Source of the DNA: an uncultured Bacteroidales bacterium | Lineage (GTDB): Bacteria > Bacteroidota > Bacteroidia > Bacteroidales > UBA932 | Direction: 5' to 3' | Assembly (NCBI GenBank): GCA_900317925.1 | Contig: ONIQ01000014.1 | Location: forward strand, 1-48,870 | Length of the DNA: 48,870 bases | Part shown: one piece after another, positions 1 to 48,870 of the stretch | Layout of the letters: the number at the start of each line of letters is the position of its first letter | Position numbering within the stretch: the first letter of the stretch is position 1 | The notes under the pieces: generated by a model | Told to the model about the DNA's origin: nothing | What the model saw: only the letters and a program-made list of their open reading frames with translations | Database searches by the model: none | Position numbers and translations under genes: made by a program

Positions 1-50
1 TTTCTGAATCTTTGTCTTCATATAGGGCGCAAAGTTAGCAAAATTAATGC

Positions 51-58
51 TATATTTG
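51..58 (+). promoter_or_regulatory. -7 box of the dnaX promoter
   Basis: TATATTTG matches the Bacteroidota -7 consensus TAnnTTTG. No good TTTG lies 19-21 bases upstream. Only 7 bases separate the box from the dnaX ATG, so the mRNA would have almost no leader. Confidence 0.55.
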
Positions 59-65
59 TAAGGTT

Positions 66-1892
66 ATGTCAGAGTATATCGTATCAGCCCGCAAATACCG
101 GCCGGACTCTTTCGAAGAATTGATCGGCCAGGATACCATCGCCAAAACCCTCAAGAATTCCATCTTGCGGGGCAAACTGGCGCACGCCTATCTGTTCTGC
201 GGCCCGCGCGGCGTGGGAAAGACCTCCACGGCCCGCATTTTCGCCAAAACCATCAACTGCGCGCATCCCAACGAGCAGATGGAGCCCTGCGGCGCGTGCG
301 AATCGTGCATCTCCTTCCAGGAGGGTCGGTCCTACTGCATCCACGAGCTGGATGCGGCCTCGAACAACGGTGTGGAAGATATCAAGGCGCTGATGGACCA
401 GGTGCAGATCCCGCCGCAGGTGGGCAAGTACAGCGTGTACATCATCGATGAGGTCCACATGCTCTCTACGCAGGCGTTCAATGCCTTCCTGAAGACCCTC
501 GAGGAACCGCCGGCACACGCCATTTTCATCCTCGCCACCACCGAGAAGCACAAAATCCTCCCGACCATCCTCTCCCGCTGCCAGACCTACGATTTCAATC
601 GCATCAGCATTTCCGATATCGTCCGGAACCTGCGGTCCATCGCTACGCGGGAAAACATTACGATCGATGATGAAAGCCTGCATGTCATTGCGCAAAAGGC
701 CGATGGCGCGATGCGCGACGCCCTCACGATCTTCGATCAGACGGTGGCGTTCTGCGGGACGGACGTAAAGGTGGCGGATGTGATGAAGAACCTGAACGTC
801 CTGGATTACGAATATAGCTTTTCGCTGGTGGATGCCTTCCTGTCGAAGGATTATGCCACGGCGCTGCTGAAGTTCGACGAGGTGCTGTCCAAGGGTTTCA
901 ATGCCCTGCATTTTGTGGCGGCCCTGAGCGCTCACCTGCGGGACCTGGCGGTGAGCAAGGCGGCGGGCGCGGCTTCGCTGCTGGAGCTGCCCGAGTCCCT
1001 GCGGCTGCGCTACCAGGAGCAGGCGGGTCGTTGCTCGCTGCAGTTCCTGTACGATGCGCTGTCCATCACCACGGCCTGCGAGACCGGCTATAAGGCGGCG
1101 GTGAATCCGCGTTTGCATATCGAATTCGCCCTCATGCGCCTGGCCTTCCTTGGCGGCGTCCCGGCTTCCGCCGCTGCATCGGCGCCTGCTCCGGGAGCAG
1201 AGGGGTCTTCTTCGCAGAAAATTAGGGAAAATGCTCATCAGACCCCTTCTGCTCCCGTCGCTGCCCCTGCGGCCCCCGCTTCGGCGGCTCCGGCCCCGGC
1301 GGCGGAACCGGAAGAAAACCGAAGAGCATATCCCCAAGTTCACAGCGATGAGGTTCCTTCCGGTACCGCTGCGAAGAGCGAAGAACCAAAGGCGGAGGAG
1401 AGCCCGAAGCCGAGGAGGCGGGCGGCGAAGACGGGCGCGGCCCTGTCGCTGGACGCCCTGATGCAGGATCAGCAGACGCAATCTGCACGCCCGGAGGAGG
1501 TCGAGAAAGCCCCGACGGAACTGCCTTCAGATGAGGTGCTTACGGCAAAATGGCAGGAACTGGCCGGCCAGTATTCCGACAAACCGCGTCTGGCCAGCAC
1601 CCTCTCCAACGCCACCCTGGAAATGGCCGAAGAAGACGGCCGCAAAGTGGCCACGGCCCTGGTGATGAACGTGTCGCAGAAGCAGTGGATCGAAGAACGT
1701 CTCCTGCACGAACTGGAAGGACGTTTCCAGAAGCTGTGCGGAAGCCCGCGTGTGGCCTTGCGCATAGGCGTGGTCCCGGATACGGAAAAGAAGGAAGTCC
1801 TGTATACCAATGCCGAGAAGGCCCAGTACCTGATGAGCCAGAACGGCGATGTCAAGAACTTGATTACAGACCTTGGTCTGGATATTAAATAA
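66..1892 (+). CDS. dnaX: DNA polymerase III subunit gamma/tau
   Basis: This is the clamp-loader ATPase of the replicative polymerase, 608 residues. The AAA+ module is complete: Walker A GPRGVGKT at residues 46-53, four zinc-ligand cysteines at C65, C75, C78 and C81, a DEVH Walker B at 128-131 and the SRC arginine-finger motif at 170-172. An Ala/Pro/Glu-rich linker spans roughly residues 365-470, followed by a tau-like C-terminal domain. A palindromic insertion sits in frame in this linker at residues 376-397 (see the repeat at 1193-1256). I saw no A-run slippery site of the kind that produces gamma by frameshifting in E. coli. lptB follows 9 bases downstream, so the two are probably co-transcribed. 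Confidence 0.96.
   Translation: MSEYIVSARKYRPDSFEELIGQDTIAKTLKNSILRGKLAHAYLFCGPRGVGKTSTARIFAKTINCAHPNEQMEPCGACESCISFQEGRSYCIHELDAASNNGVEDIKALMDQVQIPPQVGKYSVYIIDEVHMLSTQAFNAFLKTLEEPPAHAIFILATTEKHKILPTILSRCQTYDFNRISISDIVRNLRSIATRENITIDDESLHVIAQKADGAMRDALTIFDQTVAFCGTDVKVADVMKNLNVLDYEYSFSLVDAFLSKDYATALLKFDEVLSKGFNALHFVAALSAHLRDLAVSKAAGAASLLELPESLRLRYQEQAGRCSLQFLYDALSITTACETGYKAAVNPRLHIEFALMRLAFLGGVPASAAASAPAPGAEGSSSQKIRENAHQTPSAPVAAPAAPASAAPAPAAEPEENRRAYPQVHSDEVPSGTAAKSEEPKAEESPKPRRRAAKTGAALSLDALMQDQQTQSARPEEVEKAPTELPSDEVLTAKWQELAGQYSDKPRLASTLSNATLEMAEEDGRKVATALVMNVSQKQWIEERLLHELEGRFQKLCGSPRVALRIGVVPDTEKKEVLYTNAEKAQYLMSQNGDVKNLITDLGLDIK
1193..1256 (+). repeat. Palindromic in-frame repeat element, copy 1 (in dnaX)
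   Basis: The left arm at 1193-1208 (GGGAGCAGAGGGGTCT) and the right arm at 1240-1256 (AGACCCCTTCTGCTCCC) are complementary apart from a one-base bulge. They enclose a 31-base core at 1209-1239. The core matches the core of the copy in the fmt gene at 10259-10289 (opposite strand, coding orientation) at 29 of 31 positions. Read in the dnaX frame it encodes SSSQKIRENAHQ, against SSSQETRENAHQ in the other copy. It lies in the Ala/Pro-rich linker, where an insertion is likely tolerated. A second small dyad, CCTGCTCC/GGGAGCAG, begins at 1185 and may belong to the element. Confidence 0.85.
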
Positions 1893-1901
1893 TTGAAAAG
1901 A

Positions 1902-2699
1902 ATGAAGTTAAGTTGCGAAAACCTGGTTAAGAAATACGGCGTCCGTACGGTTGTGAAGGGCGTTTCGATGGAGGTGGAGCAGGGCGAAATCGTCGGCTTC
2001 CTGGGCCCGAACGGCGCCGGAAAGACCACGAGTTTCTATATGATCACGGGGCAGATCGTCCCGAATGCCGGCCGGATTTTCCTGGACGATGAGGATATTA
2101 CCGAACTCCCGATGTACCGCCGTTCCCAGAAAGGGATCGGCTACCTGCCGCAGGAGGCTTCCGTTTTCCGCAAAATGAGCGTGGAAGACAACATCATGTC
2201 GGTGATGGAGATGTCCAACATGACGAAGGAAGAGCGGAACGAGCGCCTGGAGTCGCTGATTAACGAGTTCAACCTTTCGAAGGTGCGCAAGAGCCTGGGT
2301 ATCCAGCTGTCCGGTGGCGAGCGGCGCCGTTGCGAGATTGCCCGCGCGCTGGCCATCGACCCGAAATTCATCCTGCTGGACGAGCCGTTTGCGGGCGTGG
2401 ACCCGATTGCCGTGGAGGATATCCAGTACATCATCGCCAAGCTGAAATACAAGAACATCGGCGTGATTATCACGGACCACAACGTGGGTGAGACGCTGGC
2501 CATCACGGACCGGGCCTATCTGCTGTACGAGGGAACCATCCTGCAGGCGGGTACGCCCGAGGCGCTGGCGGCCGATGAAGATGTCCGTACGAAGTATCTG
2601 GGATCTGGTTTTGTCCTGAAGCGTTCGGTCTCCGTGGAGCGGGCGAAGGCGGAGCACCGGGCCCAGGAAGAAGCAAAGAAAAACACGCAAAACGAATAG
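1902..2699 (+). CDS. lptB: LPS export ABC transporter ATP-binding protein LptB
   Basis: This is the cytoplasmic ATPase that powers lipopolysaccharide extraction with the LptF/LptG permeases. It has 265 residues from the ATG at 1902; a TTG at 1893, directly after the dnaX stop, is an alternative start. Walker A GPNGAGKT is at about 35-42, followed by a Q-loop region near YLPQE, the ABC signature LSGGERRR, Walker [13 protein letters not shown] and an H-loop in the TDHNVGE segment. These give the LptB-type branch of the family. A charged tail of about 25 residues extends past the usual end of about 241. An LptF/LptG-type permease lies in this window at 9954-12485, in a different operon. Confidence 0.93.
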
Positions 2700-2703
2700 C
2701 GAT

Positions 2704-2883
2704 ATGTTACTTTACGTCATTGGCGTCGTCCTGTCCGTCCTGGCAGTGATTGACATTCTCAAGAAGCCCATTTCCGTCGCCGGAAAAATCATTACCGCCG
2801 TGGTGGTCCTGCTGACCAGCTGGGTGGGCCTGGCCGTGTATTATTTCTATGCCAAGGACCACCTGACCGAGTGGTTTAAATAG
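2704..2883 (+). CDS. Small membrane protein of 59 residues
   Basis: An ATG four bases after the lptB stop opens a 59-codon frame. The protein begins MLLYVIGVVLSVLAVIDILK and has two predicted hydrophobic helices (about 2-18 and 27-48) joined by a short basic turn with KKP, ending in a charged tail. The layout resembles the PLDc_N-like two-helix proteins, in which a hydrophobic segment is followed by an IDILK-like stretch; this resemblance is by eye only. Its position suggests co-transcription with dnaX and lptB. The last 8 bases overlap the 3' end of the convergent ftcD gene. Its function is unknown. Confidence 0.7.
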   Translation: MLLYVIGVVLSVLAVIDILKKPISVAGKIITAVVVLLTSWVGLAVYYFYAKDHLTEWFK

Positions 2884-3841
2884 GCAGGAGGTTTTCCAGC
2901 ACCTTTTCTTCGGGCAGGAAGGGCCGGAGGTCGTCCAGATGGAGACGGCGGATGGCTGCTTCCAGGGAACCGTTTCCGGCGTCCAGCAGGACCTGCCGGG
3001 GCACCAGCCCGATGATTTCCGTGCCGCTGATGCGCCAGCCTTCGGCTTCGGCTTCGCGGCAGACCTTTTCATAGACTTCGTGCAGGGGCGCGAGCGAGGT
3101 GTCGGTGAGATTCATGGATACCTGCGCGCATCCGTATTCTTCTATGTACCAGCCGATGGCCTTGCATCCCGGCCCGCGCATCCGCCTGGCGATGGCCTTC
3201 GCGGCGGCCAGCCCGGCTTGTCCGTCGGGCCGGAGGTTGAAGTTGACAGCGATGAGGAAGGGCCGGGCGCCGACGTTGGTGGCGCCGGTGCGGGCGATGT
3301 GGGCGGAAACCGTGCCGGGACCGAAGTCGGGCCGGAGGACCGGATCGGCCAGCTTGGCGGCCAGGGCCTCGTATTCGCCTTTGCGGCACCAGGAGAGTTC
3401 GGCGCGTTCCGGTGAGGAAGCGGCGGCCCCGTAACAATAGCAGGGGATTCCCAGTTCCCGCCAGATGCGTCCGGCCAGGTGGCGGGCCAGCACGGCGCAT
3501 TCTTCCAGGGAAATCCCCCGGACCGGGACCAGGGGCAGGACGTCGGTGGCCCCCAGTCGGGGATGTGTTCCGTGCTGGGTGCGCATGTCGATGAGCCGGG
3601 CCGCCTCGCGCACGCCGCGGAAGGCGGCTTCGCACACGGCGTCCGGCGTTCCGGCGAAGGTGATGACCGTCCGGTTCGCGGCTTCGCCCCGGTCCACGTG
3701 CAGGATGCGGACGCCATCGCCGGCCGTATCCGCCGGTCCGCCGTCCTCTGGCCGGCCGGCAATCGCCGTGACGATCGCCTCAATTACCTCCGGCCTCCGT
3801 CCCTCGCTGAAATTCGGGACACATTCAATGATGGGATTCAT
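2876..3841 (-). CDS. ftcD: Glutamate formimidoyltransferase
   Basis: The enzyme transfers the formimino group of N-formimidoyl-glutamate to tetrahydrofolate at the end of histidine breakdown. The product has 321 residues, matching the stand-alone transferase (FTCD_N plus FTCD domains) without a cyclodeaminase domain. The family signature ECVPNFSEGRR opens the protein, and NRTVITFAG, HPRLGATDVLPLVPV and the NLTDTSLAPLHEVYE segment follow. No other hut gene is adjacent, so here it stands outside a hut operon. The 3' end overlaps the small membrane-protein gene on the other strand by 8 bases. The start is the ATG giving MNPIIECVPN. Confidence 0.93.
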   Translation of the reverse strand: MNPIIECVPNFSEGRRPEVIEAIVTAIAGRPEDGGPADTAGDGVRILHVDRGEAANRTVITFAGTPDAVCEAAFRGVREAARLIDMRTQHGTHPRLGATDVLPLVPVRGISLEECAVLARHLAGRIWRELGIPCYCYGAAASSPERAELSWCRKGEYEALAAKLADPVLRPDFGPGTVSAHIARTGATNVGARPFLIAVNFNLRPDGQAGLAAAKAIARRMRGPGCKAIGWYIEEYGCAQVSMNLTDTSLAPLHEVYEKVCREAEAEGWRISGTEIIGLVPRQVLLDAGNGSLEAAIRRLHLDDLRPFLPEEKVLENLLPI

Positions 3842-3858
3842 ATCTCCTGTTTAGGCTG

Positions 3859-3866
3859 CAAATGTA
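3859..3866 (-). promoter_or_regulatory. Candidate -7 box upstream of ftcD
   Basis: On the minus strand this reads TACATTTG, matching TAnnTTTG, and sits 17 bases before the ftcD ATG. No clear TTTG is seen 19-21 bases further upstream, so support is partial. Confidence 0.45.
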
Positions 3867-3904
3867 ACAATAATTTGGAACAGATGGGGCTGTTATTCGC
3901 ATTT

Positions 3905-3951
3905 AGGGATAACTCTTCGGTAATAAATTGTTTTAATCCGAATTATTCCCT
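3905..3951. promoter_or_regulatory. Imperfect dyad overlapping the rhaB promoter, candidate operator
   Basis: The left half (AGGGATAACTCTTCGG) and the right half (CCGAATTATTCCCT) are approximate inverted copies around a TA-rich centre. The AGGG/CCCT ends and the TTCGG/CCGAA inner boxes match, with a two- to three-base length difference. The dyad spans the -33 to -7 region in front of rhaB, a sensible place for a rhamnose-responsive regulator to bind. No regulator gene is in the window. Confidence 0.4.
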
Positions 3952-3958
3952 ATATTTA
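3927..3958 (+). promoter_or_regulatory. Promoter of rhaBA
   Basis: ATTG at 3927-3930, then 20 bases, then TATATTTA at 3951-3958: a one-mismatch version of each Bacteroidota box. The -7 box ends 8 bases before the rhaB ATG, which predicts a very short leader. Confidence 0.55.
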
Positions 3959-3966
3959 CCCTCAAT

Positions 3967-5397
3967 ATGGAAAAGATACATCGTTTTTTGGCATTTGACC
4001 TGGGCGCCACATCGGGCCGTGCCGTTATCGGAACTTTTGCAGGAAAGGATTTCTCCATGGAGGAGGTCTATCGTTTCCCCAACGCCGTCCAGGAGAAGGA
4101 CGGGAAGTTTTTCTGGGATATCCACAGCCTGTTCGGCCACTTGAAGGCAGCCCTGAAGGAAGTTGCCGGCCGGGGCGTGCAGATCGATTCGATCGGCATC
4201 GACACCTGGGGGGTGGATTTCGGCCATATCGGCCCGGATGGAAATATCCTGGGATTGCCGAGAGCGTATCGGGACCCGTACACCACCGGAATGCCGGAAG
4301 AAGTTTTCCAGAAGGTGCCGCGTGCGGAATTGTACGGGGTGACGGGTATCCAGATCATGAATTTTAATTCCATTTTCCAGTTGTACGCGCAGACGAAGGA
4401 GGGATACGCGCCGCTGAAAGAAGCGAAGGAGATCCTCTTCATGCCGGACCTGCTGTCCTATATGCTGACCGGGAAAAAGGTGTGCGAATATACCGAGGCC
4501 TCTACTTCCGGGATGATGAACCAGCGCACGCGCAGTTTTGAAAAACCGCTGCTGGAACGCATCGGCGTGGATAGTTCGGTGCTGCTGGACATTGTGCAGC
4601 CGGGCGTGGTAATCGGTCCGCTCCTGAAGGAAATCGCGGACGAGACCGGTGTGGGCGAGGTGCCTGTGGTCGCCGTGGCGGGACATGATACCGCATCGGC
4701 CATTGCCGCCGTGCCGGCCGCCGACGAGAAATTCGCCTACCTGAGCAGCGGAACCTGGAGCCTGATGGGCATCGAGAGCCCGGAACCGATTATTTCCGAC
4801 GCCTCGTGCGAGAAGAATTTTACCAACGAAGGCGGTATCGAGGGAACTACGCGTTTCCTGAAAAATATCACGGGCATGTGGCTCCTGGAGCAGTGCCGCA
4901 AGGTCTGGGCCAAGGAAGGCCGGACCTATACCTATCCGCAGATTGCCGACATGGCCCGCGCCGCCATCGCCTTCCCGTCCCGGGTAAATCCGGACGATCC
5001 GCGCTTTGCGAATCCGGCCGATATGGTGGCGGAACTGAAGGCCGCCTGTGCCGAAAGCGGTCAGCCGCAGCCGGCCACGGACGGTGAGATGGTGAGCTTG
5101 ATCTACCATTCGCTGGCCTGCCGGTACAAGGAGATGATGCAGGCCCTGCAGGACTTCGCCCCGTTCAAGATAGACAAACTCCATGTGATTGGCGGCGGCA
5201 GCGCGAACGACCTCATGAGCCAGCTCACGGCCGATACCATCGGCCTTCCCGTCGTGGCCGGTCCGGTCGAGGCGACGGCCATCGGCAACCTGATGATGCA
5301 GGCCAAGGCCGCGGGCTTGGTGAAAGACCGCTGGGAGATGCGCGCCATCGTGGCCAAAGCCTTCTCCGTGAAGGAGTTCCAACCGAAAAACAACTAG
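3967..5397 (+). CDS. rhaB: Rhamnulokinase
   Basis: RhaB phosphorylates L-rhamnulose with ATP to L-rhamnulose 1-phosphate in the cytoplasm. The 476-residue protein is a full-length FGGY-family kinase. The N-terminal phosphate-binding loop reads FDLGATSGRAVIG, the substrate region contains IDTWGVDFG, and the C-terminal domain has SGTWSLMG and the adenosine-loop VIGGGSAND. It precedes rhaA by 11 bases and both share one promoter. The aldolase rhaD and a permease are not in the window, so the pathway must be completed elsewhere. Confidence 0.95.
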   Translation: MEKIHRFLAFDLGATSGRAVIGTFAGKDFSMEEVYRFPNAVQEKDGKFFWDIHSLFGHLKAALKEVAGRGVQIDSIGIDTWGVDFGHIGPDGNILGLPRAYRDPYTTGMPEEVFQKVPRAELYGVTGIQIMNFNSIFQLYAQTKEGYAPLKEAKEILFMPDLLSYMLTGKKVCEYTEASTSGMMNQRTRSFEKPLLERIGVDSSVLLDIVQPGVVIGPLLKEIADETGVGEVPVVAVAGHDTASAIAAVPAADEKFAYLSSGTWSLMGIESPEPIISDASCEKNFTNEGGIEGTTRFLKNITGMWLLEQCRKVWAKEGRTYTYPQIADMARAAIAFPSRVNPDDPRFANPADMVAELKAACAESGQPQPATDGEMVSLIYHSLACRYKEMMQALQDFAPFKIDKLHVIGGGSANDLMSQLTADTIGLPVVAGPVEATAIGNLMMQAKAAGLVKDRWEMRAIVAKAFSVKEFQPKNN

Positions 5398-5408
5398 TAT
5401 TACGCGAT

Positions 5409-6659
5409 ATGAAAGAAGCAAATATCCTCAAATCTTATGAGCTGGCCAAGGAACGCTATGCTGCCATCGGCGTAGATACCGACAAGGCCATTGCCGAACT
5501 GGAGAAACAGCAGATTTCCCTGCATTGCTGGCAGACCGATGACGTTTCCGGTTTCGAAAACGACGGTTCCCTGACGGGCGGTATCCAGGCTACGGGCAAC
5601 TATCCGGGCCGCGCCCGCAACATTGACGAAGTCCGCAAGGACCTGGAGTTCGTGAAAACCCTCCTGGCGGGCAACCACCGCGTGAACCTGCATGAGATCT
5701 ATGGCGATTTCGGCGGCAAGTTCGTGGATCGCGATCAGGTGGGCGTGGAGCATTTCCAGAGCTGGATCGATTGGGCGAAGGCCAACAATTTCAAACTGGA
5801 CTTCAATTCCACTTCCTTCTCGCATCCCAAGAGCGGCGACCTGTCCCTGTCCAACCCCGACAAGTCCATCCGGGACTTCTGGATTGAGCACACCATCCGC
5901 TGCCGCAAGATTGCGGACGCCATGGGCAAGGCCCAGAACGACCCTTGTATCATGAACATCTGGGTGCATGACGGACAGAAAGATTACACCGTCAACCGCA
6001 AGAAGTATCGCGAGATCCTGGCCGAGTCCCTCGACACCATCCTGAAGGAGGACATGCCCGGCATGAAGAGCTGCGTCGAGGCCAAGCTGTTCGGTATCGG
6101 TCTGGAGAGCTACACGGTGGGTTCCATGGACTTCTTCGAGGGCTATTGCGCCACGCGAAAGGTCATCTATACGCTTGATACCGGTCACTACGAGCCCACG
6201 GAGAACGTGGCCGACAAGGTGAGCTCCCTGCTCCTGTATGTGCCGGAATTGATGCTCCATGTGAGCCGCCCGGTGCGTTGGGACTCGGACCACGTGACCA
6301 TCATGAACGACATGACGCTGGACTTCTTCAAGGAGTTGGTGCGTGCCGACGGTCTGAACCGCGCCCACGTGGGACTGGATTATTTCGACGCCAGCATCAA
6401 CCGCATCGGTGCGTATATTATTGGTACGCGCGCTACGCAGAAATGCATCCTGAGCGCCCTGCTGGAGCCGCTGGCCAAGCTGCGTGAGCTGGAGGCCGCA
6501 GGCAAGGGATTCCAGAAGCTTGCCTTGCTGGAAGAAGCCAAGACGCTGCCCTTCGGCGCCGTGTTCGACTATTTCAACTACAAGAATGGCGTGCCCGTGG
6601 GCGAGGAATTCATCCCGGCCATCGAGCAGTACGAGAAAGACGTTACTTCGAAGCGCTAA
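5409..6659 (+). CDS. rhaA: L-rhamnose isomerase
   Basis: RhaA interconverts L-rhamnose and L-rhamnulose, the step before RhaB. The product has 416 residues, close to the usual 418-420. The core TIM-barrel metal region is visible in TLDTGHYEPTENVADKVSSL and in the following HVSRPVRWDSDHV segment, which carries the His and Asp metal ligands of the family. The gene is second in the rhaBA operon. Its last 17 bases overlap the 3' end of the convergent nhaC gene, so no dedicated terminator fits between them. Confidence 0.95.
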   Translation: MKEANILKSYELAKERYAAIGVDTDKAIAELEKQQISLHCWQTDDVSGFENDGSLTGGIQATGNYPGRARNIDEVRKDLEFVKTLLAGNHRVNLHEIYGDFGGKFVDRDQVGVEHFQSWIDWAKANNFKLDFNSTSFSHPKSGDLSLSNPDKSIRDFWIEHTIRCRKIADAMGKAQNDPCIMNIWVHDGQKDYTVNRKKYREILAESLDTILKEDMPGMKSCVEAKLFGIGLESYTVGSMDFFEGYCATRKVIYTLDTGHYEPTENVADKVSSLLLYVPELMLHVSRPVRWDSDHVTIMNDMTLDFFKELVRADGLNRAHVGLDYFDASINRIGAYIIGTRATQKCILSALLEPLAKLRELEAAGKGFQKLALLEEAKTLPFGAVFDYFNYKNGVPVGEEFIPAIEQYEKDVTSKR

Positions 6660-8118
6660 CCGATTCTTCTTCCGGGACTTCCCGGCGGAAAATCTTGTAT
6701 CCCAGGCCCGCGATGAGCAAACTCATCAGCGGGCTTATGATATTGAAGAAGCAGTAGGGAAGGTAGGTAAGGGTGGGGGTGTTGAGGATGGTAGCCTGGG
6801 TCATACCGCAGCTGCTCCAGGGAATGAGCGGAGAGGTGACGGTGGCGGAATCCTCGATGGTCCGGCTCAGCAGCCGGTTTTCGTAGCCTGCCTTTTCGTA
6901 AATATCGCGATAGACGTTGGAGGTGAGGATGATGGACAGGTACTGCTCGCAGACGAGGGCGTTCATGGCGGCGCCGGTGCAGAGGGTGGTCCCCACGAGC
7001 GCCGTCCGCCGGCGGGTAATTTTGCGGAGCGGCCGGGCCAGATGCCCGATCATCCCGCTGGCGCGCATGCATGCGCCGAAGCACATCGCGCAGAAGACCA
7101 GATACACCGTATTCAACATGCCGGTCATGCCTCGCGAGGTCAGGAGTTCGTTGACTTGCGCCACGCCCGTATCGATGGAAACGGAGTTGTAGATGGTCTC
7201 GATGCTTCCGGCCAGCATGAGCTGCCAGCCGGGCAGGGTGCGCGTGACGTCATGGGTGAGGGCCGCCTGGGAACCGATGGTCCGGACGATATCGCCCTGG
7301 AAAATCCCTGCAAATACGGCCGCCAGCATCACGCTCAGGCCCAGGACGATGAGGGCCGGCAGTTTCCGGACAATCATCACCCCCGTGATGACCGGCACGG
7401 TCAGCAGCCAGGGCGATATGTTGAAATGCGCCTGCAAGGTGTCCGTGTAGATATTGATCTGTGGGGCGGCGCCGTCGTGGGTAAAGCCCAGGATGGTAAA
7501 GATTACCAAGGTGATGACAATGGAAGGCACCGTGGTGTAAAGCATGTAGCGGATGTGTTCGAACAGGGGGGTTCCGCTCACCGACGAGGCCAGGACGGTG
7601 GTGTCGGACAGGGGGGAGATCTTGTCGCCGAAATAGGCGCCTGAGATGATGGCGCCCGCGGTGATGGCATCGCTGAAGCCCTCGGCCTTCCCGATGCCCA
7701 TCAGGGCAAGGCCGACCGTGGCGATGGTGGTCCAGGAACTGCCGATCATGACCGAAACGATGGCACAGATGACGCAGGCCGTCACGAGGAAGAAGCGCGG
7801 CGAAATAATCTGGATGCCGTAATAGATGAGGGTCGGGATGATTCCGCTGATGGTCCAGGTACCCGAAATGGCACCAATCATGAAGAGGATGATGATGGCA
7901 GAGGTTACCTCTCCGATGTTGTTTCCGATGGCATCCTCGAAGACCTTCCAAGGCGTTTTAAACAGCCAGACACCCAGCCATACGCAGATGCCTGCTGCTA
8001 TCAGCAGGACCACCTGGCTGGCACCCAGAATGGAGTCGCTGCCGAAAATGCTGATATCGAACCCCAGCAGCACCACCAGGACCAGCACCGGAATAAGGGA
8101 AATCAGGGTCTGTTTCAT
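6643..8118 (-). CDS. nhaC: NhaC-family Na+/H+ antiporter
   Basis: This is a 491-residue inner-membrane protein of about 11-12 hydrophobic helices. The NhaC hallmarks GSSWTTIATVGLALMGIG and SGAYFGDKISPLSDTTVLAS are both present. The family exchanges sodium for protons (or, in some members, malate for lactate with ions), supporting pH and sodium homeostasis. It is the last gene of the alaS operon. Its ATG overlaps the stop of the preceding secreted-protein gene in an ATGA arrangement, which suggests coupled translation. The exact substrate cannot be read from the sequence. Confidence 0.9.
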   Translation of the reverse strand: MKQTLISLIPVLVLVVLLGFDISIFGSDSILGASQVVLLIAAGICVWLGVWLFKTPWKVFEDAIGNNIGEVTSAIIILFMIGAISGTWTISGIIPTLIYYGIQIISPRFFLVTACVICAIVSVMIGSSWTTIATVGLALMGIGKAEGFSDAITAGAIISGAYFGDKISPLSDTTVLASSVSGTPLFEHIRYMLYTTVPSIVITLVIFTILGFTHDGAAPQINIYTDTLQAHFNISPWLLTVPVITGVMIVRKLPALIVLGLSVMLAAVFAGIFQGDIVRTIGSQAALTHDVTRTLPGWQLMLAGSIETIYNSVSIDTGVAQVNELLTSRGMTGMLNTVYLVFCAMCFGACMRASGMIGHLARPLRKITRRRTALVGTTLCTGAAMNALVCEQYLSIILTSNVYRDIYEKAGYENRLLSRTIEDSATVTSPLIPWSSCGMTQATILNTPTLTYLPYCFFNIISPLMSLLIAGLGYKIFRREVPEEESVSASK

Positions 8119-9110
8119 ATGGCAATGACGGCCATAAGGGAATTATAGAGCTTGTCGATAACAGCCGACAGGGCGTCGTCCGGGAAGGTGTCGGCCTGCA
8201 CGAGGCCGAATTCGATTTTCTTGACGCCCTTCCAGGCCAGCTGCTTCACCTGCTGGGCGGTAGGGTAGAGATAGACCACGGAGTCGCCGGCCCGTTGCTG
8301 TTTGAGCTCGACGGTGCTGTCGTCGCCCAGGGTAAAGACCACGGGGGCATCCAGCGGCAGTTCCTTGCCGGCGGGCAGGGCGATATTCAAGTCAAAGGCT
8401 TCGGAATTGGATGCCTTGAAATACATATAGGTCATGCTCACCTGGTACGAGGCGGCCTGTCCCTTTACGGGCAGGGCCTCGGTCACCACCATGAGGTTGC
8501 CGGGATTGTTGGCATAGTCGGCAATGTGGCTGCCCAGTTCGTCTCCCGGCAGGAGAATCTCCTTCAAGGCGTCATATTGCTGCTTCAAGGCGGCGGTAAA
8601 CTGGTTGTCCTGGTACGAGGTGGCGATATAGCTGTCGGGTTCGTAACCATAGGCGATATCGGTATGCTTCACGCCCGAAAGGAGTTTCTGCATCTCGTTC
8701 TCGTCCAGCATATACCGCAACACATTGTGGTAGATGGGCGTTTTCCCGTCTTTCGCCATGTGCACACGTTTCTCGGTGGAGGGTTTGTTGATCTGCTTGA
8801 AGGAAACCATCTTCCCGTCCTCCGTGGTGGCGGTGAACTTCACATCCAGGGGGATGCTCCACCGCTGCGTCGTTTCGAAATCGCACTCCAGGGCATACAG
8901 GTAGGTGTTGTCCGGGAAGGCAATGTATTCCACGCTCAGGGAAAAAGGATGTTTGTCCGATGCGCTCCCCGATACGGGCAGGGGCTCGGAAAGGATGTGC
9001 GTGTAACCGTTCAACTTATAACGGCTGCGCACCAGGTCGAAGTTTTGGGCATACAGGGCCGATCCCAACAGGACGGCAGTCACCAACAAAGCGATTCTCT
9101 TCATATTCAT
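8115..9110 (-). CDS. Secreted protein with two similar halves, unknown function
   Basis: The 331-residue product starts with a signal peptide ending at ALYAQ, so it is probably periplasmic or surface-located. I do not recognise a named family. The two halves look like an internal duplication. The first has SEPLPVSG, FSLSVEYIAF, then VKFTATTEDGKMVSFKQ and TDIAYG. The second has TEALPVKG, YQVSMTYMYF, then VVFTLGDDSTVELKQQ and KIEFG. Each half would be a beta-rich module of about 130-150 residues. A second in-frame ATG lies two codons in (9104). The gene follows trmB by 6 bases and overlaps nhaC by 4, so it belongs to the same operon. Confidence 0.8.
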   Translation of the reverse strand: MNMKRIALLVTAVLLGSALYAQNFDLVRSRYKLNGYTHILSEPLPVSGSASDKHPFSLSVEYIAFPDNTYLYALECDFETTQRWSIPLDVKFTATTEDGKMVSFKQINKPSTEKRVHMAKDGKTPIYHNVLRYMLDENEMQKLLSGVKHTDIAYGYEPDSYIATSYQDNQFTAALKQQYDALKEILLPGDELGSHIADYANNPGNLMVVTEALPVKGQAASYQVSMTYMYFKASNSEAFDLNIALPAGKELPLDAPVVFTLGDDSTVELKQQRAGDSVVYLYPTAQQVKQLAWKGVKKIEFGLVQADTFPDDALSAVIDKLYNSLMAVIAI

Positions 9111-9116
9111 ACCGTA

Positions 9117-9950
9117 TCAGTCAGTAAGGATGGGACGGAAAACACGGGGACCCTCTGCCGAGCGCCAGTATTTCTCGTCGAAATCCGGTGCCTGGATGGG
9201 TGCCTCCTTATCCAGGGTAAAGCACAGATAGGTAATCTTATACCCCTGTGCCATGAACATCTTTTCGTAAAAGGTGCGCACCTCAAACAGGGCGTCGATG
9301 GCACTGCGGCCGGTAATCGAAGCCAGCGGACTGTCCAGGACAGCCTGGCGGCCTTCTCCGTACAGGTCATCGGTGCAAGCCAGCACCGTCAGGCCATTTT
9401 GTACGGCCACCGCCTTGCTGTATTCGTGCAGGAAGCGGCTGTCGGTTTTCAGGTGGAGGATGCCGCCCGGACGCAGGAAGGTGCGGTACCGTTCCAGGAA
9501 AACCGGGCTGGTGAGGCGGCTGTTGGGGCTTTTCATCTGCGGGTCCGAGAAGGTCAGCCAGATTTCCGACACCTCGCCTGGGGCGAACAGGGCCGGAAGG
9601 AACTCGACCCGCGTCCGCAGGAAGGCCACGTTCGGCAGGGCGGCCGTTTCGGCCTCCTTCGCTCCCTTCCACAAACGGGCGCCTTTGATGTCCACACCGA
9701 TATAATTGAAGTCCGGATTGCGGCGGCTCAGGTCGATGGTGTATTCCCCCTTGCCGCAGCCGAGCTCTACCACGAGCGGTTGGGACTTGGCAAACATCTC
9801 ATCGTTCCAATTCCCTTTCAGCGGATGGTCGGCCAGCACCAGCGGGCCGTGCGGGTCGGTTTTCAAAGCAAGCAGCCTTGCCGGATCCGGTTGGACCAGG
9901 CAGCGGAACGTTTCGTTCTCGGCAAACTTGATGAGTTTTCCGTGGCCCAT
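9117..9950 (-). CDS. trmB: tRNA (guanine-N7-)-methyltransferase
   Basis: TrmB uses S-adenosylmethionine to methylate G46 of tRNA variable loops. The 277-residue product has the SAM-binding motif VELGCGKGEYT, the following acidic strand GVDIKGARLWKGA, the family segment SEIWLTFSDPQMK and a C-terminal YEKMF motif. The N-terminal extension (MGHGKLIKFAENETF) is of the sort seen in other Bacteroidota TrmB proteins. It sits 3 bases after the fused lptG-fmt gene, in a run of translation-related genes that begins with alaS. Confidence 0.93.
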   Translation of the reverse strand: MGHGKLIKFAENETFRCLVQPDPARLLALKTDPHGPLVLADHPLKGNWNDEMFAKSQPLVVELGCGKGEYTIDLSRRNPDFNYIGVDIKGARLWKGAKEAETAALPNVAFLRTRVEFLPALFAPGEVSEIWLTFSDPQMKSPNSRLTSPVFLERYRTFLRPGGILHLKTDSRFLHEYSKAVAVQNGLTVLACTDDLYGEGRQAVLDSPLASITGRSAIDALFEVRTFYEKMFMAQGYKITYLCFTLDKEAPIQAPDFDEKYWRSAEGPRVFRPILTD

Positions 9951-9953
9951 GTC

Positions 9954-12485
9954 TTAGATGGCTTTGTACGATTCGGGGTTGCGCCAGCCCAGCAGGAAGG
10001 CTTTCACATCCATGCGTTTCTTGCCGGACAGTTGTACGTCGGTCAGGGCCAGGGCACCGTCGGCCGTGGCGATGGCCAGGTACGTCTTGCCATCCGACAG
10101 GACTGTTCCCGGAGCCGGTTTTTCGGTCTGGAGACGCTCCGTCAGTTCCGGATACTTCGCTCCCGCCACCTCGCCGAAATAAATCTTCAGCTGGATGGCC
10201 TCGGCAGCATCCGGCCGGTGCTCCGTCGTTGCTGCAGCAGGAGCAGGAACACTGCTCTGATGAGCATTTTCCCTAGTTTCCTGCGAAGAAGAGCAGTGTC
10301 CCTGCTCCGAACAGGAAACCAGTTCGGCGAAGGCGGCCGGGTAGGGACTCAGGCCGCGGATGAGGTTGTAAATCTGCCGCGAAGGCCGATTCCAGTCAAT
10401 GTGACACAACTCACGGGTCAATTTCGGTGCCGGCTTCAGCACCTCCGAACCCTGGATGAAACTCCGTTGCACACGCGTTTCGACATTCTTCTGGATGATA
10501 CCCTCGACGGTCTGCACCACCAGGTCGGCACCCAGCGCCATCAGGCGGTCGTGCACGTCACCCGCGGTATCGGTATCGGAAATGCGGCATTCCTGGCGGA
10601 GGATGATACCGCCCGTGTCAATGTCTTTGTCGATCATGAAGGTCGTCACACCCGTCATCTTCTCCCCGTTGATGACCGCCCAGTTGATGGGGGCGGCGCC
10701 GCGGTACTGCGGCAGCAGGGCGGCATGCAGGTTGAAGGTGCCCAGCGGCGGCATGGTCCAGACCACATCGGGCAGCATCCGGAAGCCCACGACGACAAAC
10801 AGGTCGGCCTTGAACGCCTTCAGGGCTTCGAGGAAGGCCGGATCACGCAGCTTCTCGGGCTGCAGGACGGGCAGGCCTTTCTCCACCGCGTATTTCTTGA
10901 CGGCACTTTCATTCATCTTGAGGCCGCGTCCGCTGGGCTTGTCGGGCACGGTCACCACGCCCACCACATGGTATTTCTTCTGCAGGAGGGCGTCCAGGGG
11001 GGCCACCGCAAATTCGGGGGTACCCATATAAACGATGCGGGTCTTCTTGAAGAAGCTCATGAACTTGCTCTTGATTTTACGCCACCAGGTGCCGATGTTG
11101 TCGGTATTGAACAGGGAGGCGTCGTTTACGGCTTTCCAGGTAAGGAAAATGCCGATGGGTCCCAGGACCCAGGCCGAGATAAAGGCTCCGATAAAGGCGG
11201 TGGTAGCCCCGTCCTTGGCCAGTTTGGTGCCGGAAATGTCCACCACCCAATACAAGACGAAGAAGAGGATGGAGACAATGGCAGAGGTCCCTAGACCTCC
11301 TTTGCGGATGAGGGCGCCCAGCGGGGCCCCGATAAAGAAGAGGATCAGGCAGGCGAGGGCCTGTGCGAAGCGCTTGAACTTCTCTACATCGGCCCGGGCG
11401 AGGATGAAATTATACTCGTATGCGTCCCGGTTGAAGTTCTCGATGTTCATCGCCATCTGCATGGCGGTCTCTTTCGCCTTGCCCACGGCATCGCGGTGCC
11501 TGGCCGGGGATTTCCAGGTCAGGAAGTCTTCGGGCAGGTCGGACGGACGGGTGATGCCGGAGTGGACCGAGGTGTCCAGCTGGGAACGTTTGGCCAGGAA
11601 GGTGGGGGAGGTGAGGGCTCCCCAATGCATCACCTTGGTTGAATCGAGCAACTTGTTCAGGGAATCGGAATCGTTCCGCAACTTGCTCAATTTCATTGCT
11701 TTAACCTGATCTCCGTAGCGGGCTTCGTCCGATTTTTCAAAGGAATAGTTCTTCAGCGGGATCACCAGGTCCTGGCGGTTGAAATGAATCCGCTGGAGCT
11801 GCAGGGTGGTATCGCGGTACCGTTTGGTATTGGTCTCCTGGTAATTGATGCCGTGATAGAGCGTAAAGGTGAGGTAATCCTTCTGCTTGGACATCTTCAT
11901 CTGGGCCGAATCGGCCAGGGTCAGGAAGGTGTTCCCCTTGTTGGACGAGTGGTCATAGACCATGACGCCGTGCATCTTGCCGGTCTTGTCGTCGGTGTCC
12001 TCTACGCGCAGGATGTATCCGTCGATACCGTCATAGAACGTCCCGGAGGGAACTTTGATCTCCTCCTTGGTTTTGCCGATATCGTCGCGAAGCGTGTAAA
12101 TCTCGTTGTAGGACAGGGGCACCAGGTTGTTCAGCGCGAAGAAGGTGCCGATGCTGATGACCACCGAGGCGATGATGAGCGGGGTCATGACCCGGAAGAT
12201 GGAGATGCCGGCCGATTTCATGGCCAGCAGCTCGTTGTTTTCGCCCATCTGCCCGAGGGTCATCATGGAGGCCAGCAGGGTGGAAAGCGGGAGGGCGAGC
12301 GGCAGGATGGTGCAGCTGCCCCACATCAGGAACTCGAGGATGATTTTGAGCCCCAGGCCCTTGCCGACGAGTTCGTCGATATAGAGCCAGAGGAAATGCA
12401 GCATCAGGATGAAGATCACGACCACAAGGATCATGAGGAACGGCCCGATGAACGAAAACAGGATGAATCTGTCGAGTTTCTTCAT
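9954..12485 (-). CDS. fmt: Fusion: LptF/LptG-type permease plus methionyl-tRNA formyltransferase
   Basis: One open frame of 843 codons carries two normally separate proteins. Residues 1 to about 475 form a YjgP/YjgQ (LptF/LptG) permease: three N-terminal membrane helices, a periplasmic domain from about 130 to 330, and three C-terminal helices. Residues 476-843 form a complete Fmt, which formylates initiator Met-tRNA. It begins at MSFFKKTRIVYMGTPEFAVAP; catalytic N585, H587 and D623 keep the same spacing as N106, H108 and D144 of E. coli Fmt, and LLPQYRGAAPINWA is present. The internal ATG at 11058-11060 lies exactly where a free Fmt would start, so separate translation is possible. A palindromic insertion occupies residues 726-749 in the Fmt C-terminal part. 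The gene lies between alaS and trmB. The permease partner is probably LptB. Confidence 0.88.
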   Translation of the reverse strand: MKKLDRFILFSFIGPFLMILVVVIFILMLHFLWLYIDELVGKGLGLKIILEFLMWGSCTILPLALPLSTLLASMMTLGQMGENNELLAMKSAGISIFRVMTPLIIASVVISIGTFFALNNLVPLSYNEIYTLRDDIGKTKEEIKVPSGTFYDGIDGYILRVEDTDDKTGKMHGVMVYDHSSNKGNTFLTLADSAQMKMSKQKDYLTFTLYHGINYQETNTKRYRDTTLQLQRIHFNRQDLVIPLKNYSFEKSDEARYGDQVKAMKLSKLRNDSDSLNKLLDSTKVMHWGALTSPTFLAKRSQLDTSVHSGITRPSDLPEDFLTWKSPARHRDAVGKAKETAMQMAMNIENFNRDAYEYNFILARADVEKFKRFAQALACLILFFIGAPLGALIRKGGLGTSAIVSILFFVLYWVVDISGTKLAKDGATTAFIGAFISAWVLGPIGIFLTWKAVNDASLFNTDNIGTWWRKIKSKFMSFFKKTRIVYMGTPEFAVAPLDALLQKKYHVVGVVTVPDKPSGRGLKMNESAVKKYAVEKGLPVLQPEKLRDPAFLEALKAFKADLFVVVGFRMLPDVVWTMPPLGTFNLHAALLPQYRGAAPINWAVINGEKMTGVTTFMIDKDIDTGGIILRQECRISDTDTAGDVHDRLMALGADLVVQTVEGIIQKNVETRVQRSFIQGSEVLKPAPKLTRELCHIDWNRPSRQIYNLIRGLSPYPAAFAELVSCSEQGHCSSSQETRENAHQSSVPAPAAATTEHRPDAAEAIQLKIYFGEVAGAKYPELTERLQTEKPAPGTVLSDGKTYLAIATADGALALTDVQLSGKKRMDVKAFLLGWRNPESYKAI
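10240..10308 (-). repeat. Palindromic in-frame repeat element, copy 2 (in fmt)
   Basis: Two 19-base arms at 10240-10258 (GGAGCAGGAACACTGCTCT) and 10290-10308 are inverted copies with 18 of 19 positions paired. The 31-base loop at 10259-10289 is 29/31 identical to the core of the dnaX copy when read in the coding direction of fmt. It encodes SSSQETRENAHQ in frame. The outer arm ends (GGAGCAG/CTGCTCC) and the inner ends (TCT/AGA) are shared with copy 1. The middle of each arm differs between copies but remains complementary. The insertion falls between ELV and LKIYFGEV of the Fmt C-terminal domain, and Ala/Pro-rich residues follow it as in dnaX. Confidence 0.85.
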
Positions 12486-12491
12486 GCTTTT

Positions 12492-15107
12492 TTATGCCGT
12501 AGCAATGCTCACCAAAGTATCCAGGGCCTGCTTCAGGCCATCCGGGTTCTTGCCGCCGGCCGTTGCCAGGCCGGGCTGTCCGCCGCCGCCGCCCTGGATG
12601 AACTTGGCCGCTTCGCGGATGTCTTTGCCGGCATTCTTGCCCTTGGAAACCAGGTCGTTGCTGTACATCAGCACCAGATTGGGTTTCCCGTCGAAGGCAT
12701 ACGCGCCGGCCAGGACCAGGTTCTGGGCCTTCTTCTGCAAAAGCAGGGCCACGTTGCGGACCTGCTGGGGATCCAGGCTGCTTTCGAAGCGGGCCACCCG
12801 GATGCCGTTGAGGTCTTCGGCTTCGGCGAGGAGTCTGTCGGCCAGGGCGGCGGCTTTTTCGGCTGCGACGGCCTCCAGCTGCTTGCGGGCATCGGCATTT
12901 TCCTGCACGAGTTTCTCGATGGCGCCTTGCAGGTCGGGCGCGTTGTTCATCAGACCCTTGAGGTTCTTCAGGAGACCTTCCATCTGGTGGATGCTTTCCA
13001 CGGCAACGCCGCCGGTGATGGCCTCGATACGCCGAACACCTGCGGCCACGGCGCTTTCGGATACGATCTTGAACAGGCCGATGGTGCCGGTGCTGCTGGT
13101 GTGGGTGCCGCCGCAAAGCTCGACGGAGTCGCCGAAGCGGACTACGCGGACCACATCGCCGTATTTTTCGCCGAAGAGGGCCATGGCGCCCATCTTGCGG
13201 GCTTCTTCCATGGTCGCATCCCGTTTTTCGATGAGCGGGAAGTCGGACCGGATGAGCTGGTTGACGCGGGTCTCTACGTTTTCGAGCTCCTGGTCGGTCA
13301 TTTTCTGGAAGTGCGAGAAATCAAACCGGAAATAGTCCGGCCCCACGAACGAGCCTTTCTGCTCCACATGGGTGCCCAGGACTACGCGAAGGGCCTGGTG
13401 TAGCAGGTGCGTGCAGGTATGGTTGTTCTGGATATGGCGCCGGCGGCTGTTGTCCACCACCAGGGTGAAGGCCTGCGTGCTGCGCGAAGGCAGGCGCTCG
13501 GCCAGGTGGATGGTAAGGTTGTTCTCCTTCACCGTGTTCAGGATCTGGATGCGCTCGCCGTTTTCGCCCTCGATGAAGCCGGTGTCACCCACCTGGCCGC
13601 CCATTTCGGCATAGAAGGGGGTGCGGTCAAAGACCAGCTGGAAGTATTCCTTGTTTTTCTGTTTGACGGTACGCTGTTTCAGCAGGTGGGCGCCATTGAC
13701 GCGGAGCGTGTCGTAGCCTTCAAAGACCACGTCGGCCTCTTTGAACACCATCCAGTCTCCGAATTCGTTGGCGGTGGCGTTGCGGGCACGCTCTTTCTGC
13801 TTCTGGAGCTCTACGTTGAAGCCGTCCAGGTCTACCTGATAGCCTTTTTCCGCGGCGATCAGCTGCGTCAGGTCGATGGGAAAGCCGTAAGTGTCGTACA
13901 GGACGAAGGCATCCGTACCGGCCACCGTCTTGGTGGCGGTGTTTTTGGCCATGTTGTCTTCCAGCATGCGGATACCCCTGTCCAGGGTACGCAGGAAGGC
14001 GTTTTCTTCTTCCTTGATGACGCTGGAAATCAGTTTCTGCTGGGCTTTCAGTTCGGGATAGGCGTCTCCCATATCGGCCACCAGCTGGGGAATGAGGCGG
14101 CAGAGGAAGGGCTCGCTGAAACCCAGGAAGGTGTAGCCGTACCGGACCGCGCGGCGCAGGATGCGGCGGATGACGTAGCCGGCCTTTACGTTGGACGGCA
14201 GCTGGCCGTCGGCAATGGAGAAGGCGATGGCCCGGACGTGGTCGGCGATGACGCGCATGGCCACTTCCACGTTGCCGCCTTCGGCATATTTGTGTCCGGA
14301 AAACTCTTCCACCTTGCCGATAAGGCCGGAGAAGACATCCGTTTCGTAGTTGCTCTTCTTCCCTTGCATGATCATGCACAGGCGTTCGAATCCCATGCCG
14401 GTGTCGATGCTCTTGGCGGGGAGGGGGCGCAGGTGGCCGTCGGCCATGCGGTTGTACTGCATGAACACGAGGTTCCAGATTTCAATCACCTCGTCGTTGT
14501 CGGCGTTCACCAGGGAGGCGCCGGGGACCTTGGCGCGTTCTTCCTCGCTGCGCAGGTCGATATGGATTTCGCTGCAGGGACCGCAGGGACCCGTATCGCC
14601 CATCTCCCAGAAATTGTCGTGCTTGTTGCCCAGCAGGATGTGGTCCTCCGGCAGGTGGCGCAGCCACGCGCGGCGGGCGTCCTGGTCCAGGGTGGTGCCG
14701 TCGGCTTCGTCGCCCTGGAAGACGGTGGCGTAGAGGATGGAAGCATCGATCTTGTACACCTCGGTCAGCAGCTCCCATGCCCAATCAATGGCCTCGTCTT
14801 TGAAATAGTCGCCGAAACTCCAGTTGCCCAGCATCTCGAACATGGTATGGTGGCGGCCGTCATGTCCGACGGCTTCCAGGTCGTTGTGTTTGCCGCTCAC
14901 GCGCAGGCATTTCTGTGCATCGGTTGCACGGGGAAACTTGGGAGCGGAGTTGCCCAGGAAGATGTCCTTGAACTGGTTCATGCCCGCGTTCGTAAACATC
15001 AGGGTGGGGTCGTTCTTGATTACCATAGGTGCCGAGGGTACCACCGTATGCCCTTTGGAGGCGAAGAAGTCCAGGTACTTCTGGCGTATTTCTTTTGATG
15101 TCATCAT
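12492..15107 (-). CDS. alaS: Alanine-tRNA ligase
   Basis: AlaRS charges tRNA-Ala. The product has 871 residues from the first of two adjacent ATGs (15107 and 15104); the family opening [18 protein letters not shown] follows directly. Class II catalytic motifs are in [10 protein letters not shown] and the [14 protein letters not shown] segment. The editing-domain zinc ligands are all present: H563 and H567 in HTCTHLLH, C665 and H669 in CGGTH. The C-Ala domain ends with a Gly-rich stretch before QPGLATAGG. It is the first gene of the operon alaS, lptG-fmt, trmB, secreted protein, nhaC. The ATG of the next gene lies 6 bases after its stop. Confidence 0.96.
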
Positions 15108-15140
15108 CTTTTTGGTATTATCTTTGATAAATATAGAGCG

Positions 15141-15148
15141 CAAAAATA
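15141..15148 (-). promoter_or_regulatory. Candidate -7 box of the alaS operon
   Basis: On the minus strand this reads TATTTTTG, matching TAnnTTTG, 33 bases before the alaS ATG. No TTTG is found at 19-21 bases upstream. It is divergent to the box in front of the M23 peptidase gene. Confidence 0.4.
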
Positions 15149-15171
15149 CTGATTTTTTTGCAAAAAAAGAC

Positions 15172-15179
15172 TAAATTTG
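15172..15179 (+). promoter_or_regulatory. -7 box of the M23 peptidase gene
   Basis: TAAATTTG matches TAnnTTTG and lies only 6 bases before the ATG at 15186, predicting an almost leaderless transcript. The -33 region is not recognisable. Confidence 0.5.
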
Positions 15180-15185
15180 CATAAT

Positions 15186-16193
15186 ATGTCTGATTTCAAA
15201 CGATACAAGCTGAACCCGGAAACGCTTTTGTACGAAATCAAAGAAGTTTCCAGGAGTTCGCGGGTCATGAACTCCTTCCTGCTTTTCCTGGGCAGCCTGG
15301 CGCTCTTTGTCCTGTATCTCTGGATCTATACATCGGTCCTGGGCTGGGAGACGCCCAAGACGGCCTTTTTGAAGAAAATCAACGCCGGGTGGAGCTCGCG
15401 TATCGAGCTGATGAACCGCCGCATGGACCGCTACGATGCCGTTTTGCAGACGCTCGCCTCGCGCGACGAGGATGTGTATCGTTCCCTGTTCGGCATGAAT
15501 TCCATTCCGGACGAGGTGCGGAATGCCGGTTTCGGCGGCGTGAACCGCTACGCCTACCTGGACAAACTGGACCGGGGGAGCCTGCTTTCGGGCACCACCC
15601 GCCGCCTGGACGTCCTGGCCAAGAAAGCGTGCGTACAAAGCCGTTCCTTCGACGATGTGGCCGCCCTTTCCAAACGGGCGGGGGACATGGTTTCCTGCGT
15701 GCCCGCCATTCCGCCCGTGAACCCCGACAAGAACAAATACCACCTTTCCAGCCCCTACGGTTTCCGGGCCGATCCGGTTTACGGTTATTTCCGGATGCAC
15801 AGCGGCGTGGATTTCGCGATGCCTTCGGGCAGTCCGGTCTATGCTTCCGGCGACGGGGTGGTATCGGAGGTGAAATACGAGTTTTTCGGCTATGGAAACT
15901 CGCTGGTCATCGACCACGGATTCGGTTACAAAACGCGTTACGCCCACATGAAAACCATCAGCGTGGTGGAAGGGATGAAGGTGAAACGCGGCGACCAGGT
16001 GGGCGAAAGCGGCCGCAGCGGGAAGGCTACCGGTCCGCACCTGCATTACGAGGTGCTGTACCGGGGCAACCATGTGAATCCGATCAATTACATGGACTTG
16101 TCCATGGACCCGAAGGAATATGCCGCCATGGTGCGCAAGCGCCAGGATGAATCGAAGGCGGTCCTGCAACCTTTTAGCCTGCGGAGGAGATAG
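15186..16193 (+). CDS. M23 family metallopeptidase, first of a tandem pair
   Basis: This is a 335-residue protein with one N-terminal membrane helix (about 30-50), a linker with predicted coiled-coil character (about 65-170) and a LytM/M23 endopeptidase domain. All zinc and catalytic residues are in place: H205 and D209 in HSGVD, H254 in RYAHM, and H285/H287 in HLHYEV. It should therefore be an active murein hydrolase facing the periplasm. A TTG 9 bases upstream could extend the frame, but the ATG gives the natural start MSDFKRYKLNPETL. The next gene is a paralogue 2 bases downstream. Placement beside alaS and a MerR gene is, from memory, common in Bacteroidota. Confidence 0.9.
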   Translation: MSDFKRYKLNPETLLYEIKEVSRSSRVMNSFLLFLGSLALFVLYLWIYTSVLGWETPKTAFLKKINAGWSSRIELMNRRMDRYDAVLQTLASRDEDVYRSLFGMNSIPDEVRNAGFGGVNRYAYLDKLDRGSLLSGTTRRLDVLAKKACVQSRSFDDVAALSKRAGDMVSCVPAIPPVNPDKNKYHLSSPYGFRADPVYGYFRMHSGVDFAMPSGSPVYASGDGVVSEVKYEFFGYGNSLVIDHGFGYKTRYAHMKTISVVEGMKVKRGDQVGESGRSGKATGPHLHYEVLYRGNHVNPINYMDLSMDPKEYAAMVRKRQDESKAVLQPFSLRRR

Positions 16194-16195
16194 AG

Positions 16196-17146
16196 ATGGG
16201 CAACGGAGGCTTCGTTTACGACAAGACCCGGCAGGAGTTCCGGAAGGTGACGCATTCCATCTGGCATTTCGTCCGGATGGGGTTGAAATACCTGGTGCTG
16301 ACGCTCACCCTTTCCATCCTCTATTACGTGGTTTTTTCCCTGTTTATCAGCACCGATACGGAACGTCGGCTCATCCGCGAAAACCGCCTGTATTCCAAGC
16401 TCTATCCCTCGCTGGAGGAGAAGGAAAAACTGGTGGGCGACGTGGTGCAGTCCCTGCAGGTCCGGGACAATGCCATTTATACCGAAATTTTCGGGACGGG
16501 AGCGCCTTCGGCCGAGGGACTGAATCCGGCTGAAATCCTGTCTGTAGCGGATTCTACGCGCGATTCCGATATTGTCTTGTATGCCGATCGGAAACTCGGT
16601 TCGCTGGAGGCGAGCGCCGCCCGGATCGAGGCGGGTTTCGCCCGCATTTTCGAGCGGATGCAAGACCGGAAATCCCTGCCGCCGATGACCCTTCCGCTGG
16701 AGAAGGTTTCCCCGGCCCAGACGGGGGCATCGACCGGTATGAAACTGAGCCCTTTCCTGAAGGTCCGTACCCGGCATACGGGGCTGGACCTGCTCTCTCC
16801 GCAGGGCGAACGGGTGCTGGCCACGGCTGACGGAACGGTGACGGCAGTGGTACATTCGGTGAAGGGGGCCGGCAATGTGGTGGAAATCACCCACGACAGC
16901 GGATACCGGACCCGCTATGCCCATCTGGGCGCCATTTCCGTGAGCAAGGGGCAGCGTGTCAAGCGCGGAACCCGCATCGGATCGGTGGGGATGACGGGCA
17001 ATTCGTTCGCCCCGCACCTGCATTACGAGGTGTTGCGCGATACGGTGTTGATGGACCCGGTGAACTTCTTGTTCGCATCCGTGCGTCCGGAGACGTATGC
17101 CAATATGATTTTTATGTCTGCAAGTACTGGACAATCAATGGATTAA
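16196..17146 (+). CDS. M23 family metallopeptidase, second of a tandem pair
   Basis: This 316-residue paralogue of the preceding gene has the same order: a short cytoplasmic start, one membrane helix (about 30-52), a helical linker and an M23 domain. The active-site set is complete: H194 and D198 in HTGLD, H243 in RYAHL, H274/H276 in HLHYEV. The two proteins share the VKRG and HLHYEVL surroundings but differ strongly in the linker, so the duplication is old. It is probably a peptidoglycan endopeptidase or an activator of one, acting in the periplasm. It is translated directly after its partner. Confidence 0.9.
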   Translation: MGNGGFVYDKTRQEFRKVTHSIWHFVRMGLKYLVLTLTLSILYYVVFSLFISTDTERRLIRENRLYSKLYPSLEEKEKLVGDVVQSLQVRDNAIYTEIFGTGAPSAEGLNPAEILSVADSTRDSDIVLYADRKLGSLEASAARIEAGFARIFERMQDRKSLPPMTLPLEKVSPAQTGASTGMKLSPFLKVRTRHTGLDLLSPQGERVLATADGTVTAVVHSVKGAGNVVEITHDSGYRTRYAHLGAISVSKGQRVKRGTRIGSVGMTGNSFAPHLHYEVLRDTVLMDPVNFLFASVRPETYANMIFMSASTGQSMD

Positions 17147-17151
17147 CAGAT

Positions 17152-17469
17152 ATGGATAAACTTTTCTACACCATTGGCGAAGTGGCCGCTGTCCTGGGGG
17201 AGAGTCCTTCCCTGGTGCGGTTCTGGTCCAATTCGTTCCCGAAGTATATCAAGCCCCAGCGCAACGCCAAGGGGAACCGGTTGTTTACGGCGGAAGACAT
17301 TGATACCTTCAAGCAGATCCATCTCTTGGTGAAGCAGCAGGGCCTGACGCTGGACGGCGTAACCAAAAAGCTGGCCGCAGACCGCCGGACGGTGGATACG
17401 CGCGTCAAAGCCCTGGACAGCCTGAAGGAAATCCGCCGGCAGTTGGTCGAAGTCCGGAAAGCCTTATGA
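17152..17469 (+). CDS. MerR-family transcriptional regulator
   Basis: A 105-residue protein with a winged-helix MerR DNA-binding domain at its N terminus: FYTIGEVAAVLGESPSLVRFW, then GNRLFTAEDIDTFKQI. A short helical dimerisation arm follows. There is no C-terminal effector-binding domain or cysteine cluster, so no ligand can be proposed. It starts 5 bases after the second M23 gene and its stop overlaps the nif3 start in an ATGA junction, so it is part of a longer operon. Its targets are unknown. Confidence 0.88.
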   Translation: MDKLFYTIGEVAAVLGESPSLVRFWSNSFPKYIKPQRNAKGNRLFTAEDIDTFKQIHLLVKQQGLTLDGVTKKLAADRRTVDTRVKALDSLKEIRRQLVEVRKAL

Positions 17470-18242
17470 AAGTACGGGATATCGCCTCGGTCATCGAGGC
17501 TTTCGCTCCACTGGAAGTCCAGGAGAGTTGGGATAACAGCGGCCTTTGCATCGGTTCTCCGGACCAGGCCGTAAAGGGCGTCCTGGTGGGATTCGACTGC
17601 ACGCCTGCCCTGATCGACGAGGCCGTTGCGAACGGCTGCGACATGGTGGTGACCCATCATCCCCTCATCTATGGGGGAATCAAGAAAATTCAGCCCGAAG
17701 ACCCCGTGGGCCGCACCGTGCTGAAGGCGGCCGCTGCGGGCGTGGCCGTGTATGCGGCCCATACCAATGCCGACAAGGTCCCCGCCGGTGTGAGCGGGGC
17801 GATGGCCCGTCGCATGGGCCTGCAGGACGTCCGCATCCTGGACGAAAAGGACGGTGTGGGCATGGGGGCCGTGGGAACGCTTCCCGCTCCGCTTTCCGCC
17901 GGGGAGGCCGTGGCCCTGGTGAAGGAACGTTTCGGCCTGGAACGGGTACGCTGTTCGGCCCCGATCGACACGCCCATCCGCACGGTGGCCCTGTGCGGCG
18001 GTTCGGGCTCGTCCCTGATCGGCGCGGCCCGCAATGCGGGTGCGCAGCTGTACATTTGCGGCGACATCACCTACCACCATTTCTTCACGCCGGAGGGCTT
18101 CATGGTGATGGATATCGGCCACTTTGAAGGAGAAATCGAGATTGCGGAGATATTATTTTCTTTATTAAAGAAAAATTTTCCTACCTTTGCAGTCCGCATC
18201 AGCGGCCAACTGCATAGCAGCAACCCGGTAAAATATTTGTAA
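17466..18242 (+). CDS. Nif3-like dinuclear metal centre protein
   Basis: The 258-residue product is a YbgI/Nif3 family member (also named GTP cyclohydrolase 1 type 2 homologue). The metal-binding segments are visible: TSHHPLIYGG-like (VTHHPLIYGGIKK), AAHTNADK, and the C-terminal GDITYHHFFT and IGHFEGE stretches. It lacks the central PII-like insert found in longer members of about 365 residues, so it is the short form. The molecular role of the family is not settled. It overlaps the merR gene by 4 bases. A promoter-like box for the next gene lies inside its 3' end. Confidence 0.9.
   Translation: MKVRDIASVIEAFAPLEVQESWDNSGLCIGSPDQAVKGVLVGFDCTPALIDEAVANGCDMVVTHHPLIYGGIKKIQPEDPVGRTVLKAAAAGVAVYAAHTNADKVPAGVSGAMARRMGLQDVRILDEKDGVGMGAVGTLPAPLSAGEAVALVKERFGLERVRCSAPIDTPIRTVALCGGSGSSLIGAARNAGAQLYICGDITYHHFFTPEGFMVMDIGHFEGEIEIAEILFSLLKKNFPTFAVRISGQLHSSNPVKYL
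18182..18189 (+). promoter_or_regulatory. Internal -7 box ahead of the zinc-ribbon gene
   Basis: TACCTTTG followed by CAG is a textbook Bacteroidota -7 element. It lies inside the nif3 3' end and 61 bases before the next ATG. The region 19-21 bases upstream is T-rich (TTTC at 18157) rather than TTTG. It may give the coiled-coil/dnaB/rnf part of the run its own promoter. Confidence 0.5.
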
Positions 18243-18250
18243 ACAAAGAT

Positions 18251-19060
18251 ATGGCAAAAAAAATCAAGAAAGTCGAGACCCCGATCGACCAGCATGAAAC
18301 CTTTGTCTCCCTCCAGAAAAATTTCGCGGATTCCGAAATCAGCGTGGAGGAGAAGCTGAAGACCTTGTATGAGCTTCAGAAGGCCGATTCCGATATCGAC
18401 AAAATCATGCAGCTCCGCGGTGAGCTGCCCGCCGAAGTGGAAACTCTGGAGGCCGAGGTGGCCCAGATGAAAGCCAAGCAGGCCCAGCTGACGGCCATGA
18501 TCGATGAGTACAACAAATCCATCGCCGTCAACAAACAGAATGCGGTCGATTGCGACGACCAGATCGCCAAGTACCGTAGCCAGCTCGAGAACATCGCCAA
18601 CAGCCGCGAGTATGATTCCATCGACAAAGAGGTCGAGAACCAGGAACTGCTCCGCCAGATTGCCGAGAAGAACATCAGCGACATCAAGGTGAAGATCGCC
18701 GAGCGCAAGAGCGACATCGAAGTGCTGAAAGACGCCCTTACCCTGCGCAACGAGGACCTGAAGGCCAAGAAACAGGAACTGGCCGGTATCGTGGATGCTA
18801 CGGCGCCCCAGGAGGAAAAACTCCGTGCCGTCCGCGAGGCCTGCGCCGCCAAAATTGACGCCCGCACCATGAGCGCGTACGAGCGCATCCGCCGCAGCGT
18901 TCACAACCATCTGGCCGTGGTATCGGTGTACAATGGCGATTCCTGCGGAGGTTGCTTCAATACGATTACGCCCCAGCGTCTCGTGGAGATCGCTTCCAAC
19001 AAGAAGCTCATCATCTGCGAGCATTGCGGACGTATCATCGTGAATCCGGATTTCGAATAG
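18251..19060 (+). CDS. Coiled-coil protein with C4-type zinc ribbon
   Basis: The 269-residue cytoplasmic protein is almost entirely a long helical coiled coil (about 25-195) rich in Glu, Lys, Gln and Ala. It ends in a zinc ribbon with two cysteine pairs, SCGGCF and CEHCG, about 24 residues apart. This is the architecture of the C4-type zinc ribbon domain family (PF02591), whose role is unclear; nucleic-acid or tRNA-related functions have been suggested for relatives. The nif3 to zinc-ribbon order is common in Bacteroidota, in my recollection. dnaB follows 16 bases later. Confidence 0.88.
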   Translation: MAKKIKKVETPIDQHETFVSLQKNFADSEISVEEKLKTLYELQKADSDIDKIMQLRGELPAEVETLEAEVAQMKAKQAQLTAMIDEYNKSIAVNKQNAVDCDDQIAKYRSQLENIANSREYDSIDKEVENQELLRQIAEKNISDIKVKIAERKSDIEVLKDALTLRNEDLKAKKQELAGIVDATAPQEEKLRAVREACAAKIDARTMSAYERIRRSVHNHLAVVSVYNGDSCGGCFNTITPQRLVEIASNKKLIICEHCGRIIVNPDFE

Positions 19061-19076
19061 GATAACATAGACCGCC

Positions 19077-20558
19077 ATGCCTGCTCCGAGAAACAAGAAA
19101 AAGGACCAGGGGGTGAATCTGGACGCATTAGGGCTTGAGATGGGAAACAAACCGCCTCAGGCTCTTGACGTCGAAGAAGCCGTCCTGGGTGCCATGCTGA
19201 TCGAGCCCGCCGCCGTCGATGAGGCGATGGAAGAGCTCGCTCCTTCGTGTTTCTACGATCCCCGTCACAGGATGGTTTTCGAGGCGATGTCCGAGCTCGT
19301 CAACGAGCACGTCGCCGTCGATCTGCTGACCGTCAGTACCAAGCTCCGGGAAAAGGACAACCTGGAGGCGGTGGGCGGAGCCGTGGCTTTGTCGGAACTG
19401 TCCATGAAGGTCGGCGCCGCCGCCCACATGGAATTCTACATCAAAATCCTCAAGCAAAAAACCATTCAGCGGGACCTGATTACGGCTTCGCACAGCATCC
19501 TGAAGGATTCCTATGACGATTCCGTCAAGGTGGACGACCTGATCGATAGCGCCCAGACCAAGATCTTCGCCGCTATCCAGAACAATGTCCGCAAGGATGT
19601 CCAGGAGATCGGCTCCATCATCAACACGGCCATGAACGACATCCAGGAGATGCAGAACACCACCGGTTTGAGCGGTGTTCCCTCCGGTTTCCCCTCCATC
19701 GACAAGGTGACGATGGGCTGGCAGAAATCGGACCTTATCATCCTGGCGGCCCGTCCTTCCGTGGGTAAGACGGCCTTTGCGCTGAACCTTGCCCGCAACG
19801 CGGCGGTGGACCATCACATGCCGGTGGCCTTTTTCTCCCTGGAGATGTCGGCCCTGCAGCTGGTGAAACGTCTGATGACCAGCGAATCGGGCCTGAGCCC
19901 GGACAAGATCAAGGGCGGATCCAAACTGGAGCCGTACGAGTGGGAACAGCTGGAATACAAGCTCAAGGATCTGAGCAAGGCCCCGTTGTATATCGACGAT
20001 ACGCCGGGTATCCCGGTGATGGAATTCCGGACCAAGCTGAAGACCCTGGTGAAGCAGAAAGGAGTGCGGCTGGTGGTCGTGGATTACCTGCAGCTGATGC
20101 AGGGCCCCTCCGAACTGCGCGGCATGCGCGAGCAGGAAGTGGCGGCCATTTCCCGTACCCTCAAGGCGACGGCCAAGGAACTGAACGTGCCCATCATCGC
20201 GCTGTCGCAGCTTTCCCGCCAGGCGGTGCAGCGTCAGTCCAGCAACGGCAAACCGCAGTTGAGCGACCTGCGCGAGTCCGGTTCCATCGAACAGGATGCC
20301 GATATGGTCATCTTTATCCATCGCCCGGACTACCTGGGCCTCTCCGAGACGCCGGAAGACAAGGGCAAGACGCAGATCATCATCGCCAAGCACCGCAACG
20401 GTGATACGTGCGATATCGATATGTATTTCAAGAGTGAACAAGTGAAATTCGTGGAATTGACCGACAGCCTTACGGCCCTGGCGACCTCCATGGAATCGGC
20501 CATGAACGCTCCTGCCGGGGACGGTGTCACTTTCCACACGAATGAATTCGACCTATGA
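19077..20558 (+). CDS. dnaB: Replicative DNA helicase
   Basis: DnaB is the hexameric helicase that unwinds DNA at the fork. The 493-residue product has the N-terminal DnaB domain (about 25-125) and the RecA-like C-terminal ATPase, with Walker A ARPSVGKTAFALN (K231), Walker B VVDYLQLM, and the late motif segments LRESGSIEQDADMV and KHRNGDT. No intein or insertion interrupts it. It is followed by a DUF3108 gene in an ATGA overlap. Confidence 0.96.
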   Translation: MPAPRNKKKDQGVNLDALGLEMGNKPPQALDVEEAVLGAMLIEPAAVDEAMEELAPSCFYDPRHRMVFEAMSELVNEHVAVDLLTVSTKLREKDNLEAVGGAVALSELSMKVGAAAHMEFYIKILKQKTIQRDLITASHSILKDSYDDSVKVDDLIDSAQTKIFAAIQNNVRKDVQEIGSIINTAMNDIQEMQNTTGLSGVPSGFPSIDKVTMGWQKSDLIILAARPSVGKTAFALNLARNAAVDHHMPVAFFSLEMSALQLVKRLMTSESGLSPDKIKGGSKLEPYEWEQLEYKLKDLSKAPLYIDDTPGIPVMEFRTKLKTLVKQKGVRLVVVDYLQLMQGPSELRGMREQEVAAISRTLKATAKELNVPIIALSQLSRQAVQRQSSNGKPQLSDLRESGSIEQDADMVIFIHRPDYLGLSETPEDKGKTQIIIAKHRNGDTCDIDMYFKSEQVKFVELTDSLTALATSMESAMNAPAGDGVTFHTNEFDL

Positions 20559-21391
20559 TGCGTACGTGGTTCATGACGATGCTGGTTTGCCTGTTGGCTC
20601 TTCCTGCCGCGGCCCAGCAGGAGTGCATTCCTGTTCATGCCATTGACCAGGAGCACCTGGCTTTCAAGTCGGGCGAGGTCTTGAATCTGGTTTTGCATTA
20701 TAAATGGGGCGCCATCAATTCCGACGTGGGAAAGGCGTCCATTTCCATTGATTCCACAGTGGTGAGCGGCGTGAGCTGCTATCACATCAAGCTGTCTGCA
20801 CGGACGGCCCGTTTTTACGACGTTTTTTTCAAGGTGCGCGAAGGCTTCGAGTCCTGGGTGACCTGCGACGGCCTGCGCCCCGTCCGTTTTACGCGGGACA
20901 CCCAGGAAAACACCTATCGGGCCACGAACAAATACGTGTACCGCTGGGATACGGACGAACCTTATGTAGAGGCGAATGTGTACACCTCTTCGATTGGCGC
21001 GAAGCTGCTGGCCCTCCCGGTGAACAGCTGCACCTTCGACCTCCCGGCTCTTTTCATGGTGGCCCGGAATGCGGATTTCAGCCGCATCGAGAAGGGGGTT
21101 CCCTATCCGATGAGTTTCCTGATAGACGATGACCGCTTCAATGTCCGTTTTACCTTGCTGGGCGACGATACCCGTACGTTCAAGGGCATCGGTACGATTC
21201 CGTGCAAGAAATTCGCGATTGAAGTGGTGGCCGGAGAACTGTTTTCCGGCAAAGAAGACCTTTATATGTGGCTTTCCGACGACGGGAACCGCATTCCCGT
21301 TTGGTTCGAAGCGCCGTTCAAGATTGGGAACGTCAGCGGACGGATGGAACGGGTCACGGGTACGCGGTACCCTTTGAAAACGACAGAATAA
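20555..21391 (+). CDS. DUF3108 family secreted protein
   Basis: The 278-residue product carries a signal peptide ending at ALPAAAQQ. The mature part is beta-rich with the DUF3108 pattern: GEVLNLVLHYKWGAINSDVGKASI near the start, then KVREGFESWV, and a C-terminal GNRIPVWFEAPFKIGNVSGRME segment. The family is periplasmic or outer-membrane associated and has no established activity. Two consecutive ATGs (20555, 20558) both overlap the dnaB stop. It sits between dnaB and the rseC-rnf cluster. Confidence 0.85.
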   Translation: MMRTWFMTMLVCLLALPAAAQQECIPVHAIDQEHLAFKSGEVLNLVLHYKWGAINSDVGKASISIDSTVVSGVSCYHIKLSARTARFYDVFFKVREGFESWVTCDGLRPVRFTRDTQENTYRATNKYVYRWDTDEPYVEANVYTSSIGAKLLALPVNSCTFDLPALFMVARNADFSRIEKGVPYPMSFLIDDDRFNVRFTLLGDDTRTFKGIGTIPCKKFAIEVVAGELFSGKEDLYMWLSDDGNRIPVWFEAPFKIGNVSGRMERVTGTRYPLKTTE

Positions 21392-21394
21392 GGG

Positions 21395-21808
21395 ATGGCC
21401 AGGGAGGAGATTACACACAAAGGCAGGCTTGTCGAGATTGGACCCACCGTCGCGGTGGTTTCTTTCGTGGCTTCATCGGCCTGCGGCGCCTGTCAGGCGG
21501 CCGGTTTGTGCGGTGCCTCCGAAATGAAGGACAAGCGGGTGGAAGTGCCTGCTTTCGAAGCGAAAGGCCATGCGGTGGGGGACGAGGTGGAAGTGGCCTT
21601 GCGGGCTTCCCTGGGCTTGAAGGCCGTCTGGATATCGTACATGGTCCCGCTCCTGCTGCTGGTGGGCGTCGTCCTGGCGCTGACGGCGGCCGGATGGACG
21701 GAAGTGGCTGCGGGCGGCCTGGCCGTCGCGGCGGTGGCCTTGTATTATGGGGTCCTGTGGCTGTTTCGCGACAGGTTTGCCCGGAAGTATGAGTTTTATT
21801 TGAAATAA
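21395..21808 (+). CDS. rseC: RseC/MucC-family (SoxR-reducing system) protein
   Basis: A 137-residue inner-membrane protein. The N-terminal soluble part carries a cysteine cluster, SACGACQAAGLCG (about residues 28-40), that could hold a metal or Fe-S centre. Two hydrophobic helices follow (about 75-95 and 100-120). RseC homologues are typically found just upstream of rnf genes; in E. coli the RseC/Rsx system keeps SoxR reduced. Here it precedes rnfB by 17 bases, which fits a role in Rnf assembly or redox coupling rather than SoxR control. This role is inferred. Confidence 0.87.
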   Translation: MAREEITHKGRLVEIGPTVAVVSFVASSACGACQAAGLCGASEMKDKRVEVPAFEAKGHAVGDEVEVALRASLGLKAVWISYMVPLLLLVGVVLALTAAGWTEVAAGGLAVAAVALYYGVLWLFRDRFARKYEFYLK

Positions 21809-21825
21809 TTATAACCTTATTATTA

Positions 21826-22707
21826 ATGTCAACTACAATTCTTTGGACTCTTGTTATCATCACCCTGCTCGGGCTGGTGCTGGCGGTTGTCCTCTATTTT
21901 GTAGCCTTGAAGTTCAAGGTGGTGGAGGATCCGCGCATCGATGAGGTGGAGAAGGTGATGCCAGGTGCGAATTGCGGCGGCTGCGGTTTCGCGGGTTGCC
22001 GTGCCTTCGCAGAGGCGGCTGTCAAAGCCCCGAACCTGGACAACAATTATTGTCCCGTTGGCGGAAACGATGTCATGGCCAAGGTGGCTGCCATTCTCGG
22101 ATACGAGATTCAGCAGAAGGCCCCCATGGTAGCGGTGGTCCGTTGCAACGGAACCTGTGAGGCGCGTCCCCGGATCAATGAATATCAGGGCGTACAGTCC
22201 TGCCGTGTGAAAGCGGCCCTGTATGCGGGTGATACCGGCTGTTCTTTCGGCTGCCTGGGTTGCGGGGACTGCGTGGAGGCTTGCCAGTTCGGCGCCTTGT
22301 CGATGGATCCCGTTACCGGTCTGCCGGTGGTGGACGAGGAAAAATGTACGGCTTGCGGTGCCTGCGCGAAGGCCTGCCCGAAAGCCATCATCGAACTGCG
22401 TGCGAAAGGCCCGCGCGGCATGCGGATGTTCGTGAGCTGCGTGAACAAGGACCGTGGTCCGGCCGTGAAGAAGGCCTGTGCGAATGCCTGCATCGGTTGC
22501 GGCATCTGCGCCAAGACCTGTACGCACGAAGCCATTGTTTTTGAAAACAACGTGGCCTACATCGATTATGCCAAGTGCAAGCTTTGCCGTGAGTGCGAGG
22601 CCGTTTGCCCGACGGGTGCAATCCATGGCGTGAATTATCCGAAGCCGTTGGATGTGGAGGGTATCAAGGCGCGGATTGCCGCCCGCAAGGCTACTAAATC
22701 TGAGTAA
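21826..22707 (+). CDS. rnfB: Rnf complex subunit RnfB (ferredoxin-type)
   Basis: RnfB is the cytoplasmic electron-entry subunit of the ion-pumping ferredoxin:NAD+ oxidoreductase. The 293-residue product has an N-terminal membrane helix, a four-cysteine Fe-S domain (NCGGCGFAGC plus a further YCPVGG), then several ferredoxin CxxCxxCxxxCP modules: FGCLGCGDCVEAC, CTACGACAKACP, CIGCGICAKTC and CKLCRECEAVCP. These give at least five potential cluster sites. It starts the rnfBCDGEA run. Confidence 0.95.
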   Translation: MSTTILWTLVIITLLGLVLAVVLYFVALKFKVVEDPRIDEVEKVMPGANCGGCGFAGCRAFAEAAVKAPNLDNNYCPVGGNDVMAKVAAILGYEIQQKAPMVAVVRCNGTCEARPRINEYQGVQSCRVKAALYAGDTGCSFGCLGCGDCVEACQFGALSMDPVTGLPVVDEEKCTACGACAKACPKAIIELRAKGPRGMRMFVSCVNKDRGPAVKKACANACIGCGICAKTCTHEAIVFENNVAYIDYAKCKLCRECEAVCPTGAIHGVNYPKPLDVEGIKARIAARKATKSE

Positions 22708-22711
22708 GACT

Positions 22712-24073
22712 ATGGCAACGAGAACTTTTTCGATTGGCGGTGTGCATCCCAGGGATGCAAAGATTTCCCGCGGCTGTGCGATTGAACCGCTGCCGCTTCC
22801 GCCTACCGTATATATCAGCATGTCCCAGCATATCGGCGCGCCGGCGAAGCCCCTTGTGGCGGTCGGCGACAAGGTGAAGGTGGGACAGCCGGTGGCCGAA
22901 CCCGGTGGCTTCGTATCGGCGTTCATCCATTCTTCCGTGTCGGGTACGGTGAAGTCCATCGGGCCGCGCAAGGACCTGGCCGGCAACCCGCAGACCTGCA
23001 TTGAGATTGCCGTCGAAGGCGACGAGTGGATGGAGGGCATCGATACGTCCGACACCCTGGTGACCTCCTTTGATGACGACAACAAGGCCGTTCTGGAGAA
23101 AATCCGCCTGGCCGGTGTCGTGGGCCTGGGCGGTGCCACCTTCCCGACGCATGTAAAACTGTCCCCGCCTCCGGGCAAGACCTGCGAGATGCTCATCATC
23201 AACGGTTGCGAGTGCGAGCCGTACCTTACCTCCGACTTCCGTACCCTCCTGGAAAAGGGCGAGCAGGTGGTGGTGGGGACCGCCATCCTGAAGCAGGTGC
23301 TGCATGTGGACAAGGCGGTGATTGGCATCGAGGACAACAAGCCCGAGGCCATCAAGCATGTCTGCGACATCATCAAGGAATTCCAGAAACTTTCTTCGAA
23401 GTATGCCGGCATCAGCGTGATGTCGCTGATGAAGAAGTATCCGGAAGGCGGTGAAAAACAGCTGATCGATGCCGTGATGCACCGTCAGGTCCGTTCCGGC
23501 GGTCTTCCGATCGACGTGGGCGCCGTGGTGCAGAATGTGGCTACCGCACTGGCGGTTTATGATGCCGTGCAGAAGAACAAACCCATCGTGGACAACTCCG
23601 TTACCGTGACGGGCGAGTGCTTCCCCAAGCAGGCGAACCTGCTGGTCCGCGTGGGAACCCCGCTGCAGTACATCATCGACTATCTGGGCGGTGTGCCGGC
23701 CGATGCGGTGAAGGTTATCAGCGGCGGCCCGATGATGGGCAAGGCCATTGCCAACCTGGATGCCGCTACGGTGAAAGGAACGTCGGCCCTGCTCTTCCTG
23801 CGGGCGGACCAGACGGTGCGTGGTTCGGAAAGCCAGTGTATCCGGTGCGGTCGTTGTGCCGATGCATGTCCGATGGGCCTGGAGCCTTTCCTGCTGAACA
23901 AACTGGCCAAGACCGCCGATATGGAACAGCTGGAGGCCAATGCCATCCAGGATTGCATCGAGTGTGGCTGCTGCCTGTACAGCTGTCCGGCGAATATCCC
24001 GCTCCTGGACCGCATCCGGATCGCAAAAGGCCAGGTGCTCGGCATTATCCGGGCGCGGAACGCGAAGAAATAA
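22712..24073 (+). CDS. rnfC: Rnf complex subunit RnfC (NADH-binding)
   Basis: RnfC holds FMN and the NAD(H) site on the cytoplasmic face. The 453-residue protein has an N-terminal barrel-sandwich domain, the nucleotide region VGLGGATFPTHVK with NGCECEPYL, an SLBB-like segment and two [4Fe-4S] motifs, CIRCGRCADACP and CIECGCCLYSCP. An upstream start would overlap rnfB, but the ATG at 22712, 4 bases after the rnfB stop, gives the expected MATRTFSIGGVHP beginning. Confidence 0.95.
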   Translation: MATRTFSIGGVHPRDAKISRGCAIEPLPLPPTVYISMSQHIGAPAKPLVAVGDKVKVGQPVAEPGGFVSAFIHSSVSGTVKSIGPRKDLAGNPQTCIEIAVEGDEWMEGIDTSDTLVTSFDDDNKAVLEKIRLAGVVGLGGATFPTHVKLSPPPGKTCEMLIINGCECEPYLTSDFRTLLEKGEQVVVGTAILKQVLHVDKAVIGIEDNKPEAIKHVCDIIKEFQKLSSKYAGISVMSLMKKYPEGGEKQLIDAVMHRQVRSGGLPIDVGAVVQNVATALAVYDAVQKNKPIVDNSVTVTGECFPKQANLLVRVGTPLQYIIDYLGGVPADAVKVISGGPMMGKAIANLDAATVKGTSALLFLRADQTVRGSESQCIRCGRCADACPMGLEPFLLNKLAKTADMEQLEANAIQDCIECGCCLYSCPANIPLLDRIRIAKGQVLGIIRARNAKK

Positions 24074-24097
24074 ACCCGAAAACGATTGTATAGAAAT

Positions 24098-25081
24098 ATG
24101 AGCAAATTATTGGTATCACCTTCTCCGCACATCCATGCCGACGTCTCTACGAAGTCGCTGATGCGGGATGTCGTGATCGCCCTGATGCCTGCGGTCATCG
24201 CTTCGGTTGTATTTTACGGCTGGGGTGAGCTGCTGGTGCTGGGAGTGAGCGTGGCTTCCTGTGTGTTGCTGGAGTATCTTATTACCCGATATCTGCTGAA
24301 AAAGACCTCGACGGTGGGCGATTTCTCGGCCGTCGTTACGGGTCTTCTGCTGGCGATGAACCTGCCGGCCACGACCCCCTGGTGGGTGGTCTTCATCGGG
24401 GCGGCTTTCGCCATCTGCGTCGCCAAGCTGACCTTCGGCGGCCTGGGGCAGAACGTATTTAATCCGGCGATCGCCGGCCGTGTCTTCCTGCTGGTTTCCT
24501 TCCCGACCTATATGACCCACTGGGAGGTTCCGCAGGGTCTCTTCGGGGTGGATGCCATCACGGGCTCCACGCCGCTGGGCATCATCAAGGAAGGCCTCAT
24601 GCAGGGCAGCACGGTTCCGGAATTGATGGCGCAGCACGGATTGTCCTATACCCAGATGCTGTATGCGAACCTCGGCGGCAGCGCCGGTGAGGTCTGCGCC
24701 CTGGCCCTGGTGGCCGGTTTCCTGTACTTGCTGGCCCGTAAGGTCGTGAAGCCTTGGATTACCCTGTCCATCCTGTGCACGGTTGCCATCCTCACGACGA
24801 TCTTCTCGATGGCCGATCCGACCCGCTTCACGGGCCCGGCCTTCAACCTGCTTTCCGGTGGTATGCTGCTGGGTGCCTGCTTCATGGCAACCGACTATGT
24901 TACCTCGCCGATGAGCAACCTGGGCGGCATCATCTTCGGTATCGGCATCGGTCTGCTGACGGTGATCATCCGTTACTTCGGCGCCTATCCCGAAGGCATG
25001 TCCTTTGCCATTTTGATCATGAATGCGACGGTGCCGCTGCTGAACCGGTGGTTCCATCAGAAAAAATTTGGGAGGGCATAA
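24098..25081 (+). CDS. rnfD: Rnf complex subunit RnfD
   Basis: RnfD is a membrane subunit carrying covalent FMN. The 327-residue protein has about nine or ten helices. The FMN attachment motif is GSTPLG, with the acceptor Thr at about residue 158. The N-terminal SPSPHIHADVSTKSLMRDV stretch and the GGLGQNVFNPAIAGRVFL segment are characteristic of the RnfD/NqrB family. Start chosen at ATG 24098; a TTG 12 bases earlier would only add four residues. Confidence 0.95.
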   Translation: MSKLLVSPSPHIHADVSTKSLMRDVVIALMPAVIASVVFYGWGELLVLGVSVASCVLLEYLITRYLLKKTSTVGDFSAVVTGLLLAMNLPATTPWWVVFIGAAFAICVAKLTFGGLGQNVFNPAIAGRVFLLVSFPTYMTHWEVPQGLFGVDAITGSTPLGIIKEGLMQGSTVPELMAQHGLSYTQMLYANLGGSAGEVCALALVAGFLYLLARKVVKPWITLSILCTVAILTTIFSMADPTRFTGPAFNLLSGGMLLGACFMATDYVTSPMSNLGGIIFGIGIGLLTVIIRYFGAYPEGMSFAILIMNATVPLLNRWFHQKKFGRA

Positions 25082-25084
25082 GCG

Positions 25085-25657
25085 ATGGCAGTACAATCCA
25101 ATCTGAAAAACATGGCCCTGTGCCTGTCGCTGGTCTGTCTGGTCTGCTCCGCCCTGCTGGGTGGCGTGTATGCCGTGACGGCCGAGCCGATTGCCCAGAC
25201 CAACGCCAACCTGCTCAAGGCTTCCATCCAGGCGGTCCTGCCCCAGGGCGGTGAGCTGTCCGAGGCCAAGACGGTTGAGGTAGATGGCACGACCTATGAG
25301 TATTACGAAAGCGTAGCGGACGGTGTTCCCGTTGCCTATGCGGTAAAATCCGTTACCTCCGGTTTCGGCGGTGCCCTTACCCTGATGGTGGGCGTCACCC
25401 CGGACGGTACCATTTATAATACGTCTGTCCTGTCGCACACCGAGACGCCCGGACTGGGTGCCAAATGCACCACGGACGAGGGCTTCATGGCTCAGTGGAA
25501 GGGCTTTGATCCTTCGCAGAAGATCCTGTCGGTGAAGAAAGACGGAGGCGATGTGGATGCCATCACGGCTTCTACCATTACTTCGCGCGCCTATACGCTG
25601 GCTGTCAAGAATGCCTGCGAGGCGGTTAAGGCTATAGGAGGAAATGACCATGAGTAA
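25085..25657 (+). CDS. rnfG: Rnf complex subunit RnfG
   Basis: RnfG is a periplasm-facing flavoprotein with one N-terminal anchor helix, 190 residues. The FMN-bearing segment near the C terminus reads DAITASTITSRAY; the usual pattern is SGATxTS, so here Ala and Ser replace the Gly-Ala pair while the acceptor Thr is kept. The central GFGGALTLMVGV and SHTETPGLGAKC motifs match the family. Its last 8 bases overlap the rnfE start. Confidence 0.93.
   Translation: MAVQSNLKNMALCLSLVCLVCSALLGGVYAVTAEPIAQTNANLLKASIQAVLPQGGELSEAKTVEVDGTTYEYYESVADGVPVAYAVKSVTSGFGGALTLMVGVTPDGTIYNTSVLSHTETPGLGAKCTTDEGFMAQWKGFDPSQKILSVKKDGGDVDAITASTITSRAYTLAVKNACEAVKAIGGNDHE
25636..25641 (+). promoter_or_regulatory. Strong Shine-Dalgarno sequence deciding the rnfE start
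   Basis: AGGAGG lies 8 bases before the ATG at 25650 but only 2 bases before the ATG at 25644. This favours the second ATG. Such a site is unusual in this window, where most genes have none. Confidence 0.7.
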
Positions 25658-26234
25658 ATTCTCGATTTTTACCAAGGGTCTGGTCAAGGAAAACCCGACC
25701 TTTGTCCTGTTGCTCGGCCTCTGCCCGACGCTGGCCACCACGACTTCGGCCGTGAATGGCCTGAGCATGGGCCTGGCCACGTTGTTTGTGCTGGTCCTGT
25801 CCAACATGGCCATCTCCCTGGTGGCGCCTTATACGCCCGACAAGGTGCACATCCCCGTTTACATCGTGGTCATTGCTACCTTCGTGACCCTGCTTCAGTT
25901 CCTGATGCAGGCCTATACGCCGGGTATCTACGCGACCCTGGGCCTGTTCATCCCGCTGATCGTGGTGAACTGCATCGTCCTGGGCCGTGCGGAAGCCTTC
26001 GCTTCCAAGAACGGGGTGGTGGATTCCGCCCTGGACGGCATCGGCATCGGCATCGGCTTTACCCTTGCGCTGACGGTTCTCGGCCTTGTGCGTGAGATCC
26101 TGGGCAGCGGATCGGCCTTTGGCTGGAAACTCCTGCCGGGCGATGGCATGCTGGCTTTCGTGATGGCGCCCGGCGCCTTCCTGTGCCTGGGTTACCTGAT
26201 GGTCCTGTTCAACAAATTCCTGAAAAAAGAATAG
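25650..26234 (+). CDS. rnfE: Rnf complex subunit RnfE
   Basis: RnfE is one of two related polytopic membrane subunits (with RnfA) that form the ion path and share a redox-active centre. The product has 194 residues with six helices. The start at the second ATG gives MSKFSIFTKGLVKENPTFVL. The GLCPTLA and LGLFIPLIVVNCIVLGRAEAF segments are family signatures. Confidence 0.94.
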   Translation: MSKFSIFTKGLVKENPTFVLLLGLCPTLATTTSAVNGLSMGLATLFVLVLSNMAISLVAPYTPDKVHIPVYIVVIATFVTLLQFLMQAYTPGIYATLGLFIPLIVVNCIVLGRAEAFASKNGVVDSALDGIGIGIGFTLALTVLGLVREILGSGSAFGWKLLPGDGMLAFVMAPGAFLCLGYLMVLFNKFLKKE

Positions 26235-26240
26235 CGCGTT

Positions 26241-26843
26241 ATGGAATACTTGCTTATTATTGTTTCGGCGATTTTCGTCAACAACATCATGCTGGCCCAG
26301 TTCCTGGGCACCTGTCCGTTCATCGGCGTTTCCAGCAAGCTTTCCACTGCGACGGGCATGTCCGGAGCCGTTTGCTTCGTCATTACCCTCGCTACGCTGG
26401 TGACCTATTTGCTGAATACCTACCTGCTGGTTCCGCTGGGGCTGGATTTCCTTCAGACCATCGCCTTCATCCTGGTGATTGCTTCGCTGGTGCAGATGGT
26501 GGAGATCGTGCTCAAGAAGATCAGCCCTTCGCTGTATCAGGCCCTGGGTATCTTCCTGCCCTTGATTACCACCAACTGTGCGGTGCTGGGTGTGGCCATC
26601 AACGTGGTTACCAAGGAGTTCTCCTTCGGTAGCGGTGTGCCGCACATGCTGAACCTGGGCGAATCCGTCGTGTATGCGTTCGCCACCTCGCTGGGTTATG
26701 GCCTGGCCATGGTGCTGTTCGCCGGTCTGCGTGAGCACCTAGCCCTGAACGAAGTCCCCAAGTCCTTCAAGGGTGTTCCGATTGCGTTAATTACCGTCGG
26801 TATCCTGGCGATGGCCTTTATGGGTTTCCAGGGACTCGTGTAA
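26241..26843 (+). CDS. rnfA: Rnf complex subunit RnfA
   Basis: RnfA pairs with RnfE in the membrane; the 200-residue protein has six helices. Signatures are NNIMLAQFLGTCPFIGVSSK at the start and FLPLITTNCAVLGVAI in the middle. It closes the rnfBCDGEA operon. The last 57 bases overlap the 3' end of a gene on the opposite strand, an unusually long convergent overlap. Confidence 0.94.
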   Translation: MEYLLIIVSAIFVNNIMLAQFLGTCPFIGVSSKLSTATGMSGAVCFVITLATLVTYLLNTYLLVPLGLDFLQTIAFILVIASLVQMVEIVLKKISPSLYQALGIFLPLITTNCAVLGVAINVVTKEFSFGSGVPHMLNLGESVVYAFATSLGYGLAMVLFAGLREHLALNEVPKSFKGVPIALITVGILAMAFMGFQGLV

Positions 26844-27293
26844 GAGACGGGTAAAGAAGTGCTCGAGGACGAAGAGGCCCGGAAGGGCTCCCAGATAGTA
26901 GCCGCCTGCCACCTGCCAGGCAAGATAGCCGGTTGATGTGAGCGTGCCGCACAGATTCCCTGCGAGAGAATCCGCCTTTCCGGCGGATTTTTTCGTATCC
27001 TCCTGGTTGGAAGCCTCTTCCTCCTGTAGGCGGGTAAAGGTTTCCTGGCCGGATTCGGACAGGAAGAAGGGACGGATGCGCCGGAGGGTTTCGGCGGCAC
27101 GTTCCTGCTCTCCGGCGGCAAGGAGCCACTGCGCCTTGACCAGGAGGAGGCTGTCTGCCTTCTCCGGTTGCTCATAGGCGGCCCGTTCGCAGGCGAGGGC
27201 CTGCGACAAGGCTTCCTGCCGGCTCTGGGCGCTAACGGAACAGGCTGCGCAGAGGAATATGGATATGATACAGAATCGCAGTGTCCTGGGCAT
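26787..27293 (-). CDS. Small envelope protein, helical repeat-like, unknown function
   Basis: A 168-residue protein with an N-terminal signal peptide (to about SVSAQ). The following segment (about 25-95) is Ala/Leu/Glu-rich with a TPR-like spacing. One or two hydrophobic helices come near the C terminus (TGYLAWQVAGGYYLGALPGLF). I do not recognise a family. The gene overlaps its upstream neighbour by 62 bases and its last 57 bases overlap rnfA. No other Met follows until much later, and the signal peptide requires the start at 27293, so the overlap with the neighbour is probably real. Confidence 0.65.
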   Translation of the reverse strand: MPRTLRFCIISIFLCAACSVSAQSRQEALSQALACERAAYEQPEKADSLLLVKAQWLLAAGEQERAAETLRRIRPFFLSESGQETFTRLQEEEASNQEDTKKSAGKADSLAGNLCGTLTSTGYLAWQVAGGYYLGALPGLFVLEHFFTRLLHESLETHKGHRQDTDGN

Positions 27294-28209
27294 TTCTGAG
27301 GTCTTGGTTATAGAGGCTTACGCTTACGTAGCTTCCGTAAATGTTACCGATATAGAAGTAGGCGCACAGCGAGCCGAGCGCCAGGGTGGTCCAATGGGAG
27401 ATTCCGTCCTTGCGGGCGTGGTCCCAGGTGGCGAGTCCCAGGGTCCCGACGGCCAGAAAAGAGGCGATGCCCTCTCCGAGCCGGCCGGCATATACCTTGC
27501 CGGCCCCGGGCAGCAGGGTGGAATAGAGGGCCCCCAGGAAGGGACTTTTCCGTTCGTCCCGATGCCGGTAAATGTCTTGCAGGGCTTCTTCCGCTCCGGT
27601 CAGGCGGAAGTCGCTGCCGGTGAAGGATTGGGCCGCGTTGCGGTAGGCGGCCGGGTCGTTGCAGAGCAGACTCAGTCCGGCCTGCTGGATGGCGGCCATT
27701 TCCCGATAGGGACCGGGGTAATCCCTGAGCCGCCGGAGAGCCATCTCGGGACGGCCCATGTGCGCATCGGCCGCATTGGCATAGAAGAGTCCTTCATCGT
27801 AGAAGGGGGAGGCGGGACGCAGTGCCGTGAACGCCTGTGTGGCGGCATCCAGCATCCGGGCGCTGAAATACACCTTCCCACGAAGATAGTCGAGGGTGTC
27901 GGAGGGGAAATAACCCCCTTGTCGTACCAGCACCAGCGCGTCCTGTTTGAGGTCCGAATCCAGCAGAAAGCGGACGAATCCCAAATCTTTCCCCGCGTAT
28001 TTGTACGGGGCGACAGGAGGGAAGGAATCGGCCGGGAACAGGGGGGCCGTCGGCGGCATCGATACATGTGGCCGGCCGGCCGAGAGGCGGCTGTGGTGCA
28101 GCAGATTGTCCGGGAACAGGAAGACTTTGGCCGCGACGGAGTTCTGGGCGGCTCCGACGGCCATCCCGCCCAGGAGCAGGAATAGAACGAGAAGGAACTT
28201 GCGTACCAT
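27232..28209 (-). CDS. Envelope protein with TPR-like region and DUF5683-like C terminus
   Basis: The 325-residue product starts with a signal peptide ending near GAAQN. Residues about 60-210 form paired helices of TPR type (for example YLRGKVYFSARMLDAATQAF). The C-terminal third begins with SPFLGALYSTLLPGAGKVYAGR and has two hydrophobic helices ending in IGNIYGSYVSV. That pattern recalls the DUF5683 family of small Bacteroidota membrane proteins; this is by eye only. It lies in a run of envelope genes led by a dipeptide epimerase. The stop overlaps the following gene by 62 bases. Confidence 0.72.
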   Translation of the reverse strand: MVRKFLLVLFLLLGGMAVGAAQNSVAAKVFLFPDNLLHHSRLSAGRPHVSMPPTAPLFPADSFPPVAPYKYAGKDLGFVRFLLDSDLKQDALVLVRQGGYFPSDTLDYLRGKVYFSARMLDAATQAFTALRPASPFYDEGLFYANAADAHMGRPEMALRRLRDYPGPYREMAAIQQAGLSLLCNDPAAYRNAAQSFTGSDFRLTGAEEALQDIYRHRDERKSPFLGALYSTLLPGAGKVYAGRLGEGIASFLAVGTLGLATWDHARKDGISHWTTLALGSLCAYFYIGNIYGSYVSVSLYNQDLRNAQDTAILYHIHIPLRSLFR

Positions 28210-28210
28210 G

Positions 28211-28927
28211 TTATTTCCGCTTGTTCAGCGGCACCAGACGGGCGTCGGCGGGGACCTGGAAATCGAACAACGGACTATCCGGGTCTACCTTGACATCGGA
28301 ATAGGTGGTGCGGGTGATGACGGAATCCCGCGAAGTGGTGTAGGAGACATTCGTCACCCGCGCGGGCAGGAAGAAACGCGGCAGTTTGAGATACTGGGTG
28401 AACCAGGTTTTGCTGACGACCTTGCCGCCGCCGTCGATGTATGCCAGATAAATGGGCAGGAAATTTTCCGTGACGAGTTCCACCCGGGGAATGCGGCCGG
28501 GTTCGTCACAGCGATAGGCCTTTCGGATGATTCCCCCCTCTTCCTGTTTGGAGGAAACCAGCTTGTATCCATACCCGGCGAGTTCCATGTCATCGACCCG
28601 TCCGGTGAGGAAGAGATAAAGGAGGTCGTCCCGGTCGCTGAAATCTTCTTTGACCTCGGAGATGACTTCCTTGGCCGACGGCCGGTAAATCTGTACTTCT
28701 CCTTTGGGGTTGGAAATGATGTAAGACAGTTCGGGAGAATGGAAAACGGTTACCAGGCGCCCATTGGCAGAGCAATAGACCTCCTTGGTAACCGTTGTCA
28801 CTTTTCCGTCCATGACAGTCTGCACCTGTGCGGAGGCCGATACCCTGCGTTGGGCGGCGGCCGGTGCGGCCAGGCAGACTGCCAGGCTCAGGAAAAGGAT
28901 GAAGTTGCGGGCAGCCACTAACCCCAC
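28211..28927 (-). CDS. LolA-like periplasmic lipoprotein-carrier-type protein
   Basis: A 238-residue exported protein with a signal peptide ending at APAAAQ. The mature part resembles LolA-type beta folds: alternating strands such as VYCSANGRLVTVFHSPELSYIIS and GEVQIYRPSAKEV, and a closing FDFQVPADARLVPLN, as in outer-membrane lipoprotein-sorting proteins. Identity is inferred from pattern only. It begins with a GTG: either 28927, or 28918 in a TAGTG overlap with the preceding stop. No ATG fits. The next gene starts 1 base after its stop. Confidence 0.65.
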   Translation of the reverse strand: MGLVAARNFILFLSLAVCLAAPAAAQRRVSASAQVQTVMDGKVTTVTKEVYCSANGRLVTVFHSPELSYIISNPKGEVQIYRPSAKEVISEVKEDFSDRDDLLYLFLTGRVDDMELAGYGYKLVSSKQEEGGIIRKAYRCDEPGRIPRVELVTENFLPIYLAYIDGGGKVVSKTWFTQYLKLPRFFLPARVTNVSYTTSRDSVITRTTYSDVKVDPDSPLFDFQVPADARLVPLNKRK

Positions 28928-29334
28928 ATGATAAAGCGGGTGTCGCCGCAGTAGCGTCCTACGCTGCCATCTTCGACCAGTGCGACAATCATGACGATAA
29001 AGTCAACGAACGGGACCACGCCAAAGATACCGAAGACGGTGACGGTGTAGATGGCCCACATCCAGGGACGGGTACCCATGTAGTGGCGGTGCACACCGAA
29101 ACCACCCAGGAAGAAGTTGAGGATGATGGCGGCGGCCGAATTGACGGTGCCGGCGCTCAGGGAGGCGTTGGAATGCATGGTGGCGTTCAGTTCGCCCATG
29201 ATGCTGCTGGGAGAAACGGCAACAGCGTTCTCAATGACGGCGTCAATGGCGCTTTCATCCAGACGATAATCGGCAGCATTGGCTGCGAGGGTGATTGCAA
29301 ACATGGCAACCAGAGCCAGAAGGATTTTTTTCAT
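28918..29334 (-). CDS. TM2 domain membrane protein with signal peptide
   Basis: The 138-residue product from the ATG at 29334 starts with a signal-like segment (MKKILLALVAMFAITLAANA), then a soluble stretch of about 50 residues. A TM2 domain follows: ILNFFLGGFGVHRHYMGTR and the second helix FGIFGVVPFVDFIVMIVAL. Upstream in-frame codons give an unlikely Arg/Pro-rich extension and are ignored. TM2 proteins have no established function in bacteria. Its stop overlaps the LolA-like gene start. Confidence 0.82.
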   Translation of the reverse strand: MKKILLALVAMFAITLAANAADYRLDESAIDAVIENAVAVSPSSIMGELNATMHSNASLSAGTVNSAAAIILNFFLGGFGVHRHYMGTRPWMWAIYTVTVFGIFGVVPFVDFIVMIVALVEDGSVGRYCGDTRFIMWG

Positions 29335-29369
29335 TGTGATAGTAATGCTTGAGTATAGATGTAAATTAA

Positions 29370-30746
29370 TTAATTGAGATATTCGATATCCAGGTGCCAG
29401 TCCCAGGACGGGTAATACAGGTTGCCGCCTTCCCATTCCACCTCTCCGCGCTGGAAATCGACCGTTTCGCTGCGGGGGAATTTCTTGCGGGGGACAAGGT
29501 CGCACCCGAAGTCGCTGTTCACCACCATCCGGTACGAATCGATGCCGCCCAGGTAGAAGTATTTCGTATCGGGGTTGGCGGCCAGGTAATCGCCGGTGGC
29601 AAAGGGCGGGAAACCGAAGGACATATCGACCGGAACCCAGCCGACACCCTCGAAGTACAGTTCTCCCCAGTCATGCATGTTCCAGTCGCCGGGATGCATC
29701 ATGAAGCCGCTCTGGAAGTGGCAGGGAATGCCTTTGTAGCGGCACATGGTGAGGAGCAGCAGGGTGACCATGCCGCAGTCGCCGTGCCCGGAGGACAGGA
29801 CGTATTCGGGAATGTTCTCCAGCGTGGAATACTCGCGGGCCGATGCCCAGGGAAAGGCCGGGTCTATGTACGTGAACAGGGCCTTGGCCTGTTCGTAGGG
29901 GTTGTCGAGGCCGCGGGTCAGCGAGTCGGCCAGGGCCTTGATACGATCCGTAAAGACGATGTGTTTCTCGCGCTCGGCCGTATAGGTCTTATACAGGTCC
30001 GTCGTGGTGTCGTAGGGCTTGATGTCGGCCTTTGACAGGTCATGCCATTCGCCCGCGGCGGTATATTCAAACTCCTCGAAGAAGACGGTGGGCTGTCCGG
30101 CGACGGCCGTCGCCTCCAGATACAGCGTGCTGTGGGGCGAAGCGTTGCCGGAGAAGATGCCCTTTTCGCCGTTGGGACCGGCTTCGATGAAGCGGATATC
30201 GGTCTGGCGCGGGACATCGGATCGCGGATAGGGCAGCCAGCACCGGATGGTCTTTCCGTCCGGAACGGCATCCGCTTCAACCGTGAGGGTAAACTTGACC
30301 CGCATCCGGCGGGGTTGCGCGATGGGATTTCCGGTGGCTTTCACATCGGCAATGATCTGCGGGAGGTTCACCGCATCTACGCCGCTGTGGCTGTCCAGCG
30401 GACCGGGTGTTCCCTCGATGGCTTCAAAACGCCGCATGGCGGCCGTATCGAGCCGGAACAAGTTGCGCGCCGCGCGTTTGAAATACCGTATTTCCCCGTG
30501 GCGCTCCATCGCCTCCAGCTTTCCCGAAGCGGTCCAGGCGTCAATCTGCTCTTCCGTGACTTCCGGAATATACTGTTTGATATACGCGGTGACCTCTTCG
30601 CGCGTTTTGTTGAAATCTACGTCCAGGCGATATTCCAAATCCTCTTTCCAAGAGTACTTGGGGTGGCGCTGCCACCAGATGATGGCCGCCATGGCCACGG
30701 CGACAAGGGCGAAGATGATGAATTCCTTTTTATATCCGGGGGTCAT
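29370..30746 (-). CDS. Transglutaminase-like protein, membrane anchored
   Basis: The 458-residue protein has one N-terminal helix (about 8-25) and a periplasmic body. A transglutaminase-like core sits near residues 290-375: catalytic Cys324 in HGDCGMVT, His358 in MHDWGELYF and Asp374 in VPVDMSFG, so the triad is complete. Such bacterial proteins are usually cysteine proteases or amidases rather than cross-linkers. Next to a dipeptide epimerase it may act on peptides released from murein, which is an inference. It follows the epimerase by 6 bases. Confidence 0.85.
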   Translation of the reverse strand: MTPGYKKEFIIFALVAVAMAAIIWWQRHPKYSWKEDLEYRLDVDFNKTREEVTAYIKQYIPEVTEEQIDAWTASGKLEAMERHGEIRYFKRAARNLFRLDTAAMRRFEAIEGTPGPLDSHSGVDAVNLPQIIADVKATGNPIAQPRRMRVKFTLTVEADAVPDGKTIRCWLPYPRSDVPRQTDIRFIEAGPNGEKGIFSGNASPHSTLYLEATAVAGQPTVFFEEFEYTAAGEWHDLSKADIKPYDTTTDLYKTYTAEREKHIVFTDRIKALADSLTRGLDNPYEQAKALFTYIDPAFPWASAREYSTLENIPEYVLSSGHGDCGMVTLLLLTMCRYKGIPCHFQSGFMMHPGDWNMHDWGELYFEGVGWVPVDMSFGFPPFATGDYLAANPDTKYFYLGGIDSYRMVVNSDFGCDLVPRKKFPRSETVDFQRGEVEWEGGNLYYPSWDWHLDIEYLN

Positions 30747-30752
30747 AAGGCT

Positions 30753-31913
30753 TTACAGTTTGATGAGACCGAGGCCCGGACGGTCCGGGAGGGTAATCTT
30801 GCCATTGACCACTTCCATGCCGCGGAAACGGTCGTTGGAAATGAGCAGGTTGCCGTCCAGGTCGGCGAAGTCCACGATGGGGGAGAGCTGGGCGGCGGCC
30901 GTTACGGCGCAGGAGGTCTCGGTCATGCAACCAACCATCACCCGCATGCCTTCGGCGTGGGCGTAGTTGGCCATTTTCCAGGCTTCGCGCATGCCGGTGC
31001 ACTTCATCAGCTTGATGTTGATGCCGGTATAGGCTCCCTTGATGGACGGGATGTCTTTCAGGCGCTGGATGGCTTCGTCGGCGAAAATCGGCAGCGGGCT
31101 GCGTTCGGTGAGCCAGGCGTTGTCGTCGATGCGTTCCTTCGGCATGGGCTGTTCCACCATGACGATACCCTGTTCCTTCAACCAGAAGATTTCTTCCAGG
31201 GCTTTTTCACGGTCTTTCCATCCCTGGTTGGCATCGACCGCCAACGGCAGCATGGTCACGTCGCGGATGGCACGGATCATCTCCATGTCATTCTCCAGGC
31301 CCACCTTGACCTTCAGGATATTGAACTGGCTGGCGCATTCGCGGGTCTTTTCGCGCACCACGTCGGCCGTGTCGATGCCGATGGTGAAGGTGGTGTCGGG
31401 TGCCTTGGCGGCGTCCAGCCCCCAGATCCGGTACCAGGGCTGCCCCAACAGCTGGCCGACGAGGTCATGCAAAGCGATGTCGACGGCTGCTTTTGCGGCG
31501 GTGTCGCCCGGCGAGAGGCTGTCTACATAAGTGAGAATATCGTCGATGCAGAACGGGTCGGCAAACTGGCCCAGGTCCACCTTCTCCAGGAAAGAGCAGA
31601 CGCTTTGGACGGTCTGGCCCAGGTAGGGCGGCATGGAGGCCTCTCCGTAGCCGGTGAAGCCGTCATATTCGATCTTCACCTGTACGTCCGGCGTGGTGGT
31701 GCGGGAATAGGAGGCCACGGTAAAGACGTGGCGCAACTGAAGTTCGTAGGGTTCCCAGCTGAGTTTCATGCGGGCACCGCCGGCGGTGTTGACGTGATAC
31801 GGCTTAGGGGCATTGCCGCTGCCCATACCTGTGCAGGAAGACAGTCCTGCTCCTGTCGCTGCCAAACCGGCACCTGCCAGCCCTGCAGCCTTGAGGAACT
31901 CTCTGCGTTTCAT
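30753..31913 (-). CDS. Exported dipeptide epimerase (enolase superfamily), Tat lipoprotein
   Basis: Members of this family epimerise L-Ala-D/L-Glu or similar dipeptides, often in murein recycling. The 386-residue protein from the ATG at 31913 starts with a twin-arginine signal (MKRREFLKAAGLAGAG) and a lipobox LSSC with Cys27, so it should be folded in the cytoplasm, exported by Tat and lipidated. The enolase-superfamily active site is complete: K201/K203 in LKVKV, D227, E254, D279 and K301, with DLDG at 351-354. Most family members are cytoplasmic, so export is unusual. It leads a six-gene envelope operon. Confidence 0.88.
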   Translation of the reverse strand: MKRREFLKAAGLAGAGLAATGAGLSSCTGMGSGNAPKPYHVNTAGGARMKLSWEPYELQLRHVFTVASYSRTTTPDVQVKIEYDGFTGYGEASMPPYLGQTVQSVCSFLEKVDLGQFADPFCIDDILTYVDSLSPGDTAAKAAVDIALHDLVGQLLGQPWYRIWGLDAAKAPDTTFTIGIDTADVVREKTRECASQFNILKVKVGLENDMEMIRAIRDVTMLPLAVDANQGWKDREKALEEIFWLKEQGIVMVEQPMPKERIDDNAWLTERSPLPIFADEAIQRLKDIPSIKGAYTGINIKLMKCTGMREAWKMANYAHAEGMRVMVGCMTETSCAVTAAAQLSPIVDFADLDGNLLISNDRFRGMEVVNGKITLPDRPGLGLIKL

Positions 31914-31919
31914 AATGCG

Positions 31920-31927
31920 TAAAGTTA
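31920..31927 (-). promoter_or_regulatory. Candidate -7 box of the epimerase operon
   Basis: On the minus strand this reads TAACTTTA, one mismatch from TAnnTTTG, 6 bases before the ATG at 31913. No -33 box is recognised. The spacing matches those of dnaX, rhaB and the first M23 gene. Confidence 0.35.
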
Positions 31928-32049
31928 ACAAAAAAAAACCAATCTTATTCACTTTCATTTTTTATTCTTCGCCCCTGCCATCAGTCTCATCCACGAAAAT
32001 GGCCTATTTGGTGGACGAACGGCTACCGGGGGCCGCTGCCCATGAAAAA

Positions 32050-32079
32050 AAAGAGACTGACGGTGACGCCAGTCTCTTT
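32050..32079 (-). terminator. Rho-independent terminator of pnp
   Basis: A perfect 10-base stem (AAAGAGACTG paired with CAGTCTCTTT) encloses a 10-base loop. On the minus strand it is followed by a run of T, 23 bases after the pnp stop. Confidence 0.9.
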
Positions 32080-32101
32080 ATAATAATGGAGGAGTTATCT
32101 G

Positions 32102-34510
32102 CTAGAAGAACTCTTCGGTGTTGTTGTGGGAGGGATTCTCTTCGTCGTTCTCGGCGGTTTTGTTGAAGCGCTGGCCAAACTGCTTGCGCTCGCCGCCTTC
32201 ACGACGCTCGCCGCCTTCGCGACGCTCGCGGCGATCGCCATCGCGACGATCCCGGCGCTCGCCCCGGTCACGACGGTCTCCGTCACGACGCTCGCGACGG
32301 TCGCCGCCTTCGCGGCGCGGTCCGCGGTCACGTCCGCCACGGCCACCCCGTTCGGGTTCCACATAGCCTTCCGGCTTCTCGGTCAGGGCGCGCATCGACA
32401 GGCGCATCTTACCGGTCTTGGCATCGATTTCGAGGAGTTTTACATCCACCTCGTCGCCCACCTTCAGAACGTCCTCGACCTTCTCGGTCTTCTCCCATGC
32501 GATCTCGCTCACATGCAGGAGGCCTTCCTTACCGGGGAGGATCTCGATGAAGGCGCCGAAATCCAGGATGCTCACGACCTTGCCGTGGTAGACCTTGCCC
32601 GCTTCGGGAACGGCGCAGATGTCCTTGATGCGCTGCAAGGCGGTATCCATAGCCGTCTTGTCCACGCCAAAGATATCCACGACACCCTTGGTTCCCTCCA
32701 CACCGTCCGTGCGGGGAACTTCCTCGATGGTAATGGTAGTACCGGTCTCTTTCTGGAGTCCCTGGATGGTCTCGCCACCCTTGCCGATAATGGCACCGAT
32801 AAACTCGGAAGCCACTTCGATCTGCACCATGCGCGGTACGAAGGGCTTGTAGTCCTCACGCGGCTCGCTGATGGTCTTCATCATTTCGCCCATGATGTGC
32901 AGGCGACCCTGGCGGGCCTGCTCGAGGGCTTTCTCCAGTACTTCGTAGCTCAGGCCGTCCACCTTGATATCCATCTGCGTGGCGGTGATACCGTCCTTGG
33001 TACCGGCCACCTTGAAGTCCATGTCGCCCAGGTGATCTTCATCGCCCAGGATATCGGTCAGGATGGCATAGCGGTCATTCGGATGCTCGGCATCGGTGAT
33101 CAGACCCATGGCCACGCCGGCAACCGGCTTGCTGATCTTCACACCCGCGTCCATGAGGGCGAGGCAGCCGCCGCAGATGGAAGCCTGCGACGAGGAACCG
33201 TTGGATTCCAGGATATCGGAAACGACGCGCACGGCGTACGGGAATTCCGGAGCCTTGGGCATGACGGCCTTGAGGGCACGCCAGGCCAAGTTTCCGTGGC
33301 CGATTTCACGGCGGCCGACACCGCGTGAAGCACGGGCATCACCGGTCGAGAACGGCGGGAAGTTATAGTGCAGGACAAACTGCTGCTCACCTTGGACCAG
33401 CACCTCGTCCATCTCTTTCATATCCAACTTGGTACCCAGGGTGACGGAAGCCAGCGACTGGGTTTCGCCACGGGTGAAGATGGCGCTGCCGTGGGCGCAC
33501 GGCAGGCAGTTGACCTCGCACCAGATGGGGCGCACGGTCGTGCAGTCGCGGCCGTCCAGGCGGACGCCTTCGTCCAGGATCATGTTGCGCATGGCCTCTT
33601 TCTCCTCGTTGGCATAGTAGCGGGCCACCATGGCGGCTTTGGCCTCCTGGTCCTCTTCGGACAGGGTAGCCAGGAAGTCGGCCTGGATCTGCTCGAAAGC
33701 GGCGGTACGCTCCTGCTTGGGCAAGGCGGACTTGGCCACGGCGTAGCACTTGTCATAGCAGAACTCGTGGACGGCCTTGCGCAGGTCTTCGTCCTCCTCG
33801 TCATGCGGGTAGTCGCGTTTGACGGTCTTGCCGCAGTCTGCGTTCAGTTCTTTCTGGACGCGGCAGTGCTTCTTGATTTCCTCATGGGCGAACTTGATGG
33901 CCTCGAGCATCACATCCTCGGTGACCTCGTTCATCTCGCCTTCCACCATCATAATGTTCTCTTCGGTAGCGGCGACCATCAGTTCCAGGTCGGCTTTCTC
34001 CATTTCGGAGAAGTTCGGGTTGATGACGAACTTGCCGTCGATGCGGCTCACGCGCACCTCGGAGATCGGTCCCAGGAAGGGAAGGTCGCTGGCGGCGAGG
34101 GCGGCGGAGGCGGCCAGGCCGGCGAGGGCGTCGGGCTGGATGTCCTTCTCGGCCGAGATGAGCCAGATGTTGACGAATACGGCAAGGTGGAAATCGTCCG
34201 GGAAGAGGGGACGCAGGGCGCGGTCCACCAGGCGGGCGATCAGGATCTCGTAGTCAGAGGCCTTGCCTTCGCGTTTCATAAAACCGCCCGGGAAACGTCC
34301 GGCGGCGTAGAATTTTTCTTTGTAATCCACCTGCAGGGGGAGGAAATCCGTTCCTTCCGTCACTTCTTTGGCGCAGGTGACCGTGGCGAGCAGCATGGTG
34401 CCACCCATCCGGACAACAGCGGAACCGTCGGCCTGCTTGGCCAGTTTTCCGGTCTCAATCTCGATCACCCGGCCGTCGGGCAGTTCGATTGTTTTCTTGA
34501 TAATGTTCAT
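32102..34510 (-). CDS. pnp: Polyribonucleotide nucleotidyltransferase
   Basis: PNPase degrades RNA phosphorolytically from the 3' end and can add tails. The 802-residue product has two RNase PH domains, a KH domain (with [15 protein letters not shown]) and an S1 domain ([27 protein letters not shown] reads across its start). An unusual tail follows: residues 721-802 are Arg/Gly/Asp/Glu-rich with repeated RRDGDRR, RRERR and REGGERR units, then an acidic end. The tail looks like an RGG-type RNA-binding extension. The gene follows rpsO with a hairpin between them and ends at a strong terminator. Confidence 0.96.
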
Positions 34511-34545
34511 TTCGTTTACGTCTTTACGTCTTCTTTTTATTCATC

Positions 34546-34583
34546 AAAAAAGGGATGACCCTACCAGGGCCGATCCCTTTTCT
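34546..34583 (-). terminator. Hairpin between rpsO and pnp
   Basis: AAAAGGGAT at one side pairs with ATCCCTTTT at the other, with an inner CCCT/AGGG stem. On the minus strand a T-run follows. It lies about 18 bases beyond the rpsO stop and 36 bases before the pnp ATG, so it may act as a terminator or attenuator that lowers pnp expression, or as an RNA-processing site. Confidence 0.8.
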
Positions 34584-34600
34584 TTTTCCTATGGATATGC

Positions 34601-34879
34601 TTATCGGCGGAGACCCAACTCCTTCACGATAGCCCTGTATCTCTCGATGTCGATCTTCTGGAGGTAGTCCAGAAGCTGACGGCGCTTACCAACCAGACGG
34701 AGCAGGGAACGACGGGTAACCATGTCTTTCTTGTTCTGCTTCACATGCTCGGTAAGGTGAGCGATACGGTAGGAAAATAAAGCAACTTGACTCTCAGGCG
34801 AGCCGGTGTCCTTATTAGACTTTCCGTACTTCTCGAAAATCTCTTGCTTTTTGTCAGCCTGTAAATACTCAGCAGCCAT
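34601..34879 (-). CDS. rpsO: 30S ribosomal protein S15
   Basis: S15 binds 16S rRNA in the small-subunit platform. From the ATG at 34879 the product has 92 residues, typical for the family. Signature segments [31 protein letters not shown] and [12 protein letters not shown] are present. An upstream TTG would add only MQ and is not needed. A full promoter lies 42-73 bases upstream. The rpsO-pnp order is widely conserved. Confidence 0.96.
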
Positions 34880-34920
34880 TTGCAAAAAACTTTAAAATGT
34901 TAAAAACTTAATTTGGGCTG

Positions 34921-34952
34921 CAAAGGTAAGGATAAAAATCCGAGATACCAAA
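34921..34952 (-). promoter_or_regulatory. Promoter of rpsO, perfect Bacteroidota consensus
   Basis: On the minus strand TTTG (34952-34949), a 20-base spacer and TACCTTTG (34928-34921) match the consensus exactly. The -33 box directly abuts the stop codon of the upstream EEP gene. Confidence 0.85.
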
Positions 34953-35918
34953 TTATTTCCCGATTTTAAAATCCACGAGGATGGGCCGATGGTCGGAAGG
35001 ATGCCAGAAGTTGGAAATCTTCTGCGGATTCCGGACCGGCCGGGTGTAGTCGTCCGTTACCACGCGGGCATCGGTAACCAGTTGGAACAGAGGCGGTGTC
35101 AGGTAAACAAAGTCGATACGCGCCTTCCCGCCGGTCGTGGAGTAGAAGTTGTCCGGATTTCGTTCGGAAATCAGGTCGATGTAAGGTGTGTTCTCCAGGA
35201 TGTAATCGTGGGTGAGCAGGCGGGAATCGTTGTCCGGATACTGGTACACCCAGTTGTCCCGCCGCGAGCGGGCGTTGAAATCGCCCATCATCATCCAATA
35301 CTCCCTTGCGGCTGACGGAATGGATAGGACCGTATGCTTGCAGATGTATTCCACCTCCATGCGGCGGTAGGCGTCTCCTTCGCGGACGGCGGCGCTCGCT
35401 TCCCGCAGCTCCGGCGGCACCCCGAAGGCATATCGCTGCGGCCAGGTGTGCAAGGTGACGATGTTCAGCGTCAGGTCCTTCAGCTGGATGCGCGCCCAGC
35501 CGGCACCATGCGTGACAATCGAATCGGTTCCGTTACCGATAATTTTTTTTACATTGTCGATGGGATACCGGGAGGTGATGACCTGCGGATAATTGTCCCG
35601 CCAGCCACCCAGATAGACATAGCTGTGTCCGTAGCGGCGGGCCAGTTCGTCCCAGTTGCCCGGAAGGTACCGGTCTTGTTTGGGCATGCTCTTGTCCGTC
35701 CCCGTCAGGAAGATAGAAGAGGCTTCGCAGAAAACGCAGATATCGGGCCGCTGTTCCTTAACCCACCGGGTAAAACGCTCGTAATGGTCCCCCTGGCCGT
35801 CCCACATGCCGTTCTGGATGTTCCAGTACAGCAAGCGCAGACGGCTTTTGTCCGGCCGGGCGGCCACCAGGGCCAGGCAGGCTCCAAGGCCGGCAAGAAT
35901 CAAAAGGAGTCTTTTCAT
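34953..35918 (-). CDS. Exported endonuclease/exonuclease/phosphatase family protein
   Basis: A 321-residue protein with a signal peptide (to about VAARP). The metal-dependent phosphohydrolase fold is shown by LLYWNIQNGMW near the start, an acidic residue in VFCEAS, GDFNARS in the middle, ARIDFVYLT and the closing SDHRPIL. The substrate could be a phosphodiester, a phospholipid or nucleic acid; it cannot be told from the sequence. It follows the fucosidase by 12 bases and is probably co-transcribed with it. Confidence 0.88.
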   Translation of the reverse strand: MKRLLLILAGLGACLALVAARPDKSRLRLLYWNIQNGMWDGQGDHYERFTRWVKEQRPDICVFCEASSIFLTGTDKSMPKQDRYLPGNWDELARRYGHSYVYLGGWRDNYPQVITSRYPIDNVKKIIGNGTDSIVTHGAGWARIQLKDLTLNIVTLHTWPQRYAFGVPPELREASAAVREGDAYRRMEVEYICKHTVLSIPSAAREYWMMMGDFNARSRRDNWVYQYPDNDSRLLTHDYILENTPYIDLISERNPDNFYSTTGGKARIDFVYLTPPLFQLVTDARVVTDDYTRPVRNPQKISNFWHPSDHRPILVDFKIGK

Positions 35919-35930
35919 CCTGTTGAACGA

Positions 35931-37265
35931 TTATCGGGTCACTTCCAAAACCGTATCGATCTCTTCCACCATCTCCTGCGGGATGCGGACGGTGAGGAAG
36001 CCGTCTTTGCTGACGGTGCAGGGGAGGACGGCTCCGGTGCTGACCACCTTGACGGTCTTCACTTTGGGCCCCTCCCAGGCCATGGAGAGGAGGGCTTCCT
36101 TGCCGTTGCTCGGGAGGGCTTCCGGCGCAATTACGTGCAGGAAAAGGCTTTCCGCGTTAGCCGTGGTAACGCCCCAGCCCTGGTCGGGGAGGCCGGTTTT
36201 GTCCGTCCCATCTACACTGCGGGCATGGGTGCGCATCCACTCACCGATGCCTTTCAGGCGTTCCGCGCTTTGCCAGGGGATGCGGCCGTCGGCCTGGGGA
36301 CCGATGTTCAGCAGCAGGTTGCAGCCTTTGGATGCCGCCTTCACCAGCAGGCGCACCAACTCGGTGGTGGACTTGTAATTGAGGTCCTTGACGGTATAGC
36401 CCCAGGATTTGTTCATGGTCTGGCACATCTCCACGGGCATGACCGTGCTTACCTGCTGGCCCTCGCTGTAGCCGGCCGTGTTCTGGCCGGGGAGGTCGCG
36501 CTCGAACATCTGGAAATCTTCTCCCTCAAACGGGGTGATGTGGTGGTTGTTGCCAATTAGGCAGTCCGGCTTGATGGCATGGATGAAGCGGTAGAACTCC
36601 GGCATCCGCCAGTCGAAGGGAATCTGGTCCCGTTTGTGGTCCCAGACGCCATCGAACCACAGTCCGCCCGTGTACGGATACTGGGTGAGCAGTTCCTTGA
36701 CCTGGGTTTCCATAAACCGGAAATAGCTGTCGTAGTTTTCCTGTCCGCCCTTGCGGCCGGTTTTCTTGCCCGATTCGCCGATGGGATAATCCTCGCGGAT
36801 CCAGTCCAGCAGCGAATAGTACAGGTGCAGGCGGATGCCGCCCTCTTTGCAGGCTTTTTCCAATTCGCCCACGATATCGCGGCCGAAAGGCGTGCCGTCC
36901 ACGACGTTATAGGCCGATGTGGCGGTCTTGAACATGGAAAAGCCGTCGTGGTGGCGGGAGGTGAAGGTCAGGTAACCCGCCCCGGCGTCCTTGAAAGCGG
37001 CCACCCACTCGTCTGCGTCGAAGCCGACGGGATTGAAGGATGCCGCCGCCTTGGCGTATTCGTCTTTGTTCAGCTCGCCCAGGTGGAGGTACCATTCGCC
37101 TTGGGCGTACGAGGCGTAGAGTCCCCAGTGGATGAAGATGCCCAGTCGTTTCTGTGTAAATTCCTTACGGGCCGCGAGGTTGCTTTCTGAGGGAACGTAG
37201 CCTTGGGCGCAGAGGGGAAAGAGGCTGCAGGCAAGCAGCAGGAGAGTCAGGATTCTTTTCGTCAT
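35931..37265 (-). CDS. Alpha-L-fucosidase, GH29
   Basis: This enzyme releases terminal L-fucose from glycans. The 444-residue product has a signal peptide ending at PLCAQG, so it acts in the periplasm or outside. The GH29 catalytic barrel is clear: GIFIHWGLYA, the substrate-binding HHDGF (H105-H106), and the nucleophile region GGLWFDGVWD with D205. A C-terminal beta domain follows the barrel. Along with the sulfatase at 45350 it suggests attack on fucosylated, sulfated glycans such as mucin or plant or algal polymers. No SusC/SusD pair is in the window. Confidence 0.93.
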   Translation of the reverse strand: MTKRILTLLLLACSLFPLCAQGYVPSESNLAARKEFTQKRLGIFIHWGLYASYAQGEWYLHLGELNKDEYAKAAASFNPVGFDADEWVAAFKDAGAGYLTFTSRHHDGFSMFKTATSAYNVVDGTPFGRDIVGELEKACKEGGIRLHLYYSLLDWIREDYPIGESGKKTGRKGGQENYDSYFRFMETQVKELLTQYPYTGGLWFDGVWDHKRDQIPFDWRMPEFYRFIHAIKPDCLIGNNHHITPFEGEDFQMFERDLPGQNTAGYSEGQQVSTVMPVEMCQTMNKSWGYTVKDLNYKSTTELVRLLVKAASKGCNLLLNIGPQADGRIPWQSAERLKGIGEWMRTHARSVDGTDKTGLPDQGWGVTTANAESLFLHVIAPEALPSNGKEALLSMAWEGPKVKTVKVVSTGAVLPCTVSKDGFLTVRIPQEMVEEIDTVLEVTR

Positions 37266-37270
37266 GGTTA

Positions 37271-37302
37271 TTTGCTCTTTCTTACAAAGATAGCTAATTT
37301 TG
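37271..37302 (+). promoter_or_regulatory. Promoter of the YgjP-type hydrolase gene
   Basis: TTTG at 37271-37274, a 20-base spacer and TAATTTTG at 37295-37302 match the consensus exactly. It starts just 6 bases from the divergent fucosidase ATG. Confidence 0.8.
37285..37292 (-). promoter_or_regulatory. -7 box of the fucosidase gene
   Basis: On the minus strand this reads TATCTTTG, 19 bases before the fucosidase ATG. It lies between the two boxes of the plus-strand promoter, so the divergent promoters overlap. No -33 box is recognised. Confidence 0.55.
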
Positions 37303-37320
37303 CAGTAGAAAAATACCCCG

Positions 37321-37890
37321 ATGCCGGAAAACAGCGAAAAAATCTATCAGGACGAACAGATCGGGCCGGTGCGGCTGTGCAAAAGCGCGCGTGTCCGGCG
37401 CATCATCGTGCGGGTTCACCCGATAAAGGGGGTGAGCGTGACGGTTCCGCGGTGGATGCCGTATGCGGCCGGCATCGTGTTTTTCCGGTCGCGGCGCGAT
37501 TGGGTGCTGGCCGTCCTGGAGCGCCAGCGTTCGCAGGGCGTTCCCCGGGAAAGCCTGTCGGAAGGGGAGATCGAGGCGATGCGGGCGCAGGCCAAACGCG
37601 AACTGCCGCCCAGGCTGGCAGAACTGGCCGCCCTGCACGGTTTTACGTATAACCGGGTCTTTATCAAGAACAATGCGTCCAATTGGGGCAGTTGTTCGGC
37701 CAAGGGGAATATCAACCTGAACCTGCGGCTGGTGGCGGTGGAGCCGCACCTTCGCGACTATGTTATCCTCCACGAACTCTGCCACTTGCGCCATCCCAAC
37801 CACGGTCCCGGTTTCCACGCCCTGCTGGAACAGGTGTGCCCCGGCCACCGTGCGCTTCGGAAAGAATTGCTCCGCTATCCGCTGCGATAG
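37321..37890 (+). CDS. YgjP-type (DUF45, M48-like) metal-dependent hydrolase
   Basis: A 189-residue cytoplasmic protein. The zinc motif HELCH (H151, E152, H155) and the further H161 in NHGPGFH form a gluzincin-like site. The upstream NNASNWGSCSAKGNINLNL segment is characteristic of the YgjP/DUF45 family. The product is shorter than the usual 230 or so residues because the N-terminal part is compact. Such proteins are thought to be peptidases; the substrate is unknown. It has its own promoter and stands alone before the polysaccharide-export operon. Confidence 0.88.
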   Translation: MPENSEKIYQDEQIGPVRLCKSARVRRIIVRVHPIKGVSVTVPRWMPYAAGIVFFRSRRDWVLAVLERQRSQGVPRESLSEGEIEAMRAQAKRELPPRLAELAALHGFTYNRVFIKNNASNWGSCSAKGNINLNLRLVAVEPHLRDYVILHELCHLRHPNHGPGFHALLEQVCPGHRALRKELLRYPLR

Positions 37891-37902
37891 TCGCGCGCAT
37901 AC

Positions 37903-37933
37903 CTTGTTATTCCGAAATTTCTTCGTACTTTTG
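37903..37933 (+). promoter_or_regulatory. Promoter of the polysaccharide-export operon
   Basis: CTTG at 37903-37906, a 19-base spacer and TACTTTTG at 37926-37933, one mismatch from consensus. About 45 bases of leader would precede the ATG at 37985. Confidence 0.65.
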
Positions 37934-37984
37934 TCAATTAAATTGCCGAAATAGCGATAAATCATAAAAAACAGTAATAAGGAT

Positions 37985-40702
37985 ATGAGAAAAATCACAA
38001 TTGTTTTCCTCCTGGCGGCCGTCGCGCTGACGGCGCTGCCGCGTCCGGTAATGGCCCAGCCCGCCAACCTGATGGCGATGGCCCAGGCAGAATTGCAAAA
38101 ACGCGGCCTGGACGAAGCGGAGGTCCGTGCCCGTTTGTTGGAGAACGGAATCGATGTGGACAACATTCCTCCGCAGGAGTATCCGGCCTATCAGAGCCGT
38201 GTAACGGCTATCTTGAACCAGATGCAGGCCGAAAAGGCGGGCAATGCTGCTGCTGTTGGTGAAGCTGCTGCCGAGACGGGTGGTGCGGCCATTGCCACGG
38301 TGGTCCCTGCTACCGAAGTGGCCCCGGATGAGGCCAAAGTGTCTGCGACAACTGCTGATGAAGCGGCTGCCGAAGCCGAGGCTGCGCGTAAATCTACGGT
38401 AGCGGAAGCAACACAGGAGCCCGGAGGAGACATTTATGGACATGCCCTGTTTACGGGCCGCTCTCTGGAGGTTTTCCGCACGACGGACGGCGCGCAGGCT
38501 CCCGATACCTATATCTTGGGCGAGGGTGACGAGGTCCATATCTCCATTTTCGGCTCCTCCCAGACCGAAATGCACCAGCGGATTGGTCTTGATGGTTCCA
38601 TCCAGCCGGCCGGTTCTACCAAAATCTTCCTGAAGGGAATGACGTTGGCCCAGGCCCGAGATGCCGTGCGCAATAAATTGTCGCAGCATTTCTCTTTCCG
38701 CCCGGACCAGATTGCCGTTACCATTACCACGGCCCGTACGGTGCAGGTTAGCCTTTACGGAGAGGTGAACGTGCAGGGTGGCTTTACAATGTCGGCCTTG
38801 AATACTACGTTTAATGCCATTGCGGCGGCCGGTGGGCCTTCGCCTATCGGATCAGTCCGTAATATCCAGATGTCGCGTAGCGGTAAGACGTACCGCCTTG
38901 ACCTCTACAAGTTTATGATGCATCCCGAGGTAAACATGAACTACGACCTGCAGAATGGTGATGTGTTCTTTGTACCGGTGGCCCAGAAGGTGGTGCGCAT
39001 CGAGGGAGCCGTGAACCGACCGATGCGGTACGAGTTGGTGGAAGGGGAAACCCTTACGGATCTGATTCGCTATGCCGGCGGCCTTACCTACAATGCCTAT
39101 CCGAATTTTGTGCAGATTGAGCGGCAGCAGGACGGAGAAGTGAAGTTGCTGGAATACGACCTTTCTTCCGTGATGAACGGCAAGGTGGTGAGCCTGCAGG
39201 CGGGCGATGTGGTTCGCCTCAAGGCATCCAACCAGCCGATTGAAAATTATGTAACCGTCTCCGGAGACGTGTATTACGAAGGCCGGTATGATCTGGCAAA
39301 GAACCGCAGCCTGAAGGCCTTGCTGGACCAGGCCAAACCGAAATACACGGCCAAGACGGATATCGTATTCGTGGAGCGTACCCGCCCCGACAACAGTGTG
39401 GAGGTTCTGACCGTCCCCTTCCCGGGAATCAACGGGAACCCGGACTTCTCCCTGCAGGAGCGTGATGCTGTCCGGGTGCTGAGCCAGGAAAACTATCGTG
39501 ACCTGGCAACGATCACCGTGGCCGGCCAGATCCGCAGGCCCTTCACCCGTGATTTCAACATGAACGACCGGATGACCATCGGTCAGGCCCTTGAATATGC
39601 CGGCGGCTTGAAGCCGAGCGTCTATCCCGTGGCATACATTTTCCGCAAGGATCTGTCCAACCCGTCCAAGATGCAGTATCTGCAGGTTTCCCTGGACCGC
39701 GACAAGGACAAGTACCTCCAGCCGGGTGACAGCCTGAAGATCTTCGACAATACCACCTATACCAACATCGGCGAGGTGAGCGTGAGCGGTGCCGTGAAAG
39801 AACCGGTGCGGATTACGTACGATTCTTCCATTACCGTACACGACCTGCTTTCCATGGCGGGAGGTTTTGAAGTAGGGGCTGCCTACAACCGGGTGGAAGT
39901 GTTCCGGGTGAATATCTCCAAGACCAATGAGGTAGAGTATAAACTGATGACCCTCACCGTGGACGACAATTACTTCCCCGTGGGAGGAGATTTCCAGATC
40001 CAGCCGTTCGACCGTTTCGTCGTGCGCCGGACCCCGAATTTCTCTACCGGACGTTCCGTTGAGGTGAACGGACGCGTCGCCTATCCCGGCGAATATGTCC
40101 TGGAAGATGGTAAAACGCACCTTTCCGAGATTGTCGAAAAGGCGGGCGGGATGCTGGACGATGCCACTCCGTATGCCGTGTTGATCCGTACCTATCGCAG
40201 CCGCGGCCCCATTTCCGTAAACCTGAAGGAGATGAAGCGCCACCGCAGGAATATTGAATACGATCCCATCCTGATGGAAGGAGACGTGGTGGATATCAAC
40301 CGCTTGGAGAATACGGTCATTATCCGTCCTACGGGAACCCGGATGGACCAGTATGTCCCGGACGACCTTCTGTCAGACCAGAAGACCCTTACCTTCAAGG
40401 GCCGTCGCAACGCCGCCTGGTATATCCGCCACAATGCGGGCGGCTTCCAGCGGAATGCCGACAAGAACAGCGTTACGGTTACCCTCCCGAACAATGAGTG
40501 CGAATCTGTCCGCCGTTTCCTGTGGATCCGCAATTATCCGGAGGTGGAACCCGGCAGCATCGTCACCCTGTCGATGAATCCGGAAAAGGTCCGGAAGGAA
40601 GCCGAACCCAAGGAAAAAGTAGATTTGGAGAGCACCTTGTCCAAGGCCCTGTCCTCCATTATGTCCGTCGTGTCTATTTTGCTGCTTGCAACAAGATTGT
40701 AA
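37985..40702 (+). CDS. Wza-like polysaccharide export protein with SLBB domains
   Basis: The 905-residue product resembles the outer-membrane exporters of capsule or exopolysaccharide. Order: signal peptide (to about VMAQ), an N-terminal helical part, an Ala/Glu-rich linker (about 80-145), the Poly_export domain (from about TYILGEGDEVHISIFG) and several SLBB repeats (for example VNRPMRYELVEGETLTDLIRYAGG and VKEPVRITYDSSITVHDLLSMAGG). A C-terminal hydrophobic helix ends the protein. It is far longer than the 380 or so residues of E. coli Wza, in line with the Bacteroidota form. A Wzz-like gene follows 4 bases later. No glycosyltransferases lie nearby. Confidence 0.88.
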   Translation: MRKITIVFLLAAVALTALPRPVMAQPANLMAMAQAELQKRGLDEAEVRARLLENGIDVDNIPPQEYPAYQSRVTAILNQMQAEKAGNAAAVGEAAAETGGAAIATVVPATEVAPDEAKVSATTADEAAAEAEAARKSTVAEATQEPGGDIYGHALFTGRSLEVFRTTDGAQAPDTYILGEGDEVHISIFGSSQTEMHQRIGLDGSIQPAGSTKIFLKGMTLAQARDAVRNKLSQHFSFRPDQIAVTITTARTVQVSLYGEVNVQGGFTMSALNTTFNAIAAAGGPSPIGSVRNIQMSRSGKTYRLDLYKFMMHPEVNMNYDLQNGDVFFVPVAQKVVRIEGAVNRPMRYELVEGETLTDLIRYAGGLTYNAYPNFVQIERQQDGEVKLLEYDLSSVMNGKVVSLQAGDVVRLKASNQPIENYVTVSGDVYYEGRYDLAKNRSLKALLDQAKPKYTAKTDIVFVERTRPDNSVEVLTVPFPGINGNPDFSLQERDAVRVLSQENYRDLATITVAGQIRRPFTRDFNMNDRMTIGQALEYAGGLKPSVYPVAYIFRKDLSNPSKMQYLQVSLDRDKDKYLQPGDSLKIFDNTTYTNIGEVSVSGAVKEPVRITYDSSITVHDLLSMAGGFEVGAAYNRVEVFRVNISKTNEVEYKLMTLTVDDNYFPVGGDFQIQPFDRFVVRRTPNFSTGRSVEVNGRVAYPGEYVLEDGKTHLSEIVEKAGGMLDDATPYAVLIRTYRSRGPISVNLKEMKRHRRNIEYDPILMEGDVVDINRLENTVIIRPTGTRMDQYVPDDLLSDQKTLTFKGRRNAAWYIRHNAGGFQRNADKNSVTVTLPNNECESVRRFLWIRNYPEVEPGSIVTLSMNPEKVRKEAEPKEKVDLESTLSKALSSIMSVVSILLLATRL

Positions 40703-40706
40703 TTTC

Positions 40707-41831
40707 ATGGAAGAGAATCCCAATATTGATAATTACCAGGACGAAGGCATCGATATCCTGGCTTTGGTCAAGCAGCTTTGGGCCGGCCGCAAAACGATTA
40801 TCATCTGCACCGTCATTTTCATGGCGCTGGGCTTTGTGGCCGCGCTGACGATGAAGCGTACGTACACGGTCTCCACCATCATGGTGCCCCAGATGAATTC
40901 CGGAAAGAGTTCGTCTTTGAGCAGCTTGGCCTCCCTGGCCGGTTTCGACCTGGGCATGACCAACACGACGGCCGACCTTTCGCCGCTGGCCTATCCGAAG
41001 ATCGTCAGCAGTACGCCGTATCAGCTGGAACTGATTTATACGCCGGTCCATTATGAGAAGGTGGACCACCCGGTGAGCATGTACACGTATTTCAAAGAGT
41101 ACACCAAACCCAGTGTGATGGGCGTAATCAAGAAGTACACGATCGGCCTGCCGTTCACCCTTCTGGGAATGCTCCAGAAAGAGAAGCCCGAGGTGACCCT
41201 GCCGGGCGGCGAGGGAGACTCTCTTCCCAAACCGCTGGTCCTTTCCAAGGACGAGGATAAACTCCTGAAGGTCATTGCGCCGAAGGTTAACCTGGCGGTG
41301 GACAAGAAGGAAGGGTATATTACCCTCTCCGTTACCGGCTCCGAGCCCATCCAGACGGCCGAACTGGCCATGAAGGCCCAGCAACTGCTGTCCGACGAGG
41401 TTGTCCGTTTCCGTACGGATAAGTCGCAGCGGGAACTGGATTATATCCAGGCCCGTTACAACGAGATCAAACAGGAAGCCGAGTCCTACCAGACCATGAT
41501 GGCTACGATCTCCGACCGTTCGCAGAACATGCTTACGTCAAAGTCGCGGATTGAGATGGAACGCATCCGTTCCAAATACACGGTGGCCAATACGGTCTAT
41601 GCCGAAATGGCCAAACAGCTGGAGCAGGCCAAGATGCAGGTGAAGAAGGATACACCGGTCATAACGGTCATCCAGCCGGTCACGGTGCCGATGAAACCGT
41701 CCAACAGCCGGGCCAAGACCTTGTTTGTATGGGTTTTCATGGGTATATTGCTGGGTTGTGGACTGGTCTTTGGAAAGGGATACTGGCCCAAGGTAAAAGA
41801 GATGTTTGCTGCCAAACCGGAAGAGGAGTAG
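40707..41831 (+). CDS. Wzz-family polysaccharide chain-length determinant
   Basis: The 374-residue inner-membrane protein has an N-terminal helix (about 30-48), a large periplasmic part with a helical region (SQRELDYIQARYNEIKQEAESY), and a C-terminal helix (about 345-362) preceded by a Pro-rich segment (TVIQPVTVPMKPSNSRAK). No Walker motifs or Tyr-rich tail follow, so it is not fused to a tyrosine kinase. The ATG at 40707 gives MEENPNIDNYQDEGIDIL; an upstream start overlaps the Wza-like gene. It likely works with that protein in polysaccharide assembly. Confidence 0.88.
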   Translation: MEENPNIDNYQDEGIDILALVKQLWAGRKTIIICTVIFMALGFVAALTMKRTYTVSTIMVPQMNSGKSSSLSSLASLAGFDLGMTNTTADLSPLAYPKIVSSTPYQLELIYTPVHYEKVDHPVSMYTYFKEYTKPSVMGVIKKYTIGLPFTLLGMLQKEKPEVTLPGGEGDSLPKPLVLSKDEDKLLKVIAPKVNLAVDKKEGYITLSVTGSEPIQTAELAMKAQQLLSDEVVRFRTDKSQRELDYIQARYNEIKQEAESYQTMMATISDRSQNMLTSKSRIEMERIRSKYTVANTVYAEMAKQLEQAKMQVKKDTPVITVIQPVTVPMKPSNSRAKTLFVWVFMGILLGCGLVFGKGYWPKVKEMFAAKPEEE

Positions 41832-41835
41832 CCCT

Positions 41836-42258
41836 ATGTATCAGTATCGTCAGTCGGGCGACACCTATGTTGTCAGCATTGATAACCACGAAGAAATCGT
41901 TGCCGCCCTGGCCCAGTTCTGTACGGAGCAGGGTATCCTTTCCGGCCGTATCGACGGAATCGGAGCCGTGAATTCTGCGACCCTGCGCTTCCTGGATCCG
42001 GTTACCAAGAAATACGTTGACCGGACCTTCGACGAGCAGATGGAAATTGCTGCTCTGGTGGGGAACATCTCCGAAAAGGACGGGAAAGTCTATCTGCATC
42101 TGCACGCGACGTTCGGCCGCCGGGATTATACCGCGGTGGCCGGACACCTGCTGTGCAGCCGGGTCAACGGGGCCTGTGAGGTGTTTGTCACACGCCATGC
42201 CTGCCCGGTGGGCCGCCGTTTCGACGAGGAAACCGGCCTGAACCTCTACCAATTCTAA
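41836..42258 (+). CDS. PPC/DUF296 domain protein
   Basis: A 140-residue protein formed of a single PPC (plant and prokaryote conserved) domain. Signatures are GIDGIGAVNSATLRF (reads RIDGIGAVNSATLRF), the HLHATFGRRD segment with its His residues, and GHLLCSRVNGACEVF. In plants the domain is part of AT-hook DNA-binding proteins, but the bacterial single-domain form has no known activity, and no DNA-binding motif is visible here. It lies 4 bases after the Wzz gene and 24 bases before a dicarboxylate carrier. Confidence 0.88.
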   Translation: MYQYRQSGDTYVVSIDNHEEIVAALAQFCTEQGILSGRIDGIGAVNSATLRFLDPVTKKYVDRTFDEQMEIAALVGNISEKDGKVYLHLHATFGRRDYTAVAGHLLCSRVNGACEVFVTRHACPVGRRFDEETGLNLYQF

Positions 42259-42282
42259 TAACCATTTGATTAATAACACAAT

Positions 42283-43668
42283 ATGACGCCTTTGATGATT
42301 GTTCAGCTGCTCATTGTCCTGGCAGCCTTGTACGTTGGTTCCCGATACGGATCCCTGGCGCTCGGCGCCATCTCCGGAATCGGCCTGGCCATCCTGGTTT
42401 TCGGGTTCGGCCTGAAACCCGGAACGCCTCCCACCGATGTGATTTATATCATAATCGCTGCCGTTACCTGTGCGGGTACGTTGCAGGCATCGGGCGGTAT
42501 GGACTGGATGATTCAGATTGCGGAGCGGATGCTGCGCAAACATCCCGACCACATTACCTTCCTGGGGCCGCTGGTGACCTTCTTCCTGACCGTGCTGGTG
42601 GGTACCGGCCATGTGGTCTATACCATCATGCCGATTATCTGCGACATCGCCCTGAAGAAAGGAATCCGGCCCGAGCGTCCCTGTGCCGTGGCTTCCGTGG
42701 CCTCGCAGGTGGGAATTACCTGCTCGCCGATTGCCGCTGCCGTGGTGGCGTTCGTAACCATCTCCAACGCCAATGGCTACATGGTTTCCATCCCGCAGGT
42801 CCTGCTGGTGACGATTCCGGCCTGCCTGATTGGCCTGATGTGCGCCTCGGCCGCCTCCTACAAGCGGGGGAAAGACCTGGACAAGGATCCGGAATTCCTT
42901 CGGAGGAAGGCCGATCCGGAACTATATAATTATATGTATGGTTCCTCTGCCACCACCCTCGACAAGGTTATCGGCCGCGAGGCAAAGGCATCGGTGTTCA
43001 TCTTCCTGGGTTCCCTGCTCGTAATTGTGGGTTTTGCGTTCTGCCAGATGATCCAGGTGGACCAGAATGGCGAATCCGTCTCCCTGGCCAAGGCCATGGG
43101 AATCCCGAAGATGAACATCATCATCCAGATTATCATGCTGACCGCGGCGGCCTGCAACATCATGTTTTGCAAAGCCATGCCGAAGAAGGCGGTCGGCGGT
43201 GCGGTCTGGCAGTCCGGCATGGTGGCCGTGGTGGCCATCTACGGCATTGCCTGGCTGGCCGACACCTATTTCGGCAACTACATGGAGCAGATGAAATTGA
43301 TGCTCACCGACCTGGTGACCAACTACCCCTGGAGCATCGCCTTCGTGTTCTTCCTGGTGAGTGTGCTCATCAATTCCCAGGGAGCCGTGGTCGTGGCCTT
43401 CCTGCCGCTGGCCTATCAGCTTGGAATTGCCGGTCCGGTGCTGCTGGGCGTGCTGCCGAGCGTGTACGGGTATTTCTTCATCCCGAACTATCCGTCCGAT
43501 ATCGCCACGGTGAACTTCGACCGTTCCGGAACGACGGTGATCGGGAAGTATTTGTTGAACCATAGTTTCATGATGCCGGGACTCATCAGCGTCATCGTAT
43601 CCACCGTGGTGGGTTACCTGATGACCTGTGTCCTGTTCCCGGGCTATTTTGCGAGTTTTGTGAATTAA
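42283..43668 (+). CDS. dcuB: Anaerobic C4-dicarboxylate transporter, DcuA/DcuB family
   Basis: The 461-residue inner-membrane carrier has about 11-12 helices. Family signatures include GSLALGAISGIGLAI, GTGHVVYTIMPIICDIALKKGIRPERP, ASQVGITCSPIAAAVV and PNYPSDIATVNFDRSGTT near the C terminus. Dcu proteins exchange fumarate, succinate, malate or aspartate under anaerobic conditions; succinate export with fumarate or aspartate uptake is the natural role in a succinate-producing bacterium. Whether it is DcuA- or DcuB-like cannot be settled by eye. Confidence 0.93.
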   Translation: MTPLMIVQLLIVLAALYVGSRYGSLALGAISGIGLAILVFGFGLKPGTPPTDVIYIIIAAVTCAGTLQASGGMDWMIQIAERMLRKHPDHITFLGPLVTFFLTVLVGTGHVVYTIMPIICDIALKKGIRPERPCAVASVASQVGITCSPIAAAVVAFVTISNANGYMVSIPQVLLVTIPACLIGLMCASAASYKRGKDLDKDPEFLRRKADPELYNYMYGSSATTLDKVIGREAKASVFIFLGSLLVIVGFAFCQMIQVDQNGESVSLAKAMGIPKMNIIIQIIMLTAAACNIMFCKAMPKKAVGGAVWQSGMVAVVAIYGIAWLADTYFGNYMEQMKLMLTDLVTNYPWSIAFVFFLVSVLINSQGAVVVAFLPLAYQLGIAGPVLLGVLPSVYGYFFIPNYPSDIATVNFDRSGTTVIGKYLLNHSFMMPGLISVIVSTVVGYLMTCVLFPGYFASFVN

Positions 43669-43669
43669 G

Positions 43670-44284
43670 ATGAAAAAGATTTGGATTATTGCGGTTGCCC
43701 TGATGATGGGCACCGCCGTTGCTTTCGCCCAGACGGACGAGCCGAAAAATGAATTCTCCGTAGCTTGGGGAGGCCTCTCCAACAGTCAGGTCCTGAATAC
43801 CTTCGTGGACGTGTTCTCGGCGGCGTTCGAGTCCATTGTCGATAAGGGAACCAAGTGGGATGACGTGGCCGATTTCGGGACCATCTCGGCCGAGTATTTC
43901 CATCACGTAAGTCCGGTGGTTTCGCTGGGTGCGATTGGCGTTTTCAACATCCACAACCGCGACCTGCAGAAGGACGGGAAAACAATCGGTTCTAACAACC
44001 GTAGTTTCATTACACTCCTGCCGGCCGTGAAATTCAGCTGGCTGCGGAAAAACAGCTGGGGTATGTATTCCAAACTGGGCGCCGGCGCTTCGCTGCTCGT
44101 GTCCAAGGAAAAGACGGATGCTACGCCTTCCAGCGAGGCCATTGACAATACGAAGTGCAGCGTTCTGTTCAACTTCCAGGTTTCGGCCCTCGGTGTGGAG
44201 TTCGGCCGTTCCCTTCGCGGTTTCTGCGAGGCCGGTTTTGGCGAGCAGGGCGTCTTCTTGGTGGGTTTGCGTTATCGCTTCTAA
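43670..44284 (+). CDS. Outer-membrane beta-barrel protein, unknown function
   Basis: A 204-residue protein with a signal peptide (to AFAQ). The mature part shows alternating strands rich in aromatic and Gly residues (ISAEYFHHVSPVVSLGAIGVF, GMYSKLGAGASLLV) and ends in the aromatic C-terminal motif LRYRF typical of outer-membrane barrels. It probably has eight or so strands. It begins 1 base after the Dcu stop, which ties it to the transporters by translation. No substrate can be proposed. Confidence 0.8.
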   Translation: MKKIWIIAVALMMGTAVAFAQTDEPKNEFSVAWGGLSNSQVLNTFVDVFSAAFESIVDKGTKWDDVADFGTISAEYFHHVSPVVSLGAIGVFNIHNRDLQKDGKTIGSNNRSFITLLPAVKFSWLRKNSWGMYSKLGAGASLLVSKEKTDATPSSEAIDNTKCSVLFNFQVSALGVEFGRSLRGFCEAGFGEQGVFLVGLRYRF

Positions 44285-44293
44285 CTTTTGACG

Positions 44294-44860
44294 ATGAATA
44301 GGGAATCATTATTTGCCGGTATCCTGATTGGCCTTGGGGCTGTGGGATATCTTGCCCTTGGCGGCTTGCCGGGCGCAGTCATCTTCTCCTTCGGGCTCAT
44401 GTCGGTCATCTACTTCGGGGTGCCGCTCTATACCGGACAGGCCGGTGTGACGAAAGACCTCTGGTTCCTGACCAAGGTGTGGTTCTTCAATGCCCTGGGT
44501 TGCGTGTTGCTGGGCCTGCTGGCCCTCTACCTGGGCGGTGATGGTGCGGCGCGGGCGGTGGATTGCGTGCATGCACGCCTCGCCAAGGATCCCTTCGACG
44601 TGTTCCTGCGTGCCCTGGGTTGTGGGTTGATCATCGACTGTACGGTCTTTATGTCCAAGACCAAGGCTTCGGTGGTCCCGGTGCTGTTGGGTGTGCCCCT
44701 GTTCATCGTCTGCGGTTTCTATCACTCCATTGCCGACGTGGTTTACCTGGTTGCGGCGGGAGAATGGTCGCCTGCCATCCTGTGGTATTATCCGATGATT
44801 GTCGTAGGCAACTATGCGGGCTGCAACGTGCGCCGCGTGGTGTTGCCGGTAAAGAAGTAA
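44294..44860 (+). CDS. Short FNT-family (formate/nitrite) channel-like protein
   Basis: A 188-residue membrane protein with six hydrophobic segments. It has the pattern of formate/nitrite transporters: the second helix reads IFSFGLMSVIYFGVPLYTGQ (compare LFTGN), the third starts WFFNALGCVLLG, the fifth carries the conserved His in VCGFYHSIADVVYL (compare GFEHSVAN), and the last has VVGNYAGCNVRR (compare GNIIGG). FNT proteins are pentameric channels for formate, nitrite or hydrosulfide; usual length is 250-290 residues, so this is a compact form. The start is the ATG at 44294. It follows the barrel protein by 9 bases. Confidence 0.72.
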   Translation: MNRESLFAGILIGLGAVGYLALGGLPGAVIFSFGLMSVIYFGVPLYTGQAGVTKDLWFLTKVWFFNALGCVLLGLLALYLGGDGAARAVDCVHARLAKDPFDVFLRALGCGLIIDCTVFMSKTKASVVPVLLGVPLFIVCGFYHSIADVVYLVAAGEWSPAILWYYPMIVVGNYAGCNVRRVVLPVKK

Positions 44861-44861
44861 T

Positions 44862-45338
44862 ATGTTCTATAAATACCTGATTGTTTTTCTGGTGTCGATG
44901 ATTCCGCTCGTCGAGTTGCGTGGAGCCATCCCGGTTGCGCTGGGTTACGGCCTGCCGCTGGTCCCTTCCTATGCCCTGGCCGTGGTGGGGAACATGATTC
45001 CCGTTCCGCTGATCTTTCTTTTCGGGCGCAGGTTCCTGGTCTGGGGAAAGGATCGGCCGATGATGGGAAAGTTCTGCACCTGGTGTCTGGAAAAGGGTGA
45101 GAAGGCAGGCAAACAGTTGGAGTCGAAGGCGAAAAACGGCCTGTACATTGCCCTGCTCCTGTTCGTGGGGATTCCGCTTCCGGGCACGGGCGCCTGGTCG
45201 GGCACCCTTGCCGCCAGTTTCCTGAACATGGACTTCAAGAAGAGCGTCATCTATGTCATGCTGGGAATCGTCCTGGCCGGCGTTATCATGCTGGTGGCAT
45301 CGTACGGTGTCATCGGCGCCATCTCCCTGGTGAAATAA
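44862..45338 (+). CDS. COG2426 (small multidrug export family) membrane protein
   Basis: A 158-residue protein of four or five helices. The family motifs are SMIPLVELRGAIPVALGYGL at the N terminus and FVGIPLPGTGAWSGTLAA in the second half; the central amphipathic loop (LEKGEKAGKQLESKAKNG) is charged. The Pfam family is named Sm_multidrug_ex, but transport has not been well shown. It starts 1 base after the FNT gene and its stop overlaps the first possible sulfatase ATG (45338). Confidence 0.88.
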   Translation: MFYKYLIVFLVSMIPLVELRGAIPVALGYGLPLVPSYALAVVGNMIPVPLIFLFGRRFLVWGKDRPMMGKFCTWCLEKGEKAGKQLESKAKNGLYIALLLFVGIPLPGTGAWSGTLAASFLNMDFKKSVIYVMLGIVLAGVIMLVASYGVIGAISLVK

Positions 45339-45349
45339 TGCTATCAGAT

Positions 45350-46888
45350 ATGAAAACCGATAAACTCCTTTTCCTCGCGGCGGCTGCGGCCTGCTCGGGA
45401 ACCGCTTGCGGGAAAGCCCCCGAAAAGCCCAACATCATCTACCTGTTGTTCGACGATCTGGGCTATGGCGACCTGGGCTGCTATGGCCAGGAAAAGATTG
45501 AAACCCCCAACATCGATGCCCTGGCTTCGCAGGGTATTATGTTTACCGATATGTATTCGGCCGCCCCGCTCTCGGCCCCGTCGCGCTGCTGCATCATGAC
45601 GGGCCAGCACATGGGCCACAGCCAGATCCGCGCCAACTACGAGCGGCTGGTTCCGCCGGAGAGCCTGGGATGGAACGCCATCTTCCTGGACGATACGCTG
45701 GAAGGCCAGCAGCCGATGCTCGCCGGCACCCCGACCCTTGCCAAGATGATGCAGGAGGCCGGTTACGCGACCGCGATGGTGGGCAAGTGGGGCCTGGGAT
45801 ATCCGGGAAGCGAGTCCACGCCGGGCAAGATGGGCTTTGACTATTTCTACGGCTTCAACTGTCAGTCGCTGGCTCATTCCTACTATCCCACACATCTCTG
45901 GGAGAATGATACGAAGGTCGCCACCGGCAACGAGGTCATTATGCAGGGAGAACCCCTCCCGGAAGGCCTCGATCCGATGGATATCGCCAGTTACGCGCGC
46001 TATACCGGCAAGTTCTACAGCCCGGACCTGATGTACGATAAGCTCGAAAACTTTGTCGTCGAGCACGCGGGCGGGCCCTTTATGGCGATGTGGACCACGA
46101 CGGTTCCGCACAGCGCCGTCCAGGCTCCGCTGGATGAAGTGATGCATTATGTGGAGAAGCTGGGCGATGAAAAGCCGTGTACCGATGGCGGAATGTATCT
46201 GCCGAACCGCTATCCGCTGGCTACCTATGCCGCGATGGTGACCCATATCGATACGCAAGTTGGCAAGTTGGTCGCCAAACTGAAAGAACTCGGCATCTGG
46301 GAAAATACCATTTTCATCGTCACGTCCGACAATGGTCCCGCCTGCAACGGCAATTCGCCGATGGAGTACTTCCAGAGCGGCGGTCCGTTCCGCTGCCGGC
46401 AGGGCTGGGGCAAGAGCTCCCTTCATGAAGGCGGTATCCGCATGCCGTTCATCGTTACCTGGGGAAGCCGGCTGACGCCTTCCAAGACAGCACACGTGGC
46501 CCAGTTTACCGATCTCATGCCGACGTTTGCCGATCTCGCTGGTGTCCAGGCTCCCGCGAACGACGGCATTTCCTTTGCTCCCATCCTGCTGGGCAAACCG
46601 CAAAAGCAGCAGGAACACGAATTCCTGTATTGGGAGTATCCTTCTGCCAAGGGTTGGCTGGCGGTTCGCATGGGCTCCTGGAAGGGCCTGGTGAAACGCG
46701 TGGTGAAGGGCAACGGAAAGATGGAACTGTATAATCTGGAAACCGACCCGCGTGAAGACCAGGATGTGGCTGCGGATCATCCGGACATCGTCCAGCAGAT
46801 GTGGGAGATCATCCAGGCCAATCACGAGCCTTCCCCGCTGCCAGTGGAGAAGTTTCAGATGAATCTTCCTGAGCCACAGTTGCCGTAA
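45350..46888 (+). CDS. Exported sulfatase, Ser-type
   Basis: Sulfatases hydrolyse sulfate esters from glycans. The 512-residue product from the ATG at 45350 starts with a signal whose AAAAC segment may be a lipobox. Metal ligands D35 and D36 in LLFDDLGYGD, and the active-site motif SAPSRCCIMTG, follow. The first position is Ser75 (not Cys), so formylglycine would have to be made by an anaerobic sulfatase-maturating radical-SAM enzyme. DNGP and the HEGGIRMPFIV segment are also typical. An alternative start at 45338 overlaps the previous stop. Family S1; its sugar substrate is unknown. Confidence 0.92.
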   Translation: MKTDKLLFLAAAAACSGTACGKAPEKPNIIYLLFDDLGYGDLGCYGQEKIETPNIDALASQGIMFTDMYSAAPLSAPSRCCIMTGQHMGHSQIRANYERLVPPESLGWNAIFLDDTLEGQQPMLAGTPTLAKMMQEAGYATAMVGKWGLGYPGSESTPGKMGFDYFYGFNCQSLAHSYYPTHLWENDTKVATGNEVIMQGEPLPEGLDPMDIASYARYTGKFYSPDLMYDKLENFVVEHAGGPFMAMWTTTVPHSAVQAPLDEVMHYVEKLGDEKPCTDGGMYLPNRYPLATYAAMVTHIDTQVGKLVAKLKELGIWENTIFIVTSDNGPACNGNSPMEYFQSGGPFRCRQGWGKSSLHEGGIRMPFIVTWGSRLTPSKTAHVAQFTDLMPTFADLAGVQAPANDGISFAPILLGKPQKQQEHEFLYWEYPSAKGWLAVRMGSWKGLVKRVVKGNGKMELYNLETDPREDQDVAADHPDIVQQMWEIIQANHEPSPLPVEKFQMNLPEPQLP

Positions 46889-46898
46889 GTGAATGGAT

Positions 46899-46936
46899 AA
46901 GAGAGAGGCCGACTCGTTTGAGCCGGCCTCTCTCTT
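46899..46936. terminator. Strong hairpin between the sulfatase and tRNA-Arg genes
   Basis: AAGAGAGAGGCCG pairs with CGGCCTCTCTCTT, with an inner CTC/GAG stem and a four-base loop. It lies 11 bases after the sulfatase stop. There is no long T-run on either side, yet its position between convergent genes suggests a bidirectional terminator. Confidence 0.75.
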
Positions 46937-46977
46937 GAGGGGGAATCGTGAAATACAGGGGTTTCTGCGAAAAAAAG

Positions 46978-47051
46978 TGATTCCGTCGGGATTCGAACCC
47001 GAGACCCACAGCTTAGAAGGCTGTTGCTCTATCCAGCTGAGCTACGGAACC
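46978..47051 (-). tRNA. tRNA-Arg (anticodon UCU)
   Basis: The minus strand folds as a complete 74-base tRNA. The acceptor GGTTCCG pairs with CGGAATC (one G-U pair) and the D arm begins TAGCTCAGCTGG. The anticodon loop CTTCTAA carries TCT, and the T arm reads GGGTTCGAATCCC (loop TTCGAAT). The discriminator base is A; CCA is not encoded, since CTTTTTTT follows directly. That T-run (46976-46970) may help end transcription. Confidence 0.96.
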
Positions 47052-47072
47052 ATGCTTACAGACGAGCGGGTG

Positions 47073-47080
47073 CAAAGATA
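47073..47080 (-). promoter_or_regulatory. -7 box of tRNA-Arg
   Basis: On the minus strand this reads TATCTTTG, 21 bases before the tRNA 5' end. A -33 TTTG is not evident. It is divergent to the tatA promoter. Confidence 0.55.
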
Positions 47081-47101
47081 GTGATTTTTCCTGAAAATGC
47101 A

Positions 47102-47133
47102 TTTGTTTTTTCACGCATGAATCTGTATATTTG
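47102..47133 (+). promoter_or_regulatory. Promoter of tatA, perfect Bacteroidota consensus
   Basis: TTTG at 47102-47105, a 20-base spacer and TATATTTG at 47126-47133 match the consensus exactly. The tatA ATG lies 30 bases downstream of the -7 box. Confidence 0.88.
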
Positions 47134-47163
47134 TAAACAATCCATAATTAAAGTGCGCATAGT

Positions 47164-47358
47164 ATGAATACCTTACTATTCTTGAATTTAGGGGCCGGCG
47201 AAATAATCATCATCGCATTGGTGGTCCTCCTGCTTTTCGGCGGTAAAAAGATTCCTGAGCTGATGAAGGGTATCGGCAAGGGGGTCAAAAGCTTCAAAGA
47301 TGGCATGAGCGATATCGAAAAGGATATCAACGATGCCACCACCGAGGATAAGAAATAA
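47164..47358 (+). CDS. tatA: Twin-arginine translocase subunit TatA
   Basis: TatA forms the protein-conducting part of the Tat export system for folded proteins. The 64-residue product has one N-terminal helix (about 12-26), a [20 protein letters not shown] amphipathic helix and an acidic tail. These are all family marks. No tatC is in the window. The following gene, 24 bases downstream, encodes a protein with a Tat signal, so transporter and cargo seem to be co-expressed. Confidence 0.94.
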
Positions 47359-47382
47359 ACATCAATCAAACTGATAAACGAT

Positions 47383-48807
47383 ATGCAGAAAGAAATTTCC
47401 CGCCGTTCGTTCCTGAAAACGGGTTCGATCGCCGCGTTGGGGCTGAGCGTGGCCCCGAGCACCATCCTCGGAAAGACCTACGGCCATACGGCCGCTCCGA
47501 GCGACAAACTCAACATCCTTGCAGTCGGTGTCGGCGGCCGGGGTAATTCCGACCTGAACGGCCTCAAGGACACTGAGAACATCATCGGTCTGTGCGATAC
47601 GGACTGGAACTATGCCAAACGCGTGTTCGACGCGTATCCGAAGGCGAAGAAGTTCAGCGATTACCGGAAGATGTATGACAAGATGCTGAAGAGCGCGGAT
47701 GCGGTTGTGGTTGCCACGGCCGACCATACCCACGCCTGCATCGCCGCCCAGGCCATCGAGGCCGGCAAGCATGTCTATGTGGAGAAACCGCTTACGCACA
47801 CGGTCTATGAATCCCGCCTGCTCACCAAACTGGCCGCCAAGCACAAGGTGGCTACCCAGATGGGTAACCAGGGCGCTTCCGGTCCCGGTGTCCGTACGCT
47901 CTGCGAATGGATTTGGAACGGGGAGATCGGCGAGGTGACCCGCGTGGATGCCTTTACCGACCGTCCCATCTGGCCCCAGGGCCTCCCTCGTCCCGAGGAG
48001 GAGGTGGCCGTTCCGTCCACGATGAACTGGGATTGCTTCATCGGTCCGGCTCCCATGCGTCCGTACAACCCCATCTATACGCCGTGGAACTTCCGTGGCT
48101 GGTGGGATTTCGGTACCGGCGCCCTGGGCGACATGGCCTGCCACATCCTGCAGCCTGCCTTCCAGGCCCTCAACCTGCTGTATCCGATTAAGGTCCAGGG
48201 CAGTTCCACCCTGCTGCTCACGGACTGCGCCCCGAATGCCGAATATATCAAGTACGTGTTCCCCGCCCGCGACAACATGCCCAAGGTGGCCATGCCGGAG
48301 GTGGAAATCAACTGGTACGACGGTGGCTTGATGCCGGAGCGTCCCGCCGGCCTGGAGCCCGGCAAGAGCCTGAACAATGGCGGTGGCGGCCTGATTTTCT
48401 ACGGAACCAAGGATATCCTCATCTGCGGCTGCTACGGTCGTGATCCCTACCTCGTTTCCGGCCGCGTGCCGAACGCCCCGAAGGTGCTCCGCGAGGTGCC
48501 TGCCGGCCGCGACAACGGCCATCAGGCCGACTGGGCCCGTGCCTGCAAGGAGGATCCCGAATACCGGGTAAAGACCGCATCCGACTTCAGCGTGGCCGGT
48601 CCGCTCAACGAAATGGTGGTGATGGGTGTGCTGGCGGTCCGCCTGCAGAACCTGAACCGCATCCTGGAGTGGGATGGCGAGAATATGTGCTTCACCAATA
48701 TCCCGAAAGATGCCACCATCCGCACCGTCGTCAAGGACGGTTTCTCCATCAAGGATGGCCATCCTACGTTTCCTCAATTCCGCAAACTGTCAAGAGTTTT
48801 TGCGTAA
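47383..48807 (+). CDS. Gfo/Idh/MocA-family oxidoreductase with Tat signal
   Basis: The 474-residue product has an N-terminal twin-arginine signal (ISRRSFLKTGSIAALGL), then a Rossmann NAD(P)-binding domain starting ILAVGVGGRGNSD. The motif EKPLTHTVYES contains the Glu-Lys-Pro pair of the family. A C-terminal alpha/beta domain with the catalytic region GWWDFGTGALGDMACH follows. Such exported members occur in Bacteroidota and Planctomycetota and act on sugars or other polyols; one subgroup is glycoside hydrolase-like (GH109). The cofactor would have to be loaded before export. Its location after tatA supports a Tat route. Confidence 0.92.
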   Translation: MQKEISRRSFLKTGSIAALGLSVAPSTILGKTYGHTAAPSDKLNILAVGVGGRGNSDLNGLKDTENIIGLCDTDWNYAKRVFDAYPKAKKFSDYRKMYDKMLKSADAVVVATADHTHACIAAQAIEAGKHVYVEKPLTHTVYESRLLTKLAAKHKVATQMGNQGASGPGVRTLCEWIWNGEIGEVTRVDAFTDRPIWPQGLPRPEEEVAVPSTMNWDCFIGPAPMRPYNPIYTPWNFRGWWDFGTGALGDMACHILQPAFQALNLLYPIKVQGSSTLLLTDCAPNAEYIKYVFPARDNMPKVAMPEVEINWYDGGLMPERPAGLEPGKSLNNGGGGLIFYGTKDILICGCYGRDPYLVSGRVPNAPKVLREVPAGRDNGHQADWARACKEDPEYRVKTASDFSVAGPLNEMVVMGVLAVRLQNLNRILEWDGENMCFTNIPKDATIRTVVKDGFSIKDGHPTFPQFRKLSRVFA

Positions 48808-48870
48808 AAGTGTGATTTCTTAGCCATTTTGCCTTTCGCATCGGTCGTCGGAGCGGCTTCTTGGAGTCCA
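48808..48870. other. Window end, no feature seen
   Basis: The 63 bases after the oxidoreductase stop hold no start, promoter box or hairpin that I can recognise. Confidence 0.5.

Follow-up and report, generated by a model that had tools for sequence, protein, structure and literature searches.

A Palindromic Repeat Family with a Shared Apex and Copy-Specific Arms, Carried in Frame by Unrelated Genes of an Uncultured Bacteroidales Bacterium

Introduction

In the genome of an uncultured Bacteroidales bacterium, the dnaX and fmt genes carry nearly the same short palindrome within the window considered here, namely the whole stretch of 48,870 nt that was analyzed. This raises the question of whether the two palindromes are copies of a mobile repeat that is translated with its host genes and, if so, which part of the repeat is passed from copy to copy. 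A preliminary description of the window proposed such a mobile repeat, likened it to the Rickettsia palindromic elements and placed its copies in linkers or surface loops. We have evaluated this proposal with the genome containing the window (2.18 Mb, hereafter abbreviated as G000), that of a sister species of the same genus (hereafter G063) and broader samples of related genomes.

Copies in the Window

The two 31-nt cores originally reported lie on opposite strands (copies 1 and 3 in table 1), differ at 2 of their 31 positions and both encode SSSQ(K/E)(I/T)RENAHQ in the identical frame, as had been claimed; the segment 1193-1256 delimited earlier corresponds to the first core with its arms. 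A pattern of 32 nt derived from both cores matches the window twice, as against no match in 100 shuffles, and the cores fold together with their arms into long hairpins (z-scores of -3.9 to -5.4). Fold and frame back copy 1 (79.2 bits with model R1, 64.8 bits with R2) as well as copy 3 (84.3 and 79.0 bits, respectively), whereas copy 2, which is absent from the preliminary description, is supported by its frame and by both models. The earlier account also missed that the arms of copy 1 and of the fmt copy differ in sequence, each arm being complementary to its own partner.

Table 1. Copies of the element, host genes and an empty site in the window
Feature	Position	Strand	Details
Copy 1, dnaX linker	1189..1259	-	Core 1209-1239, arms flanking both sides; + strand sequence APGAEGSSSQKIRENAHQTPSAPV
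Copy 2, dnaX linker	1301..1371	+	Orientation opposite to copy 1; core 1321-1351; + strand sequence AAEPEENRRAYPQVHSDEVPSGTAA
Copy 3, fmt	10239..10309	+	Core 10259-10289; gene on the other strand, reading SEQGHCSSSQETRENAHQSSVPAP
Host gene dnaX (DNA polymerase III gamma/tau)	66..1892	+	Pfam DNA_pol3_delta2, DNAX_ATPase_lid, DNA_pol3_gamma3
Host ORF, LptF/LptG permease and Fmt formyltransferase	9954..12485	-	Single 843-aa frame
Empty site, ferredoxin-domain gene	22587..22798	-	G063 relative has an element doublet here; 171-nt difference

The proposed location in a linker or surface loop holds for dnaX, in which both copies lie beyond domain III; in fmt, the copy falls within the Formyl_trans_C match. 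The inserted residues of DnaX are missing from all 8 relatives aligned, one of which (L164, a sheep-rumen Bacteroidales assembly) has a different hairpin, of a long-loop type, in the same linker (L164:4397-4474, E 0.0012), a second hit on the dnaX linker, in another species. The unbroken frame joining LptF/LptG and Fmt may consist of overlapping genes with no stop between them.

Family Size and Anatomy of the Hairpins

The repeat is not restricted to the two genes in which it was first noticed, since the genome search gave 39 matches. A degenerate pattern of the core finds six copies in G000, copy 2 of the window among them, and a GH3 gene of the same genome has an additional copy, the loop of which is shorter by 9 nt. 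Using a covariance model built from 7 copies and counting matches at E<=10, we found 39 matches in G000, some of which overlap at their ends (38 are full length); this number is a lower bound because only 150 of the 549 first-look candidates were scored.

Structural alignment of 37 copies from G000 confirms that the family is large and real, with an apex that is shared and arms that vary by copy. The apex or core, of approximately 31-33 nt, is 77% identical between copies, whereas the arms are only 33-38% identical, against 29% expected from their composition. Within a copy, pairing reaches 81% for the outer arms and 88% for the inner arms, as compared with 44% and 48% after shuffling partners among copies. 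Overall, 74.2% of the stem cells are paired in the 37 aligned copies versus 44.5% in shuffles, and the covariation score is 0.659 versus 0.162 (none of 500 shuffles was as high); the alignment was fitted to the tested structure, which favors pairing and covariation, and slid controls drop to 0.10-0.17.

The apex strand reads GANGAGC...GYGANGA and the helix runs on through tandem G·A/A·G modules, the mismatch pairs of which are retained in 35, 34, 32 and 32 of the 37 copies. The pair lying between these modules covaries (G-C in 28 copies, T-A in 6, and A-T, G-T and G-G in 1 each), while beyond them a GC(A) stem leads to the loop, all of this standing atop a long copy-specific stem. Sheared G·A pairs in tandem are stable, unlike the C·T mismatches of the complementary strand, and this suggests that folding involves one single strand in particular. 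Copies are found in both orientations, often as doublets or triplets within one gene, and inspection of the alignment found no constant terminus at the foot of the hairpin, which consists of copy-specific arm sequence.

Host Genes, Reading Frame and Strand

After exclusion of a partial match of 23 nt, 38 of the 39 matches were placed on genes. In-frame placement, noticed earlier in two genes, holds for 34 of them, which are spread over 24 ORFs that all contain Pfam domains; the other four (L018, L026, L034 and L037) are noncoding or uncertain. The hosts include dnaX, fmt, two GH3 genes, rsmF, purL, a PP-loop gene, shikimate kinase, dihydropteroate synthase, hisD-hisC, murG-murC, mutS, rsmH and cysS, names that we deduced from Pfam domains; the ORFs were delimited from stop to stop. 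The copy precedes the Pfam domain within such an ORF in two cases (L017 and L030), and 9 of the 24 host ORFs contain two or three copies.

All six frames of the consensus core are open, but the 34 in-frame copies use them 14, 10, 5, 5, 0 and 0 times (chi-square p 6e-5, with copies that are partly non-independent), and the two unused frames encode basic or hydrophobic stretches. Judged from these sequences, the bias points to purging at the protein level. Sense and antisense copies number 19 and 15, respectively (p 0.61), and this lack of strand preference is more readily reconciled with a function of the DNA than with one of the mRNA.

The murG and murC genes of G000 form one frame of 887 aa (G000:C26:3994-6654; L041:995-3655) with a doublet of the element at the junction, and they are joined also in G063 (L091). 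A stop precedes murC in all five relatives with an inspected junction, and in the other genus members murG and murC appear as separate entries, apart from G008, where murC lies in a frame of 821 aa, and G014, which gave no match. The domains of hisD and hisC share a frame of 827 aa (L039:177-2657), the linker between them containing a copy. At G000:C39:45879-46069 and C46:49016-49182, at least three units, some of them truncated, are clustered within genes for a radical-SAM protein and shikimate kinase.

Presence and Absence between Sister Species

The only other rich genome among the 81 of the genus that were compared is G063, with 37 matches as against 40 for G000 in this comparison. Many sites are common to G000 and G063, while others are filled in one species alone. 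The protein alignment of GH3 shows 18 and 24 additional residues in G000 that have no counterpart in G063, purH of G063 is longer by 15 residues than that of G000, and rsmF is filled in G000, with a difference of 60 nt from G063. Conversely, G063 has filled sites in a hisA/hisF-type gene (93 nt), a shikimate dehydrogenase gene (135 nt) and the ferredoxin-domain gene the empty counterpart of which lies in the window. The seven coding insertions measured are all multiples of three, as opposed to the 56-nt difference at L026, a site judged noncoding. In fmt of G063 half an element remains, which lacks its left arm and a portion of its core. Inspection by eye found no direct target duplication at the L026 and rsmF junctions. 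Panels for atpG, rnfB and fmt, as well as the G045 row of purH, were dropped as non-homologous frames.

This pattern of presence and absence, as read from genome comparison, indicates mobility of the element, with insertion and loss not separated by an outgroup at most of the sites. Together with the size of the family, it supports the earlier idea of a mobile protein-coding repeat.

Origin of the Arms and Inversion of the Core

The arms of 25 orthologous pairs from G000 and G063 are 89% and 88% identical and their flanks 87%, ignoring gaps and considering pairs drawn from G063 stretches that already match the model, which favors conserved ones. In shared copies, then, the arms change no more rapidly than the sequence around them, and hence do not race after insertion. 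Hyper-evolving arms, entertained as a candidate explanation, are unsupported by these values. An exception is the pair L037/L085, in which both arms have changed between the species but remain paired (12/20 and 13/20); L046/L077 is too divergent for the comparison of arms.

Usable arms were available for 64 of 74 copies, giving 993 within-genome pairs with a mean arm similarity of 0.37. Eight of these pairs share the inner 10 positions at >=0.85, and in all eight the outer 10 positions are at 0.40-0.65; these pairs are not independent, since several involve the same copies. The reverse situation is found in L044/L030, which have similar outer arms and dissimilar inner ones, contrary to the reading that the inner arm is inherited. 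For nine species-specific copies, the best match of the outer arm among the 64 copies is just 0.60-0.75, the value of 0.75 being that between the two halves of one doublet.

The sequences of seven empty sites bear on the source of the arms, a native arm being clear at one of them (L026) and probable at another (rsmF). At L026 one entire arm is native (26/26 nt), but the arms are imperfect complements even though the native arm is unchanged in G063, which argues against fold-back copying. At rsmF, the native match covers 10/11 nt of the outer right arm, within a stretch that is partly self-complementary and similar to the left arm too. Both outer arms were already there at the purH site, in the form of a short inverted repeat; one GH3 site (GH3-1) is ambiguous, and GH3-2, L094 and L096 have little or no native arm.

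Inversion of the core was evaluated in 27 shared copies, of which 21 could be bracketed, with cores at unequal lengths in L013, L015, L029 and L034. The core is inverted between the same arms in two cases, L019/L074 and L043/L086, the latter without a mismatch, and the BLAST orientation reveals a third flip in L015/L092. Template switching at inverted repeats has been documented to invert spacers and to homogenize arms (PMC8604942).

Distribution and Related Repeats

Across the genus, a search in which 25 candidates were scored in each genome gave matches at E<=1e-4 in 29 of 200 genomes, with 23 and 25 in the two rich ones and 1-6 in each of the others. A pattern close to the window core occurs in 2 of the 200. 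The 21 new loci that were inspected show several apex types and have long, mostly well paired and different stems; L309 and L310 appear to be one orthologous site. In an order-wide sample of 198 genomes, matches were found in G000 alone. The closest named records in dnaX similarity are mostly rumen Bacteroidales assemblies, and the genus may perhaps lie near Candidatus Cryptobacteroides.

The exact 29-nt core has no occurrence in genome_contigs, nor do the exact patterns in viral_contigs; the 33-nt consensus found nothing among plasmids and phages at E 0.1, so short a query being liable to miss diverged copies. No Rfam family matches at the gathering score in 9 loci, the dnaX locus giving sub-threshold matches only. 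Searches of an open-access library turned up no account of elements of this type in Bacteroidales.

Another genome, G065, contains a conventional palindrome of about 165 bp that has conserved arms and a related apex, a situation that speaks against the fold-back reading discussed below. At least 12 near-identical copies of it (L272-L283) have the ends CCGGAATGC...GCATTCCGG, and this palindrome may be a relative that moves by other means.

Proposed Mechanism and Alternatives

The reading we favor, with a probability of roughly 0.57, is that these repeats are very small, non-autonomous mobile hairpins, of which the apex and the inner arm (~50 nt) are inherited while the stem is extended by fold-back copying. 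The heritable unit would comprise the apex and an inner arm of ~10 bp, and would reach new sites by being copied either in the form of a single-stranded hairpin or via template switching during replication. Its 3' end would then fold back and copy the host DNA beside the junction, so that target sequence is added to the stem in inverted form, and subsequent template switching would invert the spacer. Only those copies would survive that preserve the frame and encode tolerable residues. The stronger proposition, mobile DNA that inherits just the apex and a stem of ~10 bp, with the remaining stem rewritten at each site from the target and possibly by enzyme-free template switching, is tentative, and we would place it below even odds. 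If it were true, nearly every copy would be a custom hairpin and harmless translation the sole filter.

It is conceivable, if rather unlikely, that the element is inherited whole with its arms, which later undergo compensated divergence by template-switch homogenization instead of being made at insertion. The L037/L085 pair, with both arms different and still paired, is in line with this, and such homogenization of arms is documented (PMC8604942); however, the orthologous pairs do not show arms diverging faster than flanks, and the species-specific copies lack close outer-arm matches, even if their donors may be absent from the set. We consider unlikely, too, that a Y1 (tyrosine HUH) transposase moves the element through a single-stranded fold, in the manner of REP/RAYT systems. 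Recognition of a folded single strand is what the conserved G·A modules point to, and Y1_Tnp matches are present in 15 of 20 genomes searched, including 9 of the 10 with matches to the element model, G000 having two (both under the curated cut-off) and G063 two above it. Yet Y1 genes are found also in 6 of the 10 searched genomes without model matches, the element has no constant foot tag, and no copy lies within ~2 kb at the 20 of 49 Y1 loci searched, which include all four of G000 and G063 (best E 5.9). A Y1 gene on contig C66 of G000 is ~5 kb from the rsmF copies. Hairpins adjoining 12 inspected Y1 genes seem unrelated to the element; Y1 genes of the genus (L253, L254, L255, L256, L258 and L268) have short palindromes of their own nearby, for example TTGGACCTGGTCCAA.

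A fixed apex on a covarying stem is also the classical signature of functional RNA, and the hairpin might thus be a selected cis-regulatory RNA that does not move. We regard this as improbable in view of the unrelated host genes, the lack of preference for the mRNA strand, the presence and absence of copies between sister species, the spacer flips and the lack of an Rfam family at the gathering threshold in the 9 loci. Reverse transcription by group II intron, retron or DGR machinery has the hairpin anatomy alone in its favor and is very improbable: RVT_1 was detected in 6 of the 20 genomes searched, but the two that are richest in the element, G000 and G063 (assemblies 95% and 93% complete), gave no match. 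Finally, palindromes in draft genomes could arise as fold-back chimeras of assembly, but orthologous copies in two separate assemblies, a conserved apex, covariation and a maintained frame leave this a negligible chance.

Comparison with Known Systems

Mobile hairpins of the kind we favor can be missed by repeat finders, because these seek conserved sequence while the stems vary by copy; the element emerges once apex and pairing are modeled together. It offers a bacterial setting for studying how palindromes enter, and are tolerated in, core proteins (dnaX, fmt, purL, murG-murC and cysS among them), as in the murG-murC doublet, where genes that are separate in the inspected relatives became one frame. 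It is also a system for asking whether template switching alone can move mobile DNA.

Template-switch mutagenesis of inverted repeats would likewise be expected to perfect arms and invert spacers within coding DNA (PMC8604942), but it is a mutational process of local repeats and does not carry a conserved apex into further genes. Long perfect inverted repeats lie within translated genes of Nematomorpha mitochondria (PMC6649704, from the abstract), but there both arms encode conserved regions of protein and the abstract mentions no shared apex. The REPs of the GTAG and CGTC types, the latter reported from Bacteroidetes, are described as short hairpins, often dimeric, that end in an unpaired tag, have stems of 5-13 bp and for the most part lie between genes, some being intragenic (PMC3733652). 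Our element resembles this description in being a short hairpin that is often a doublet, yet its stems are longer and variable, most copies are genic, no GTAG or CGTC foot tag is recognized and no copies lie beside the Y1 genes searched. It differs from MITEs in having neither constant terminal inverted repeats nor, by eye at L026 and rsmF, a direct target duplication.

The sequence of the Rickettsia palindromic elements is conserved over its whole length, terminal inverted repeats included, and Wolbachia reportedly has in-frame, protein-coding palindromes akin to them. The Rickettsia elements are described as dispersed palindromes found in frame in unrelated genes, with a length of 105-146 bp and terminal inverted repeats (PMC10969869, PMC2229807). 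The likeness to them suggested by the preliminary description therefore stands for behavior, namely the in-frame dispersal of a palindrome in unrelated ORFs, and falls for anatomy: our element has only an apex of ~31 nt in common between copies, and its host belongs to the Bacteroidota rather than to the Alphaproteobacteria. The behavior is thus one already known from the Rickettsia palindromic elements, whereas the anatomy is different, with a shared apex and copy-specific arms.
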